Below are positions 1-47,857 of a stretch of 47,857 nucleotides of DNA, piece after piece (the stretch's first letter is position 1; the number at the start of each line of letters is the position of its first letter). The notes below the pieces were generated by a model. That model saw only the letters and a program-made list of their open reading frames with translations, was not told the DNA's origin and searched no databases. Source of the DNA: a virus; the IMG/VR virus record IMGVR_UViG_3300047673_000079, positions 1 through 47,857 of that record; one strand, 5' to 3'. The position numbers and the translations under genes are program-made.

Positions 1-190
1 CGAGCCAGAACGTGACGACGCCAGAGCTCGTCGACGTCGATTTGCCGGACGGATTCACTGTGATGCCGGCGTCGTCCGTGACGGTGGCGTCGGCGATCGT
101 CTCGCCGCTTGCGAGCCACTGCGACCAGTCCATTTCATACGGAAGAATTGCGGCCGGAGATTTCGGCGGCAACTGCTGAGAAAGACTCAT
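1..190 (-). CDS. Fibre-tail adaptor protein, 5' part only (cut by window start)
   Basis: This is the first part of the 103-residue gene present in full at 47534-47845, interrupted here by the window edge. The ATG is at 190-188. It differs from the full copy by one codon (GAC for GCC, Asp for Ala) because of the T at base 75. On the circle it is the same gene, not a second one. Confidence 0.9.
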   Translation of the reverse strand, partial: MSLSQQLPPKSPAAILPYEMDWSQWLASGETIADATVTDDAGITVNPSGKSTSTSSGVVTFWL

Positions 191-202
191 GTCGCTCCTT
201 AT
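1..202. repeat. Left copy of the 202-bp terminal overlap
   Basis: These bases recur at 47656-47857 with a single difference (T at 75, G at 47730). The window is therefore one circular or terminally redundant unit of 47,655 bp plus a 202-bp overlap. The mismatch changes one codon of the adaptor gene (Asp here, Ala in the right copy). Whether the overlap is an assembly artefact of a circular molecule or real redundancy cannot be decided from one sequence. Confidence 0.95.
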
Positions 203-1662
203 GCTGTAACGCGCCGCGATTCCGCCGGCACGACAAATCTGCGCGGCTCCGCCGACACCGTCACGCGCCGCGGATCGGAGGCGACGACGAGGCGCCGAGA
301 TTCAGCCTCAACACCAAGCGAGCGGCGCTCGGCTGGCACCACAAGGCGCGTCGCGGCGTGCACAACCTCGACGACCATCGACGCGCGGATCGAACCGGTC
401 GCGCCATCGAGCACGCCAGAGATCGTTACCGTCACGTCCGGCGCGTCCTGCACCTGCGCGACGAATGCACCCGACACGCCTGAGAGTTCGCCCGCGAGCG
501 CCGCGGTCAGACGCTCTCCTGCCACGATCGACCCCGACGCCCCATCCAGCACACCCGCGAGCGAGCTCGTCAGCGTCACAGACGCCGAGATCGAGCCGCC
601 GACGCCCGCCAGCACGCCGAAGATCTCTGCGCCTACGCTGTCGATTACGTGCGCCGCGATGCTTCCTGTCACGTCCGCTAGAGCACCCGCCACAGCGCTG
701 TCGAACGACTCGCGCGCCGCAACCGCGCCCGCGACGCCCGCGAGCGCCCCGCTGATTGATGCCGGGACCACCTCGCCGGCCTGAACTGCGCCGCTTACGC
801 CGGACAGCACCCCGTTCAGAGCCGCCGCGACCGTTTCGCTCGCCGAAAATGCACCCGATACGCCGGCCAGCGCGCCCGAGAGCACCCCACCGATCGCCTC
901 GCTCGCTGAGATCGCGCCGCTCACCCCCGCGAGTGTTGCGCTCAGCGACGCGGGCAGCTTCTCGCCTGCAGTGATCGAGCCGGTAACGCCCGAGAGCGGT
1001 CCCGCAATCGAGCTAGAAAGGCTTTCCGATGCCGCGATCGAGCCCGTCACCCCTGCCAGCGTTCCGGAGATCGTCGCACCCGCGGCCGCCCCGAGATACT
1101 TGACCGCGTGAAGCATGACGTTGTACGACGTGCCGACTGTCGTCGTGATCGTCGCTTTAATCGTCAGCGTCTGAGAGGCAGAGTTCGCCGCCCAGGTGAT
1201 CGTCGTGCTGTAGAACTTCTGATTTCCGCTGCCTGTAGTGCCGGGCGATACGGTGTAGGCGGTCGCGCTGCCGTCAGATAACGTCGCGGTAAGCGTGCAT
1301 GCGCTTGAATACGCCGCCCAATAGATCGTCGCCGTTCGACTCGTTGTGTCGGCGGGCAAAGTGAATTGATAGCCCTGCCCTGTCGCGGTCGTGTTGTCGA
1401 CGTAGATGCCGCCCGCGAGCGCTGTCGCTGATGCCGTGGGCGTGCCATCCGTCCACGTCATCTTCGGGCCGTCTGTGTATCCCGTCCAAGTGACGCCAGA
1501 CCCGATCAGCGTCGGAAGCCCGATCGTCGAGCCGCCGCCAGACTTCCGGTTGACGGACGTCGCCGACTGCGGAAACTGAATCCAATCCGTCTGTGCCGGC
1601 GATGAGAGGTTGAAGGTCTCAGTGCCGGCGAGGACGGTATTCGAGCCGGTCAGAGTGCCCAC
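199..1662 (-). CDS. Repeat-built phage structural protein, probable tail fibre or virion adhesin
   Basis: A 487-residue protein. Residues 1-195 are rich in Thr, Ser and Gly and look like a beta-sandwich (possible carbohydrate-binding or jelly-roll fold). Residues 200-432 are about eleven tandem repeats, mostly exactly 21 residues, of the form G-x-L-x-G-V-x-G-[SA]-[IFV]-x-A. Residues 439-487 change to a 9-residue repeat rich in Arg, Val and Glu (RLVVPAERR-like, five copies). The start is GTG, with AAGG a little upstream. It lies between a small structural gene and the fibre-tail adaptor, so a tail-tip or fibre role is likely. No catalytic motif was seen, and the host target is unknown. Confidence 0.8.
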   Translation of the reverse strand: MGTLTGSNTVLAGTETFNLSSPAQTDWIQFPQSATSVNRKSGGGSTIGLPTLIGSGVTWTGYTDGPKMTWTDGTPTASATALAGGIYVDNTTATGQGYQFTLPADTTSRTATIYWAAYSSACTLTATLSDGSATAYTVSPGTTGSGNQKFYSTTITWAANSASQTLTIKATITTTVGTSYNVMLHAVKYLGAAAGATISGTLAGVTGSIAASESLSSSIAGPLSGVTGSITAGEKLPASLSATLAGVSGAISASEAIGGVLSGALAGVSGAFSASETVAAALNGVLSGVSGAVQAGEVVPASISGALAGVAGAVAARESFDSAVAGALADVTGSIAAHVIDSVGAEIFGVLAGVGGSISASVTLTSSLAGVLDGASGSIVAGERLTAALAGELSGVSGAFVAQVQDAPDVTVTISGVLDGATGSIRASMVVEVVHAATRLVVPAERRSLGVEAESRRLVVASDPRRVTVSAEPRRFVVPAESRRVTA

Positions 1663-1671
1663 GATTCGCCC

Positions 1672-2067
1672 TTATGCGTTGCCTTCGGTGAGGGTGCCCG
1701 AGCTCACGGTAACAGTCGCGTTCGCGACGATGCTCGTTGTCGGCATCTGCACAACACCCGTCCCAGCGGCCGTCGTACTCACGTCGAAGTCTGCGACGAA
1801 CGTCCCGCCCGACGTAGTGAGCCGCGCCCATGTCGCCGTGCCGGTTGCCGACGCCGTCGCGTTCGCGATCGCATTGAACGTCAGTACGCCATTCGAAACC
1901 GTGCCGAGGCTCGACGAGCAGGTATGCGCCGAGAGCGCGGTCGTCGCGGGGCCGCCGGTTGCCGGCTGCGTGCCGCTGTAGAGCGTGAGAATTGCGGAAG
2001 CGCCTGCGGCCGTGACGATGGCGGTCGAGCGCGTAGTGCGCAACGTGGAAGCAAGACCGATTTGCAT
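1672..2067 (-). CDS. Small Thr/Ala-rich phage structural protein, unknown function
   Basis: A 131-residue protein, almost wholly small and beta-forming residues (Thr, Ser, Ala, Val) with no charged clusters, as in virion surface or fibre proteins. It is transcribed with the repeat protein 9 bp downstream and follows the endolysin. The name is inferred from composition and neighbours; I cannot assign a family. Confidence 0.7.
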   Translation of the reverse strand: MQIGLASTLRTTRSTAIVTAAGASAILTLYSGTQPATGGPATTALSAHTCSSSLGTVSNGVLTFNAIANATASATGTATWARLTTSGGTFVADFDVSTTAAGTGVVQMPTTSIVANATVTVSSGTLTEGNA

Positions 2068-2082
2068 GAAAGATCCTTTGGC

Positions 2083-2619
2083 TCAGATGCCGAGTGCCTG
2101 TTTCGCGGCGCCGTAAAGCGCGAACCTGTCGGCTGCTCCATTCGTGCCGCCGTTGATGATTTTCGTGATGCGATCGAACTGGCCGAGATCGGCGTATCCG
2201 TTCAGGCCGTGATTGGCCCACCACCAAGCGGCCGAACTCGCGGCCGCACCTGACTGCTCGAGCATTTCCGGATGCGCGATCAGGTCAAGGTCGAGGCCCA
2301 CGCTCGCGAGCTGATAGTTCCGGCGGCCGGTGATTTGGATCAGTCCGCGACCCATGAAGCGCTTGCCGTCGCCGGGCTGGCTGTTTCCGAGATCCGTCCG
2401 ACCTTCGTATCGCACCTGCGCGGGCGTCGGCCCCCAGATCTCGCGCGTGTAGACGAGACGGCCGGATTCATGGCCGATCTGCGCGAGGAAGGCGGCGATG
2501 CGCCGCGACGTGTTGATCGCGAAGCGGTCGCATGCGACCTGCAGATGCGGCAGCCATTGCGCAGCACGAAGCTGCGTCGCGCCAGTGCCGGCGGCGACGA
2601 TCGTCGAGTTCAGTTGCAT
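2083..2619 (-). CDS. Endolysin, glycoside hydrolase family 19 (chitinase-like muramidase)
   Basis: A 178-residue single-domain enzyme expected to cut peptidoglycan glycan strands at the end of infection. The GH19 signatures are clear: the helix with IGHESG carrying the first catalytic Glu (E51), then GDGKRFMGRGLIQITGRRNY around residues 86-105 with the active-site loop, then a Trp-rich segment and the INGG motif near the C-terminus. There is no signal peptide, so it needs a holin to reach the wall. It starts 1 bp after the upstream membrane-protein gene ends, forming a lysis pair. Confidence 0.93.
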   Translation of the reverse strand: MQLNSTIVAAGTGATQLRAAQWLPHLQVACDRFAINTSRRIAAFLAQIGHESGRLVYTREIWGPTPAQVRYEGRTDLGNSQPGDGKRFMGRGLIQITGRRNYQLASVGLDLDLIAHPEMLEQSGAAASSAAWWWANHGLNGYADLGQFDRITKIINGGTNGAADRFALYGAAKQALGI

Positions 2620-2620
2620 G

Positions 2621-2914
2621 TCAATCTCCCGGCCACTTGCCGTGCGCGAGCGCCCAGATGATCCCGCCGACCGTCAGGAACGGCCCGATGTAGATCGCCG
2701 CGCTGCGAAGGAAACGCGCCATGCGCGCGAAGAACGTTGCGCTCTGCCCCGCGCGACTGAAGATGTCCACGAGTGCGCGCGTATTGCTTTCGATCCGAAG
2801 AGATCTTTCGTCGGCCGACTTCGTCAGTGCCGTGTTCTCTTCTATGGATTTGTGGACAGCCTCGAATCGGCGGTCGATCTGCGCTTGGAAGTCCTCGAAT
2901 TGCTGATCGATCAT
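2621..2914 (-). CDS. Coiled-coil protein with one C-terminal membrane segment; holin or lysis-accessory candidate
   Basis: The ATG at 2914 is chosen because GAGGAG lies 9 nt upstream. An open frame extends further up, but it would run through a terminator. The 97-residue product has an acidic heptad-like helix (about residues 1-60, IDQQFEDFQAQIDRRFE) and one hydrophobic segment near the C-terminus (AAIYIGPFLTVGGIIWALA). It lies immediately upstream of the endolysin, the usual place for a holin or spanin-like gene, but the topology is not typical of a known holin class. The gene at 46840-47049 is the competing holin candidate. Confidence 0.7.
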   Translation of the reverse strand: MIDQQFEDFQAQIDRRFEAVHKSIEENTALTKSADERSLRIESNTRALVDIFSRAGQSATFFARMARFLRSAAIYIGPFLTVGGIIWALAHGKWPGD

Positions 2915-2983
2915 CGCGAACCGCTCCTCATTGCTGTGGCGGCGCTCCAGGTGCGCGGGTGGATTCAAGAGTTGGCCCCGTAA

Positions 2984-3007
2984 ATAAAAAGCCGCCCGGA
3001 GGCGGCT
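2984..3007 (-). terminator. Intrinsic terminator (minus strand) upstream of the lysis genes
   Basis: Read on the minus strand it is AGCCGCC-TCCG-GGCGGCT followed by TTTTTATTT: a 7-bp GC stem, 4-nt loop and U-run. It would stop tail-gene transcripts that have read antisense through the acyltransferase gene, unless antitermination is active. A nearly identical hairpin lies at 47482-47507. Confidence 0.8.
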
Positions 3008-3112
3008 GGTGATTAATCGACCGATCGTCCTACTGGGTCGGCAGGGGCCGTCAAAGGCGACCTGCATCTAATGTAAAATTGCGGACCCTTGCTGTTGCAC
3101 CAAGACGAGTTC

Positions 3113-4252
3113 ATGAAAAAACTACCTGTACTGAACGGCCTACGCGGCGTTGCAATCGTCGGCGTGGTTTTCCATCACTCGTTCTATGCCTTCTTCGCGA
3201 ATCCCGCCCTACCATTAACTCCATTGACCGTAGTCGCATCTAGCGGTTGGCTTGGAGTAAATCTCTTTTTCTTTCTTTCAGGCTTCGTCCTCTTTCTCCC
3301 GTACGCAACAGATAAAAGAAAGTTTGACGGACGAGATTCGGTGATCACGTTCTACAAACACAGAGCGATCCGATTACTTCCGCTTTACTACACATCAACC
3401 TTCGTCCTGCTCCTTCTAGCGTCGCCCCACCAGTTGGGCGATATTTCGCTTTACCGTGCCTTTGTGGATTACCTATTCGCGACTTTCGTCTATCGCCGCG
3501 TGACGTTCTTTCCCGCTGAAAATTGGGTTCTATGGTCGCTCGGCGTGGAACTTTGGTTCTCTCTGCTCTTCCCGATAATCGTCATTGCGATTAATCGATA
3601 CGGATGGCGTAAGGTGTTGCCTTTCGTGATCCTGCTGGCGCTGTCGGTTCGCATCGCTGGACACGCCATCGTTCTATCCGATCCGAGGCGCGTGTTGAAT
3701 TACATATCCGACTCAGTTTTCGGACGAGTCGATGAATTCGCGTTCGGCATGCTTGGTGCCCACCTGTTTGCGACACGTCGCATGCTCGCCCGACCGGCGC
3801 TTCAACTCGCAGCAGGATTGTTTCTGATATGCGCGTCAGCCACGCTCTGGACAATGTGGAGTCACGGGTCGTTTGCCCCGCAAACAGCCGCCCTATTTAC
3901 TATTCCGATGGACATCGGATTTCTCGTTGCGACAAACGCGTTGCTCGTTGGGTGCGCGACCGCGTCGCGCGCTTTGTCCGTATGGCCCCTTCAGATGCTT
4001 GGTCTGATGTGCTACAGCCTCTACATTTGGCATGCCCCTCTCATCGCGCATTTCCGAGCATCTGCCTATACGGTCCCAACCTATACTGCGTACCTAGGCG
4101 CGACCGTTCTGATCGCATGGTTGTCATACCGATACATCGAATTCGGCTCTGTCTCTGACTTTCGCAAGCTGCTTCCAACAGGCAGAAGTGAAGCGGCACA
4201 TCGGACGGTCCGTCAGGTGCGAACTCGAAAAGCATCTGAGATGGAGAGATGA
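3113..4252 (+). CDS. Acyltransferase family 3 membrane protein (OafA/YrhL-like O-acetyltransferase)
   Basis: A 379-residue integral membrane protein with about ten hydrophobic segments. The N-terminus has the family signature LNGLRGVAIVGVVFHHS with the catalytic-type His, followed by GVNLFFFLSGFVL and the YKHRAIRLLPLYY loop. Such enzymes move acetyl or other acyl groups onto surface polysaccharide. The start is ATG 3113, with a GACGAG site upstream. It lies alone on the plus strand between minus-strand tail-fibre and lysis genes and has lower GC and different codon use, all signs of a later-acquired cargo gene (moron). The likely role is O-antigen modification of the lysogen that excludes related phages (inference). 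A weak promoter around 3072-3079 (TAAAAT) precedes it. Confidence 0.92.
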   Translation: MKKLPVLNGLRGVAIVGVVFHHSFYAFFANPALPLTPLTVVASSGWLGVNLFFFLSGFVLFLPYATDKRKFDGRDSVITFYKHRAIRLLPLYYTSTFVLLLLASPHQLGDISLYRAFVDYLFATFVYRRVTFFPAENWVLWSLGVELWFSLLFPIIVIAINRYGWRKVLPFVILLALSVRIAGHAIVLSDPRRVLNYISDSVFGRVDEFAFGMLGAHLFATRRMLARPALQLAAGLFLICASATLWTMWSHGSFAPQTAALFTIPMDIGFLVATNALLVGCATASRALSVWPLQMLGLMCYSLYIWHAPLIAHFRASAYTVPTYTAYLGATVLIAWLSYRYIEFGSVSDFRKLLPTGRSEAAHRTVRQVRTRKASEMER

Positions 4253-4272
4253 AATTCCTCTCCATTTCAGGT

Positions 4273-4464
4273 TCAAGCCGTTGGCGAAGGCAAATCTTCA
4301 CTTATCAGCGACGGAAGACTCTCATAGAAAGCCCTCCATCTCGCATCGGATCTTTCTATGGCCCCCATGTTCGGATACTCGGAGGCGTCTTGAGGCGCTC
4401 CGAAATAACCCTTGATGGTGGCTTCTGTGTCATCGGTGAACTGCACGTTAATCGTCTCAGGCAT
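4273..4464 (-). CDS. Small protein downstream of the tail fibre (tail-fibre accessory candidate)
   Basis: A 63-residue acidic protein with a pattern (NVQFTDDTEATIKGYFGAP, then a PNMG turn and SDARWRAFYESLP) that I associate with short genes placed directly after tail fibres in Burkholderia-type phages. It starts 7 bp after the fibre gene ends. A fibre chaperone or small fibre subunit is plausible; nothing in the sequence proves it. Confidence 0.7.
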   Translation of the reverse strand: MPETINVQFTDDTEATIKGYFGAPQDASEYPNMGAIERSDARWRAFYESLPSLISEDLPSPTA

Positions 4465-4471
4465 AGATCCC

Positions 4472-5473
4472 TCAGAATGTGTAGCTGCGCACCGTTGCCG
4501 TGTACGACAGCGTGCCGGCGCTCGTGAATGCAGTCCAATAGATCGTCTGCGGAGTGATCAGCGGCACGTCACCGAAGGGCATGCCAATGCTGGTCGAAAT
4601 CGCGGAGGCGTTCTGAAGCCCCGCAAGATTGGTCGGCTCCCCCGCGAGACCAATATTGTTGGTTGCGCCGGCCGTCGAATTCACCAGAGAAAAACTCCCG
4701 GTGCAATACTTTGCATTCAGCGGAACGGCCGCGGATATGTTCAGCGAAGCATAGGATGCGGAACCTGCAGTCGTGTTGCTACTGAGAATCGTGTTGATGC
4801 GATAGACGCGCCTATCGTATTGGTAACCAGCGCTCAGAAGCGAACTTCCCGTTGGCCACACCGAGACGAGCGCGCTCGCCGTATAGCCGGAAGGCATATT
4901 GCTGCCGCCGTACACGTTCGGCGCAGCCGAACTAGTAGCATTCGTTGCGAGCAGCGCAGCCGTCTGCGTCGTCGGGTTGTAGATCGCATACAGGGCGACG
5001 AATCCATTCGCGGGCGGGCTTCCTGTGTCCATGCCGCCCGCGCCAGTGGTCGAGATATTGACCGTCTTGCTGAAGCTGGCGAGCTTGTAGGTCAGGCCGC
5101 CCAGCGCCGATTCGACGATGATTTCGTCGGCCGTCAGCGTCGCACTGGCCGATGCCGTCGTGATGGTCATTGCGAGGTTGCGAGACGTCCCCACAACGGC
5201 ATTCGACGACGCCTTCACCGCGGCGAGTAGGTTCGTGATCAGCGTTGCCGTCGTGCCGTCGTCGGTCGCATTCTGCCCCGTCTGATTCACGATGAACTGC
5301 GCGAGCACCGCCGACATGATGCTGGACTGCCGCCACGCCTTGTTCAGGGACTTCGAGTCGGCGACGCCGGACTGGAAGCCATTCGTGAGCGCGGACAGCG
5401 CGGCCCACTGCGCCTGCGTGAGTACGTTCGCCGATCCGCCCGTCGCGAACGGAAGAAAATCATTCGTTGCCAT
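4472..5473 (-). CDS. Tail fibre protein
   Basis: A 333-residue protein. The N-terminus (MATNDFLPFATGGSANVLTQAQWAAL, then a Gln/Asn-rich helical stretch to about residue 100) is the common virion-attachment module of phage fibres. The rest is Thr/Ser/Ala-rich beta structure ending in a compact tip (TIYWTAFTSAGTLSYTATVRSYTF). It follows the DUF2612 baseplate protein by 16 bp. It should carry the receptor-binding function, possibly shared with the repeat protein at 199-1662. Confidence 0.85.
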   Translation of the reverse strand: MATNDFLPFATGGSANVLTQAQWAALSALTNGFQSGVADSKSLNKAWRQSSIMSAVLAQFIVNQTGQNATDDGTTATLITNLLAAVKASSNAVVGTSRNLAMTITTASASATLTADEIIVESALGGLTYKLASFSKTVNISTTGAGGMDTGSPPANGFVALYAIYNPTTQTAALLATNATSSAAPNVYGGSNMPSGYTASALVSVWPTGSSLLSAGYQYDRRVYRINTILSSNTTAGSASYASLNISAAVPLNAKYCTGSFSLVNSTAGATNNIGLAGEPTNLAGLQNASAISTSIGMPFGDVPLITPQTIYWTAFTSAGTLSYTATVRSYTF

Positions 5474-5489
5474 TTATGCTCCGTAATGG

Positions 5490-7007
5490 TCAGGCTGCGA
5501 CGCCCCATGCGCCGACGTCGAAACCGGAAATCAAATTGTTCTCGACATCGAATCCGAAGAGCGAACTTCCGGGATTCGATGTCACGTAGTAGCCGTTGAT
5601 GTGGACTGCCTCGGGCTTCAGCGGGATGTATCCGCCGCGCAACAGCGCGAGGAAGATCGCGCTCGGCACGTTTCCGGCGATGCCATATGTGATGGACATG
5701 TCGCCGTTGTCCTGGATGAACACGTAGGTTCCTGCGGGGTAGATCGTCCCGCTGCCGCTCCAAGAAAGGGGGGAACCAGCGAGCGGCGCCACCGTGAGGA
5801 TCACGGACCCAAGTCCGTCGACCGCGTAATCGACGAGAGTCGTGGCTGCAGTCGTCGGGCACGAGATATAGGAAGTCGGCCTCGAGGAAGTTCCAGAGCG
5901 GCGTTCAACCTGGACTGCATCGATGTACAACCCGCTCGCGCCGTCACCCGTGTACGAGCTCGAACCTCCAGATGCCAGAATGCACTGGACCGTAGCGGTT
6001 CCAGCTGCCGTCGCCGTCGCGTTGATCCAGCAGCGAAGCCATCCACCGCCCAGGTCGATGATCCCGTACGAATTCGGCGATCCTCCGACCACGGTAACCG
6101 ACTGCGTAGCGAGGTCGTACAGACATGATGTCGACGTTGTGAATGCACCTGATTGAGCAAATCCGAAGCGGATCTGCGAACGCTCACCTGCATAGAACAG
6201 TGCAGAGGCACAGACGTTATCTCCGGTCGAATAGCTGCTCGCAGCGACCCGGGAGATGTAGTGCGAGGTGCTGGCCGAGGTGTCCTCGACGATCTTGAAC
6301 GCGCTCGTGCCGCGCGGCGTCAGTACCGTTCCGGGCTGCGTCACCGTCGCCCTGGTCATCGGCCAGTTGGACGAGAACACCTCCGACGCGCCAATGCCGT
6401 TGACCCGCGCGTTGGTATAGAGCAACTGGTTGCCTTGCCAGTCTGCGCGGTACACATCGACCGATGAGACTGAAAGAACCTGCTGTCCACCGTATTTAAG
6501 GTGAAATTGCGCGGTCGATCCATCACCTGTTCCAAACGGCTCGCCGTTCGCCGTGATCGACACCGGCCCAGTAACTGCGGCGTTGCCCTTGTTGAAGATG
6601 GTGTTGAGGATCGCCGCCGAGGTGCCGAGCGTCCCGTCCCAACTGTTCGCGCCGATCTTGGCGCGGATCAGGAGCCGATAGGTATCGTCATCGAGCGAGA
6701 CGACTCCAGTTGTAGGATCGAACGGCCCTTGCCACACACCCTGATCGAACCCGAGTCCGACTGTATCGAGCGAGAAATACACACCAGTCAGCGGCGTGTT
6801 TACGTTGCGCGTCACGCCGACCCAGAGTCCGACAGCGTCGAGCTGCACGCCAACCGCTGAATCGAGATCGAACGCTGGAGGAGTCGCCGAGAGCTGATTC
6901 TGGATGTCGACGAACGCCTGCGCGACGCCGCCGACCATCGCCATGAAGTTCGGCTTATCGGCGTGCTCCGATGTGACGAGGCCGGTGTAATCGGTGACGT
7001 CAGTCAT
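5490..7007 (-). CDS. DUF2612-type baseplate protein with a large internal insertion
   Basis: A 505-residue protein. Residues 1-141 match the DUF2612 N-terminal half (YTGLVTSEHADKPNFMAMV, LDAVGLWVGVTRN, YRLLIRAKIGANSWDGT). Residues about 428-505 match its C-terminal half (VFIQDNGDMSITYGIAG, GGYIPLKPEAVHINGYY, LFGFDVEN). About 285 residues lie between, rich in Ser, Thr, Gly and aromatics with several Cys, resembling a carbohydrate-binding beta-sandwich. It starts 1 bp after baseplate J ends and leads into the fibre gene, so it probably joins baseplate to fibre. The extra domain may bind host glycan (inference). Confidence 0.85.
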   Translation of the reverse strand: MTDVTDYTGLVTSEHADKPNFMAMVGGVAQAFVDIQNQLSATPPAFDLDSAVGVQLDAVGLWVGVTRNVNTPLTGVYFSLDTVGLGFDQGVWQGPFDPTTGVVSLDDDTYRLLIRAKIGANSWDGTLGTSAAILNTIFNKGNAAVTGPVSITANGEPFGTGDGSTAQFHLKYGGQQVLSVSSVDVYRADWQGNQLLYTNARVNGIGASEVFSSNWPMTRATVTQPGTVLTPRGTSAFKIVEDTSASTSHYISRVAASSYSTGDNVCASALFYAGERSQIRFGFAQSGAFTTSTSCLYDLATQSVTVVGGSPNSYGIIDLGGGWLRCWINATATAAGTATVQCILASGGSSSYTGDGASGLYIDAVQVERRSGTSSRPTSYISCPTTAATTLVDYAVDGLGSVILTVAPLAGSPLSWSGSGTIYPAGTYVFIQDNGDMSITYGIAGNVPSAIFLALLRGGYIPLKPEAVHINGYYVTSNPGSSLFGFDVENNLISGFDVGAWGVAA

Positions 7008-7008
7008 A

Positions 7009-8196
7009 TCAGGTAACCGTGAGAGTGACGCTTGCCGGCGTGCACGTTGCGGACTGGTTGAAGGCCAGAGGGACGTCAGGAGATCCTGCGCCGCCCGGGC
7101 CTGTGAGGGTCAGAGACGTGATCTTGAACGTGTTGCCACCGCTTACGCCCTTTGCTGCCGCGATGCACGAGTCCCACTCCACCGCACCCGCAGCCCCGCC
7201 ACCGATCGCGACAGAATTCACGTAGTCGGAGATCGCCTGCTGAACGGCTGCGCCGGTGACAGACGAATAGCCGGAGAGGGCTTTCATCGAAACTGCGACC
7301 GCGATCGCCTGCGTCGTCGGCCGAAAGAAGTTGATCGGGTGAGGGATGCCGTAGACGTCCGTTACCGTGACCGTCGTCGTGCCGTACGTTCCGCCACCGG
7401 GCGTCTTCTTCGCTGCAATCGCGTTCGCGATGGCAGTCGAGTCGCCGCCTTCGACCACCAGCGCGATCGTGTGCGGAGGAAGCGTGTTTGCGTCGGTCGA
7501 GTTCGTGTCGTTCTCGTACGCTGCGTAACGCGTGACGCCAGAGACGCCAGCGACGGCGCCTATGATGCCGGCGAGCACGGTCAGCGACGGGATCGCGACG
7601 GACGTCGTTTGACGCTTGCGCAGAGCCGCGTCTGCCTCGACAGGTGCGCCCGGATCAGCAACGCTCGCGGCCGTTGCCGTCTGCCAACCGCGCGTGGGCG
7701 TCGAGATCTGCAGTGCCGTGCCCGAGGCGAGCGTCACGGCGCCGTCCGTTTGGCACGTCGCAGTTGCAACGACAGAGCCGCCCGAAGGGATCAGCACGCT
7801 CGCCGGGAGCGCCCATTGATTAGTGCCGTCCGAGACGATGCCATTCGTGATAGTGGTGCCGGCCTGCCCGACCAGCGTAACATCGACCGTGGATTGCGAC
7901 GACACGTTGCGCGCGATGCCGTTGATCTTGACGACGCTCGACAGGTTCGCGCCCTGCGCAGTGGCGGGCGAATAGGCGTTGTAGCAGGCGACCGCGCCAT
8001 TGTTGCAATCGTTGATCGCAGAGGCGATTGTCGCGATCCACTGGCCGTCCTGGCTGTCGGGCGTCACGACAACGTCCGAACCGTAGATGCTCTGGAACGT
8101 CGCGATCAGACTCTGATAGACGTCATTGAACGAGGGGATGGAAATCCCCGCGCTCGTGATCGTCGGACCGAGCGTTGCGAGAGGGTAAGTCGCCAT
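7009..8196 (-). CDS. Baseplate protein J (wedge component)
   Basis: A 395-residue baseplate J-like protein of contractile tails. Visible landmarks are the N-terminal segment ending DSQDGQWIATIASAINDCNNGAVACYNAYSPATAQGANLSSVVKINGIAR, the central AALRKRQ motif near residue 205 followed by PSLTVLAGIIGAVAGVSGV, and the VVEGGD motif. The order gp25-like, J, DUF2612, fibre is conserved in this tail type. Its start overlaps the stop of the gp25-like gene, so translation is probably coupled. Confidence 0.92.
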   Translation of the reverse strand: MATYPLATLGPTITSAGISIPSFNDVYQSLIATFQSIYGSDVVVTPDSQDGQWIATIASAINDCNNGAVACYNAYSPATAQGANLSSVVKINGIARNVSSQSTVDVTLVGQAGTTITNGIVSDGTNQWALPASVLIPSGGSVVATATCQTDGAVTLASGTALQISTPTRGWQTATAASVADPGAPVEADAALRKRQTTSVAIPSLTVLAGIIGAVAGVSGVTRYAAYENDTNSTDANTLPPHTIALVVEGGDSTAIANAIAAKKTPGGGTYGTTTVTVTDVYGIPHPINFFRPTTQAIAVAVSMKALSGYSSVTGAAVQQAISDYVNSVAIGGGAAGAVEWDSCIAAAKGVSGGNTFKITSLTLTGPGGAGSPDVPLAFNQSATCTPASVTLTVT

Positions 8197-8549
8197 CAGA
8201 TAGCCGCCGTGATTGTCGTTTGGCCGTAGAGCGTGTCGATGGTCGCCGCGACCGTGAAGGCGCGCGTTGCCGGATCGACGACGCTCGCGTAATCGGCGAT
8301 GCCCGTCACGCCCTGCGTTTCGAGGATGCGTTCTTGCACAGCGAGGTCGCGCGTCGAAGCCGTGCCGGTGCCGAGGATCTCAGTCGCGTACGGCGTGCCC
8401 TCAGACGTGTCGAGGAACCATTCGCCAGTCGAGAGTTGCAGCCGGGTCAGAACGAGCTGCGCGACGGCCGCTGGCGAGTCGACGAGGAAGTTCGCCGAGC
8501 CTTGCCCGAACGAGTAATCGCCGTTTTCGTCGAGAGTTCGATAGCGCAT
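8196..8549 (-). CDS. gp25/W-like baseplate wedge protein
   Basis: A 117-residue protein located between spike and baseplate J. It has the features of this small wedge family: a short N-terminal extension, AVAQLVLTRLQLSTGEWFLDTSEGTPYATEILG, then DLAVQERILETQGVTGIADYASVVDPATRAFTV. Start and stop overlap both neighbours by a few bases, typical of co-translated baseplate genes. Confidence 0.85.
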   Translation of the reverse strand: MRYRTLDENGDYSFGQGSANFLVDSPAAVAQLVLTRLQLSTGEWFLDTSEGTPYATEILGTGTASTRDLAVQERILETQGVTGIADYASVVDPATRAFTVAATIDTLYGQTTITAAI

Positions 8550-9265
8550 CAGACGACCGATCCTGTTTGACCTGCGCCAGTCGTGACGCCGGTGTGCTTG
8601 TGCGATTCATCGATCCGGTGCCCGTTCGCGGAAACCTGACCGGTGAAGTTGGTGTTGCCGTTGATCGCCATCGCGGTCGGCGCGCTGTTCGCGTTCTGCA
8701 CGTTGATGATTCCCGTCACCGTCACGGCCGGCGTGTCGAGCGTGATGCCACCCGGAGCCTTGACCTTGACGACCTTTCCCGATGGATCGAGATCGACGAA
8801 GGTCGTGCCGTCATTGCTGCGGAGTTGCGTCGTACTCGTGCTGACGCCGCTGATCTTCGTCGCCTGCGAGAACGGCCCCAGAATCGCGAATCCGTCCGAC
8901 AGGTCATGCATGCGAAGCTCGGCTTGCACCTGAACGCCGCCCGACTGCCACCACGCATCGATGCATCGCGACGAGAACACGATCAGCGCCTCGTCGCCTG
9001 CCGCGACCGGAAATGTCAGAGTGCATCCGCCGCCGCGCGGGAAGCACACCGGAACGTCGACAAGCAACGGAAGCGTGACCCACGAAGTGCTACCATCCTG
9101 CGCGCGCACCTGCGCCTGAATGGCGGGTTGCGCAGTGCAGGTCAATGCGCTAGCGTCGAAGCTCTGGATGATCGCCGGGAGTGCGGTCCAGAGCCCTGCT
9201 TGATTGCCGCCGAGCGCGGCGCGCAGCGCGTCTTCAAAGTTGGCCGAGCGTTCGGTCTGGAGCAT
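8549..9265 (-). CDS. Baseplate spike protein (gp138-like, puncturing tip)
   Basis: A 238-residue protein with the gp138-like N-terminal OB-fold (IQSFDASALTCTAQPAIQAQ, LPLLVDVPVCFPRGGGCTLTFPVAAGDEALIVFSSRCIDAWWQSG) and a beta-helix C-terminus. It ends with HRIDESHKHTGVTTGAGQTG, whose HxH pair is the iron-binding apex motif of phage membrane-piercing spikes. It would form the trimeric needle that contacts the outer membrane when the sheath contracts. Confidence 0.88.
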   Translation of the reverse strand: MLQTERSANFEDALRAALGGNQAGLWTALPAIIQSFDASALTCTAQPAIQAQVRAQDGSTSWVTLPLLVDVPVCFPRGGGCTLTFPVAAGDEALIVFSSRCIDAWWQSGGVQVQAELRMHDLSDGFAILGPFSQATKISGVSTSTTQLRSNDGTTFVDLDPSGKVVKVKAPGGITLDTPAVTVTGIINVQNANSAPTAMAINGNTNFTGQVSANGHRIDESHKHTGVTTGAGQTGSVV

Positions 9266-9270
9266 TGGAT

Positions 9271-9693
9271 ATGAGAAAAATCAAAATAACCGCGATCGCA
9301 GCACTGGCCGTCGTTCCCACCTTGGCGCTAGCTGATCAGAGCAGCGACGCGCTATCGAGCGCTCTACATCCGCCGAGTCCGGTCGCGTCTGTTCGGCCGA
9401 ACGAGGCATTGCCGGTCTACCTGAAAAATGGCTCGCTCATATGCCAAAAGTGGCAGATGCTCCAGAGCACCGCTGAAGAAGCCGCGCGTGCGCCAGACTC
9501 GGAGCAAGAGCGCATTGTCAGAAACAGAAACTGTGCGGTCGTCCCCGCCGACACGCGGGTGTCGATCGTTAAGACCGACCCGAAGTCATGGGACGGACTG
9601 GCCGAAAAGACGTACGGCTACGCAAAGGTCAGCTGGCACAGCCAGTTCGGCGATGATTCCGGATACGTCGGCGTCGGCGCGCTTCGGAACTAG
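9271..9693 (+). CDS. Secreted small protein on the opposite strand inside the tail operon (moron candidate)
   Basis: A 140-residue protein with an obvious Sec signal peptide: positive start MRKIKI, hydrophobic core AIAALAVVPTLA and a cut after ALA (about residue 21). The mature part has a Cys pair (LICQKW, NRNCAVV) and a compact C-terminal beta region (YGYAKVSWHSQFGDDSGYVGVG) that could be SH3-like. The gene lies between the spike and hub genes on the wrong strand, and its TAG stop overlaps the hub gene's TAG in the palindrome CTAG. It is probably lysogen-expressed cargo acting in the periplasm. The function is not recognised; superinfection exclusion is a guess. Confidence 0.85.
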   Translation: MRKIKITAIAALAVVPTLALADQSSDALSSALHPPSPVASVRPNEALPVYLKNGSLICQKWQMLQSTAEEAARAPDSEQERIVRNRNCAVVPADTRVSIVKTDPKSWDGLAEKTYGYAKVSWHSQFGDDSGYVGVGALRN

Positions 9694-10631
9694 CCTGCCG
9701 CCTGTACCGAGTTACCCGCGGGTGCGGACGTGTCGACCGCCAAACAGATCAGATCGCAATACCACTCCTGCCCGCGTGTGTCGCCGATGAACTCAGAGAC
9801 GAGAACACGATAGAAACCGGCTGCTGTCGTCACGGCTGCGGATGGCAGCCCCTGATACGCGAGCCCCAACTGTTTCACCGTCAGTGTGTTGATGTCAGCC
9901 TGCGCGATCTGCACGAGGCAACCGATCCGTACGAGCGGATTAAGAAGGATGCGCGCGTGCACACCATCTGAGGTTGCTTCCGGCACGCCGATCAGCCCCG
10001 TCGTCGACGAGAGCACCACCGCCTCGCCGGGCCTGTATCCGGTGACCGGCACGACCACTGCCTGCCCGCTCTGGATGCTCCAGCGGAAGCCGTTTTTCGC
10101 GGCCCAGTCCCGCGCGTAGTCTCGCGACATCCCGAACAGCACCTTGCCGCGCGCGAGCGCTTGCGCAGGTATGCCGCCAACCAGACCGTTGACGTCCGTC
10201 GCGTAGGGCAGCTTTCCAGCGTCGGCGTTCTGCTTCGTGATCGAATCGAGGATCTGTTGCGGCGTGCTGCCGGCCGCCAGTGTCTGATTGACCATGCCGA
10301 AGTTGTAGAACTCGTCGCCGTCCGCCGCCCAGATGTCGAGGAACGAATCGACGTTGCGCTCTTTCCCTCGCACGAACTGCTTGATCGTGCCTTGGAAGAT
10401 GATTCCGAAGTTGCCCTTCTCGTATCCTGCCTGCAGCGTGATCGTCGTGAACTCGCCCTGAATCGCTTTCACAGTGGCAGGCGCGAGGTTGTACACGCGC
10501 ACATAGAGCGTGTTCGGCGCCTGCGTGTCCGCTTGCCGCACCTCGAAACGGAACCTAAGCTGCGACAAGTCGAGGCCATTCGAGCCGGTCGAAACGATCA
10601 GCGTCGCCTTCCGTCCGAATTGATCGCTCAT
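9690..10631 (-). CDS. Baseplate hub protein (late control D / gp44-like role)
   Basis: A 313-residue protein starting MSDQFGRKATL (ATG 10631; the open frame continues upstream, but this start overlaps the plug gene's stop as ATGA). The body contains VRVYNLAPATVKAIQGEFTTITLQAGY and GIIFQGTIKQFVRGKERNVDSFLDIWAADGDEFYN, patterns shared by phage hub proteins that cap the tube. Its place between the plug/Dit-like genes and the spike supports a hub role. The family is assigned by pattern and position. Confidence 0.78.
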   Translation of the reverse strand: MSDQFGRKATLIVSTGSNGLDLSQLRFRFEVRQADTQAPNTLYVRVYNLAPATVKAIQGEFTTITLQAGYEKGNFGIIFQGTIKQFVRGKERNVDSFLDIWAADGDEFYNFGMVNQTLAAGSTPQQILDSITKQNADAGKLPYATDVNGLVGGIPAQALARGKVLFGMSRDYARDWAAKNGFRWSIQSGQAVVVPVTGYRPGEAVVLSSTTGLIGVPEATSDGVHARILLNPLVRIGCLVQIAQADINTLTVKQLGLAYQGLPSAAVTTAAGFYRVLVSEFIGDTRGQEWYCDLICLAVDTSAPAGNSVQAAG

Positions 10632-10936
10632 GAGGTCACGAAGTAGAGATGCCCTGTCGTCCCGAGGTTGTCGAACGTCGGAACCGCGTCGGGGTCGTGA
10701 TCGGTCTGCACCACCAGTTGCCCGATGAAGCCGAGATGCGCGTATTGCCCAAGCAAATCGACGCCCGTCACGAGCGGGATACTTCCGACCATCGGGTTGC
10801 CCGTCGCATCCGCAATGTCGAGCATCCATGCGGCGGCCGGCACGTTCCATCGGAGCGTCATCTTGTAAGTGACGCCGCCGAGCGCGATGCTGAAAGTCTG
10901 CGGCTTGGCGGACAGCGGAATCTCGTATGCGGTCAT
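10628..10936 (-). CDS. Baseplate plug protein (Pam3 gp18-like)
   Basis: A 102-residue protein whose pattern MTAYEIPLSAKPQTFSIALG, W-x-LDIADATG, IPLVTGVDLLGQYAHL and ending LGTTGHLYFV is that of the small plug described in the cyanophage Pam3 baseplate family. It would close the tube at the baseplate. Start and stop overlap the flanking genes by 4 bp. Confidence 0.8.
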   Translation of the reverse strand: MTAYEIPLSAKPQTFSIALGGVTYKMTLRWNVPAAAWMLDIADATGNPMVGSIPLVTGVDLLGQYAHLGFIGQLVVQTDHDPDAVPTFDNLGTTGHLYFVTS

Positions 10937-11616
10937 GCCAATGCCGTAGCGTTGAAGTTTGGAGCGGGCTCCAATTGAAAGGTCCCTGCGTCACTGGAAG
11001 ACGCAGTGCTCGCCGGGTTCGACATGACGCTCGAGTCCGGAACAGTCACCGTCTGGGTCTGTGCCATCAGGAGCTGACGCATCACGATCCGGATCAGCAT
11101 CGAATTTTCATTGTCCTTGTCCGTCGTCGTTGACAGGGACTTGATGATCATGTTCTTGTACGGACGCTTCCCGGTATAGACCGTGAATAACGTTCGCGCC
11201 TGATATGCAGCGAGCAGGTTGTCATACGCCTTCTGCACCGGCGAGACGCCGCCGCTGAGCAGATTGATGAAGCCCGCGCCGAGCTCGACAGCGCCGATGA
11301 GCGCGCGCGCGGCGCTGCTCTGAGCGGCCGAGAAGCCGCCCACAGCACCGAGCAGGCTCGTTGAGTTCGGACTATTCGACCAGCCTGCCGTGATGATCAG
11401 ATCAGCAGGCCGGACGAAAGCGTGATCAGCGATGACCGTGCCCTGCTCGACGGGATGCTCAGTCACTTCGAGCTCGTCCTGGTGGACTTCCTCAATGGTC
11501 GCGTGCGCAACGATCGACGATCCGCCGTCCTGCGCGACGAGCCCGCGCTTGGGCTTCATCGTCAGAAGCTGAAGCCCGAGCTGCGCGCCCGATTCGATGA
11601 AGCCGAGAACGCTCAC
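10933..11616 (-). CDS. Dit-like baseplate/tail protein
   Basis: A 227-residue protein following the tape measure gene. The N-terminal domain (VAHATIEEVHQDELEVTEHPVEQG, ADLIITAGWSN) and later VYTGKRPYKNMIIKSLSTTTDKDNENSM are the conserved segments of Dit-like N-terminal proteins in contractile phages with this tail order. The middle (about residues 85-130) is a hydrophobic Ala/Gly-rich insertion. It likely links tube and baseplate hub. Confidence 0.8.
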   Translation of the reverse strand: MSVLGFIESGAQLGLQLLTMKPKRGLVAQDGGSSIVAHATIEEVHQDELEVTEHPVEQGTVIADHAFVRPADLIITAGWSNSPNSTSLLGAVGGFSAAQSSAARALIGAVELGAGFINLLSGGVSPVQKAYDNLLAAYQARTLFTVYTGKRPYKNMIIKSLSTTTDKDNENSMLIRIVMRQLLMAQTQTVTVPDSSVMSNPASTASSSDAGTFQLEPAPNFNATALA

Positions 11617-13220
11617 ACGTATGCTCCTGTCATGTTACGCACGAGATCAGCGTTGACGCGCGCTTGCTCGCCCGCGACGGCGCGCCCGGTGCCGCCTGGG
11701 TCAGGCGAACCGTGAACGTGCACGTCGGTCTTCTGGCTAATCGTCACTGACTTCGATGCGGCTGGCGCGGCGCTCGCGCCGAGCTTGCCGTATGCAGAGC
11801 CGTTCTCGTGCTGGAAAATTGATCCGGCTACGCCCTGCAATTGATCGCCCGACAGCACGGTGTCAGCCGAGACGCCCAGTTGCTTCGCGACCGCCGCGAT
11901 ATATGCCTGCGTGTCGTTCTCGTTTGCCGGCGCCCAGCGCGAGACGATCTTTCGAATCGTGTTGAATCCGCGCGCGGTATAGCTGCGCAGAAGCTTCGCC
12001 GTCGCCTCGATGCCGGTTTGCATGTCGGAGAACACCGCGAAGCCGCCGCTGTCTGCGCCGATCGCGCCCGCAGTGCGCGCGAACTCACCATAGCGGATGT
12101 TGCCCGGATTGTTGTTCCGGATGCCGCGCGGAGCGTCCCAGTTCTTACTTCCGTTTCCAAGGTCAAGCGGAGCCGATCCGGCTTGCTGGCCACCAGACGG
12201 AGCAGCGCCAGCCCATTGCTGGAAGGCGTACCGCTTGCGCCGCACCCATGCGATGAAAGCGCTGTCGTTCGGGTTCGCGTCCGGAGGCTCGTCGCCCTGC
12301 GCAGTCTGATCCTTCGAAGAATCTTTCCCGCCGAACCAGTCTGCCAATCGGGAAAACGGCTCTACGATGTTCCCGATCACCTTAGCGACCTTCCCGGCTT
12401 TGTCCAGGAAGACGTCTACGTCCTTCCCGACCTTCTGCCAGTCCGTGTCGCGCACCCACTTCGCAACGGCTTCCAGTGCCGTGGCGATCTTACGCGCAGT
12501 CTCGTCGGCATGCCCGGCTGCCCACTTCTCGAACTCCGTCGAGATCGTCGCCAGCACTGGAGCGAGGTTCTCCTGCAACAGCACCCAGAACATATGGATG
12601 TCGTTGGTCAGGCTGCGGATCGAGTTGTCGAACGACATCCCGGCCTGCGCCGCGCGCTCGGGATTCAGGTGAAACATGCCGAGCTTCTTCTGATACTCGG
12701 CCTGCGCGGCCTGCAGCTTCGGCAGGCCGTTTTCGAGCATCAGCAGCGTGTCGGGGTCAATCCCGAACAGGCCCGCATACTGCGCCGCGATGTACGGCTG
12801 CATCTGCTTCATCTTGCCGATGAAGCTCTCGAATTGCTCGAGCGGGCCGTTCCCGGTCACGCCGAGCTGCGCGAGCAGACCGTTCATGCCCGGATTCAGG
12901 CGCAGCGTGCGCGTGAATCCTTCGAGCGATGCCTGAGCCTGATCCGCTGTCAGACCGATCTGGCCGGCGGCGTACCGCAGCGCCATGATGTTGCCGACCG
13001 TCTCGCCGGTGCGCTGCGAGGCGTAATACAGGCGCTCCATCTCTCCCGAGATGATCTTGACGCCAGCGACGACAGCCGTCGCCGTTGCCACGACTGCGGC
13101 GCCGAGCTTCAGCACGGTCTTGGTGACGCTCTGGAGCGACAGCGTGAACTTGCGCAGGCTCGTCTCGTCGGTCTTGTAGCCGATCGAGACCAGAAACTCC
13201 TTGATGACCTCTTCGTTCAT
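11613..13220 (-). CDS. Tail tape measure protein with a C-terminal muralytic domain
   Basis: A 535-residue protein, short for a tape measure. Residues 1-300 are helical with a hydrophobic segment (LKLGAAVVATATAVVAGVKI, about 38-57) and YAAGQIGLTADQAQASLEGF, both typical of tape measures. After a Pro/Gly-rich linker, residues 365-455 (RGIRNNNPGNIRYGEF, GGFAVFSDMQTGIEATAKLLRSY, IVSRWAPANENDTQAYIAAVA) form a lysozyme-like module seen in virion-associated lytic proteins. It probably opens peptidoglycan locally as DNA enters. It overlaps the chaperone frame by 4 bp. Confidence 0.88.
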   Translation of the reverse strand: MNEEVIKEFLVSIGYKTDETSLRKFTLSLQSVTKTVLKLGAAVVATATAVVAGVKIISGEMERLYYASQRTGETVGNIMALRYAAGQIGLTADQAQASLEGFTRTLRLNPGMNGLLAQLGVTGNGPLEQFESFIGKMKQMQPYIAAQYAGLFGIDPDTLLMLENGLPKLQAAQAEYQKKLGMFHLNPERAAQAGMSFDNSIRSLTNDIHMFWVLLQENLAPVLATISTEFEKWAAGHADETARKIATALEAVAKWVRDTDWQKVGKDVDVFLDKAGKVAKVIGNIVEPFSRLADWFGGKDSSKDQTAQGDEPPDANPNDSAFIAWVRRKRYAFQQWAGAAPSGGQQAGSAPLDLGNGSKNWDAPRGIRNNNPGNIRYGEFARTAGAIGADSGGFAVFSDMQTGIEATAKLLRSYTARGFNTIRKIVSRWAPANENDTQAYIAAVAKQLGVSADTVLSGDQLQGVAGSIFQHENGSAYGKLGASAAPAASKSVTISQKTDVHVHGSPDPGGTGRAVAGEQARVNADLVRNMTGAYV

Positions 13221-13450
13221 CGCTTCGTCCGTTCCATGTGTTCCTGCACGCGCGCTTCGTTCTCGCGCTTGACCGAGAGCGCGTCATTAAGCAGCGCGAC
13301 GTCGCACAGATCCAGCGTGCCGTCGATCAGGGACTCGTACTTGATGAGCCCCTCCATGACCGGCAGCAGAAGCCAATCTTCGCCATCAGGAAGGGAGACG
13401 AAGCTGATCCCGCTCAGGCCGCCGCGGTCAAAGTCGACGGCCCGCCGGGA
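13217..13450 (-). CDS. Frameshift extension of the tail assembly chaperone (DUF6889-like)
   Basis: This frame has no convincing start of its own. A -1 shift at the T7 run (13450-13456) fuses residue 121 of the upstream chaperone to 77 residues encoded here (SRRAVDFDRGGLSGISF, then LPDGEDWLLLPVMEGLIKYESLIDGTLDLCDVALLNDAL), giving about 198 residues. The LPDGEDWLL-x-PV pattern is that of a phage family (DUF6889) found just before tape measures. This is the G/GT arrangement known from lambda. The alternative is an independent start inside the overlap. Confidence 0.8.
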   Translation of the reverse strand, partial: SRRAVDFDRGGLSGISFVSLPDGEDWLLLPVMEGLIKYESLIDGTLDLCDVALLNDALSVKRENEARVQEHMERTKR

Positions 13451-13812
13451 AAAAAACTGCCGAGGTTCTGCTGGATGACCGCGACCGCGAGACGAAGCAT
13501 CGTCGGCAGGTCGATGTCCTGAAACATCAATCCGCCGCCCTTGACCATGACGTTCTGCCAGCCTTCGCCCTGCTGGCGCTGCACGACCATCAGGCACGTG
13601 TCGAGCACGTAGTCGGTGTCCTCGTCGGACATCTTCGCGAGCGCTTCGGCGATCGGGCTGACGAGTTCCGCGAAGCCTTTCGCCTCCGCTTTCAGCGCAC
13701 CGCCGAGTCCCGCGAGCAGTGGCGCGAGCCGCCGTGCGACGTGGAATTGCTTCTTCGCATCGAGGCGGCTGATCCGGTACGACTGGCCGTTGATTTCAAC
13801 GATTCCGCTCAT
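13414..13812 (-). CDS. Tail assembly chaperone (zero-frame product)
   Basis: A 132-residue protein starting MSGIVEINGQSYRISRLDAKKQFHVARRLAPLLAGL, a pattern of phage tail assembly chaperones; the rest is helical. It lies between tail tube and tape measure, the conserved chaperone position. The ATG at 13812 is chosen over an upstream open frame because it follows the tube gene's stop at 13815 and begins the conserved domain. Near its end the message contains a slippery T7, so a fraction of ribosomes should make the longer fusion. Confidence 0.88.
   Translation of the reverse strand: MSGIVEINGQSYRISRLDAKKQFHVARRLAPLLAGLGGALKAEAKGFAELVSPIAEALAKMSDEDTDYVLDTCLMVVQRQQGEGWQNVMVKGGGLMFQDIDLPTMLRLAVAVIQQNLGSFFPGGPSTLTAAA
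13450..13456 (-). promoter_or_regulatory. Slippery heptamer for programmed -1 frameshifting (T TTT TTT)
   Basis: On the minus strand the zero frame reads AGT TTT TTT CCC. Slipping back one base continues TCC CGG CGG into the DUF6889-like frame, which is open from here to 13217. The zero-frame stop is at 13414-13416, about 35 nt further. The site lies where tail chaperone genes of many phages carry such signals. Confidence 0.8.
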
Positions 13813-13814
13813 GA

Positions 13815-14261
13815 TCAGATGCCCGCAGCGAGTGCCGGATCGATGATGCCGGCGTTGAATTCCCATTCGACCATGCCGGCTTCCTTGGCGTAATCGTTCT
13901 TCGGGAATTTGGTGAACGCGACGAGCTGGCAGGTGTACACGTCACCGCGAATCGTGTCCGTGGCCTCGAGCGTGTTTTGCCCCCAGTTCGCCGAGCTCGT
14001 GCGCTGGAAGTTGTACATCGCCGACAGAAGAGCGTTCGTTGGCGATGTCTTCTGAAGACGCACAGTCAGCTTGCCTGCCTTGCTCGCGATCAGGCTGTGC
14101 ATCGGCGTGCCATCAGCGCCGGTCTTCATGTTGTCGGCGTCTTCGGTGAACTCCACCGTGAAGCCTTCTTCCGCGATGCCGCAGCCGGCACCGAGTGAGA
14201 TTGCGCCGCCGGGGCCGATCAGCGACGCATTGAAATTCAGAAACGAGTACGTTGCGCTCAT
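13815..14261 (-). CDS. Tail tube protein (DUF3277-like)
   Basis: A 148-residue protein located directly after the sheath gene. The sequence NFNASLIGPGGAISLGAGCGIAEEGFTVEF, then GTPMHSLIASKAGKLTVRLQKTSPTNALLSAMY and VVEWEFNAG-type ending is the tube pattern of DUF3383-sheath phages. It would polymerise as the inner tube through which DNA passes. Confidence 0.87.
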   Translation of the reverse strand: MSATYSFLNFNASLIGPGGAISLGAGCGIAEEGFTVEFTEDADNMKTGADGTPMHSLIASKAGKLTVRLQKTSPTNALLSAMYNFQRTSSANWGQNTLEATDTIRGDVYTCQLVAFTKFPKNDYAKEAGMVEWEFNAGIIDPALAAGI

Positions 14262-14270
14262 CTAAACCCC

Positions 14271-15755
14271 TTACTGGTTGACGGTGACAGCGATGTCCGC
14301 GCTGTGGATTGCGCCGGCTTCCTTCGCTGCGATCTGGAACTTGACCGACTTGCGCGCGGCGCGATCGGCCTGGCTCTGGTTTGCGATCGGCGGCGTGTAG
14401 ATGTAGAAGCCCTTAGGCATGTAGTCGCCCTGACTCAGCGTGCCGAAGCCGCCCGAATTCCACGTGCCCGGAGCGAGGAAGCCATTCGTGACGTACTGCG
14501 CGCAGACCTGTGCGAGCGTCGTCGCGATCAGGTGATTGCCCGCGTCGGTCTGCGGAATCTTCGTCGTGCTCGTATAGAGCAGGTTGAAGACCGCGTTCTG
14601 CAGATCGATGGCGAAGTTGTCCGCGCCGATCACCGAGTCGATGAAATCACCCGAGCAGCAGACGCCCTGCTCGATGATCGCGGTGTTGTTGTCGTAGGCG
14701 ACGAACACGTTGCAATTGAACGCTTCGAGCGCGTTCGCCTGCGTGCTGTTCAGGTTCTCAGCCGTGATGCCGGGTTGCTGCTTGAACTTCAGCGTGATGA
14801 CCGTGTTGTTGCCGGTGTAGTCGGTCGTCAGGATGCGCGCGAGCAGCGACGCGATCGCGTACGCGTTCGAGCTCGAATACTGCACGGCCGTCTTCTTGTA
14901 GCCGAGCCCCTTCAGTTGATACGCGATGTTCGTCGTGTCGCTTCCGACGAGAACGCCGGCTTCTTGCGTCGTGACGCCGTAGAAGTGCTTCGTCGAGGCA
15001 GCTTCGATGTAGGCAGCGATGGCGAGGTGATCGGCATCGACCGCGCTCGGCACGGTCAGCGCATACCACTGCTGTCCGTAGTTCGCGTCGAACAGCGTCA
15101 CCGCCGAGACCGCAGATTCCGCAGCCGCGCCCGCGGCGACGTATGCACCCGACGTCGTCGACGTGAGGCCCATGAGTGCGGAAATGTCCGTGCCCGACGT
15201 CGGCGCCTGCGCGAAGCTCACGGACGACGTCGCACCAGTCGTCGCACTCGTGATCTCGAAGCGGCCGAATGTCGAGTTCCAGACGCAGGTGCCCGCGCTT
15301 GCGAGTGCTGTCGTGACAGCCGATGCCACGCCGTTCAAGTTCGTGACGCCGGCGAGGCTGATGCCCGACAGCGTCTTGAGCGTGCCGTCGATGGTGACCT
15401 TCATGCCGCCGGACGAAACTGCGGTGAAGTTGGAGAGCGCTTGCTGCGCGGCCGACAGCGTGCCGCCGAGCAACTGGCCGGCGGATGCCGTCTTCGCCCA
15501 GCGGCCGACCATGACGGTCGTCGGTTGCGGTGCCTGCTCGAACCAGAGCACGGCCGCCTTGTATTCTTCGGCCGACGTGCCGAAGTCGGTCGCCAGGTCG
15601 TCGATGCTTTCGTACGTGCGGAAGCGCGACACAAGGTCGATGACGTTGGACGTGCCGAGGATCAGCAGCGTCGAGGTGTTTTGAGCCTGCGCAGCGGACT
15701 GCGTGAGCGTGATCGCGACCTTGACCAGTCGGCTGATCGGCAGAGTGTTCGCCAT
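14271..15755 (-). CDS. Contractile tail sheath protein (DUF3383 family)
   Basis: A 494-residue protein beginning MANTLPISRLVKVAITLTQSAAQAQNTSTLLILG, followed by RFRTYESIDDLATDFGTSAEEYKAA and WFEQAPQPTTVMVGRWA, the hallmark of DUF3383 sheaths. The C-terminus contains the usual two-residue-spaced beta strands (FQIAAKEAGAIHSADIAVTVNQ). It shows that the virion is a myovirus. ATG 15755 is chosen because the conserved N-terminus begins there. A terminator hairpin lies just upstream (15772-15794). Confidence 0.93.
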   Translation of the reverse strand: MANTLPISRLVKVAITLTQSAAQAQNTSTLLILGTSNVIDLVSRFRTYESIDDLATDFGTSAEEYKAAVLWFEQAPQPTTVMVGRWAKTASAGQLLGGTLSAAQQALSNFTAVSSGGMKVTIDGTLKTLSGISLAGVTNLNGVASAVTTALASAGTCVWNSTFGRFEITSATTGATSSVSFAQAPTSGTDISALMGLTSTTSGAYVAAGAAAESAVSAVTLFDANYGQQWYALTVPSAVDADHLAIAAYIEAASTKHFYGVTTQEAGVLVGSDTTNIAYQLKGLGYKKTAVQYSSSNAYAIASLLARILTTDYTGNNTVITLKFKQQPGITAENLNSTQANALEAFNCNVFVAYDNNTAIIEQGVCCSGDFIDSVIGADNFAIDLQNAVFNLLYTSTTKIPQTDAGNHLIATTLAQVCAQYVTNGFLAPGTWNSGGFGTLSQGDYMPKGFYIYTPPIANQSQADRAARKSVKFQIAAKEAGAIHSADIAVTVNQ

Positions 15756-15771
15756 GTGTGCGTCCCGAAAA

Positions 15772-15794
15772 GAAAAAGCCCGCACGCGGCGGGC
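15772..15794 (-). terminator. Intrinsic terminator between neck and sheath genes
   Basis: Minus-strand GCCCGC-CGCGT-GCGGGC followed by TTTTTCTTTT. It lies between the neck gene (15818-16402) and the sheath start at 15755, so it would split the late transcript unless RNA polymerase is antiterminated. It could also set the level of tail over head genes. Confidence 0.78.
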
Positions 15795-15817
15795 CGATGA
15801 ATCCGATGTGAATGGGC

Positions 15818-16402
15818 TTACTGCTCGACGACGAAGTCTGTCGTGTCAGGGTCGCGGTCGATCGTGCCGTGCGCGGACAGCAGATTGAGCACGCTGTACG
15901 TGCGCTCGACCTGACGACGCACGCGGAACGGAAGATCAAAGCGCCGCAGCCACTGCTGATTGAGAAGCTCTGGCGCGGCGGTCACGCGACCGACGTCGAC
16001 GAGGCCCATGCCGTCCAGCACGAGCATTCCGTGGTTCTGTGCAACGAAGATCCCGTCTCGCGCCTGCGCGGCGTATTGCATCGCGCTCGGCCCGTAGAAG
16101 CTGGCGAGCAGCGTAAGGATCTCGTTGCGGTAAAGCCTGTCGGTGCCGTCCGTATCAGGCACGTGGACAATCGTCGGCGCGAAATCCTGATCGATGTCCG
16201 TGATGCCGATGGCGCACCAGTTCTGGTTCGGCTCGGGCATCTTCGGCACGGTCGGCTGCCATCGCGGCCGCACCATGGCGCCGGGCAAGCCGGTCAGCCC
16301 GACGATCAATTGCTGAAAGACTGCGTCGAGCGCGGCATCTTCGAGCGGCGGCGACGGCGCGTCCGGCTGGAGATAGCCGCCGGTGCTGGAATCGTTCGCC
16401 AT
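15818..16402 (-). CDS. Neck/tail terminator-like protein
   Basis: A 194-residue protein with DAVFQQLIVGLTGLPGAMVRPRWQPTVPKMPEPNQNWCAIGITDI near the N-terminus and LLASFYGPSAMQYAAQARDGIFVAQN in the middle. These belong to the neck protein that joins head connector and sheath in this phage type. Its position between the head-closure proteins and the sheath agrees. The exact family name is from memory, so confidence is moderate. Confidence 0.78.
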   Translation of the reverse strand: MANDSSTGGYLQPDAPSPPLEDAALDAVFQQLIVGLTGLPGAMVRPRWQPTVPKMPEPNQNWCAIGITDIDQDFAPTIVHVPDTDGTDRLYRNEILTLLASFYGPSAMQYAAQARDGIFVAQNHGMLVLDGMGLVDVGRVTAAPELLNQQWLRRFDLPFRVRRQVERTYSVLNLLSAHGTIDRDPDTTDFVVEQ

Positions 16403-16403
16403 A

Positions 16404-16778
16404 TCAGCCTCCCGAGAACGGGATCAGCGCGCACTGCGCGGCCACGAATCCCTGCCCATACGTCGACCAGTCGCGCACGTTGACGACGGTGTATTGCCTG
16501 CCCTGCCACGTCACGACGTCGGCATCGAAGCCGGTTTTCCCGTCGATCAGTTGGAAGCGCGTGTGAATCGTGATCGAGCCGTCGATGCGCGCGCCGTCCG
16601 CGCCGCGCATCAGTTGATCGCCGGTGTCGTTCGTGACGACGCCGGAGAACGCCGAAACCGTCGGCGTGTTGACCGCCATGCCGTCATCGCCTACCGTCTG
16701 CGCGCTCCGCGTGCATGTCAGCGAGTTATCGACGAAATCCGGATCGGTCAGGAGGTCGGAGACGTCGAGTAGAGGCAT
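16404..16778 (-). CDS. Head closure / stopper-like connector protein
   Basis: A 124-residue protein, mostly beta: CTRSAQTVGDDGMAVNTPTVSAFSGVVTNDTGDQLMRGADGARIDGSITIHTRFQL, then WQGRQYTVVNVRDWSTYGQGFVAAQCALIPF. The size, the paired W-x-G-R-x-Y-x-V strand pattern and the location among connectors fit a head-tail stopper. It ends 2 bp before the neck gene begins. Confidence 0.75.
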   Translation of the reverse strand: MPLLDVSDLLTDPDFVDNSLTCTRSAQTVGDDGMAVNTPTVSAFSGVVTNDTGDQLMRGADGARIDGSITIHTRFQLIDGKTGFDADVVTWQGRQYTVVNVRDWSTYGQGFVAAQCALIPFSGG

Positions 16779-16780
16779 GG

Positions 16781-17263
16781 TCAGGTCTTTTTGCGGACCA
16801 CGTACGTGATCGAGTTTCGAAGCTGGCCTGTATCGACCAGCGTGTTCGTGCGAGTCACGCCACGCGCGACGCGCGCCGCGATCGTCGAATCAGCCAGTTT
16901 CGGCTGGATGTTGCTGTTGATCTTCGCGCGCGCCGCGTTCTGCCCGATGAGGCCCGCGGAGTGCAGCGTTTGATCCGCCTGATCCTGACCGTTCAGCGCA
17001 GCCTTCGCGCCCTTGCCAAGCCGGTCAGCGATGCGATCCTGCGCGTCGCGCACGCCAGGCACGAGGAACGGACGCGCCGGGATGTTCGCCGCCGGAGATC
17101 CGTTCTCTTGGATGTATCCGATCTGCGCATTGCTGATCGGCTCGCCATCCTTGCGCTCTGGCGCGCTGTCGGGGATTCCCACGAGAACGTCTTTCGTCGC
17201 GAGGTCGCTCACCGCCTTGATGACGGATGCGACGCGGTCGCGCGTGACCTTGACGCCGCTCAC
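16781..17263 (-). CDS. gp10-like head-tail joining protein
   Basis: A 160-residue basic protein with VLVGIPDSAPERKDGEPISNAQIGYIQENGSPAANIPARPFLVPGVRDAQ and C-terminal NTLVDTGQLRNSITYVVRKK. IGYIQENGSP-x-x-NIPARPFL and VDTGQLRNSIT are strongly conserved in HK97 gp10/Mu-G-like joining proteins. It overlaps the DUF4054 gene by 4 bp. Confidence 0.85.
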   Translation of the reverse strand: MSGVKVTRDRVASVIKAVSDLATKDVLVGIPDSAPERKDGEPISNAQIGYIQENGSPAANIPARPFLVPGVRDAQDRIADRLGKGAKAALNGQDQADQTLHSAGLIGQNAARAKINSNIQPKLADSTIAARVARGVTRTNTLVDTGQLRNSITYVVRKKT

Positions 17264-17643
17264 AATTGCATCCCGCCTGCGCCCATGAGGCGTGCCATGC
17301 CGAGAAAACGCGTGCCGTAGGAAGTGAGATTCCAGAAGCCCGCGTCGGCGAGGCTGGCCGCGCCAGTGTCGTAACTGGCGCTGACCTTGTCGACGGCTTT
17401 CGACGACATCGGCCCGGAGGATTGCCCCGGAATGCCGCCGCCTGCCGAAGCTTGCTGATCGCGCGCGGCGATCGCGAGGTGATGCGCCGTGACGAGCTCA
17501 ATCCCGATGTTGGTCAACTCGCCCCAGCGGCACTCGTTCACGAGCGACGCTCCAACCGTCAGCCACAGCGTGACCAGCGAATCGGGGAATCGCGTCGTGT
17601 CGGAGAACTCCGGGAAGTCGGATCGGAATTGATTGGCGTCCAC
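17260..17643 (-). CDS. DUF4054 head-tail adaptor
   Basis: A 127-residue protein starting MDANQFRSDFPEFSDTTRFPDSLVTLWLTVGASLVNECRWG and continuing ELVTAHHLAIAARDQ and a Ser/Gly-rich loop before YGTRFLGMARLMGAGGM. This is the DUF4054 pattern of the adaptor bound to the portal ring. It sits two genes after the major capsid protein, as expected. Confidence 0.87.
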   Translation of the reverse strand: MDANQFRSDFPEFSDTTRFPDSLVTLWLTVGASLVNECRWGELTNIGIELVTAHHLAIAARDQQASAGGGIPGQSSGPMSSKAVDKVSASYDTGAASLADAGFWNLTSYGTRFLGMARLMGAGGMQL

Positions 17644-17645
17644 GG

Positions 17646-17819
17646 TTAGCCTTTGGTCTTGGCGGTCTTCGTCTCCGGCTTCACGACTTGCGCGTGCGCC
17701 TGGACGAACCAGTGATTGGCGGTCGCGTCGTCCACGTCATGCTCGCCGGCCGCAAACTCGCGTTGCTGGCCGGCGGCATCGGTGAGAACGAACGGCTTCT
17801 CAACGATGATCTTCGCCAT
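17646..17819 (-). CDS. Small head-region protein, 57 residues
   Basis: A short gene starting MAKIIVEKPFVLT and ending with a Lys/Thr tail (KPETKTAKTKG). It begins 3 bp after the capsid gene stop and ends 3 bp before the DUF4054 start, so it fills the only gap in the head cluster. The pattern FVLTDAAGQQREFAAGEHDVDDATANHWFV resembles small head proteins encoded just after the capsid gene in related phages. The role is unknown. Confidence 0.82.
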   Translation of the reverse strand: MAKIIVEKPFVLTDAAGQQREFAAGEHDVDDATANHWFVQAHAQVVKPETKTAKTKG

Positions 17820-17821
17820 CG

Positions 17822-18853
17822 TCAGATACCGTCACGGTAGCCGATCGTCTCCGGATACACCACTTCCACCACGCCCAGACGGCCGAAATAGGTCGTCAAT
17901 TGGCGGATGTCGCGGTATTCCAGCGGCGTGCGCTGCAGCGGCACGAGCGGGAAGCGAACGCGCTCCGGATCCTTCGTGTACGCAACCATCCGGTTCGTGC
18001 TCGAAGTGCCGCGGCTCGTCAGCCACTTCGACGGCAGAATCTCCAGCGGACGGCCGTTGATGCTGTTCGACAGCGAGTTCATCTTCAAGAACTCGAGCAC
18101 GCTGATATTGCCGGCCGAGCTCACGAGCGTCGAGACGAGGCGCGAGTAGTTCAGCGGGTCGATAAGCAGACGATCCGGGCAAACGGCGTAAGCCGAGGCT
18201 GCCCACACGCTGTTCAAGAGCTCGTTGACGTCAGCGAGCTGCTGCGCCGCGGTCGCTGTGCCCCAGCCGCCCGTGACTGCGTTCGAGACGTTCGTCACAG
18301 CAGCGTTGTTGACGAGGCCCGTCACGCCGAGCACGGTGTCGCCGATGTAGACCTGCTCATCGACGTCCATGTTGTGCTTCAGGTTCATGCCGGCGAACTT
18401 CTGCTGATCCACCGGACGACCGAGCTTCTGAGCCGATTCCAGTTCCGGAATCGTCCAGCCGATCTGCATTGCCCAGAGGGTCAACGGGTTCGGCGTCTTG
18501 CCGATGTCCAGCGCGATGCCGGCGATTGCCGATGCATCCTTGCCGACCCACGACTTGCCGTTCGGCGATGCGCCACCGGCCGCCGCGAACGAGGAGTTCG
18601 TGAACGACGACGTTTCGTCGGCGATCGACACGTCTTCACGCAGGTCGATGTCGCGCGACCAGGTGACCGACGACAGCGGCATGTGCAGACGCTGATCGAG
18701 GCGTTCGAGTTCGCCGATCAGGAATGCGCCAGTGCTGTCGATCGTGCGGGAGTCGAACGTCAGCATGCTGTCGCGCGTGCGCGAGCGGGTGATGATCGAC
18801 GGCGCGCCAGCGATTGCCATTGCCATCGCCAGCGGTTTGATGATTTTGCTCAT
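17822..18853 (-). CDS. Major capsid protein (DUF2184 family)
   Basis: A 343-residue HK97-fold capsid subunit of the DUF2184 type. It carries FLIGELERLDQRLHMPLSSVTWSRDIDLREDV near the N-terminus, WAMQIGWTIPELESAQKLGRPVDQQKFAGMNLKHNMDVDEQVYIGD in the middle, and a C-terminal domain with RMVAYTKDPERVRFPLVPLQRTPLEYRD. The first 25 or so residues (MSKIIKPLAMAMAIAGAPS) look more variable and may be trimmed. It lies after the cement gene, with protease/scaffold further upstream. Confidence 0.92.
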   Translation of the reverse strand: MSKIIKPLAMAMAIAGAPSIITRSRTRDSMLTFDSRTIDSTGAFLIGELERLDQRLHMPLSSVTWSRDIDLREDVSIADETSSFTNSSFAAAGGASPNGKSWVGKDASAIAGIALDIGKTPNPLTLWAMQIGWTIPELESAQKLGRPVDQQKFAGMNLKHNMDVDEQVYIGDTVLGVTGLVNNAAVTNVSNAVTGGWGTATAAQQLADVNELLNSVWAASAYAVCPDRLLIDPLNYSRLVSTLVSSAGNISVLEFLKMNSLSNSINGRPLEILPSKWLTSRGTSSTNRMVAYTKDPERVRFPLVPLQRTPLEYRDIRQLTTYFGRLGVVEVVYPETIGYRDGI

Positions 18854-18867
18854 GTGGTGATGGCCCC

Positions 18868-19356
18868 TTAGATGTTGAAGGCGATTTCGACGTTGCCGTT
18901 CGCGTCGCCCGCGTTCATGAACGTCGCGCCGGTGATGGCGATCGTGTTGGTCGAGTCGGCCGCAGCTTCGATACCGCCGATCGGCTTTCCAGCACCCGCC
19001 GTTGCGACGCGCACATAAACCTGACTGCCGAGCGCCGGCGTGCCTGCGTTGTTCTTCACGGTCATGTACCCGCGGCGCAGGATGTCGGCCATGCCGGTCG
19101 TCGGCGGCGTCGACGTGCCGAGCGGGTCTTGCGACGACACGGTCGGATACGGCCGCACGAGCAGGCCGTAGACGACGGCAGCCGTGTCACCAGCGCCCAC
19201 CGGTACGAACTTGCCGCTCGACACCTTGCCGAACAGGCCGTAGCCGGGGAAAGCCGAAGCCGAGTTCAGAACGCCCGGCTCGACGGTTGCTTGCGACTGG
19301 CGCGAGATGTCGCCAGGGATGCCCGAAGGCATGCGGAACAGAATTGCGTTGCCCAT
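18868..19356 (-). CDS. Capsid cement/decoration protein
   Basis: A 162-residue protein starting MGNAILFRMPSGIPGDISRQSQATVEPGVLNSASAFPGYG and containing VVYGLLVRPYPT and MADILRRGYMTVKNNAGTPALGSQVYVRV. This is the pattern of the structural cement proteins encoded just before DUF2184 capsids. It probably binds the outside of the shell. ATG 19356 is chosen over a longer open frame because it starts the conserved domain 12 bp after the previous gene. Confidence 0.85.
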   Translation of the reverse strand: MGNAILFRMPSGIPGDISRQSQATVEPGVLNSASAFPGYGLFGKVSSGKFVPVGAGDTAAVVYGLLVRPYPTVSSQDPLGTSTPPTTGMADILRRGYMTVKNNAGTPALGSQVYVRVATAGAGKPIGGIEAAADSTNTIAITGATFMNAGDANGNVEIAFNI

Positions 19357-19367
19357 TAGGCTTCTCC

Positions 19368-20093
19368 TTACTTGGCGGACCGATCGGCCCAGTATTCGCG
19401 GTTGCGTTGGTTGATGTCGGCGACGGTCGAGCGCTTGCCGAAGTCTTTCGTCGGAGCAGCCGATGCGTGTGCGCCGCCGTTGTTCTGCGCTTTCATCAGT
19501 TCCGAAGCGCCCATGAACGTGGCGTTGACCAGCGCGACGGGCATCTTCTCGAAGTCCGCCGTCTTGCCGCCGATGAACGGGGCGATCGCCGCGCGACCTG
19601 CGTCGGTCTGATACGCGAGGTCGAGCGCCTTGCGTTGGCACTTGCAGAGCGATGTAGCCTGGTCGGCGGTGCTCGCCTTCGAGTCGAGCGTCGGCAGTTT
19701 GATGCCCGGCGAGAGGATCTCGGCGCGCGAGAGGATCGTCTTCGCGGAGTCGCCGGTATAGAGATCGACTTCCGACTGGTTCAGCTTGCCAGCCTGTTCA
19801 GCCTCGAGGATGTCGTCGCCAGTTTCCGACTGCTCTTCTTCCTCGTCTTCGTCGTCGCCGTCAGCGTCCTTGGCTTGCGCCTTGACGAGCGTCGCGAGCG
19901 AGGCGAGGAGCGCGTCTTGCGCTTCCATGCGCTTCATCAGCGTCTTGAGCAGAGCGGCGTCGCCGGTCTTTTCCTTCTTCTCTTCGAGCTCCTCCGACTC
20001 TTCGTCGTCGGTCTCTTTCTTCTCCTCCATCTCGGCTTCCGCGTCCTTCATCAGGGCGCGCAGCTTGTCGAGAAACGTGGGTTTCTTCTTCAT
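19368..20093 (-). CDS. Nested scaffold product from an internal in-frame start
   Basis: An in-frame ATG at 20093 (MKKKPTFLDKLRALMKDAEAEMEE) is preceded by AAGGAACTTGAC, a good ribosome-binding site. It falls exactly where the protease domain ends and the acidic scaffold domain begins, and would give a separate 241-residue scaffold, as in lambda C/Nu3. This is inference from start signals and domain boundary. Confidence 0.55.
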   Translation of the reverse strand: MKKKPTFLDKLRALMKDAEAEMEEKKETDDEESEELEEKKEKTGDAALLKTLMKRMEAQDALLASLATLVKAQAKDADGDDEDEEEEQSETGDDILEAEQAGKLNQSEVDLYTGDSAKTILSRAEILSPGIKLPTLDSKASTADQATSLCKCQRKALDLAYQTDAGRAAIAPFIGGKTADFEKMPVALVNATFMGASELMKAQNNGGAHASAAPTKDFGKRSTVADINQRNREYWADRSAK

Positions 20094-20627
20094 GTCAAGT
20101 TCCTTATCGCCTATGGCGCAGCGGCTGCCGCACCGACCGCGCTCTACGAGCGCAACGTGATTGCCAACAATTTCGCGCTGCACTCCGCGCCCTGGCTCTA
20201 CCTGCTCATACCCCGCGTCGTATCCGCACGAAACCTCGCGCAGACCGGCGCGCACATCATCGATTGCTTTCTGGTTCGTCAGCATCAGATCCGCGAGCAG
20301 CAGATCGTTCTCGATACCAGTGCCGCGGCGCACGTTCATCACGGTGCCGACAGCGAGTTGATTCCAGTTCGACGGGTTCACGAAGTCGTCGGGGTGATCC
20401 ATCGTCACCGCCGCGCCTTCGAAACTCGCGATCGTCTCCGGGCGGAACACTTCGGCGGCATCGCGCGACACGCGGATGAGGCCGTCGCGGCTCGGCTCGA
20501 CCGGCACTTCACCGGCGCCGTAGAGCATTTCTCCAGTCCGCGCGATCGGGACGTCATGGCACACGAGGAATCCGGACGGCGTCACGGACTGCTTCGGACC
20601 GAGTGTTTCGACGGTGTAAAAGCGCAT
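19368..20627 (-). CDS. Prohead protease/scaffold fusion (DUF2213)
   Basis: A 419-residue protein. The N-terminal 175 residues are the DUF2213 protease-like domain (GEMLYGAGEVPVEPSRDGLIRVSRDAAEVFRPETIASFEGAAVTMDHPDDFV, LREVSCGYDAGYE, QREIVGNHVALVERGRCG). The MDHP histidine and the conserved Ser-Cys segment are probable active-site parts. The rest is a very acidic helix (long Glu/Asp runs, about 195-280) followed by a conserved tail, as in scaffolds. It sits between Mu-F-like and cement genes. Confidence 0.87.
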   Translation of the reverse strand: MRFYTVETLGPKQSVTPSGFLVCHDVPIARTGEMLYGAGEVPVEPSRDGLIRVSRDAAEVFRPETIASFEGAAVTMDHPDDFVNPSNWNQLAVGTVMNVRRGTGIENDLLLADLMLTNQKAIDDVRAGLREVSCGYDAGYEQVEPGRGVQREIVGNHVALVERGRCGSRCAIGDKELDMKKKPTFLDKLRALMKDAEAEMEEKKETDDEESEELEEKKEKTGDAALLKTLMKRMEAQDALLASLATLVKAQAKDADGDDEDEEEEQSETGDDILEAEQAGKLNQSEVDLYTGDSAKTILSRAEILSPGIKLPTLDSKASTADQATSLCKCQRKALDLAYQTDAGRAAIAPFIGGKTADFEKMPVALVNATFMGASELMKAQNNGGAHASAAPTKDFGKRSTVADINQRNREYWADRSAK

Positions 20628-20628
20628 A

Positions 20629-21378
20629 TCAGTCTGGAATGACCGGTTCCGGATAACACCGGCAGTTGTAGATCTGGCCGGCGTGCGTGACCGTGCCATC
20701 GGACAGCCGCGGCGGCGTATCCCATCGCACGTATTTGCCGTTCATCTCGCGGTGCGAGTGGCGCACGTCCGAGTCGTTCGACGTCCGCCAGATGTAGCCT
20801 TCCGAGCCGATGTGCTCGGCGCGCGCCTGCGTCAGCACTGAGGCCGTGCGGGCGACCTCGGTCCGCGCGATCAGGTTGGCGCGGTTCTTCGAGACCAGGC
20901 CCGAGCGCTGGATCTCTTTCGAGATCTCCTTCGCGCGCGTGCTGTCCTCGATGCCTTTCAGCGTCAGGTCGTGCACGCGCTGCGCGGCGTCGAGCGGCAG
21001 GCTCTTGATCAGCGTCACCTGTTCGGCGAGCAGCGCGCGCATGATCTCGCCGGTCGGCGCCGTGCGCAGTTCATCGCGCAGCGCGCGCGACATCTCTTTC
21101 GCCTGCTCAGCCCACGCGGCCTCATCGCGCCGGTTGACGTCGAAAAGCATGCGCGCGGCGGTCGCCTCGGCCCACGGCGTGAGCGCTTCGGCGTAGCGCC
21201 GCAGCATGTCGGTCATCGTCGGCACGACGGACGGATCGCCCGGCGGGAAGCCGTTGATCAGATCGCCGATCTGTTGCGCGACGCGGCGCAGCTTCAGCGC
21301 GTATTGCGTTTCCGCTCTACGCGTTTGCGGCTGGCTGCTTCGGCTCCGGCTGCGTTTCTTGTCCTGCGTTCGGATCAT
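20629..21378 (-). CDS. Mu gpF-like head morphogenesis protein
   Basis: A 249-residue protein. The C-terminal domain (RANLIARTEVARTASVLTQARAEHIGSEGYIWRTSNDSDVRHSHREMNGKYVRW, then GQIYNCRCYPEPV) is the phage Mu protein F/SPP1 gp7 module with its conserved RTE, SDVRHSH and CRCYP segments. It acts as a minor head protein during capsid assembly. Its start lies inside the portal gene (62-bp overlap), and the N-terminus is Arg/Ser-rich. Confidence 0.9.
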   Translation of the reverse strand: MIRTQDKKRSRSRSSQPQTRRAETQYALKLRRVAQQIGDLINGFPPGDPSVVPTMTDMLRRYAEALTPWAEATAARMLFDVNRRDEAAWAEQAKEMSRALRDELRTAPTGEIMRALLAEQVTLIKSLPLDAAQRVHDLTLKGIEDSTRAKEISKEIQRSGLVSKNRANLIARTEVARTASVLTQARAEHIGSEGYIWRTSNDSDVRHSHREMNGKYVRWDTPPRLSDGTVTHAGQIYNCRCYPEPVIPD

Positions 21379-22765
21379 CGGGATTCATCTCAGTCAGATC
21401 CGGCAGTTCGTCGTCGGCTTCTTCGATCATCTCGTCGTCGATGCTCGACCAGACGCCGCTTACCTCGCTGGACTGGCGCAACTCTTTCAGCGCCGTCTGC
21501 TGGCTGATCAGGCCGCTGTCGTATGCCTTCGTGACCGTGTCGGTGTTCTTCTGCGCGACGTCGGCCTTCTCGGTGTCGGAAAGCTGCCAGAGCGGATTGA
21601 ACGAAAACTGAAAATCCTTCGGCGGCTTGATGCCGAGCTCGGAGCGCACGATGACGTCGAGCAGGCGCGTGAGCGGAAGACGGAGCCGTCGTTCCTGCTG
21701 CTGCTTGATGTTGTCGTAGTAGTTGCGGATGTCCGCGTCGCCGGTCGCGCTTAGGCCCGCCGGAGACTGGCCGAACAAGCGAACCAGCGGAATACCGGTC
21801 GCACCCGAAAGCTGCTGGCCGAACTGCAGAAGCACGTTGTCGAGGCCAGAGAACGAATACTGATGCGATTCGAACTTGTCCTTCGCGTCGATGAGAGTCA
21901 TACCCTCGTTCGACTGGAATCGCCGGATCATCTCGACGTTCTTCAGCAGCGCCTCGAGCGCGGGGCCGCCCATGCCGATCAATTCGCGGAGGCTATCGAC
22001 CGACAGCGTGCGGAGATGCGCCTTGTAGACGAGCTGCGCAGCGCCGGCCGTCGTGCTGTCGAACGCGATCAACCGATCGAACAGGCGCTCGATGGTCGAC
22101 TGCCCCCACAGGTTTTCGCTGATCTTCTGCCAGTAAGGCAGTTCGACGCCGTCGAGCCGGATCACGCGGCTGTAGTGGATGCGCTGACGCGCGAGCGCCA
22201 TCGAATCCGCGACGATGTCATAGAACTTCGGCTTGCCGAGATCCGGGCCGAGATCCGTCACCAGGTCGTTCAGCGTCGGCTGGATCAGCCAGCGGTCGAG
22301 CACGAGAATGCCCTTGAACTGATCAGGAGCAATCGAGTCCGGATTCAACGGCGTGCGCATGTTCTGGCCGTCGATCAGCATCACACCGATAGCGCCGCCG
22401 TACAGGCGCGACCATTTCGTCGTGTCGTTGATGCTGTCCCACAGCGCCATGCGCTCGAACGCCGCATGCACGACGCTTTTCTGCTCGGGAGCGAGGCCAG
22501 CCTTGATCTCGACGCCGGCACGCGTCATGTCGTCGGCGACGACGTCCACGACTGCGCCAACCACCCACGACGAGCGATACATCGCCTCCAGCAAAACACG
22601 ATTCCGACTGATGAAGTCAAAGCTGTATCCCGAGCCGGACGTCTGGTTGTTCGTGCCGTATCCGACGCGCGCTTCGAAGTTCTGGAAGCTGTCGCCGGCC
22701 ACCCATCGCTTGGCGCTTTCCACCTTCGCCGCCCGCGCGACAGTATTTCCTCGTTTGCGTGTCAT
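21317..22765 (-). CDS. Portal protein (DUF1073/gp6-like)
   Basis: A 482-residue portal subunit. Landmarks are YRSSWVVGAVVDVVADDMTRAGVEI, WSRLYGGAIGVMLIDGQ, LVLDRWLIQP, SRVIRLDGVELPYWQ and LFGQSPAGLSATGDADIRNYYDNIKQQQE, all characteristic of this family. The C-terminus is acidic and Pro-rich. ATG 22765 is preferred over the GTG at 22789 because AAGGA lies 10 nt before it and nothing comparable precedes the GTG. Confidence 0.92.
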   Translation of the reverse strand: MTRKRGNTVARAAKVESAKRWVAGDSFQNFEARVGYGTNNQTSGSGYSFDFISRNRVLLEAMYRSSWVVGAVVDVVADDMTRAGVEIKAGLAPEQKSVVHAAFERMALWDSINDTTKWSRLYGGAIGVMLIDGQNMRTPLNPDSIAPDQFKGILVLDRWLIQPTLNDLVTDLGPDLGKPKFYDIVADSMALARQRIHYSRVIRLDGVELPYWQKISENLWGQSTIERLFDRLIAFDSTTAGAAQLVYKAHLRTLSVDSLRELIGMGGPALEALLKNVEMIRRFQSNEGMTLIDAKDKFESHQYSFSGLDNVLLQFGQQLSGATGIPLVRLFGQSPAGLSATGDADIRNYYDNIKQQQERRLRLPLTRLLDVIVRSELGIKPPKDFQFSFNPLWQLSDTEKADVAQKNTDTVTKAYDSGLISQQTALKELRQSSEVSGVWSSIDDEMIEEADDELPDLTEMNPDDPNAGQETQPEPKQPAANA

Positions 22766-22807
22766 GTAAGAAAAATCCTTGCTTGCCACGCGGGAGGCGT
22801 CAGCATG

Positions 22808-24403
22808 TTATCCGTTGAGCCGCGACCAGATGTCGAGCGATCGCGCGGCAGGCTGATAGGCAATCATCACGGCGTCAGCCAAGTTTGGCGACTTCGTACC
22901 GTCGGGCTTCTTGTCGATCTGCACCTTTCCGACGCCGTTGATCGTGTAGGTCGGCTGCGACAGCTCCATGATCAAGGCCGAAAGTTCGGGAAGGTCCGAG
23001 CGGATCGAGATGATCGCGTCAGGGTCGTATGGCATGCCCTCAACCACGGCGCGATACGTCTCTTGGAAGCGCATGCGCAATGACCACCAGGCTTGTGCCT
23101 TGGCGTTCAGGAAGAAGTCCTTGTTCTTGCGCTTCGGGACCATCTCGCCTTCGGGATCGTGCGCCGCGCCGGAACCTCGGAACGGCTCTACTCTCACCAT
23201 GCGATGCCCCGCTTCGCGCCGCTTCTCGTTGATCTCGCGAGAGTCGCCGCGCACGCCAGCGCCCAAGCCATCGGCGTCGTAATCGAACACTTCGTATTCG
23301 CGCTCGTCGCAGATCGCAAACGTCTTGATGACAGTCTGGTAGATGTCGCCACCCTTCCCAGACCACGACTGGAGGAACTCAAGCAGAACGCCGTGCCGGC
23401 CGGCGAAGGCGTTCTTGTCGATGCCCTCATCGGCGACGTCCAAGCCACCGCGACGCGCGCCGGTCGGCTCGATGCCGAGCTTCACGTGAGCATCGATTGC
23501 AGCCTGCACCCACGCGGACGGAATGACGACACCCTCGACCGATGCCGAGTAGTTGATGTCGATTTCCTGCGCGACGGTGACGGCGTCGAGCTCGTTGACC
23601 TGCTTCTGATACCACGCCTCGTCCTTGCGCGGATCGTCGCGCCAGTGGAACGTGAAAACCTTGATCTTCCCGCCGAAACGCTTTTGCGCGAACGGGTTCC
23701 CCATGCCGTTCGGCGTGGAGATGTCCTGTCGGCAGTTGGTTGTCTGCGACAGGGACGCGTCGACGAGCATCGGACGTTCAAGAAACGCTGACTCGTCAAC
23801 AATGTAGAAGCTCGATCGGTCGCCGCGGCCGATGCCGTCGCCGGACTCGCCGGTGATCGTCGAATCGGTGTCTGGGAACATGATGCGCATGTGCGGCGCA
23901 TGCTTGTTGATGTCCCAGCTGCCGCGAAACTCCGGCGGAAGCATCTGAAGGAACATCCGCGCCTTCCAGAACAGTGACTTCGGCGCGCCGATCTTGTCGA
24001 CGTATTCCTCTTTGCGCGAGCCGAATCCGGCCACCACGCCGCGATTGAACAGGCAGACCGAATCTGCCAGTGCGATCGTAAGCCACGACATTCCCATGTC
24101 GCGCGTCTTTTCGGTGATGCCCGGCTCTTGCTGCCTCCAGCGTTCCATGAACCAGACAATCCACTCTTCCTGTTTCGGGAAAAGCAAAAAGGGGATGCTG
24201 GCCGGAAGGTTGCGTTCGACGTTACGCGGATCGAACGTCATGCCCCAGTCGATGATGAATTGGGCCGGGTTGTCCTTGTAGAACGTCCTCAGCGCTGGCA
24301 GCGCGCCGGGATTTGCGCGAATGCGCTGCAACCGCTCCGCTCGCCACTCGAACACCTGCACATAGTCAGGGTTGCGGAAGTCAAACGGAAACGGGATTGG
24401 CAT
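22808..24403 (-). CDS. terL: Terminase large subunit
   Basis: A 531-residue packaging motor. The ATPase domain shows an adenine-binding segment ([11 protein letters not shown]), a Walker A-like [10 protein letters not shown] (about residues 98-107) and Walker [10 protein letters not shown] (about 198-206). The RNase H-like nuclease domain shows the acidic residues expected in [26 protein letters not shown] and [12 protein letters not shown]. It follows terS by 1 bp. Confidence 0.95.
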
Positions 24404-24404
24404 T

Positions 24405-25049
24405 TCAAGAATTCATCAGAAGCGCGTATTGCTTGGCTGCCTCGATCGGGTCAACTGCAGTGAACTGCTTGGGATCGCTGTTTCCGCCGGTCGGCTCATT
24501 GCCTACTCCGTACGCTTCACGCTCCAATCCGACGAGCGTCTTCAGCGTGTCGCTCAGCTTCTTCATGCTGTCGATGCGGCCGACGCTCGAAATGACGCGC
24601 TGATACACGTCGTTGCGCTTGTCCTGCCCCTTGTCATCGTCGCTGCGGAGGAAGTTTCCGAGTTCCTCGAACAGTTCGATGTTGTCGGTCGCGATCTCCA
24701 ACTCGCCGAGCAGCGACATCGCTACCTTGCGAGCGCGTGAAATGTCCTTGCGGTGCGCCAGCCGAATGTCGGCGATGACCTTGGCGTTCGCCTCGACGAT
24801 TACAGCGTCCGAAGGCGCGTTTTCCGTGCGTACCTCGGTGCGTACCTCTGAGGTGCGTACCAGTGCCTCAGCCTTATCCTGTATGCGTTTGGAGAGATCT
24901 CGCTGCCAGTCGTCACGCTTTGCGCGCTTGCGAATCGCACCCTCGGTGAGTCCGTGCGTTCCAGCGATCTCCCGCACCGACAGAATGCCGGCCCGGTAAT
25001 CCGCTTCGATGCGCTCCCAGTCCGGCGCGGCCTTCTTTTGCTGCGCCAT
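24405..25049 (-). CDS. terS: Terminase small subunit with N-terminal HTH
   Basis: A 214-residue protein. Residues 10-50 form a helix-turn-helix ([36 protein letters not shown]), and the C-terminal part is helical and likely oligomerises ([23 protein letters not shown]). It recognises viral DNA and feeds it to TerL. Codons for residues about 63-75 contain three GTGCGTACC repeats that could be its own pac target. Confidence 0.88.
24826..24861. repeat. Three GTGCGTACC direct repeats inside terS (pac/cos candidate)
   Basis: GTGCGTACC occurs at 24826-24834, 24838-24846 and 24853-24861. Copies 1 and 2 extend to GTGCGTACCTC. The repeat encodes the S-EVRT-EVRT stretch of TerS. Many phages place the packaging recognition site within or beside terS, so the cluster is a reasonable pac candidate; the repeat itself is directly visible, the function is inferred. 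Confidence 0.5.
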
Positions 25050-25060
25050 ATCGAATTCTC

Positions 25061-25092
25061 AAAAAGAAACGCCCCGGCGATGAGCCGGGGCG
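25061..25092 (-). terminator. Intrinsic terminator directly upstream of terS
   Basis: Minus-strand CGCCCCGGC-TCATC-GCCGGGGCG followed by TTTCTTTTT: a 9-bp stem with U-rich tail. It lies between the 107-residue hypothetical gene and terS. With the terminator at 25784-25820 it blocks entry into the structural genes unless transcription is antiterminated. Confidence 0.82.
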
Positions 25093-25132
25093 CGAATCCC
25101 TCATCTAAGGGGGAGGAGACACGGGGACGTGT

Positions 25133-25456
25133 TCAGCAGGTTACGGTCATCGGGTTGACGGGGTACGTGACGCCCGGTCCCGGCTGGAGCCAATGCGGCT
25201 GCTGAATCGGAGGAATGAATGGATAGTGCCCGAACGGCGGTGACGGATGCTGGCTTTCACGCTCTCGCCTCTCGCGCACGGCACGTTCCAGGAGGCTCTC
25301 GCTCTTCTTCGGCGCGTCGACGACAGTCGGCGTCACCTTCATGAACACCGTATCGAGGTGCTCGCGAATCGACTTCCACTGCTCAGGCGTCGGCGCCTCA
25401 CCCTTGCCAAGCTCGACGAAGCCTTGCAGCCAGTAAGCGAATTGTTCGGGCGTCAT
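25133..25456 (-). CDS. Conserved phage hypothetical, 107 residues
   Basis: The ATG at 25456 (MTPEQFAYWLQGFVELG) begins a recognisable short phage domain: TPEQFAYWLQGF-x-E and PTPEQWKSIREHLDTVFMKVTP. The rest is Pro-rich (PFGHYPFIPPIQQPHWLQPGPG). A second ATG lies 6 nt upstream and overlaps the previous gene's stop. It is the last gene before the terminator and terS. Function unknown. Confidence 0.85.
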   Translation of the reverse strand: MTPEQFAYWLQGFVELGKGEAPTPEQWKSIREHLDTVFMKVTPTVVDAPKKSESLLERAVRERRERESQHPSPPFGHYPFIPPIQQPHWLQPGPGVTYPVNPMTVTC

Positions 25457-25458
25457 GG

Positions 25459-25635
25459 TCATGCCTCAGGCAGATACGTACGCAGCTCGTCGAACTGGTT
25501 CGCGAGATGCACGCGCGCTTCTGCCGACAGAAATCGGAAGTTGCCAATGAACGTTTCGAGCTTGTCGACGATGGCGTTCGCTTCGGCGCGGCGGCTCATG
25601 GTCGGCTCGGTGCTGCAGGGTGCGGCGTCGTACAT
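25459..25635 (-). CDS. Small hypothetical, 58 residues
   Basis: ATG 25635 follows GGAG at a suitable distance. The product (MYDAAPCSTEPTMSRRAEANAIVDKLETFIGNF-type) is mostly helical. The same frame stays open upstream to about 25780 but offers no ATG or GTG, so a longer product would need TTG at 25647 or another start. It lies just beyond the proposed late promoter and terminator. No family was recognised. Confidence 0.72.
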   Translation of the reverse strand: MYDAAPCSTEPTMSRRAEANAIVDKLETFIGNFRFLSAEARVHLANQFDELRTYLPEA

Positions 25636-25783
25636 GTGATGCTCCAATGTGGCGAGAGCAGAAACCGCGTCTTCCGTGATTGGATTCGCTACGCGAGCGG
25701 AAGGGGTTGCGCTCTCATCCGCGCTCGCTGCCCCGTATGTGTTGCCGGGTGCCTGCCCTGAGCAGTAAGCGCGGATCAGAACG

Positions 25784-25820
25784 CAAAAACCCGCCGGCTT
25801 TCGCGAGGCGGGTTCTTTTT
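25784..25820. terminator. Bidirectional intrinsic terminator, tR'-like
   Basis: AACCCGCC at 25788-25795 pairs with GGCGGGTT at 25807-25814. A-runs and T-runs flank both sides (CAAAAA on the left, CTTTTT on the right), so it can stop both directions. On the minus strand it starts only about 30 nt after the predicted start of the late promoter, as lambda tR' does relative to pR'. Confidence 0.82.
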
Positions 25821-25850
25821 GGGTAGAGACAACTCTAGCACCACGGCGTC

Positions 25851-25879
25851 AATATACCCAACATTCGCGTGGTTTACAA
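25851..25879 (-). promoter_or_regulatory. Candidate late promoter (pR'-like)
   Basis: Minus-strand TTGTAA (25874-25879) and TATATT (25851-25856) are separated by exactly 17 bp, close to sigma-70 consensus. Transcription would start near 25844, run into the terminator at 25784-25820, and continue into the late genes if antiterminated. It lies in the gap after the last early gene, where lambdoid phages keep their late promoter. Confidence 0.65.
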
Positions 25880-25886
25880 CAAGAAT

Positions 25887-26291
25887 TTAAGACTCCGCTG
25901 TGACCGGTTGCGGCTTGATCAGGTCGCGCTTCAGCAGCATCGGTAGCAGCGCTTCCTTTGCATCCTGATATACGGCGTGCTGATCTCCAGCCTGACCCGT
26001 TCTCCATACGCTGTGGCCACACTGCTTGTTGCGCATGGTCGTGTGGATCGCCGCGCGTTGCTGCCATGTCAAGGCGTCGACACAGACGTCGACCTGCTCG
26101 GAGCGCATCTTCCACGCCCTCTCGTCAGCGATCTCGGCCTTTTCCCGAGCTGTGAGGAATCTGTCGCCAGACCGATAGTCGCGGCACGTCGGGTCGCAGC
26201 GTGGGACGCCAAGCGCAGGCCGATAGCCATCCTGCCAACGGTGCCACTCACGGAGCAATTCTTCGATCTGCTCGCTCTGATCAATATCCAT
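25887..26291 (-). CDS. Late antiterminator candidate (Q-like)
   Basis: A 134-residue protein starting MDIDQSEQIEELLREWHRWQDGY. The LLREWHRW-type opening, a central Cys/His-containing segment (PRCDPTCRDY), then VDALTWQQRAAIHTTMRNKQ and a C-terminal helix with YQDAKEALLPMLL recall phage antitermination Q proteins. It is the last gene of the left early operon, directly before a strong promoter and terminator, the position of lambda Q. The function is inferred from place and loose similarity; a plain zinc-binding regulator is possible. Confidence 0.65.
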   Translation of the reverse strand: MDIDQSEQIEELLREWHRWQDGYRPALGVPRCDPTCRDYRSGDRFLTAREKAEIADERAWKMRSEQVDVCVDALTWQQRAAIHTTMRNKQCGHSVWRTGQAGDQHAVYQDAKEALLPMLLKRDLIKPQPVTAES

Positions 26292-26293
26292 TC

Positions 26294-26500
26294 TCACCCC
26301 TTCCCCGTGTCGTACTGGCCGCACTTCTTGGATTTCCAGTCGTCCCGCCAGTGTTTGCTCTGGTCCTTCTTGCACGCCATGTAGCTGACGTCGAAGACAC
26401 GCTGCTCGACGAAGTGACGGCAGCCTCGGCAGGTGCCAGATTCGCGCCGCTCCAAGACAACGGCGGGATCGGCATAGTCACCTCGTCGCAGCACGGCCAT
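26294..26500 (-). CDS. Small Cys-rich, probably zinc-binding protein
   Basis: A 68-residue product from ATG 26500 (GAGG lies 9 nt upstream; an alternative ATG is at 26515). It carries CRGCRHF, MACKKD and SKKCGQYD, four cysteines spaced like a small zinc ribbon, with basic surroundings. Its start overlaps the end of the HNH gene, which suggests that the HNH gene was inserted just upstream. Function unknown. Confidence 0.75.
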   Translation of the reverse strand: MAVLRRGDYADPAVVLERRESGTCRGCRHFVEQRVFDVSYMACKKDQSKHWRDDWKSKKCGQYDTGKG

Positions 26501-27122
26501 GCGACCTCGTTTCATCGATTGGGATGGTCAGTGCACTATCAACCGACCACCCTTTTTTTATCCGCTTCTTCACAACGTGATATGGGAGGCCAGTCCTCCG
26601 CGACCAATCTTTCAACGTCAACCGCTCGCCGGCGAACTGGACGACGACGTTCGAGCGCGTGTTGTTTTGCTGCTCCGTACGTGTCGCCCACCGACAGTTC
26701 GATGGCTCGTAGACGCCATCGTTATCAATTCGGTCAAGGAACATGCCGTCAGGAGCATCGCCCATGTCTGCTACGAAATTCGCGATGTCCATCCACCGAT
26801 CACAGACCGTGATGCCTCTTGCGCCGTAATTCTTGAAGCCCGCCGAGTCGCTGTTGAAGCACCGATTCTTCATGTCCGACCAGACCTTCCGCGTCTTCCT
26901 CGAACAAATCACCTTTGCCTTCTGCCGGGCGAGATAGTCATCCAGCAGGCACCCGCACGACGAAGTGTTTCCAGACCGCAACGAAATGCCTCGGATTAGC
27001 ACTACCTTCCCGCACTCGCAGCGGCACAACCACTTCACTACCCCGCCGACCTTCATGTCCGACCGACGCAGCACGGTGAGTCGGCCGAAAACCTTACCCG
27101 TCACGTCAATCAATGGCCGCAT
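26478..27122 (-). CDS. Free-standing HNH homing endonuclease
   Basis: A 214-residue protein. An N-terminal zinc ribbon (FGRLTVLRRSDMKVGGVVKWLCRCECGK and SCGCLLDDY) is followed by an HNH-type core (RCFNSDSAGFKNYGARGITVCDRWMDIANFVADMGDAPDGMFLDRIDNDGVYEPSNCRWATRTEQQNN), where LDRIDN and the Asn/Trp residues are the catalytic signature. The C-terminal half resembles a DNA-binding helix-turn-helix (WSRRTGLPYHVVKKRIKKG). Its GC content is lower than its neighbours', and it has its own consensus promoter. It is probably mobile. Confidence 0.9.
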   Translation of the reverse strand: MRPLIDVTGKVFGRLTVLRRSDMKVGGVVKWLCRCECGKVVLIRGISLRSGNTSSCGCLLDDYLARQKAKVICSRKTRKVWSDMKNRCFNSDSAGFKNYGARGITVCDRWMDIANFVADMGDAPDGMFLDRIDNDGVYEPSNCRWATRTEQQNNTRSNVVVQFAGERLTLKDWSRRTGLPYHVVKKRIKKGWSVDSALTIPIDETRSHGRAATR

Positions 27123-27148
27123 GCTTTTCTCTCATTTAGGACGCCTAT

Positions 27149-27177
27149 ATTTTACTTGAATTATCGTATGTAATCAA
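27149..27177 (-). promoter_or_regulatory. Consensus promoter in an AT-rich spacer before the HNH gene
   Basis: Minus-strand TTGATT (27172-27177) and TAAAAT (27149-27154) with a 17-bp spacer, in a roughly 60-bp AT-rich stretch unlike its surroundings. It would drive the homing endonuclease gene from about 27142, independently of the early operon. Confidence 0.6.
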
Positions 27178-27184
27178 TTGATTC

Positions 27185-27502
27185 TTATGAATTTACGACC
27201 TCAAGAACGCCCTTTTCCATCAGCGCGACATAGGTCTTCGCGATCACCTCGTTCTCGAACGCGCGCCGCTCCATTTTGGTCATCTTGCCGCCCTGGTCGA
27301 GTGCCGTATGACACGTCACACACAGCGCGGCGATGCGCGCGTCGCTCGCCTTGATCGCTCCGCCCTTGCCGTAATTGCCGTGCGCGGCCTGCGTCGAGAG
27401 TTCCAGCCCGCAATTCACGCAAGGCAGCGCGGCCACGGCGCGCCGGAGCTTCTCGCTGCGAAACGTCTTCGGCTTCGGGATTCCAATCAGGCGCGCCGTC
27501 AT
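27185..27502 (-). CDS. DUF1364/YbcO-like nuclease
   Basis: A 105-residue protein with CVNCGLE, AAHGNYGKGGAIKASDARIAALCVTCHTALDQG and a C-terminal helix ending LMEKGVLEV. The CxxC / AH / CxxCH layout is that of small HNH-like nucleases of lambdoid phages (E. coli YbcO family), which may process recombination or replication structures. It overlaps the DUF1367-like gene as ATGA. Confidence 0.85.
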   Translation of the reverse strand: MTARLIGIPKPKTFRSEKLRRAVAALPCVNCGLELSTQAAHGNYGKGGAIKASDARIAALCVTCHTALDQGGKMTKMERRAFENEVIAKTYVALMEKGVLEVVNS

Positions 27503-27969
27503 TCGAACTCCGCCAGAATCGCCTCGACCATCTGTTCCCGGCCGGCGTCGTCCAGGTGCGGCCAGAGGAAGCGGTATGCGTGCGGATCGCGCAGGAACTT
27601 CACGATCGACTGGTGCACCTCGCGAAAGTCCGAGTCTTCGAGCGCCTCGTATGCGATCGACTTCGGCATTGCAATCCAGTCGCCGCGCGGGCCCGGCACG
27701 AACTCACAGAAACCGGCGCCGACTTCTAGCCACTTCCGCATGCGCTCCGCGTCGTCGAACACCTCCTGCGCGGCGAAGAACGCGCCGAGCATCGCGAAGT
27801 GCCGCCGGTGGAAGCGCGGCGATCGCGGGATCTTGAACTCGAAGGCGAGCGTCTCGCCGATCTGGAGCTCGCCGAGCTGCTTGCGGAATCGCGAGTAAGC
27901 GCGTTCGTTCTTGTCGTCGAGGCCGGCGAGTTTGCCGGTTTCGTCTTTTCGGAGAATGACCTTGCTCAT
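27499..27969 (-). CDS. DUF1367-like phage protein
   Basis: ATG 27969 (MSKVILRKDETG) gives 156 residues. The core PRSPRFHRRHFAMLGAFFAAQEVFDDAERMRKWLEVGAGFCEFVPGPRGDWIAMPKSIAYEAL is the recognisable part, with the FHR-x-x-F-x-ML signature. Such proteins occur beside YbcO-type nucleases in lambdoid nin-like regions, as here. The biochemical role is unknown. Confidence 0.82.
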   Translation of the reverse strand: MSKVILRKDETGKLAGLDDKNERAYSRFRKQLGELQIGETLAFEFKIPRSPRFHRRHFAMLGAFFAAQEVFDDAERMRKWLEVGAGFCEFVPGPRGDWIAMPKSIAYEALEDSDFREVHQSIVKFLRDPHAYRFLWPHLDDAGREQMVEAILAEFE

Positions 27970-28313
27970 GCGTATGCGCTCCCTGGCTGACCTGGCTCGT
28001 TGCTGCCGGTACATGCGTTGCGATGATCGTTCGCATGCGGGCAGCGCTTATTGCCACAAGTCGAGCAAACGACCATGCGCGTCGCGAGGATCGGCCATTC
28101 ACGCCCTCCGACGTTGAAGGTTTTCCCATCAAGGCAAGCCCTGCACTCGCAACTCGAGTCCGACAGAACTCGCATCTCGACGGCCGGACCTGTCGCCGCG
28201 AGCAGCGCTGCCTGAGCTGCCTGCCACGTCTGCCAATGCTTCTCTTTCACCGTAGCGAGGAGGCAGCCGCCGGCCTCCTCGTAGCGCTTCTCGAATTGCT
28301 CGCGGTCGGTCAT
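27966..28313 (-). CDS. Phage hypothetical with C-terminal zinc ribbon
   Basis: A 115-residue protein from ATG 28313 (MTDREQFEKRYEE). The N-terminal third is helical (TWQAAQAALL). The C-terminus carries CECRACLDG and VVCSTCGNKRCPHANDHRNACTGSNEPGQPGSAY, which I recognise as a common ending in Burkholderia-type phage proteins. Both ends overlap neighbours by 4 bp. Confidence 0.82.
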   Translation of the reverse strand: MTDREQFEKRYEEAGGCLLATVKEKHWQTWQAAQAALLAATGPAVEMRVLSDSSCECRACLDGKTFNVGGREWPILATRMVVCSTCGNKRCPHANDHRNACTGSNEPGQPGSAYA

Positions 28314-28417
28314 TCCGCGCTCCCATGCTGAGAGAGAGCCGCCATCGCGGCGATGCAGAGGACGCCCCATAGAATGGGGAAAACGATGTTCATGGCTTCT
28401 ATGCTCGCGGCGCTCAT
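28310..28417 (-). CDS. 35-residue single-span membrane peptide
   Basis: ATG 28417 after GAAGGTGACGCG. The product is MSAASIEAMNIVFPILWGV followed by LCIAAMAALSQHGSAE, one hydrophobic helix with short ends. Start and stop overlap the neighbouring genes as ATGA on both sides, which supports genuine translation. Confidence 0.65.
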   Translation of the reverse strand: MSAASIEAMNIVFPILWGVLCIAAMAALSQHGSAE

Positions 28418-28509
28418 CGCGTCACCTTCGAGGGTTGAGCTGGAGCGGACCAGTCGCGGCGCTTAACGCCCATGACGGCGAAATACGGGTCGAAATTGGA
28501 CGGCAACAT
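28414..28509 (-). CDS. 31-residue peptide gene
   Basis: ATG 28509 follows AGGAGG closely (AGGAGGCCGCGTAATG). The product begins MLPSNFDPYFAVMGVKRRDW and ends QPSKVTR. It overlaps the upstream stop (TAATG) and the downstream start (CGATGA), so the ribosome-binding site and coupling argue for a real micro-gene. No family recognised. Confidence 0.6.
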   Translation of the reverse strand: MLPSNFDPYFAVMGVKRRDWSAPAQPSKVTR

Positions 28510-29090
28510 TACGCGGCCTCCTGAACGTAGAGGCGGCTGCGGTACCGGCCCTTGCTCTGCTTCGGCGTCTCTTGACCCATGACCTGCGCCATCGCGACAG
28601 CGAACACGTTGCCGCCGATCTTCCCTTCCTTCATGCGCTTGTTGACGTAGCGCGTGCGGTTGTATTCCTGCATCGTCTTGGAGCTCGGGCGTTCAGCGTC
28701 CGGCAAGTCGCCGATGCCATAGACAGCCATGTAGCAGCCACCGGGGCGGCTCCGGCGCCAATCCTGCACATGGATCTTCTTGGCGCGCTTCGAATCGGCG
28801 AGAAGGTCGCTCGCGTGTTTGAGCGTGCAGCCGTACTTGTTCATGATGTCGCGCGAACTGAAGACGTACCCACGATCCATCTCAGCGAGAACCATTTTCA
28901 TGATCACCGACTTTGCGCGGCGGTTCATTTCCGGACGCGGCCCGAGCTTCAGAGCCCACACGCGCGTCAGGATTGCCCGCTCGCTGCGCCCCGGCAAAAG
29001 ATCGATGCATTCCTTGATCAGTCGCTCGCTCGACCACATGTCGCGGACGATTTTGTCCTCCGCTTTCGACCACACTTTTCCGCCCGCCAT
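28509..29090 (-). CDS. DNA-binding-like hypothetical with N-terminal SANT/Myb-type helix
   Basis: 193 residues from ATG 29090 (MAGGKVWSKAEDKIVRDMW). The N-terminus W-x-x-AEDKIVRDMW...LLPGRSERAILTRVWALKLG resembles Myb/SANT-like helices. The middle (SSRDIMNKYGCTLKHASDLLADSKRAKKIHVQDW) looks like a winged helix. It is basic throughout and lies between the micro-genes and the VRR-NUC gene. A regulator or replication accessory is possible. Confidence 0.78.
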   Translation of the reverse strand: MAGGKVWSKAEDKIVRDMWSSERLIKECIDLLPGRSERAILTRVWALKLGPRPEMNRRAKSVIMKMVLAEMDRGYVFSSRDIMNKYGCTLKHASDLLADSKRAKKIHVQDWRRSRPGGCYMAVYGIGDLPDAERPSSKTMQEYNRTRYVNKRMKEGKIGGNVFAVAMAQVMGQETPKQSKGRYRSRLYVQEAA

Positions 29091-29091
29091 T

Positions 29092-29379
29092 TCATCTGCT
29101 CCTCGTAAGACACTCAATCGCCTGTTCCGGCGTCTCAACTACGTACGCTTCGCCCTTCCATGCCCCAAACCACACTGCCTCGTCATCCGTGAGCTTTCGC
29201 TTGCTTGGCGGCTGCTTCGGGTCTTTCACCTCCAGCAGGACGTTTCGCCCTGCCAGCGCCGCCAACAGATCCGGACATCCCTGCCCGACTGCATGCAGGT
29301 GTTGAACGCTCGCCCCGATTGCCCGGAGCGCCTTCACGATCTCCGCCTGGTTCCCATCGACTCGTGCCGCTCGTCTCAA
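29092..29379 (-). CDS. VRR-NUC domain nuclease
   Basis: A 95-residue stand-alone VRR-NUC module: DGNQAEIVKALRAIGASVQHLHAVGQGCPDLLAALAGRNVLLEVKDPKQPPSKRKLTDDEAVWF. The GxPDLL Asp and the L-EVK Glu/Lys are the PD-(D/E)xK active-site residues. Family members cut branched DNA such as Holliday junctions. It overlaps the helicase stop by 4 bp. Confidence 0.87.
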   Translation of the reverse strand: MRRAARVDGNQAEIVKALRAIGASVQHLHAVGQGCPDLLAALAGRNVLLEVKDPKQPPSKRKLTDDEAVWFGAWKGEAYVVETPEQAIECLTRSR

Positions 29380-30746
29380 TCAAACCCTCTCGTGCGTGAA
29401 GACTTCGTAACCGTCGCGGTCGGCCATGCGCCGGCGTGGTTTTCGAACCGCATGAACTCGCCGCGATACGTCAGCGGAATGTCACCGGTGCGGCCGTGGC
29501 GGAACTTGGCGACGCGCAGTTGTGCGAAACCGAAGAACTGTTCGCCGCAGTCCGGGTTTGAGATTTCCTCGCGGTGAATGAAGAGCACGGCGTCGGCGTC
29601 CTGCTCGATCGAACCGGAGTCGCGCAGGTCCGAAAGCATCGGCTGGCGGTTGCTGCGCTCTTCGACCTTCCGGTTGAGCTGCGCGAGCGCGATGATCGCG
29701 ACGTTCAGTTCCTTCGCCAGCGCCTTCAGGCCGCGGGAGATGCCTTCGATCTCGGCGTTGCGGTTCGCGCCGTCACCGGTCATGAGTTGCAGGTAGTCGA
29801 CGACGATCACGTCCAGCCCGCCCTTGCGCTTCACGAGGCGCGCTTTCGAGCGCACGTCGAGCATGCGCAGCGCTGCCTGGTCGTCGATGTAGAGATTCAG
29901 ATCCTTGATCTTCATCGTCGCGGCCGTGACGCGGTTCCAGAACTCGTTGTCGTCTTCCGGCGCCTGCATGACGGTGTCGAGCGGTACGCGGCCGAGCGAC
30001 GCGATGTTCCGGTCGTGGATCTCCGACTCCGGCATTTCCATCGACAGGAACAGCGCGCTGTGATCGACGGCGACGTGTGTCGCGATGTTCAGCGCCAGTG
30101 CCGTCTTGCCCATACCCGGACGCGCGGCGAGGATCACCAGCCAGCCGGGACGCAGGCCGCCGTTGAGTTGCCGGTCGATGTCGTCGAGTCCCGTCGAGAT
30201 GACGCGGTCAGAACCGGTAGAGCGCCGCTCCAACGCGCTGATGTGGTCCATCATTCCCTGCGCTGCCAGCTTCGGCTCGCGCTTGATCGTTGCCTCGCCG
30301 AGCGTCTCGAGCTTCGCCGCCGCGCGGTCGATCAGCACGCCAGCGCTGTCCGGCGTCGCGCCGACCGAGTCTTGAATCTCGGCCGCCACCGACAGCAGGC
30401 CGCGCTTCTGCGCGCGGTCCCGCACGATCTCGGCATAGCGCGCGATGTTCGCGGAGCTCGGCGTCGACTGAGCCAGGTCGTTCAGGTACTTCAGGCCGCC
30501 CACGTCTGCCGCGCGCCCTTCTGCGCTCAGCCGCTCGTAGACCGTGATTACGTCGGCGCCGACGCCCGACTCGATCATCTTCACGATCTGGACGAAGATC
30601 GCGCGGTGATCGCCGCGGAAGAAGTGCTCGGCACGCAGATCTCCCATGCGGTCGATTGCGTCGTTGTCGATCAGCAATGCGCCGATGACGCTCTGCTCGT
30701 GCTCGATGCTGTGCGGAATGGCCCGCTCGATGTCGTTGGCGCTCAT
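29376..30746 (-). CDS. dnaB: Replicative DNA helicase, DnaB-type
   Basis: A 456-residue hexameric helicase. The N-terminal domain (PHSIEHEQSVIGALLIDNDAIDRMGDLRAEHFFRGDHRAIF) is followed by a linker and the RecA-like motor: Walker A ARPGMGKTALALN (about residues 208-220), Walker B DVIVVDYLQLM (about 310-320) and SDLRDSGSIEQDADAVLFIHRE with the arginine-finger region. Full length compared with bacterial DnaB, so the phage brings its own helicase. It overlaps the initiator gene by 4 bp. Confidence 0.96.
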   Translation of the reverse strand: MSANDIERAIPHSIEHEQSVIGALLIDNDAIDRMGDLRAEHFFRGDHRAIFVQIVKMIESGVGADVITVYERLSAEGRAADVGGLKYLNDLAQSTPSSANIARYAEIVRDRAQKRGLLSVAAEIQDSVGATPDSAGVLIDRAAAKLETLGEATIKREPKLAAQGMMDHISALERRSTGSDRVISTGLDDIDRQLNGGLRPGWLVILAARPGMGKTALALNIATHVAVDHSALFLSMEMPESEIHDRNIASLGRVPLDTVMQAPEDDNEFWNRVTAATMKIKDLNLYIDDQAALRMLDVRSKARLVKRKGGLDVIVVDYLQLMTGDGANRNAEIEGISRGLKALAKELNVAIIALAQLNRKVEERSNRQPMLSDLRDSGSIEQDADAVLFIHREEISNPDCGEQFFGFAQLRVAKFRHGRTGDIPLTYRGEFMRFENHAGAWPTATVTKSSRTRGFD

Positions 30747-31591
30747 GCGGCCTCCGCGTCGTGGAATCGGCCTTCGCGGATCTTCGCGAAGTTCTCAGCC
30801 TTGCAAATCCAGTCGAGGCCCGGCGTGAACGGCTTGCGGTCGCCAGACGTAGCTCGGCCGGTCAGAAACTCCGACTTGGCGATGTAACCGAAGAACCGGC
30901 GCCACCATTCGAGGCTCTGGCGCTTCTGGTCTTCGTTCCAGCGGCAGCGGAGATGCTCAGCGCGCGCAGCGGTCCAGTCTCGGATCATCGGGCTTGCAGG
31001 CAGAAGCTCGTGATACAGGGCGATGATTTCCTGATGCGGGCAGGAAGGCTTGGACGACTTCGGACGCTGATCGGACTGGTCGTCAGCCGGGCTGGCGACA
31101 ACCAACCCGATAGGGTTGGTAAGGTTTATCTCTTCTCTAATCTCCTCTTCTCTGTCGTTGCATTGCGTTGCATCGCGTTGCATGCCGTCCCCATTCGTCT
31201 CAACGTGTTTCTTTCTTTCACGATGGATGCGACTGCGTTCGGTGCTGGAAAGCGCGCCAGTATTGGGATTGCCGGAATCTTCACGTTTCGGCTGACGGTT
31301 TTCCCAGCCCGCAATGCGACCGTCGACGAGCAGCTTTTTCTCGACCATCGCGTCCCAGACCTTCTGAACAGAGCCATCGTCGAGACCGAAAAGAACGTCG
31401 TGATCGTTGCAGTCGAACGATGCAACGTTGCCGCGCGTTGCATCTGCGTTGCATTGCGTTGCATTGCTTCCGCATTCCAGAAGAGATGCCCACACAGCAA
31501 TCACAGTCGGCAGAGCCTGACCGCTGCGGCGCGCGACCCACTGGAACTTCGGGTCTGTGACCGTGCCGTGCCACCAACGGAACCAATCCAT
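30743..31591 (-). CDS. Replication initiator (lambda O/DnaT-like position) containing the candidate origin
   Basis: A 282-residue protein. Residues 1-110 (MDWFRWWHGTVTDPKFQWVARRSGQALPTVIAVWASLLEC, then VQKVWDAMVEKKLLVDGRIAGWENRQ) are a winged-helix DNA-binding domain of phage replication proteins. A charged low-complexity middle follows, then a C-terminal domain (WTAARAEHLRCRWNEDQKRQSLEWWRRFFGYIAKSEFLTGR) likely to touch the helicase. Repeated GCGTTGCAT sites inside the gene force Cys/Asn/Ala/Thr-rich odd peptides (ATQCNADATRGN, QRDATQCND). It directly precedes dnaB, as lambda O precedes P. Confidence 0.85.
   Translation of the reverse strand: MDWFRWWHGTVTDPKFQWVARRSGQALPTVIAVWASLLECGSNATQCNADATRGNVASFDCNDHDVLFGLDDGSVQKVWDAMVEKKLLVDGRIAGWENRQPKREDSGNPNTGALSSTERSRIHRERKKHVETNGDGMQRDATQCNDREEEIREEINLTNPIGLVVASPADDQSDQRPKSSKPSCPHQEIIALYHELLPASPMIRDWTAARAEHLRCRWNEDQKRQSLEWWRRFFGYIAKSEFLTGRATSGDRKPFTPGLDWICKAENFAKIREGRFHDAEAA
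31101..31464. other. Candidate replication origin: iteron clusters and hairpin within the initiator gene
   Basis: GCGTTGCAT occurs at 31165-31173 and 31175-31183 (with TCGTTGCAT at 31155-31163, 10-bp period), and again at 31435-31443, 31446-31454 and 31456-31464 (11 and 10 bp apart). An inverted copy (ATGCAACG, 31420-31427) and a partial copy (31404-31411) also lie here. Beside the first cluster are a perfect hairpin ACCAACCC-GATA-GGGTTGGT (31101-31120) and a pyrimidine-rich, AT-richer patch (31121-31154). This parallels the lambda origin inside gene O. Function is inferred. Confidence 0.7.
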
Positions 31592-31592
31592 G

Positions 31593-31778
31593 TCAGACTC
31601 CGACCGCGGCGAGCGCTTCGTTCAGACGAGCCAGGCGCTCGTCGTTCAGCGCCTTGATCTCGCGCTTCAGTTCTTCGCAGAGCCACACGCGGACATCGCG
31701 CGTCTCGCTCACCGTCATGCGGTGGCAGAGTTCGCGGATGTGCGCTTCGCGCTGGGAGTCGCGGTTCGGCGTGGTCAT
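31593..31778 (-). CDS. Small hypothetical, 61 residues
   Basis: A helical, charged 61-residue protein (MTTPNRDSQREAHIRELCHRM, WLCEELKREIKALNDERLARLNEAL), probably a coiled coil. It is separated by 1-2 bp from both neighbours in the left early operon. No family recognised. Confidence 0.72.
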   Translation of the reverse strand: MTTPNRDSQREAHIRELCHRMTVSETRDVRVWLCEELKREIKALNDERLARLNEALAAVGV

Positions 31779-31780
31779 GA

Positions 31781-32083
31781 TTAAGCCTTAGGCAATCCGA
31801 GGAGTTCCTGCCGCTTGCCCGTGTGCAAATCGCGCACGGAGCCACGTACGTGCAGGCGGCCGGCATCGATCAGCGAGCGGACACGGCCGCACACGCTGGA
31901 GAGCTTCAGATTGGTCTGCGCGGCGATCTGCTCGCGCGTGAGAAGGCTCGCGTCGCCGTCGAAGCAGTCCATCACCATCTGCTGCGTGTGACAGAGCTGC
32001 TTGACGGTCAGCGAGTGAAAAGACTCCGACTGCGTGTCGGAGACGCGGCGCCCGGAGCGCGCGCTGTAATGCTCTTGATTCAT
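31781..32083 (-). CDS. Winged-helix DNA-binding regulator, 100 residues
   Basis: The protein contains VKQLCHTQQMVMDCFDGDASLLTREQIAAQTNLKLSSVCGRVRSLIDAGRLHVRGSVRDLHTGKRQELLGL: a helix-turn-helix (LTREQIAAQTNLKLSSVCGRVRSL) followed by a beta wing (LHVRG). It is a typical small MarR-like regulatory module of phage early operons. The start has GGAG upstream. The target is unknown. Confidence 0.8.
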   Translation of the reverse strand: MNQEHYSARSGRRVSDTQSESFHSLTVKQLCHTQQMVMDCFDGDASLLTREQIAAQTNLKLSSVCGRVRSLIDAGRLHVRGSVRDLHTGKRQELLGLPKA

Positions 32084-32197
32084 GGGCCAACTCCAGCGGC
32101 ATCTCTGCCGCGTAGGACTACTGAAAGGAGAAAATAGAAGGCGCCATGCCGGCGGCTTTTATTTGCTTCTTTCGCGTCTTCGTTCGAGACGCTTGAT

Positions 32198-32392
32198 TTA
32201 GGCCCCGCCGTTCCCCGCTCTATTTCTTTCAAAAGCCACTACAACCGGATGAGACACACCAAATGCTGAGCGAAGCACGTGGTATCCGATGAATTCCTGA
32301 ATCGACACACCCATCCGGACGGCGTCGAGCGCTAGCTTTTCCAGTTCTGCAACTGGAATTTGAGCCGGGAGGACGGTATTGCCGATGGTCAT
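32198..32392 (-). CDS. Small hypothetical, 64 residues
   Basis: The product has an amphipathic helix (PVAELEKLALDAVRMGVSIQEFIGYHVLRSAFG), which could be a ribbon-helix-helix or dimer helix. ATG 32392 overlaps the stop of the next upstream gene. The roughly 114 bp downstream to the next gene hold an imperfect GCGTCT/AGACGC hairpin and no other gene. Confidence 0.68.
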   Translation of the reverse strand: MTIGNTVLPAQIPVAELEKLALDAVRMGVSIQEFIGYHVLRSAFGVSHPVVVAFERNRAGNGGA

Positions 32393-32607
32393 GCGTGCTC
32401 CGCGATCCCCATTACGGACTCTTGGGAGGCGACAGAGACGAGGTTCTTGGGCAAAGTGCCAACTGTGCCAAAGAGAAACAGCCGCGTTACCCGTTCGAGC
32501 GCGCCCGAAACGTGCTCGATGCCGTTCAACGCCATGTAGGCCAGAAGGCCCTCGTAGGTGTCATCGTCAAGACGCGTCTTGACTTCGTTAGGTGCTCGGC
32601 GCGACAT
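32389..32607 (-). CDS. Small ribbon-helix-helix-like protein, 72 residues
   Basis: The start MSRRAPNEVKTRLDDDTYEGLLAYMALNGIEHVSGALERVTRLFLFG has the short beta strand plus two helices of ribbon-helix-helix DNA-binding proteins (EVKTRLDDDTYEGL is typical). GAGGAGG lies upstream. It is the first gene after cro in the left operon, so it may be an early regulator. Confidence 0.75.
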   Translation of the reverse strand: MSRRAPNEVKTRLDDDTYEGLLAYMALNGIEHVSGALERVTRLFLFGTVGTLPKNLVSVASQESVMGIAEHA

Positions 32608-32697
32608 GCTTTACCTCCTCAGTTGATAAAAAGAACAACGATGAAACTCACGCAGAAGCGGGTGCGCTCCATGATGAGAACCCGCAGACAAAACAAG

Positions 32698-32901
32698 TCA
32701 GGCGGCGACCCTGGCCCGATCTCGCATCAGGCGACGGTGCAAGGCGACGAGCTTCCGCCCCTTCTCGTACCCGAAGGTCTTTTGTCTGGTTTGCCTCAGA
32801 ACGTGGTTGACGGAAGCCTGAGAAGCGCCGATGTTCACGGCGATCTCGGTTTGGGTCAGGCCTGCGTCGAGGCAGTCGCGGATGAGTTGGCTCCAGTTCA
32901 T
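32698..32901 (-). CDS. cro: Cro-like repressor
   Basis: 67 residues from ATG 32901 (MNWSQLIRDCLDAGLTQTEIAVNIGASQASVNHVLR), a helix-turn-helix with the Gln-rich recognition helix of Cro/YdaS-type proteins. An upstream ATG at 32910 overlaps the -10 box and would be largely outside the transcript. The predicted start of transcription falls at or next to the A of ATG 32901, so the message is probably leaderless. It is divergent from the CI gene and shares its operators. Confidence 0.82.
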   Translation of the reverse strand: MNWSQLIRDCLDAGLTQTEIAVNIGASQASVNHVLRQTRQKTFGYEKGRKLVALHRRLMRDRARVAA

Positions 32902-32908
32902 GAGTGCC

Positions 32909-32936
32909 ATATTAGCACGCTAATAGAAGGTGTCAA
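32909..32936 (-). promoter_or_regulatory. Early promoter pR for cro and replication genes
   Basis: Minus-strand TTGACA (32931-32936), 16-bp spacer, TAATAT (32909-32914), close to sigma-70 consensus. The main operator overlaps the spacer and -10 box, so CI binding would block it. The layout is nearly identical to the plus-strand promoter at 33946-33974. Confidence 0.8.
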
Positions 32937-32949
32937 TAGCTATCTACTT
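32910..32949. promoter_or_regulatory. Right operator region (two CI/Cro sites)
   Basis: A strong site TATTAGCACGCTAATA (32910-32925) is a near-perfect palindrome of TATTAG-N4-CTAATA. A weaker site CAATAGCTATCTACTT (32934-32949) lies 24 bp away centre to centre, the spacing of lambda OR sites. A further CTAATA half-site at 32957-32962 overlaps the presumed cI promoter -10 (TAATAT 32958-32963). The sites are visible; which protein binds which is inferred. Confidence 0.75.
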
Positions 32950-32973
32950 GAGAAAACTAATATGATTCGCGCC

Positions 32974-33636
32974 ATGAGCATAGGTGACCGAATCCGTCAA
33001 TTAAGGGAAAAGGCCGGACTTTCCCAGTCAGATCTCGCAATGAAAGCCGGCGTATCGCAAGGTACGATCAGCCAACTTGAGAAAAACCCCAATCAGAAGA
33101 CGAAACACCTAGTCGCCATTGCGCGCGCCCTAGACTGCTCCGTTGATTGGCTCGAGAAAGGAACCGGCCCGATCGAGCGCCCGAAGAAGGTGGCAATCGT
33201 CCCGGACGAATCGGACGAGTTCATCGCAATCAGAAAAGTCGTGTTCAGAATTAGCGCTGGTGTAGCAGGCTTCGCCGTCGATTTCCTCGACGATGGTGAC
33301 GGAGCGCCCCTTTTCTTCCAGAAGGCGTGGTTCGATGCTCGCGGTTACAGCCCGGATGAGCTGTACGCGATCAAAGTGCGCGGCGCCAGCATGGAACCGT
33401 CTCTCACCGACAGCGACACCGTCGTCGTGAACACCGCAGACAAAGAGCCGACAGACGGTGACGTCTTTGCGGTCAACTACGACGGTGAGCTCGTCATAAA
33501 GCGATTGGTGCGCGATTCCGGAGACTGGTGGTTGTCTTCCGACAACCTGGACGCGCGGCGGTATCCGCGAAAGCGGTGCGACGACAACACGTTCGTTCTA
33601 GGCCGGATCGTCCACAAACAGAGCGAACGCATCTGA
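32974..33636 (+). CDS. cI: CI-type prophage repressor (S24/LexA-like autoprotease)
   Basis: 220 residues. The N-terminal helix-turn-helix IRQLREKAGLSQSDLAMKAGVSQGTISQLEKNPNQKTKHLVAIARAL (HTH_3) binds operators. The C-terminal peptidase domain has the serine in VRGASMEPS (S139) and the lysine in GELVIKRL (K176), exactly 37 apart as in LexA. A likely Ala-Gly cleavage site is A98-G99 in SAGVAGF. RecA-stimulated self-cleavage would induce the prophage. ATG 32974 follows the -10 box by about 10 nt with no ribosome-binding site, suggesting a leaderless lysogen message; ATG 32962 is in frame but overlaps the -10. Confidence 0.93.
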   Translation: MSIGDRIRQLREKAGLSQSDLAMKAGVSQGTISQLEKNPNQKTKHLVAIARALDCSVDWLEKGTGPIERPKKVAIVPDESDEFIAIRKVVFRISAGVAGFAVDFLDDGDGAPLFFQKAWFDARGYSPDELYAIKVRGASMEPSLTDSDTVVVNTADKEPTDGDVFAVNYDGELVIKRLVRDSGDWWLSSDNLDARRYPRKRCDDNTFVLGRIVHKQSERI

Positions 33637-33730
33637 TTAGCACGACAGCAGCGCGGCGGGGCCACTCCACATAACAACCAAATCGAAGATCGCGCAGACA
33701 CGAAAAGCGCGACCAGCACCTTCCCTCCTA

Positions 33731-33754
33731 AGCCCGCCCTGCGCGGGCTTTTTT
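33731..33754 (+). terminator. Intrinsic terminator of the cI transcript
   Basis: AGCCCGC-CCTGC-GCGGGCT followed by TTTTT. It lies about 95 bp after the repressor stop. Between it and the early promoter (33755-33930) is a lower-GC stretch in which I see no gene. Confidence 0.88.
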
Positions 33755-33932
33755 GTCGCATTCGTACGACGGTAGGCAAAAGTTAGACGTTTGTTTGTAT
33801 CCATCCGTAAATTCTTCGCATCGAAAGAAGCCCTGCCGGTGCATTTTTCCCGCATCCCCTTGTTTCTCTGAATTCGCTAAACACGGCGGATTGTTGCGCC
33901 CCGCACGAAGATCAGCAGCCGCTACAATCAAT

Positions 33933-33974
33933 TATTAGTTTGCTATTGACGTGTTCCTATTAGCGGTCTAATAT
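33933..33974 (+). promoter_or_regulatory. Early promoter pL with two operators
   Basis: TTGACG (33946-33951), 17-bp spacer, TAATAT (33969-33974). The operator TATTAGCGGTCTAATA (33958-33973) covers spacer and -10, and a weaker copy TATTAGTTTGCTATTG (33933-33948) overlaps the -35; centres are 25 bp apart. The order and spacing repeat those of the pR region. It starts the plus-strand recombination-integration operon near 33981. Confidence 0.85.
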
Positions 33975-33982
33975 TCGTTCAT

Positions 33983-34170
33983 GCGCTGAACGAACAGCGC
34001 AACGCTACAAGTAGCGACGCTCTTTAAACCTGCTGACTGATGAATAGGCGTGTAATCGCCCTGCCCATGGCCCGGACGGCAGAACGTAAAAGTACCGGAA
34101 ATGGCTGCCTGATGAGCGGCTTCCGAAAGGCGCCCACTGACTGTGGCGAGGTAACAGTCAGGGTTTTATC
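33983..34170 (+). ncRNA. Structured early leader: two hairpins, boxA-like site, attenuator
   Basis: Right after the predicted transcript start lie GCGCTG-AACGAA-CAGCGC (33983-34000) and a CGCTAC/GTAGCG hairpin (34003-34016), then CGCTCTTTAAA (34018-34028), which matches boxA of rrn and lambda nut sites. Further on, CTGACTGT-N9-ACAGTCAG (34137-34161) followed by GGTTTTAT looks like an attenuator. No gene with good signals was found between 33981 and 34213. This is a nut- or put-like antitermination leader by inference. Confidence 0.65.
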
Positions 34171-34213
34171 AGTGCGCCGTGACAACGACGCACCGCTAAA
34201 ACAGGAGCGTGGC

Positions 34214-34354
34214 ATGTCCACATTGGCGAAGGATCTGGTCGAGCTGGTGAGGCTCGCTCAAGGTGGCGCAGGGGCGTTGATCGAACATCTGCTGCGTGAG
34301 GTTGCATCGAACTTGATCGCTCAAGGCGTGGCCGACGAGCGCGGAGGCTGTTGA
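34214..34354 (+). CDS. Small hypothetical, 46 residues, first gene of the right early operon
   Basis: ATG 34214 follows AGGAG 7 nt upstream. MSTLAKDLVELVRLAQGGAG then ALIEHLLREVASNLI is one long amphipathic helix. The open frame extends upstream into the leader but without a better start. Its stop is 1 bp from the next ATG. First genes after pL often encode host-takeover or antitermination factors, but nothing here proves it. Confidence 0.72.
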   Translation: MSTLAKDLVELVRLAQGGAGALIEHLLREVASNLIAQGVADERGGC

Positions 34355-34355
34355 G

Positions 34356-34727
34356 ATGGGAGCAATCACACCGTTCTGCGTGACCCGCGCAGGCGAATAC
34401 GCGATCCACCGTGACCTGGCTGCGCTGGATCGCGAGGATGCAATCGCAGAAGAGAAGCAACGCTACATCGATCGGCGCACCGCAGAACTGCACGATCGTC
34501 GCATGTCGAACGTCAGCGACGAGGATCTGATCATCGCGCTCGATACGCTGACCACGATGCCGGAGTCGGTCGCGCGAATGAAGAAGTGGATCTTCGAAAA
34601 CGATGAATTCTGCGCGTCGGCCATGCAAGGCGCGATCAGCGCTGCGATCCGCCTCGACAGCGCTTCGATCGCGACCACCGAGGCGAAAGCGATGTTCGAC
34701 GAATCGGCGAGCGCTGAACGTCACTGA
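34356..34727 (+). CDS. Hypothetical early protein, 123 residues
   Basis: An acidic helical protein (MGAITPFCVTRAGEYAIHRDL, DREDAIAEEKQRYIDRRTAELHDRRM, DEDLIIALDTLTTMPESVARMKKWIFE). GGAGG precedes the start. No family recognised. A terminator follows 35 bp downstream. Confidence 0.78.
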   Translation: MGAITPFCVTRAGEYAIHRDLAALDREDAIAEEKQRYIDRRTAELHDRRMSNVSDEDLIIALDTLTTMPESVARMKKWIFENDEFCASAMQGAISAAIRLDSASIATTEAKAMFDESASAERH

Positions 34728-34761
34728 ATTGCAGTAACGAGCGGCAGAGGTCTGATCGATG

Positions 34762-34785
34762 AGCGTTCTAGGAGCGCTTATTTTT
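34762..34785 (+). terminator. Intrinsic terminator between early genes
   Basis: AGCGTTC-TAG-GAGCGCT folds into a 7-bp stem (one G-U pair) followed by TATTTTT. It lies between the 123-residue gene and the recombination genes, so full expression of red-like genes probably requires antitermination from the leader. Confidence 0.7.
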
Positions 34786-34847
34786 CAGCCCTTTGTGTAG
34801 AGGAGTCCTAACCCCGCCGGCTGAGTCTCGGCGAACTGGAGAGAACG

Positions 34848-35993
34848 ATGGAAGGTAATCAACTGACGGTTGTCGAGCGCGCCGCGATCGCGCTGGGCAC
34901 GCCGGAGCACGAGAAGAAGCTGCGAGAGCTGGTCACGCAGTCGGCATCGATCGTCGAGATCAAGAACGCGGACGCGCGCACGCAGTGCCATTCGGCGTAC
35001 ATGGTTCTGAAGAATGCCCGCGTCGAGATCGAGAAGGCCGGCAAGACGGCGCGCGAGGATGCGACGGCGTTCTCGAAGGCGGTGATCGAGGAGCAGAAGC
35101 GGCTCATCGAGATCACGGCGGAGGAAGAGTCGAGGCTGCAGGAGTTGCGCGACGTGTGGGACGCCGAGCGCGAGCGCGAGAAGCAGGAGAAAGCGCAGAC
35201 CGAAGCGCGGCGCGTCGCCGGCATTCGCAAGCTGATCGACGAGATCAAAGGCTGCCCCGTTGCGGCTGTTGGTCGATCGTCCGCCGACATTGCAGACGCC
35301 ATCGAGCAGTTGGAAACGCGGCAGATTGGTATCGAAGAATTCGCCGAACTCACCGGCGAAGCACAGGCCGAGCAATACGCCGCGATCAAGATGCTGCGCC
35401 AGATGCACGCTGACTCTGTCGCACATGAGGCGGAAATCAAGCGCATCGAAGACGAGCGCGCCGAACTCGCCCGTCTCCGCGCTGAGCAGGAAGAGCGCGA
35501 GCGCCAGGCAACCGCCGAGCGAGCCGAGCAGGAGCGCAAGGCGCGCGCAGAACGTGAGGCAGAGGAATCGCGGTTGCGCGCCGAGCGTGAAGCGGCCGAG
35601 GCGAAGCTGCGAGCTGAGCGCGCGGCGGCCGAAGCCAAGCTCCGCGCCGAGCGCGAGGCGCACGAAGCCGAAATGCAGACGCAGCGCGACGAGATCGCAC
35701 GGCAGCAGGCAGAACTGGCAGCAGCGCAGCGCAAGCAGGAACAGGAGGCGGCAGCGAAGCGTCGGGCCGAAGAGGAAGCCGAGCGCAAAGAAGCCGAGCG
35801 CCTCCGCGCCGAGCAAGACGCCAAGATCGCCGACCAAAATCGCCGCGAGCGCGAACAGTTCGTCGAGAAAGGCCCGACCGATGACGAACTGGTCGACGTG
35901 CTGGCGTCTCACTACGGCGTCACGGTCGGCGATGTTCTCCGCTGGCTCGAAGCGTTCGACATCGAGTCCTTCAAATCCAACTTCGCAATCTAA
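34848..35993 (+). CDS. Long coiled-coil protein next to the Red-like recombinase
   Basis: A 381-residue protein with GGAGAG upstream. Residues about 1-100 are a conserved helical domain (SASIVEIKNADARTQCHSAYMVLKNARVEIEKAGKTAREDATAF). Residues about 190-345 form a long charged coiled coil (AERAEQERKARAEREAEESRL and repeats). The C-terminus (DELVDVLASHYGVTVGDVLRWLEAFD) is a small helical domain. It is placed immediately before the bet-like gene, as similar genes are in other phages, so a recombination or DNA-binding accessory role is likely. The coiled coil explains a 715-codon antisense open frame. Confidence 0.85.
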   Translation: MEGNQLTVVERAAIALGTPEHEKKLRELVTQSASIVEIKNADARTQCHSAYMVLKNARVEIEKAGKTAREDATAFSKAVIEEQKRLIEITAEEESRLQELRDVWDAEREREKQEKAQTEARRVAGIRKLIDEIKGCPVAAVGRSSADIADAIEQLETRQIGIEEFAELTGEAQAEQYAAIKMLRQMHADSVAHEAEIKRIEDERAELARLRAEQEERERQATAERAEQERKARAEREAEESRLRAEREAAEAKLRAERAAAEAKLRAEREAHEAEMQTQRDEIARQQAELAAAQRKQEQEAAAKRRAEEEAERKEAERLRAEQDAKIADQNRREREQFVEKGPTDDELVDVLASHYGVTVGDVLRWLEAFDIESFKSNFAI

Positions 35994-36032
35994 ATCCACA
36001 ACGCCCGACAGAGTCTCGGGCAAGGAGAAATC

Positions 36033-36833
36033 ATGAGCAACATCGTCGCAAGCAACATGACCACGACGCTGGCTTCCAAGCTGGCGCAACGCTTCGGCCT
36101 CGAAGCAAATCCCGAAGTTCTCGACATCCTGAAGGCGACGGCCTTCAAGGGGCAAGTGAGCGACGCACAAATGAGCGCCCTGCTCGTCGTCGCGACTCAA
36201 TACGGCCTGAATCCTTGGACGAAAGAGATCTACGCCTTTCCGGACAAGAACAACGGCATCGTCCCGGTCGTCGGCGTCGATGGCTGGTCGCGGATCATCA
36301 ACGAGCACCCACAGTTCGATGGCCTCGACTTCGAGCAAGACGCCGAGTCGTGCACTTGCATCATCCACCGCAAGGACCGATCGCACCCGATCAAGGTCAC
36401 GGAGTACATGGAGGAATGCAAGCGCGGCACCGGGCCGTGGACGTCGCACCCGAAACGGATGCTGCGCCACAAAGCAATGATCCAGTGCGCACGCCTCGCC
36501 TTCGGTTACGTCGGCATTTACGACCAGGACGAAGCCGAGCGAATCGTCGACATGGGGCCGGCGCAGGAAGTGAAGCGCACGCCAGCTGAAACCGCCGCAG
36601 CTGCTCGGCCGACCGCCGAGCGCACGGAGCGCCACGGCGTTCTGATCGCCGAGCTGGAGTTCATCGCGAAGGAAGGCGGACAGGATGCGCTCGCGAAAGC
36701 ATGGGCCGGCGGCCCGCTCGCGAACGGCGATGCGCTGACGGCGATGGATCGGAAGGCAATCGGCGCTGGCGAGTTGAATCGCCTCAAAGCGATGGCCGGG
36801 GCTGAAGACGTAACCGTGAACGAGGGTGAGTGA
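36033..36833 (+). CDS. bet: Single-strand annealing recombinase (Red beta/RecT type)
   Basis: 266 residues with a good AAGGAG site. The core ILKATAFKGQVSDAQMSALLVVATQYGLNPWTKEIYAFPDKNNGIVPVVGVDGWSRIINEHPQFDG and later HPKRMLRHKAMIQCARLAFGYVGIYDQDEAERI are the Red beta family signature. It anneals strands exposed by the neighbouring exonuclease. The C-terminal 75 residues are Ala-rich and variable. Confidence 0.95.
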   Translation: MSNIVASNMTTTLASKLAQRFGLEANPEVLDILKATAFKGQVSDAQMSALLVVATQYGLNPWTKEIYAFPDKNNGIVPVVGVDGWSRIINEHPQFDGLDFEQDAESCTCIIHRKDRSHPIKVTEYMEECKRGTGPWTSHPKRMLRHKAMIQCARLAFGYVGIYDQDEAERIVDMGPAQEVKRTPAETAAAARPTAERTERHGVLIAELEFIAKEGGQDALAKAWAGGPLANGDALTAMDRKAIGAGELNRLKAMAGAEDVTVNEGE

Positions 36834-36834
36834 G

Positions 36835-37464
36835 ATGAGCGAGCAAATCGAGCAAAGAACCGAAGCATGGTTTGCGCAGCGCGCGGGCAAGATCACTGCC
36901 TCGCGCTTTATTGACGTCATCAGCCTGACCAAGGCGGGGAAGGCGACCGCAGCCCGCGAGCGCTACATGCGCGAGATCGTGTTCGAGCGCCTGAGCGGCA
37001 CGCCGAAGCATTCGGTCGGCGCCCTGTCGCTGAAGTGGGGAACCGACGTCGAGCAGTTCGCCCGCGAGGCATACGAGGTCGAGTCGGGCGATGTGGTGAG
37101 CGAAACCGGCTTCGTGACGCATCCCGACTACCCCTTCATCGGTGGCTCATGCGATGGACTGATCGGCGACGACGGGATCATCGAAATCAAGTGCCCGCAC
37201 GATGAGCAGGTGCACATCGAGACGTGGCTTAACGGCATGTCGCCGGATCACCGCGCTCAGGTGCTTGGAAATCTGCTCGTGACTGGGCGCAAGTATGCCG
37301 TCTTTATCAGTTACGACCCCCGCCAGTCTGAGCGCTTCCGGCTGTATCACCAACGGATCGAGCGCGATGAGGAATTCATCCAAGGCGTGCTTCTGCCCGG
37401 ATTGCTTCAGTTCGAGGCGGAGGCAAACCAGATGATCGAGAGACTCGAAAGGATAGCCTCGTGA
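36835..37464 (+). CDS. exo: YqaJ-type alkaline exonuclease (lambda Exo-like)
   Basis: 209 residues from ATG 36835. Visible are QRTEAWFAQRAGKITASRFIDV, SVGALSLKWGTDVEQFAREAYE and the catalytic block FIGGSCDGLIGDDGIIEIKCPHDEQVH, where the Asp and the EIK Glu/Lys form the PD-(D/E)xK site. It digests one strand of DNA ends so that the Red beta-like protein can anneal. It starts 1 bp after bet. Confidence 0.94.
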   Translation: MSEQIEQRTEAWFAQRAGKITASRFIDVISLTKAGKATAARERYMREIVFERLSGTPKHSVGALSLKWGTDVEQFAREAYEVESGDVVSETGFVTHPDYPFIGGSCDGLIGDDGIIEIKCPHDEQVHIETWLNGMSPDHRAQVLGNLLVTGRKYAVFISYDPRQSERFRLYHQRIERDEEFIQGVLLPGLLQFEAEANQMIERLERIAS

Positions 37465-37958
37465 AAGCCCCCTTTGATGTGGACGAGTTCAAGTCTGCCC
37501 TTTCGTACGACCCCGAGACAGGGCTGTTCACGAGGTTAGACCGGAAATCCGGCAAGGACCGACGCGGAACGATTGCCGGAGCAATCATGCGGTCTGGCCA
37601 CATCCAGATCCGCGTCTGCGGAAGCCTGCACTACGCGCATCGGCTGGCATGGGTCTACATGACTGGAGAGTGGCCGGAAGCGGAAATCGACCACATCAAT
37701 GGCGTCCCGAGCGATAACCGTTGGTCAAACCTGCGCGACGTCTGCCGCACGACAAACGCTCAGAACTTACGCAAACCTAAGGTGACGGGGCGATCAGGCT
37801 TTCTCGGCGTCTCACTGCGGAAAGACACCGGTCGCTATCAAGCGTTCATAACGGTCGAGCGCAAGAGAAAGACGCTTGGATGCTACGCGACAGCTGAGGA
37901 CGCGCACGCGGCCTACCTAGAAGCGAAGCGGCAACTTCATGAAGGAAACACCCTATGA
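37461..37958 (+). CDS. HNH-AP2 homing endonuclease (copy 1)
   Basis: 165 residues, GTG start overlapping exo. HNH core: YAHRLAWVYMTGEWPEAEIDHINGVPSDNRWSNLRDVCRTTNAQN (His-His-Asn pattern). The C-terminal AP2 DNA-binding domain is SGFLGVSLRKDTGRYQAFITVERKRKTLGCYATAEDAHAAYLEAKRQLH. The same architecture occurs at 43297-43791, with clear but far from identical sequence, so they are separate arrivals or an old duplication. Confidence 0.93.
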   Translation: MKAPFDVDEFKSALSYDPETGLFTRLDRKSGKDRRGTIAGAIMRSGHIQIRVCGSLHYAHRLAWVYMTGEWPEAEIDHINGVPSDNRWSNLRDVCRTTNAQNLRKPKVTGRSGFLGVSLRKDTGRYQAFITVERKRKTLGCYATAEDAHAAYLEAKRQLHEGNTL

Positions 37959-38164
37959 GCGAGATCGCCAACAAACGCGCGCTTCTAGAAAGCGCGAACG
38001 AACTGGTCAAGACGAATCAACCGACGATTGAGCACCTGAGCGCAGTTGCGGACGCTCTCGCTCGTGTCGCCAGCGACCTTATCGGCGCGGATTGCACAGC
38101 GCTCCTGCGCGTGCGCCGCGGCGCCGTCGAGGCAGCAATCGAACGACTCGGGAGTGCATCGTGA
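37955..38164 (+). CDS. Small helical hypothetical, 69 residues
   Basis: An all-helical protein (ANELVKTNQPTIEHLSAVADALARVASDLIGADCTALLRVRRGAVEAAIERL). It starts with an ATGA overlap after the HNH gene and ends overlapping the next GTG start. No family recognised. Confidence 0.72.
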   Translation: MSEIANKRALLESANELVKTNQPTIEHLSAVADALARVASDLIGADCTALLRVRRGAVEAAIERLGSAS

Positions 38165-38310
38165 TCAATCGTATCGAGTGCGATAACGCCCTGCTCGCTT
38201 CGTGCGATCGGGTTCACAAAGGCGTGGCACTTGTCGCCGCGCTGACAGGCGCAGGCATCGGATGCTTCTGGTACCTCTGCGTCGCCGTCAAAGCTGGAGT
38301 GTTCTCGTGA
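38161..38310 (+). CDS. 49-residue membrane protein
   Basis: GTG 38161 overlaps the previous stop (GTGA). The product starts MINRIECDNALLASCDRVHK and has one membrane helix (GVALVAALTGAGIGCFWYLCVAVKAG). Its stop overlaps the GTG of the next tiny gene. First of a row of three small membrane proteins. Confidence 0.65.
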   Translation: MINRIECDNALLASCDRVHKGVALVAALTGAGIGCFWYLCVAVKAGVFS

Positions 38311-38429
38311 AGCTCTGGCAAATCTGGGCAGTAACTCTTCTGGTTGCGGTCGCCTATCTCGCGATCTGCTCACGGTTCGATCAGCAACAACATCAAAACG
38401 CACGCTGTGCCGCGACTCGCTGCGCGTAA
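38307..38429 (+). CDS. 40-residue membrane protein
   Basis: GTG 38307 overlapping the previous stop. MKLWQIWAVTLLVAVAYLAI is a membrane helix at the very N-terminus, followed by a polar tail rich in Gln, His and Cys. It could be a signal anchor or a small lipoprotein-like peptide, but I see no lipobox. Function unknown. Confidence 0.62.
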   Translation: MKLWQIWAVTLLVAVAYLAICSRFDQQQHQNARCAATRCA

Positions 38430-38450
38430 CGCTCCCGAAGGATCTCACCT

Positions 38451-38618
38451 ATGACCGGCTATCTCGCCATCGCAGCGATATGGATCTTCTTCGCCACCCT
38501 CGTCTGCTTGTTCATCCACGGCGCGAAGAAGATGAAGCGCTCCATGAAGGCGATCGATGAGGCGCGACGGAGCATTAAGTGGCCTGCAGCGTATGTCGAA
38601 GAAACGAGGAACACCTGA
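38451..38618 (+). CDS. 55-residue membrane protein with basic tail
   Basis: ATG 38451 after AAGGATCTCACCT (AAGGA site). The N-terminal helix (GYLAIAAIWIFFATLVCLFIHG) is followed by a Lys/Arg-rich amphipathic tail (KKMKRSMKAIDEARRSIKW) that would lie on the cytoplasmic face. No family recognised. Confidence 0.7.
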   Translation: MTGYLAIAAIWIFFATLVCLFIHGAKKMKRSMKAIDEARRSIKWPAAYVEETRNT

Positions 38619-38655
38619 CCCAATCTGTCGAAGCCCGATCTTCCTCGATGACTCG

Positions 38656-38916
38656 CTAGAAGTCCATGCTAGAGATGAGGATTCGATCACAAGATTGTTT
38701 CGAGTCGGTTTTTTTGAATGCCACAGCGCAGATGTCTTGATCGTGGGCATAAAAGCATTTCAAGGTCTCTTCTGCTGTGTCCGCGTCATCAGCCCCGAAG
38801 TGGTCACGCAGGGCCTCGAGACTGATCCGAAACCGATCGATTCGGCTACCTGTGCTGAGCGAGAAATCAATTCCGGCATCGCCCGGAATGAACATCACAT
38901 TCAATGGCTGGTACAT
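38656..38916 (-). CDS. DUF1488-like small protein on the antisense strand
   Basis: An 86-residue protein with GGGGAG 6 nt upstream of ATG. Pattern NVMFIPGDAGIDFSLSTGSRIDRFRISLEALRDHFGADD then ETLKCFYAHDQDICAVAFKK resembles DUF1488 proteins (I-x-F-P, an R-F-x-ISLEALRDHFG segment, and I-x-x-VA near the end). It is the only minus-strand gene within the right early operon and is AT-richer, so it may be a lysogen-expressed cargo gene. Function of the family is unknown. Confidence 0.7.
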   Translation of the reverse strand: MYQPLNVMFIPGDAGIDFSLSTGSRIDRFRISLEALRDHFGADDADTAEETLKCFYAHDQDICAVAFKKTDSKQSCDRILISSMDF

Positions 38917-39039
38917 AACGCTCCCCGTTGTTCTGAAAGCGGAAAGCGTAACACGACCAGATCACTACCCCTACCCGGACAGTCCGGGAATCGAACCCCG
39001 TCCGGCGCCCTGCGCCGGATAACGATTAAAGAGGACAGC

Positions 39040-39303
39040 ATGCGTATCAATGTCTATTCGCAGGAGATCACCGACGAGGTTCTGCTGATCGAGAAAGAGT
39101 CGAATACCGGCCTCGTATATAGCGCCGTTCAGATAATCCTCCACAGCAGCGACAAGCTGCATCACCCGCCGCAGGATGATGACCGCAGCGCGGTCACGTT
39201 CTGGCTGCCGAAGTCCGAGCACCGGCGTGAGGCTCTCGCGCTGGCCTTCGAAAACATGGCGAAGCTCGTGCGCAATGCACGCAGCGAAACCGGCCTTGAT
39301 TGA
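39040..39303 (+). CDS. Conserved phage hypothetical, 87 residues
   Basis: ATG 39040 with AGAGGA upstream. MRINVYSQEITDEVLLIEKE, then GLVYSAVQIILHSSDKLHHPPQDDDRSAVTFWLPKSEHRREALALAFENMAKLV, is a compact alpha/beta protein that I recognise from Burkholderia-type phages without known function. It is preceded by a strongly structured leader (two GC hairpins, 38977-39020). Confidence 0.8.
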   Translation: MRINVYSQEITDEVLLIEKESNTGLVYSAVQIILHSSDKLHHPPQDDDRSAVTFWLPKSEHRREALALAFENMAKLVRNARSETGLD

Positions 39304-39491
39304 TGATCCGCCTATCCCACCCCTACCTCGCGCTGCTCGAAGCACTCGACCGCCTAGGCCGCGCGAAGAAAGCCACTGACGCCCTGATCCACGCCGCGTG
39401 CGTGGCCTTCGTGGAAGTGCTCTCGCACATAACCGGAGAGCGAGTCTCGATTGTGATTGGACAGGCTGTTATTGCACGAGGATCGAAATGA
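39303..39491 (+). CDS. Small hypothetical, 62 residues
   Basis: ATG 39303 shares its A with the previous TGA (TGATG), suggesting coupling. The protein begins MIRLSHPYLALLEALDRLGR and is helical. Its last codons lie within the 20-bp element shared with the region before the PAPS-reductase-like gene, so the C-terminus may be incidental. Confidence 0.65.
   Translation: MIRLSHPYLALLEALDRLGRAKKATDALIHAACVAFVEVLSHITGERVSIVIGQAVIARGSK
39456..39475 (+). repeat. 20-bp element before the methyltransferase gene (copy 1)
   Basis: ATTGGACAGGCTGTTATTGC, repeated at 40753-40772 with one change. Both copies end 11-12 bp before a start codon and contain the palindrome ACAG-N-CTGT. It could be a shared regulatory site or the footprint of a recombination event that inserted or duplicated this block. 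Confidence 0.85.
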
Positions 39492-40750
39492 AATTTGGAA
39501 GCGTGTGCAGCGGCATCGAAGCAGCGAGCTGCGCCTGGCATCCGCTCGGCTGGCAAACGCAGTTCGTCAGCGAGATCGAGCCGTTTCCCTCCGCCGTGCT
39601 CGAACACCACTACCCGACCGTGCCGAACCGCGGCGACATGACTCAATTCAAGGAATGGCCTGATGCAACTATCGATCTTCTCGTCGGCGGAACTCCCTGC
39701 CAAAGCTTCAGCGTCGCCGGACTCCGAAAAGGACTGGCTGACCCGCGTGGCAACCTCATGCTCACCTATCTTGCCATTGCTGCACGATTCGCTCCCCGCT
39801 GGCTGGTCTGGGAAAACGTCCCCGGTGTCTTGTCATCCAACGGAGGGAGGGATTTTGGAACCCTTCTCGGAGGGCTGGCAGAACTCGGGTATGGGTTCGC
39901 CTACCGGATTCTTGACGCTCAGTTCTTCGGAGTGGCCCAGCGACGCCGCCGTGTGTTCGTTGTCGGACATTTTGGAGACTGGCGACGTGCCGCAGCGGTA
40001 CTTTTTGAGCGCGAAAGCCTGCTCGGGCATCCTGCGCCGCGCCGGGAATCGCGGGAAGGAGTTGCCCCGACCCTTAGCGCACGCACTAAAGGCGGTGGCG
40101 GCCTCGGAACAGACTTCGAGTGCGATGGCGGCCTGATCGCTCATTCACTGCGTGGTGAGGGCTTCGATGCGAGCGAGGACGGAAGGCCGGTGTCATATGC
40201 GATCCAGGCGGGGGCGCTGCGCGAGAACGTCGCGAGCGGGCCGGATGGAATCGGCGTTCAGTCGGACATCGCATACACGCTTGAGGCGCGCGCCGAAGTG
40301 CAGGCGGTCGCCTTCGCCGAGAACAGCCGCGCCGAGCTCCGACTCGAAGGTGGGGACGGGCAGCGCGTCGGCGCCATCTCGACGGGCGGCGGGAAGCCCG
40401 GTCAAGGCGTGCCGATGATAGCGGTCGGGTTCGACTGCAAGGCATCAGGACAGGCTGGCTTCGGCGTCGGCGACATTGCATCGACGATGCGCAGCATGGG
40501 CCACTCGAACTCACATCAAAACGGTGGCGGGCACCTTGCCGTGCATACCGGCGCCGCAGTCCGCCGCCTGACGCCACGCGAATGCGAGCGCCTGCAAGGC
40601 TTCCCCGACGACTACACGCTGATCAACGTGCGAGGCAAGCCCGCCGCAGACGGTCCGCGCTACAAGGCGCTCGGCAACAGCATGGCCGTGCCGGTGATGC
40701 GCTGGATCGGCGAACGAATTCAAAAGGTCGATGCGCTCAGCGCGTATTGA
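39488..40750 (+). CDS. DNA (cytosine-5) methyltransferase
   Basis: 420 residues. Motif I FGSVCSGIEAASCAW, motif IV GGTPCQSFS with the catalytic Cys71, motif VI WENVPGV, motif VIII AQRRRRVFVVG, then a long variable target-recognition region (about residues 180-345) and motifs IX-X RRLTPRECERLQGFPDDYT and ALGNSMAVPV. No cognate restriction gene is visible, so it is a solitary phage methyltransferase, likely protecting phage DNA from host restriction. Recognition sequence unknown. Confidence 0.95.
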   Translation: MKFGSVCSGIEAASCAWHPLGWQTQFVSEIEPFPSAVLEHHYPTVPNRGDMTQFKEWPDATIDLLVGGTPCQSFSVAGLRKGLADPRGNLMLTYLAIAARFAPRWLVWENVPGVLSSNGGRDFGTLLGGLAELGYGFAYRILDAQFFGVAQRRRRVFVVGHFGDWRRAAAVLFERESLLGHPAPRRESREGVAPTLSARTKGGGGLGTDFECDGGLIAHSLRGEGFDASEDGRPVSYAIQAGALRENVASGPDGIGVQSDIAYTLEARAEVQAVAFAENSRAELRLEGGDGQRVGAISTGGGKPGQGVPMIAVGFDCKASGQAGFGVGDIASTMRSMGHSNSHQNGGGHLAVHTGAAVRRLTPRECERLQGFPDDYTLINVRGKPAADGPRYKALGNSMAVPVMRWIGERIQKVDALSAY

Positions 40751-40752
40751 CC

Positions 40753-40772
40753 ATTGGACAGACTGTTATTGC
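40753..40772 (+). repeat. 20-bp element before the PAPS-reductase-like gene (copy 2)
   Basis: ATTGGACAGACTGTTATTGC, 19 of 20 bases identical to 39456-39475. The two copies bracket the methyltransferase gene 1,297 bp apart. Confidence 0.85.
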
Positions 40773-40783
40773 GAGAGAACAAA

Positions 40784-41782
40784 ATGAGCGATAAGCCCAT
40801 CATGCACGTCGTCTCGATGTCCGGCGGCAAAGACAGCACCGCGACGGCCCTGGTGGCAATCGAGATGCACGGCCGTGAGAACTGCCGGTTCGTGTTCGCT
40901 GACACTGGTAACGAGCACGAAGCGACCTATGAATACGCACAGCAATATCTGCCTACGATGCTCGGCATCAAGGTTGACGTGGTGCGCGCCGACTTCACCG
41001 ACGAATTTGCGACGAAGCGTGCGAATCTCGCGCGGCTCGCCGCCGGGGAGCCGGAATCCGCTGTCTACGGAAAGCGAAAATTCCACTACCCGTGGACGCA
41101 AGAAGCCGCAGCGCGCGCTCTTGAATTGCTTCATCCGACCGGCAACCCGTATCTCGATATGTGCATGCTCAAAGGCGGCTTCCCGTCGCGGAAGCGCCAG
41201 TTCTGCACGCAGTACCTCAAGACTGAGCCGCTGACGGAGTATCAACTCGATCTGATCGATTCAGGATATGACGTGTGGTCTTGGCAGGGCGTCCGCATCG
41301 ACGAAAGCGAATCGCGCCGCACTCGCCTCCAAGGAACCGGCGCATGCGTGAAGTCGTTCGACGTTATTGGTGGCGGGTTGTTTCACTACCGACCGATTCT
41401 ACGTTGGCACGTCGAAGACGTCTTTGAGGCACATGCTCTGGCCGGCATTCAGCCAAATCCACTATATCGACAGGGGATGTCGCGTGTGGGATGCATGCCT
41501 TGCATCAACGCATCGAAGGCTGAGCTGGCTGAGATCGCACGCAGATTTCCAGACGAGATTGAGCGGCTCGCCGAGTGGGAGCGCCTTGTATCGAACGTAA
41601 CGCGCCCGCACTCACCCGTGTCTTTTTTCCATATGGGCACTCAGGGGCACAAGGGACAAGCGTCAACGATTTGGTCTGTCGTTGAGTGGTCGAAAACGAC
41701 GCGCGGCGGTCGCCAGTATGACCTGCTTGAGCCGACCTATGACGCGGCGGCATGCTCATCGGCCTATGGCCTGTGCGAATGA
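40784..41782 (+). CDS. PAPS reductase/DndC-like PP-loop protein
   Basis: 332 residues. The ATP PP-loop SMSGGKDSTATAL (about residues 11-23) and FVFADTGNEHEATYEY place it in the PAPS-reductase/ATP-sulfurylase-like N-type ATP pyrophosphatase family. A Cys set (RQFCTQYLK, RVGCMPCINASKAELAEIARRFPDE) could bind metal. Phage members are poorly characterised; roles in sulfur chemistry on DNA or nucleotides have been proposed for relatives such as DndC. It follows the methyltransferase behind the same 20-bp element, which suggests a DNA-modification or counter-defence pair (inference). Confidence 0.88.
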   Translation: MSDKPIMHVVSMSGGKDSTATALVAIEMHGRENCRFVFADTGNEHEATYEYAQQYLPTMLGIKVDVVRADFTDEFATKRANLARLAAGEPESAVYGKRKFHYPWTQEAAARALELLHPTGNPYLDMCMLKGGFPSRKRQFCTQYLKTEPLTEYQLDLIDSGYDVWSWQGVRIDESESRRTRLQGTGACVKSFDVIGGGLFHYRPILRWHVEDVFEAHALAGIQPNPLYRQGMSRVGCMPCINASKAELAEIARRFPDEIERLAEWERLVSNVTRPHSPVSFFHMGTQGHKGQASTIWSVVEWSKTTRGGRQYDLLEPTYDAAACSSAYGLCE

Positions 41783-41816
41783 CGACACCTAGCCACCCTT
41801 CATTTTTGAGGAAAGC

Positions 41817-42491
41817 ATGACCAAGAAAATTGACGCTCTCGTAGACGAGGCAATGTCCCAAGCGCAGGTATTCGCCAGTGCATGGTCGCTTGTCGGCGGA
41901 ATATTCGACCACGGCAACGCGCTCGAAAACGCTGAAGTCGAGAAGAAGGCGCTGCGTGCGCTCATCGCAGACCTTCTCTCCGCGAGCATCGCCGACACAG
42001 CGAAGCCTTCGCTGAAGGATCACGCGCGTCAGTTCGCAACTGACTTCACGCGGGAAATTGGTTTCGCAATGAGCGACCATGCACAAGAGGTCATGCTCAA
42101 TCTGTTCCTGAAACATGCCGCCAGCGCGCAGAGCATCGCCGACACAGCGGGGGCGAAGCCGCTCGATCTGTTGCCGAATGCGCTTTGGACGCGGCGAGGT
42201 TCTGGCACTGATGAATGGTGGTCTTTCAAGGGCTATCAGGCCCGGAAGGATGCCGCCGACCAATGGGTGCTTCGCAAGGGCGGAGAAGAACTGTATCGCC
42301 ACACCTATCTGCAAGTGGTGATGGCGCACGCCGAGCGCGCGCTTCTCGCCGCCACTCCCGCGAGTTCGGTAGCCGATGCGGCGGGGGCGAAAACAACGCT
42401 CAACTTCGACGGGACTGTCGACATTACGTGCGCTCATTGCGGCGGAAACGGCTGCTTTGCATGCCTTCGAAAGGAGTCCGGCAATGAATAA
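41817..42491 (+). CDS. Phage hypothetical, 224 residues, with internal repeats
   Basis: The N-terminal half is helical. The phrase SIADTA occurs twice, encoded by a 19-bp perfect DNA repeat (41984-42002 and 42131-42149), and a diverged third copy (SSVADAAGAKTTL) precedes the C-terminus. The end carries CAHCGGNGCFACLRK, a small zinc-binding type motif. GAGGAAAG lies upstream. It looks like a mosaic of short modules. Function unknown. Confidence 0.8.
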   Translation: MTKKIDALVDEAMSQAQVFASAWSLVGGIFDHGNALENAEVEKKALRALIADLLSASIADTAKPSLKDHARQFATDFTREIGFAMSDHAQEVMLNLFLKHAASAQSIADTAGAKPLDLLPNALWTRRGSGTDEWWSFKGYQARKDAADQWVLRKGGEELYRHTYLQVVMAHAERALLAATPASSVADAAGAKTTLNFDGTVDITCAHCGGNGCFACLRKESGNE

Positions 42492-42918
42492 CGAAATCCG
42501 CAATCGACTTCAGCACGCGCTAGCCCACGCCGCGCGGAACGGCTCAGTCTTGGAATCCCATGTCGCCGTGCTCAAGTCGGACATCCGCGCCCTTCTCGCA
42601 GCGGGCGCGAGTGAGGGGCAGGCGGAGCCGATCTATCAAGTGCGCCCACGAAACGGCGAAGAGTGGACTGATGTAAGTGAAGCCGAATACCACATCAGTG
42701 GGGGCGCGGGTTATTTGCAGCGCATTGTCTACCTCCGCCCCTCCGCCGAGATCGCCGCGCTGCGCGAGCGGATCGCGGGGATGGAGAAGGATGCACTTAG
42801 GTATCGGTGGCTTCGCGAAGGAGGTCAAGAGCAAGAGGACGTGTTCGGCAGCGTATGGGCTGATTCGCTCGACGGCGCCATTGACCGAGCAAGGCAATCC
42901 GGGGAGGAAGGGAAATGA
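42484..42918 (+). CDS. Phage hypothetical, 144 residues
   Basis: ATG 42484 overlaps the previous gene. The N-terminal helix is followed by YQVRPRNGEEWTDVSEAEYH, then IAALRERIAGMEKDALRYRWLREGGQEQEDVFGSVWADSLDGAIDRARQ. The latter RYRWLR...DGAIDRA motif is common in proteobacterial phage early proteins. Function unknown. Confidence 0.82.
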   Translation: MNNEIRNRLQHALAHAARNGSVLESHVAVLKSDIRALLAAGASEGQAEPIYQVRPRNGEEWTDVSEAEYHISGGAGYLQRIVYLRPSAEIAALRERIAGMEKDALRYRWLREGGQEQEDVFGSVWADSLDGAIDRARQSGEEGK

Positions 42919-43115
42919 AGTTCAACGCAAAGCTGCCACGCACAAAGCCGCGGCCGGGCGCGGCGTACATCCTGTTCTCCGTAAAGGATGCGCACGGCAA
43001 CCGAGTAGAAGTCGAGGGCCTTTATCCCGACTCGACGATTGCCGAAGTCTGGAACGTCATCAAAGGCAAGGTTCTGCTGCAAGACGCGCAGAGCGGCGAG
43101 GAGAAGGCACCGTGA
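42915..43115 (+). CDS. Small hypothetical, 66 residues
   Basis: A basic N-terminus (MKFNAKLPRTKPRPG) is followed by AAYILFSVKDAHGNRVEVEGLYPDSTIAEVWNVIKGKVLLQD, a probable small alpha/beta fold. ATGA overlap upstream and GTGA overlap downstream. No family recognised. Confidence 0.72.
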   Translation: MKFNAKLPRTKPRPGAAYILFSVKDAHGNRVEVEGLYPDSTIAEVWNVIKGKVLLQDAQSGEEKAP

Positions 43116-43300
43116 AGCCATCCACCGCCCAGCGCATCGAACATCAGATCGACGCGGCGATCTACTCGCTGGAGGCGATCCCGGCGCGCACCGCTGGCCT
43201 GCACGAATACGCCCAACAGAACATCACCCGGCGCATGACGCTAGACGCATACCGATATGTCGAGTTCGCGCATTGGCTGCTGATTAGGGAGGGAATGTGA
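43112..43300 (+). CDS. Small hypothetical, 62 residues
   Basis: GTG 43112 overlaps the previous stop. A helical protein (AQRIEHQIDAAIYSLEAIPARTAGLHEYAQQNITRRMTLDAYRYVEFAHWLLI). It ends overlapping the GTG of the HNH-AP2 gene. No family recognised. Confidence 0.68.
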   Translation: MKPSTAQRIEHQIDAAIYSLEAIPARTAGLHEYAQQNITRRMTLDAYRYVEFAHWLLIREGM

Positions 43301-43791
43301 GCGCTCGAACCAAGGAACTGACCGCAGAAATGGCCCGTGAGATGCTGGATTACGACCCCTTGACGGGGATTTTTAGATGGAAGATAGACAGGGTTCATAA
43401 CGCGAAGGCCGGCGATATAGCCGGGTATAAGGACAGCCTCGGATACATGCGGCTAAGCATCTTCGGAATGAAGTATCTCTGTCACCGTCTAGCATGGCTC
43501 ATCACAACGGGAAGTTGGCCTACAAAGAATATTGATCACGTCGATGGTGATAGAAGAAATAACCGGTTCTCGAATCTTCGAGATGTATCGCAGATGACGA
43601 ACATCCAGAATCAGCGAGTATCTCGACGCAATGGAAAATTGCTTGGAGTCTCCAAAAATCGAAAGAGGTGGGCGGCGACGATCATGGCATGCGGGAAGAA
43701 AACATACCTTGGTACCTTCGACACACAAGAACTTGCACACGAAGCTTATGTGGAAGCGAAGCGACGACTTCATGAGGGCTGCACGATATGA
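43297..43791 (+). CDS. HNH-AP2 homing endonuclease (copy 2)
   Basis: 164 residues, GTG start. HNH core CHRLAWLITTGSWPTKNIDHVDGDRRNNRFSNLRDVSQMTNIQNQ; AP2 domain GKLLGVSKNRKRWAATIMACGKKTYLGTFDTQELAHEAYVEAKRRLHEG. GC is clearly lower than in neighbouring genes, a sign of recent arrival. It sits just before xis without breaking any gene; both overlaps are 4 bp. Confidence 0.93.
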   Translation: MSARTKELTAEMAREMLDYDPLTGIFRWKIDRVHNAKAGDIAGYKDSLGYMRLSIFGMKYLCHRLAWLITTGSWPTKNIDHVDGDRRNNRFSNLRDVSQMTNIQNQRVSRRNGKLLGVSKNRKRWAATIMACGKKTYLGTFDTQELAHEAYVEAKRRLHEGCTI

Positions 43792-43985
43792 AACTGCGAC
43801 TTGATGCATGGTTGAAGAAGGAGTTCGACCCACCTCCAGCGATCACGACGGCCCGTGGATGGATTCGCGAGGGTAAGATTTTTCCGGCTCCCATAAAATT
43901 AGGTCGTAGCTACTACGTCGAAGAAACCGCCGTCTTTCAGGACCGCCAGACGCGACCGTCGCTGGCTTCCCGCATCCCGAGGTAA
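43788..43985 (+). CDS. xis: Excisionase
   Basis: A 65-residue winged-helix protein resembling lambda Xis: LDAWLKKEFDPPPAITTARGWIREGKIFPAPIKLGRSYYVEETAVF, where RGWIREGKIFPAP-x-K-x-GR-x-Y is diagnostic. It bends DNA at attP/attR and directs the integrase toward excision. It overlaps the HNH stop and ends 2 bp before int. Confidence 0.9.
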   Translation: MKLRLDAWLKKEFDPPPAITTARGWIREGKIFPAPIKLGRSYYVEETAVFQDRQTRPSLASRIPR

Positions 43986-43987
43986 TC

Positions 43988-45106
43988 ATGGCTGCACGAC
44001 CGAGAATAAGAAAGCGCGCCAACTGGCCCGAGCATATGCACGAGCCGCGCCCCGGCTACTATGTCTGGCGCGATCCGCGAGACGGCAAGACACACGTGCT
44101 CGGTCGTATGCCGCTCGCGCAGGCCATTCATGAGGCGCAGGAAGCGAACATGATCGTCGAGAACGCGAAGGCCACGCGCACGCTCGCCGAGCGGCTGACG
44201 GAGCAGAAAAGCACCGTGGCCGATCTGGTTGCTCGCATGCCGACCGAAGGCGTCAAGGCATCCACGCTCAAGACGCGCAGCTATGTCGACGGCGCCATCG
44301 TGAAAGCGCTCGGCACGATCGAGTGTGACAAGCTGACGACGAAGCATATCGCCGACTTCATCGAGCCGATCGTGAAGGAAGGAAAGAAGCGCTGGGCGCA
44401 ATCGATCCGAAATCGCCTCGTGACAATCTGCCGGCGCGGTATGGAGCTCGGGCTGATCACGCAGATGAACCCGGCGAAGGAAACGTCACGCCCCGTTCCG
44501 AAGACGAAGCGCCGCCGCCTGACGTTCGAGGAATTTCAGGCGATCTACGAGAAGGCGCCGCAGGTCAACGATTGGTTGCAGAACGCCATGCTGCTCGCGC
44601 TCGTCTCAGGTCAGGACCGATCAACTATCGCGCGTTGGCAGCGCTCCTTCAGTTCCGGCGATGCCGTGCTGCTCCAGCGCTCGAAGACGTCTATCAAGAT
44701 AGAAATTCCGCTGGCGCTGCGTCTTGACGCGATAGGCATGTCTCTCGGCGATGTCATCGCGAAGTGCAAATCGACCGGCGTCGTGAGCAAGTATCTGATC
44801 CACCACATCAAGAATCAGGGACGCGCGAAGACTGGCTCGCATGTGAAACTCGGCAGCATCAGCCAAGCGTTCGCGGATGCTCGAACGCTAGTTGGAATTC
44901 CGAACGATGACGTCGCGCCGACATTCCACGAGATTCGCAGTCTAGCGAAGCGGTTATATGACGCGCAGGGCAACGTCAATACAAAAGAACTGCTCGGCCA
45001 TATGACCGAAGCGATGGCGGAAATGTACGCGGATTCACGCGGAATCGCGCCAATCAAAGTAACAATTGTGCAGAAAGGTTTTGAACGAATTAACCACGGC
45101 GGTTGA
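43988..45106 (+). CDS. int: Tyrosine-recombinase integrase, lambda Int type
   Basis: 372 residues with lambda Int layout: N-terminal arm-binding domain (GYYVWRDPRDGKTHVLGRMPLAQAIHEAQEAN), core-binding domain, and catalytic domain. Catalytic residues are visible: R211 in SGQDRST, K233 in RSKTSIKI, H314 and R317 in FHEIRSL, H338 in LLGHMT and Y347 in AEMYADSRG. It is the last gene of the right early operon, with xis in front and the presumed attP behind. Confidence 0.96.
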   Translation: MAARPRIRKRANWPEHMHEPRPGYYVWRDPRDGKTHVLGRMPLAQAIHEAQEANMIVENAKATRTLAERLTEQKSTVADLVARMPTEGVKASTLKTRSYVDGAIVKALGTIECDKLTTKHIADFIEPIVKEGKKRWAQSIRNRLVTICRRGMELGLITQMNPAKETSRPVPKTKRRRLTFEEFQAIYEKAPQVNDWLQNAMLLALVSGQDRSTIARWQRSFSSGDAVLLQRSKTSIKIEIPLALRLDAIGMSLGDVIAKCKSTGVVSKYLIHHIKNQGRAKTGSHVKLGSISQAFADARTLVGIPNDDVAPTFHEIRSLAKRLYDAQGNVNTKELLGHMTEAMAEMYADSRGIAPIKVTIVQKGFERINHGG

Positions 45107-45331
45107 ACGGTTCGCCTGAAATCCTTATCCGACAAGGGTTTCGGGCAATCGTCGTTTACTCGGACATGCTCGCGCCTGAAAACTGCATAAATCGATTAAA
45201 AATCAAACGCTTAACCCGATGATTGCGCGACTTATAAACGTCGCGAAACGTCGATTAACGCCTCAATAAAATCAACCACTTATATAGCCGTTATACACGG
45301 CTGATAGAATCAAGAGGAGACCGCCGGGGAG
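45107..45331. other. AT-rich non-coding region after int, attP candidate
   Basis: No gene is visible here. It begins with an interrupted hairpin (CCTGAAA...TTTCGGG, 45116-45146) without a clear U-run. It also has GCGAC-N8-GTCGC (45228-45245), an AGCCGT-TATAC-ACGGCT hairpin (45286-45302) and several GATTAA/TTAATC-like words. Lower GC, repeats and location fit an attachment site with arm sites. I see no tRNA-end core, so the core sequence remains unknown. Confidence 0.5.
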
Positions 45332-45337
45332 GTGTCG

Positions 45338-45562
45338 ATGAGCCGATATACGAACGCTGTTTTGACAGTCATAGCAGGTGCCCTCGTGGCGCTCGTGGTT
45401 CAAAACGCCATCGGGCGCGCAGAGGCGCAATCAACACCGCCGCTCACTCGCGTGATGATTTGCGACGCGCAGTACCCTTCTCGATGCGCAAGTGTCGGGA
45501 CAGTGACGCCGCCTAGCGGCAGTGCTTATTTCCCGCTTCTCACAATCAACACGGTCAAATGA
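45338..45562 (+). CDS. Small exported or membrane-anchored protein, 74 residues
   Basis: ATG 45338 is 5 nt after GGGGAGG. MSRYTNAVLTVIAGALVALVVQNAIGRAEA is a signal peptide or signal anchor, followed by a short polar region with two Cys (MICDAQYPSRCASVG) that could pair in the periplasm. It lies downstream of attP, so it is not part of the pL operon in a prophage if attP is here; lysogen expression is possible. Function unknown. Confidence 0.72.
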   Translation: MSRYTNAVLTVIAGALVALVVQNAIGRAEAQSTPPLTRVMICDAQYPSRCASVGTVTPPSGSAYFPLLTINTVK

Positions 45563-45621
45563 AGATTCCCGTCAGGTGGTTCGCCTAAACGGTATACGCG
45601 TACAGCCTCGGAGTGATAGAT

Positions 45622-45780
45622 ATGCCGGCAATGTGGTGCCCGATCTGTGCGCGGCGGCTCGCGCGAGAAGAGTTTCAGCCTGCGGTAGGCGACGTGCCGA
45701 ATCGTTGGACGTGCAGAGACTGCGATTGCGTCGTCAACGAGTACGACGACGAGTACGAGCAGCCTGAGTGCGATGGGTAA
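45622..45780 (+). CDS. 52-residue zinc-ribbon protein
   Basis: The product starts MPAMWCPICARRLAREEFQP and has the pair WCPIC and CRDCDC about 25 residues apart, a classic small zinc ribbon, with an acidic Tyr/Glu tail (EYDDEYEQPECDG). It overlaps the next gene by 8 bp. Function unknown; such ribbons often bind nucleic acid or protein. Confidence 0.72.
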   Translation: MPAMWCPICARRLAREEFQPAVGDVPNRWTCRDCDCVVNEYDDEYEQPECDG

Positions 45781-46030
45781 GAACGGAGCGGTTCTTCTTG
45801 GCGAGGTCGCCGCGCGCGCGAGCCATATCGACATCGCGTGCTCTCGATGCGACCGCAAAGGCCGGTATCGAGTCGCCAAGCTCGTCGCGCGCCTCGGAGA
45901 GGAGTTCCCGATGACGGATCTCGGCGCCGAGCTGGCGGATTGCCCCCGGCGGAACGCGGCCGCGCATCACGAGCGGTGCGACGTGTTCTTCCCGAAGCTC
46001 GCGCAGATGATGAATCAAGACTGCCAGTGA
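45773..46030 (+). CDS. Cys/His-containing hypothetical, 85 residues
   Basis: A protein with ASHIDIACSRCDRKGRYRVAKLVARLGEEFPMTDLGAELADCPRRNAAAHHERCDVFFPKL. The ACSRCDRKGRYR...DCPRR...ERCDVFFP pattern is a small conserved protein of proteobacterial phages and genomes, probably zinc-binding. It converges with the DUF1353 gene and overlaps its end by 16 bp. Confidence 0.82.
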   Translation: MGKNGAVLLGEVAARASHIDIACSRCDRKGRYRVAKLVARLGEEFPMTDLGAELADCPRRNAAAHHERCDVFFPKLAQMMNQDCQ

Positions 46031-46380
46031 CTTGCTCCGCCGAGACGCACGCCGGCCCACATCAGCCACGCACGCCACTTCGGAACGCCCGTCAGTAGCG
46101 AAGCTTCCTTCAGCACGGCATCGGCGACATTTCGCGCCACAGGATGCGTCGTATACAGAAAGTCATGCACGACCGAGGCTTTCCGGGCGCTGTCGCCAGC
46201 AAGCAGAAAAACGAGCGGCAAGCGCGGCACCGACGCCAGATCTGTCTGGAATCCGGCTGGAACGGTGAACGTCTCGCCCGCGACGTCGGACTGATAGACG
46301 AGCGGCGTGCAGAGAATCCACTGGCCGTCGTCCGTGTTATCCGCGTCGCGCAGGTCGAGGGACGTGAGAAACGCGCTCAT
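46015..46380 (-). CDS. DUF1353 protein, last gene of the late operon
   Basis: 121 residues with FTVPAGFQTDLASVPRLPLVFLLAGDSARKASVVHDFLYTTHPVARNVADAVLKEAS. The FxTDLASVPR and VVHDFLYT motifs define DUF1353. Such genes are common near lysis or tail genes of phages; the role is unknown. Its ATG overlaps the lipoprotein stop. Confidence 0.9.
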   Translation of the reverse strand: MSAFLTSLDLRDADNTDDGQWILCTPLVYQSDVAGETFTVPAGFQTDLASVPRLPLVFLLAGDSARKASVVHDFLYTTHPVARNVADAVLKEASLLTGVPKWRAWLMWAGVRLGGASHWQS

Positions 46381-46814
46381 TGCGCGCTCGCGATCGCCGT
46401 CGAGATGGCAACCTGCGCAGCCGTGATCGCGATCTCGGCCGCGGTCTTCTGCGCCTGGTCGAGCGGTGAAAGGTCGATGATCCGAATGAGCGACGGAATA
46501 GCCTGAGTGGCAAGCGCCTGGACGTCGGCAACCGAGAAAGTGACAGGTGCGCCGGACGCGGCATTACTGGCGAATGCGCAGACCTTTGATGTCGCTGCCG
46601 ATGCATTCGAAAGTTGCGCGATCGCATCTGCCGACAACTGCGACTGCATCGCGAGCATCGAGCTCATGAACGGCTGCACGACGGCGCACTGCTTCACGAC
46701 CTGCTTCTGCAGATTGGCGAGCGCGTCGCTTGCCGGGACGGTCGTCACGGTCGAGCATGCGGAGAGGAAGAGCGCGACGAGGCCTGCCGCGAGCAGCATG
46801 ATGGTGCGTTTCAT
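46377..46814 (-). CDS. Phage-encoded lipoprotein
   Basis: 145 residues with a lipoprotein signal: basic start MKRTIM, hydrophobic core and lipobox LSAC (Cys20). The mature part is helical and Ala/Ser-rich with three Cys (about 42, 77 and the lipid Cys). It could be an outer-membrane spanin-type subunit or a superinfection-blocking lipoprotein. It sits between the holin candidate and DUF1353 in the late operon. Confidence 0.85.
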   Translation of the reverse strand: MKRTIMLLAAGLVALFLSACSTVTTVPASDALANLQKQVVKQCAVVQPFMSSMLAMQSQLSADAIAQLSNASAATSKVCAFASNAASGAPVTFSVADVQALATQAIPSLIRIIDLSPLDQAQKTAAEIAITAAQVAISTAIASAQ

Positions 46815-46839
46815 GGTGATTTCCTTCGAGGGTGGAGAG

Positions 46840-47049
46840 TTACTTGCCGAGCTTTGCCGAGACGCCTAGGCCGGCGAGGAGAGAAGCGGCGCCGACGCCA
46901 TACGCCTGCATGTCGAACGGCTTGCCTGTTACGACGCTGAATACTTCGAGAGCGAGTCCGACAACGACCGCGACGGCAGACCATGCATAGGCCGGTTCGA
47001 GCGTCACGTTGTCGTCGCCGGTGACGAGCTGCAACAGTCGCCGGATCAT
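46840..47049 (-). CDS. Two-span membrane protein, holin candidate
   Basis: 69 residues: polar start MIRRLLQLVTGDDNVT, helix 1 (AYAWSAVAVVVGLALEVFSVV), short loop with KPFDMQ, helix 2 (AYGVGAASLLAGLGVSAKLG), Lys end. This is the size and shape of class II-like holins. It overlaps the HNH-like gene's stop as ATGA. It would let the GH19 endolysin out if it is the holin; the endolysin lies several genes earlier in transcription. Confidence 0.7.
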   Translation of the reverse strand: MIRRLLQLVTGDDNVTLEPAYAWSAVAVVVGLALEVFSVVTGKPFDMQAYGVGAASLLAGLGVSAKLGK

Positions 47050-47474
47050 GCTTTCACCTCGTCCGGCGAGAAGACGAAGTCCGCGCGCTGGTTGCGCTGC
47101 ATGACGAAGATCGGATACGGCAGCATGTGAATGCCGTGATTCCTACCGCGATGATGCTTCGCGCAGAGCACGAGCATGTTGTATTCGGAGTCGATGAAGT
47201 CGCTCGGCTCCTTGTACGTCGACCAGTCGAAACCCGGATGCATCGCGCGCATCTTTTCGAAGTCGATGCCGTTTGCGTCTGCCCATTCCGCGTGGAAGTG
47301 ATGCACCTCGCGCTGATCCTTCGAGCCGCAGACCCAGCACGGTGTGTCGAGCACCGCGATCAGGTGGTGCTTCGTTTTTCGGAACAGCGCCGACTCCGCG
47401 CGCGGCGCGTGATCCGGGTAAAAGACGTCGATCTGGAGCGTGTCGTGCTGCTCGTGTTCGTGTTCGATTTTCAT
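47046..47474 (-). CDS. HNH-like phage protein
   Basis: 142 residues from ATG 47474 (MKIEHEHEQHDTLQIDVFYPDHAPR). It has CWVCG, then REVHHFHAEWADANGIDFEKM and NMLVLCAKHHRGRNHGIHMLP. The CxxC, HHFH and CxKHH layout fits an HNH-type zinc-bound nuclease fold. In this late-operon position it may act in packaging or DNA processing, but a structural zinc protein is possible. Confidence 0.8.
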   Translation of the reverse strand: MKIEHEHEQHDTLQIDVFYPDHAPRAESALFRKTKHHLIAVLDTPCWVCGSKDQREVHHFHAEWADANGIDFEKMRAMHPGFDWSTYKEPSDFIDSEYNMLVLCAKHHRGRNHGIHMLPYPIFVMQRNQRADFVFSPDEVKA

Positions 47475-47481
47475 GGCCGGA

Positions 47482-47507
47482 AATGAAAAAGCCGCCCGAA
47501 GGCGGCT
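47482..47507 (-). terminator. Intrinsic terminator after the fibre-tail adaptor
   Basis: Minus-strand AGCCGCC-TTCG-GGCGGCT then TTTTTCATTT. It sits 27 bp after the adaptor gene and 8 bp before the HNH-like gene, so the last four late genes lie beyond it. Nearly the same hairpin as at 2984-3007. Confidence 0.82.
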
Positions 47508-47533
47508 GTCAGTCTGAGTTCGAGAAGCGGTCG

Positions 47534-47845
47534 TTACGTGACGCTGAGAAGCATGCGAGTGCCTACGGACACTGCGATCGTGCGGCTGTCTGTTGCGCCG
47601 CTGCTCGTGGTGATGGTGATCGCAACCATGTACGTCGCGCCGCTCGCGCCTCCTCCGAGCCAGAACGTGACGACGCCAGAGCTCGTCGACGTCGATTTGC
47701 CGGACGGATTCACTGTGATGCCGGCGTCGGCCGTGACGGTGGCGTCGGCGATCGTCTCGCCGCTTGCGAGCCACTGCGACCAGTCCATTTCATACGGAAG
47801 AATTGCGGCCGGAGATTTCGGCGGCAACTGCTGAGAAAGACTCAT
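47534..47845 (-). CDS. Phage fibre-tail adaptor protein (Gp77-like)
   Basis: 103 residues: MSLSQQLPPKSPAAILPYEMDWSQWLASGETIADATVTADAG, then VVTFWLGGGASGATYMVAITITTSSGATDSRTIAVSV. The DWSQWLASGETI and FWL-x-GG...T-x-DSRTI pattern is that of small Ig-like proteins that join fibres to tails (Gp77 family). Complete copy; the window start repeats its first 190 bases. On the circle it follows the repeat-built structural protein by 8 bp. Confidence 0.87.
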   Translation of the reverse strand: MSLSQQLPPKSPAAILPYEMDWSQWLASGETIADATVTADAGITVNPSGKSTSTSSGVVTFWLGGGASGATYMVAITITTSSGATDSRTIAVSVGTRMLLSVT

Positions 47846-47857
47846 GTCGCTCCTTAT
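47656..47857. repeat. Right copy of the 202-bp terminal overlap
   Basis: Identical to 1-202 except for G at 47730 against T at 75. Confidence 0.95.

Follow-up and report, generated by a model that had tools for sequence, protein, structure and literature searches.

A 20-bp element before two phage genes as a probable gene-swap joint in a hyper-mosaic accessory zone of Burkholderiaceae phages

Introduction

Why should the same 20-bp sequence stand, at almost the same distance, before two different genes of one phage? The window that we analysed, the whole 47,857-nt viral record IMGVR_UViG_3300047673_000079, is bounded by a 202-bp direct repeat (1–202 and 47656–47857, with one mismatch, at base 75), and is therefore probably a complete, circularly closed phage genome. 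Within it, the element ATTGGACAG(G/A)CTGTTATTGC precedes both a DNA methyltransferase gene and a gene for a PAPS-reductase-like protein. An earlier note on this DNA proposed that the pair could be co-regulated as a DNA-modification or anti-restriction module, and that recombination between the repeats could also cause the methyltransferase to be lost or gained. Here we argue, at a probability that we put at about three in four, that the element is a conserved boundary sequence, a gene-swap joint, at which neighbouring genes are exchanged by short-homology recombination.

Results

Two copies of the element adjoin two translation starts

The two copies of the element, a G variant at 39456–39475 (copy 1) and an A variant at 40753–40772 (copy 2), both on the plus strand and of the sequence type that we designate Q below, are spaced 1297 bp apart. 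There is no third copy in the window even when three mismatches are allowed, 100 shuffles yielded no chance match at up to three mismatches, and the palindrome ACAG-N-CTGT is found in both copies and nowhere else in the window. The start codon follows 32 bases after the beginning of the element in copy 1 (ATG at 39488) and 31 bases in copy 2 (ATG at 40784), leaving gaps of 12 and 11 bases, respectively, between the end of the element and the ATG. Coordinates and shuffles thus confirm the observation that prompted the earlier note, namely a shared, palindrome-bearing element at nearly equal distance from both genes.

Copy 1 is coding: it forms the 3' end (..IGQAVIARGSK*) of a 62-aa ORF that is conserved in relatives (39303–39491, plus strand; 32 relatives in viral contigs, and also found in prophages). 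The TGA of this small ORF overlaps, as AAATGA, the ATG of the C5-cytosine DNA methyltransferase gene (39488–40750, plus strand, 420 aa; PF00145, E = 2.6e-53; phrog_116), and ACGAGG occupies the ribosome-binding position between copy 1 and the methyltransferase start, with the Shine-Dalgarno sequence and the overlapping start and stop together spanning 39476–39491 (plus strand). The joint combines three parts: the coding 3' end of the small ORF, a ribosome-binding site, and a start codon that overlaps the stop. Copy 2, which has no small ORF, begins 2 bases after the methyltransferase stop codon and precedes the gene for the PAPS-reductase-like PP-loop protein (40784–41782, plus strand, 332 aa; PF01507, E = 1.3e-20; phrog_424, E = 3e-71). 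On the other side, an 87-aa cassette gene (39040–39303, plus strand; phrog_20753, E = 2e-47) ends in a TGA that overlaps the start of the small ORF. Further out, 2.0–3.5 kb upstream of the joint, are genes for a Bet/RecT-like single-strand annealing protein (36033–36833, plus strand; phrog_252, E = 2e-87; PF03837 over the cut-off) and a RecE/lambda-type exonuclease (36826–37464, plus strand; phrog_149, E = 9e-37; phrog_434).

The joint recurs in three main types before unrelated genes

Loci were gathered from viral contigs by scanning for the element (10 loci) or searching with the small ORF (32 loci); joint counts are therefore ascertained, and some of the phages are near relatives. On this basis the joint was found in about 35 relatives, comprising Burkholderiaceae prophages and viral contigs. 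The small ORF is also present in a prophage of Burkholderia sp. 8Y and in further Burkholderiaceae genomes, its profile matching 17 of the 58 genomes in the genus of that strain (E ≤ 0.01), about 10 of them strongly. Despite its presence in dozens of Burkholderiaceae phages, the small ORF matched no PHROG, Pfam or PADLOC family, and tblastn found no match to it among 50,697 phage records. In other members of the family there are distant homologues whose ends are GC-rich. Exact-pattern matches in four contigs (L007, L013, L014 and L015) were set aside as chance or unrelated coding matches.

The joint occurs as three main sequence types, which differ in how the small ORF ends: Q as in the window, N with GTCGGGAATGCTGTTATTGC and E with ATTGGCGAAACACCTATTGC; a fourth type, T, is rarer. 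Behind each type come a purine-rich ribosome-binding sequence and then the start of a different gene. In all, we gathered 46 distinct copies, of which 31 immediately follow the small ORF; reversed control patterns found none. Whole-record scans gave 1–3 copies per phage, located in the same slot as far as examined, and in one contig (L025/L100) N, E and Q joints stand together in one array. The genes downstream form about 28 blastp clusters, corresponding to about 27 unrelated families, including several C5 methyltransferases, an N6/N4 methyltransferase, Lar-type restriction alleviation and ASCH proteins, Cro/CI-type HTH and HNH proteins, PAPS-like proteins and unknowns. Relatives with the joint and no methyltransferase, which the earlier note had suggested looking for, do exist, and in them other genes follow the joint.

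This diversity bears directly on the proposed co-regulation, according to which a regulator would bind the palindrome and control the methyltransferase and the PAPS-like gene together as a modification or anti-restriction module. The palindrome is indeed present in both window copies and in exact Q-type copies elsewhere, and many cassettes are modification or anti-restriction genes. It is limited to type Q, however, and N and E joints lack it at the equivalent position; copy 1 is itself coding sequence, and we detected no sigma-70 promoter-like site in 38900–43200. RNA folding of five joint regions was no better than that of shuffles (z from -1.5 to +1.0). The element, moreover, precedes about 27 unrelated gene families, and the methyltransferase and PAPS gene of the window are found apart: where relatives of the methyltransferase stand behind joints (L005, L028, L044 and L059), the next gene is not PAPS-like, while L041 and L051 carry PAPS-like genes behind the small ORF without the methyltransferase. 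Since the other joint types lack the palindrome and the gene pair is not conserved among relatives, we rejected palindrome-based co-regulation, which we regard as extremely improbable; the idea of a two-gene modification module is likewise not supported, and the 20-base element is probably not a switch controlling both genes together.

The PAPS-like protein itself gives partial matches to the SspD (1e-23) and DndC (6e-8) models, and fits phrog_424 and PF01507 as well. The SspD model fits better than that of DndC; tests of ten neighbouring ORFs revealed no companion gene of Dnd or Ssp type. In one relative (L061), a protein 49% identical to it is encoded just upstream of a small-ORF homologue.

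Genes beside the joint have been repeatedly replaced

Comparison of the relatives shows that genes beside the conserved joint have been replaced repeatedly and cassettes stacked with their own joints, with frames and starts kept. Five downstream gene families are not tied to a single joint type. The C5 methyltransferase of the window is found behind Q (window and L059), N (L028) and E (L005 and L044), the N6/N4 methyltransferase family behind all three, ASCH behind N and E, HTH behind N and an orphan Q (orphan joints being those without the small ORF), and HNH behind Q and E. Nearly identical small ORFs, in turn, bear different joints and genes: the body of the window's small ORF is 94% identical to N-type ORFs and belongs to the same clade (support 99/96), yet has a Q end, and that of L027 is 93% identical but has an E end.

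Mosaic breakpoints fall at the joint. Among 91 pairs of loci homologous to the left and unrelated to the right, 67 change-points lie at +17 to +40 of the joint start, 21 at -29 to -6 and 3 elsewhere, so that 88 of the 91 are within -29 to +40. In 547 pairs of joint copies with both flanks unrelated, the exact common runs reach up to 40 nt; random 90-mers, taken as a control, share at most 10 nt.

The arrangement in the window has close counterparts in which single cassettes differ. The window and L005 are 91–95% identical in alignable parts over a stretch that begins at the methyltransferase start codon and runs through copy 2, to 40781; beyond it, the window continues with the PAPS gene vs an HTH gene in L005. 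A related HTH gene stands directly behind the small ORF in L018, but follows a methyltransferase and its own joint in L036. Orphan joints precede second and third cassette genes. In 10 of the 13 orphan copies the preceding stop codon lies 1–5 nt before the joint; in the remaining three (L020, L023 and L052), as well as in L100, the methyltransferase before the joint runs into it as an in-frame fusion, ending in ..ADEVIGETPIAREK* or a variant of this, and thereby again stops at the start of the next gene. The two copies flanking the window's methyltransferase would accordingly represent one added cassette, and recombination between them could delete the methyltransferase. The earlier note's suggestion that the repeats mediate its loss or gain thus gains support from sequence comparison, with the joint followed by other genes in relatives.

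Exact identity islands extend the pattern to further joints and to protein linkers

We also scanned the loci, grouped by contig and without any preset pattern, for exact matches of 20 bases or more whose flanks are unrelated on both sides. The scan returned 3835 island pairs, which fall into 45 families; the largest, present in 21 contigs, is that of the E/Q/N joint. Between -1 and +3 kb relative to the small ORF, each phage has 1.3–2.8 islands per kb, vs about 0.5 or less outside this range, and the main islands of the window are found at 39.0–43.1 kb. These data are best explained by a hyper-mosaic accessory zone of about 4 kb, built at conserved boundary sequences that carry a translation start.

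Three further start-associated joints, all on the plus strand, belong to this zone. The second (39002–39042, ..CGGATAACGATTAAAGAGGACAGC-ATG; an island in 10 contigs) has 11 distinct copies in 10 left and 10 right contexts, with the ATG directly after it in 11 of 11, and its exact 31-mer is present in 12 viral stretches. The third (42883–42918; 15 contigs) again combines a gene end, a Shine-Dalgarno sequence and an overlapping start, and occurs in 20 left and 20 right contexts; the fourth (43079–43106, ..CAGAGCGGCGAGGAGAAG..; 9 contigs) has 12 left and 11 right contexts.

Other islands, likewise on the plus strand, encode in-frame protein linkers. The ASIADTA linker lies at 41975–42008, with the consensus frame in 19 of 19 copies, and the island scan placed a second copy at 42131–42161; the SVADAAGA linker follows at 42344–42390 (10 contigs), and then come further islands at 42597–42626 (6 contigs) and 42738–42794 (7 contigs), the latter probably a coding linker. 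The linker families ASIADTA, PSDKQEA, ESRVLAER, LAQSAEQD and HPTPDDA keep their consensus frame in 86 of 87 copies, and the 21-mer of the PSDKQEA linker, CCGAGCGACAAGCAAGAGGCG, is exact in 33 viral stretches. The contigs with this last linker (L103–L126) include some of 113–168 kb, which are possibly larger phages, or else fragments that include host DNA. Segments behind the linkers are shuffled between relatives: a 45-residue segment, KPSLKDHARQF.., follows SIADTA in the window, and its homologue follows ESRVLAER in L003. In the ORF at 41817–42491, the first 56 residues resemble Mu Gam/host-nuclease inhibitor, and the rest consists of linker-joined modules common to unrelated proteins of relatives.

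Could the islands be passive debris of illegitimate recombination, short remnants of ancestral genes that persist by recent common descent and serve neither exchange nor expression? The end types do cluster on the small-ORF tree (7 changes vs a shuffled mean of 16), so that linkage is substantial, and about 70% of phage mosaics are reported to be without homology traces (PMC3945230). Debris, however, does not readily explain why the joint was kept while both flanks were replaced, many times and in several types, why it is intact in L009 despite an in-frame loss of about 27 internal residues of the small ORF, or why the frame was retained in all but one of the linkers. We therefore consider this explanation unlikely.

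The joint resembles, but differs from, a start-site signal

A second possibility is that the element is a translation-initiation or start-site signal comparable to the start-associated sequences (SAS) of cluster K mycobacteriophages, in which case exchange could occur anywhere between genes and selection would keep the starts that bear the signal. SAS and ESAS are repeats located a few bases before the starts of various gene families in the non-structural region; the SAS is a 13-bp sequence with 11–19 copies per genome, and the SAS/ESAS consensus, GGGATAGGAGCCC, lies 3–7 bp before the start (PMC3203893). Like the SAS, which it resembles in location (PMC3203893), the joint stands at start codons of different gene families: it always adjoins a start codon with a ribosome-binding site, and the ATGA overlap is seen at 20 of the 46 copies. 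Its codons, moreover, are A/T-rich at third positions (GC3 0.32 vs 0.78 elsewhere in the small ORF). Their pooled synonymous identity of 0.61, from mixed types, is not clearly above the 0.55 of the rest of the ORF, so that selection on the joint DNA itself is not demonstrated. Unlike the SAS, the joint is 20 bp long, is unrelated in sequence and has 1–3 copies per phage, which is not what a genome-wide signal would give. Most copies are the coding ends of one ORF, as the SAS is not described to be, and three different sequence types occupy one position. Finally, the in-frame linkers give an equal island pattern with no start codon. Taken together, these observations leave the start-signal reading a tangible, if doubtful, possibility.

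Proposed recombination at the joint, perhaps with a phage annealase

From the mosaic pattern and the nearby annealase gene we infer that genes are exchanged by recombination at the joint, perhaps via a phage annealase. Short-homology recombination between joint copies of a phage and a prophage would exchange their cassettes, and a phage annealase, Bet-like in the window, could help exchange at joints of 20–40 bp. Exchange at short homologies is driven by Rad52-like recombinases, with a quoted minimum of about 30 bp for Red-beta (PMC3945230). Of the 34 records, many of which are fragments, only 15 have a recognised RecT or ERF protein, which makes an annealase role plausible but not general. 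Against joint-directed exchange, the 20–40 identical bases of the joints are near or below the Red-beta minimum. Homology alone, furthermore, does not account for a stop codon joined to the left edge of the next joint.

Cutting by endonucleases could in principle drive exchange instead: HNH or homing endonucleases in or beside the zone would cut the joint in phages without the cassette. Some cassettes are HNH genes (L002, and by resemblance L046 and L060), and two HNH/homing-endonuclease-like ORFs (37461–37958 and 43297–43791) flank the mosaic zone. Most cassettes, however, carry no endonuclease, and the three joint types would require different specificities, which makes this mechanism very unlikely.

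For recombination at the joint, the make-up of the joint suggests why it would persist: a cassette that arrives with its joint brings a working, translationally coupled start site, and since the joint supplies this coupled start through the ATGA overlap, the arriving gene would be expressible at once. A bolder extension, that start-site joints and in-frame linkers form a standing set of interchangeable joints selected as exchange sites, is in our estimate improbable; if it holds, the accessory zone would be an integrase-free assembly line for cassettes, and the order of genes as well as that of protein domains would be shuffled there.

Discussion

How does this zone compare with known systems? 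Temperate phages have morons, or accessory slots: one position in the early region that holds variable genes, many of them concerned with DNA modification and restriction. The zone shares with these its single early-region position and its variable accessory genes; unlike morons, its cassettes have no detected promoter or terminator of their own, and are joined, and can be stacked, through shared start sites. Cassette shuffling by the PeSLs (promoter early stem-loops) of T4-type phages has reportedly been treated by Arbiol in 2010 and Comeau in 2014. PeSLs are described as small mobile intergenic cis elements that let cassettes shuffle (PMC4503421, which cites both). Unlike these, the joint has neither a promoter-like site nor a stable stem-loop, and carries a translation start rather than a promoter and terminator.

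A further precedent is found in lambdoid phages, where short common sequences at module boundaries have unrelated genes on either side and were proposed, in older work, as sites of homologous exchange (PMC3029335); at most boundaries such sequences cannot be identified (PMC3029335). Here, too, a common sequence at a gene boundary lies between unrelated flanks, with breakpoints at the sequence. In contrast to the lambdoid case, the boundary is formed by the 3' coding end of a single small ORF together with a ribosome-binding site and a start; it occurs as several discrete types, has many partner genes and is matched by in-frame protein linkers. That boundary sequences create mosaics is an old and disputed idea; as PeSL and SAS, the nearest analogues, each fail a defining feature here, we rate this zone as a new and unusually rich form of it, and a literature search returned nothing relevant describing this Burkholderia zone.

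Whether mosaicism stems from boundary sequences or from illegitimate recombination is a long-standing debate (PMC3029335, PMC3945230), in part because clear boundary sequences are seldom found. With dozens of phages, discrete joint types, stacking and in-frame linkers, the zone offers a natural set on which the debate can be tested directly, and it illustrates a way in which methyltransferases and other anti-restriction genes may pass between such phages.
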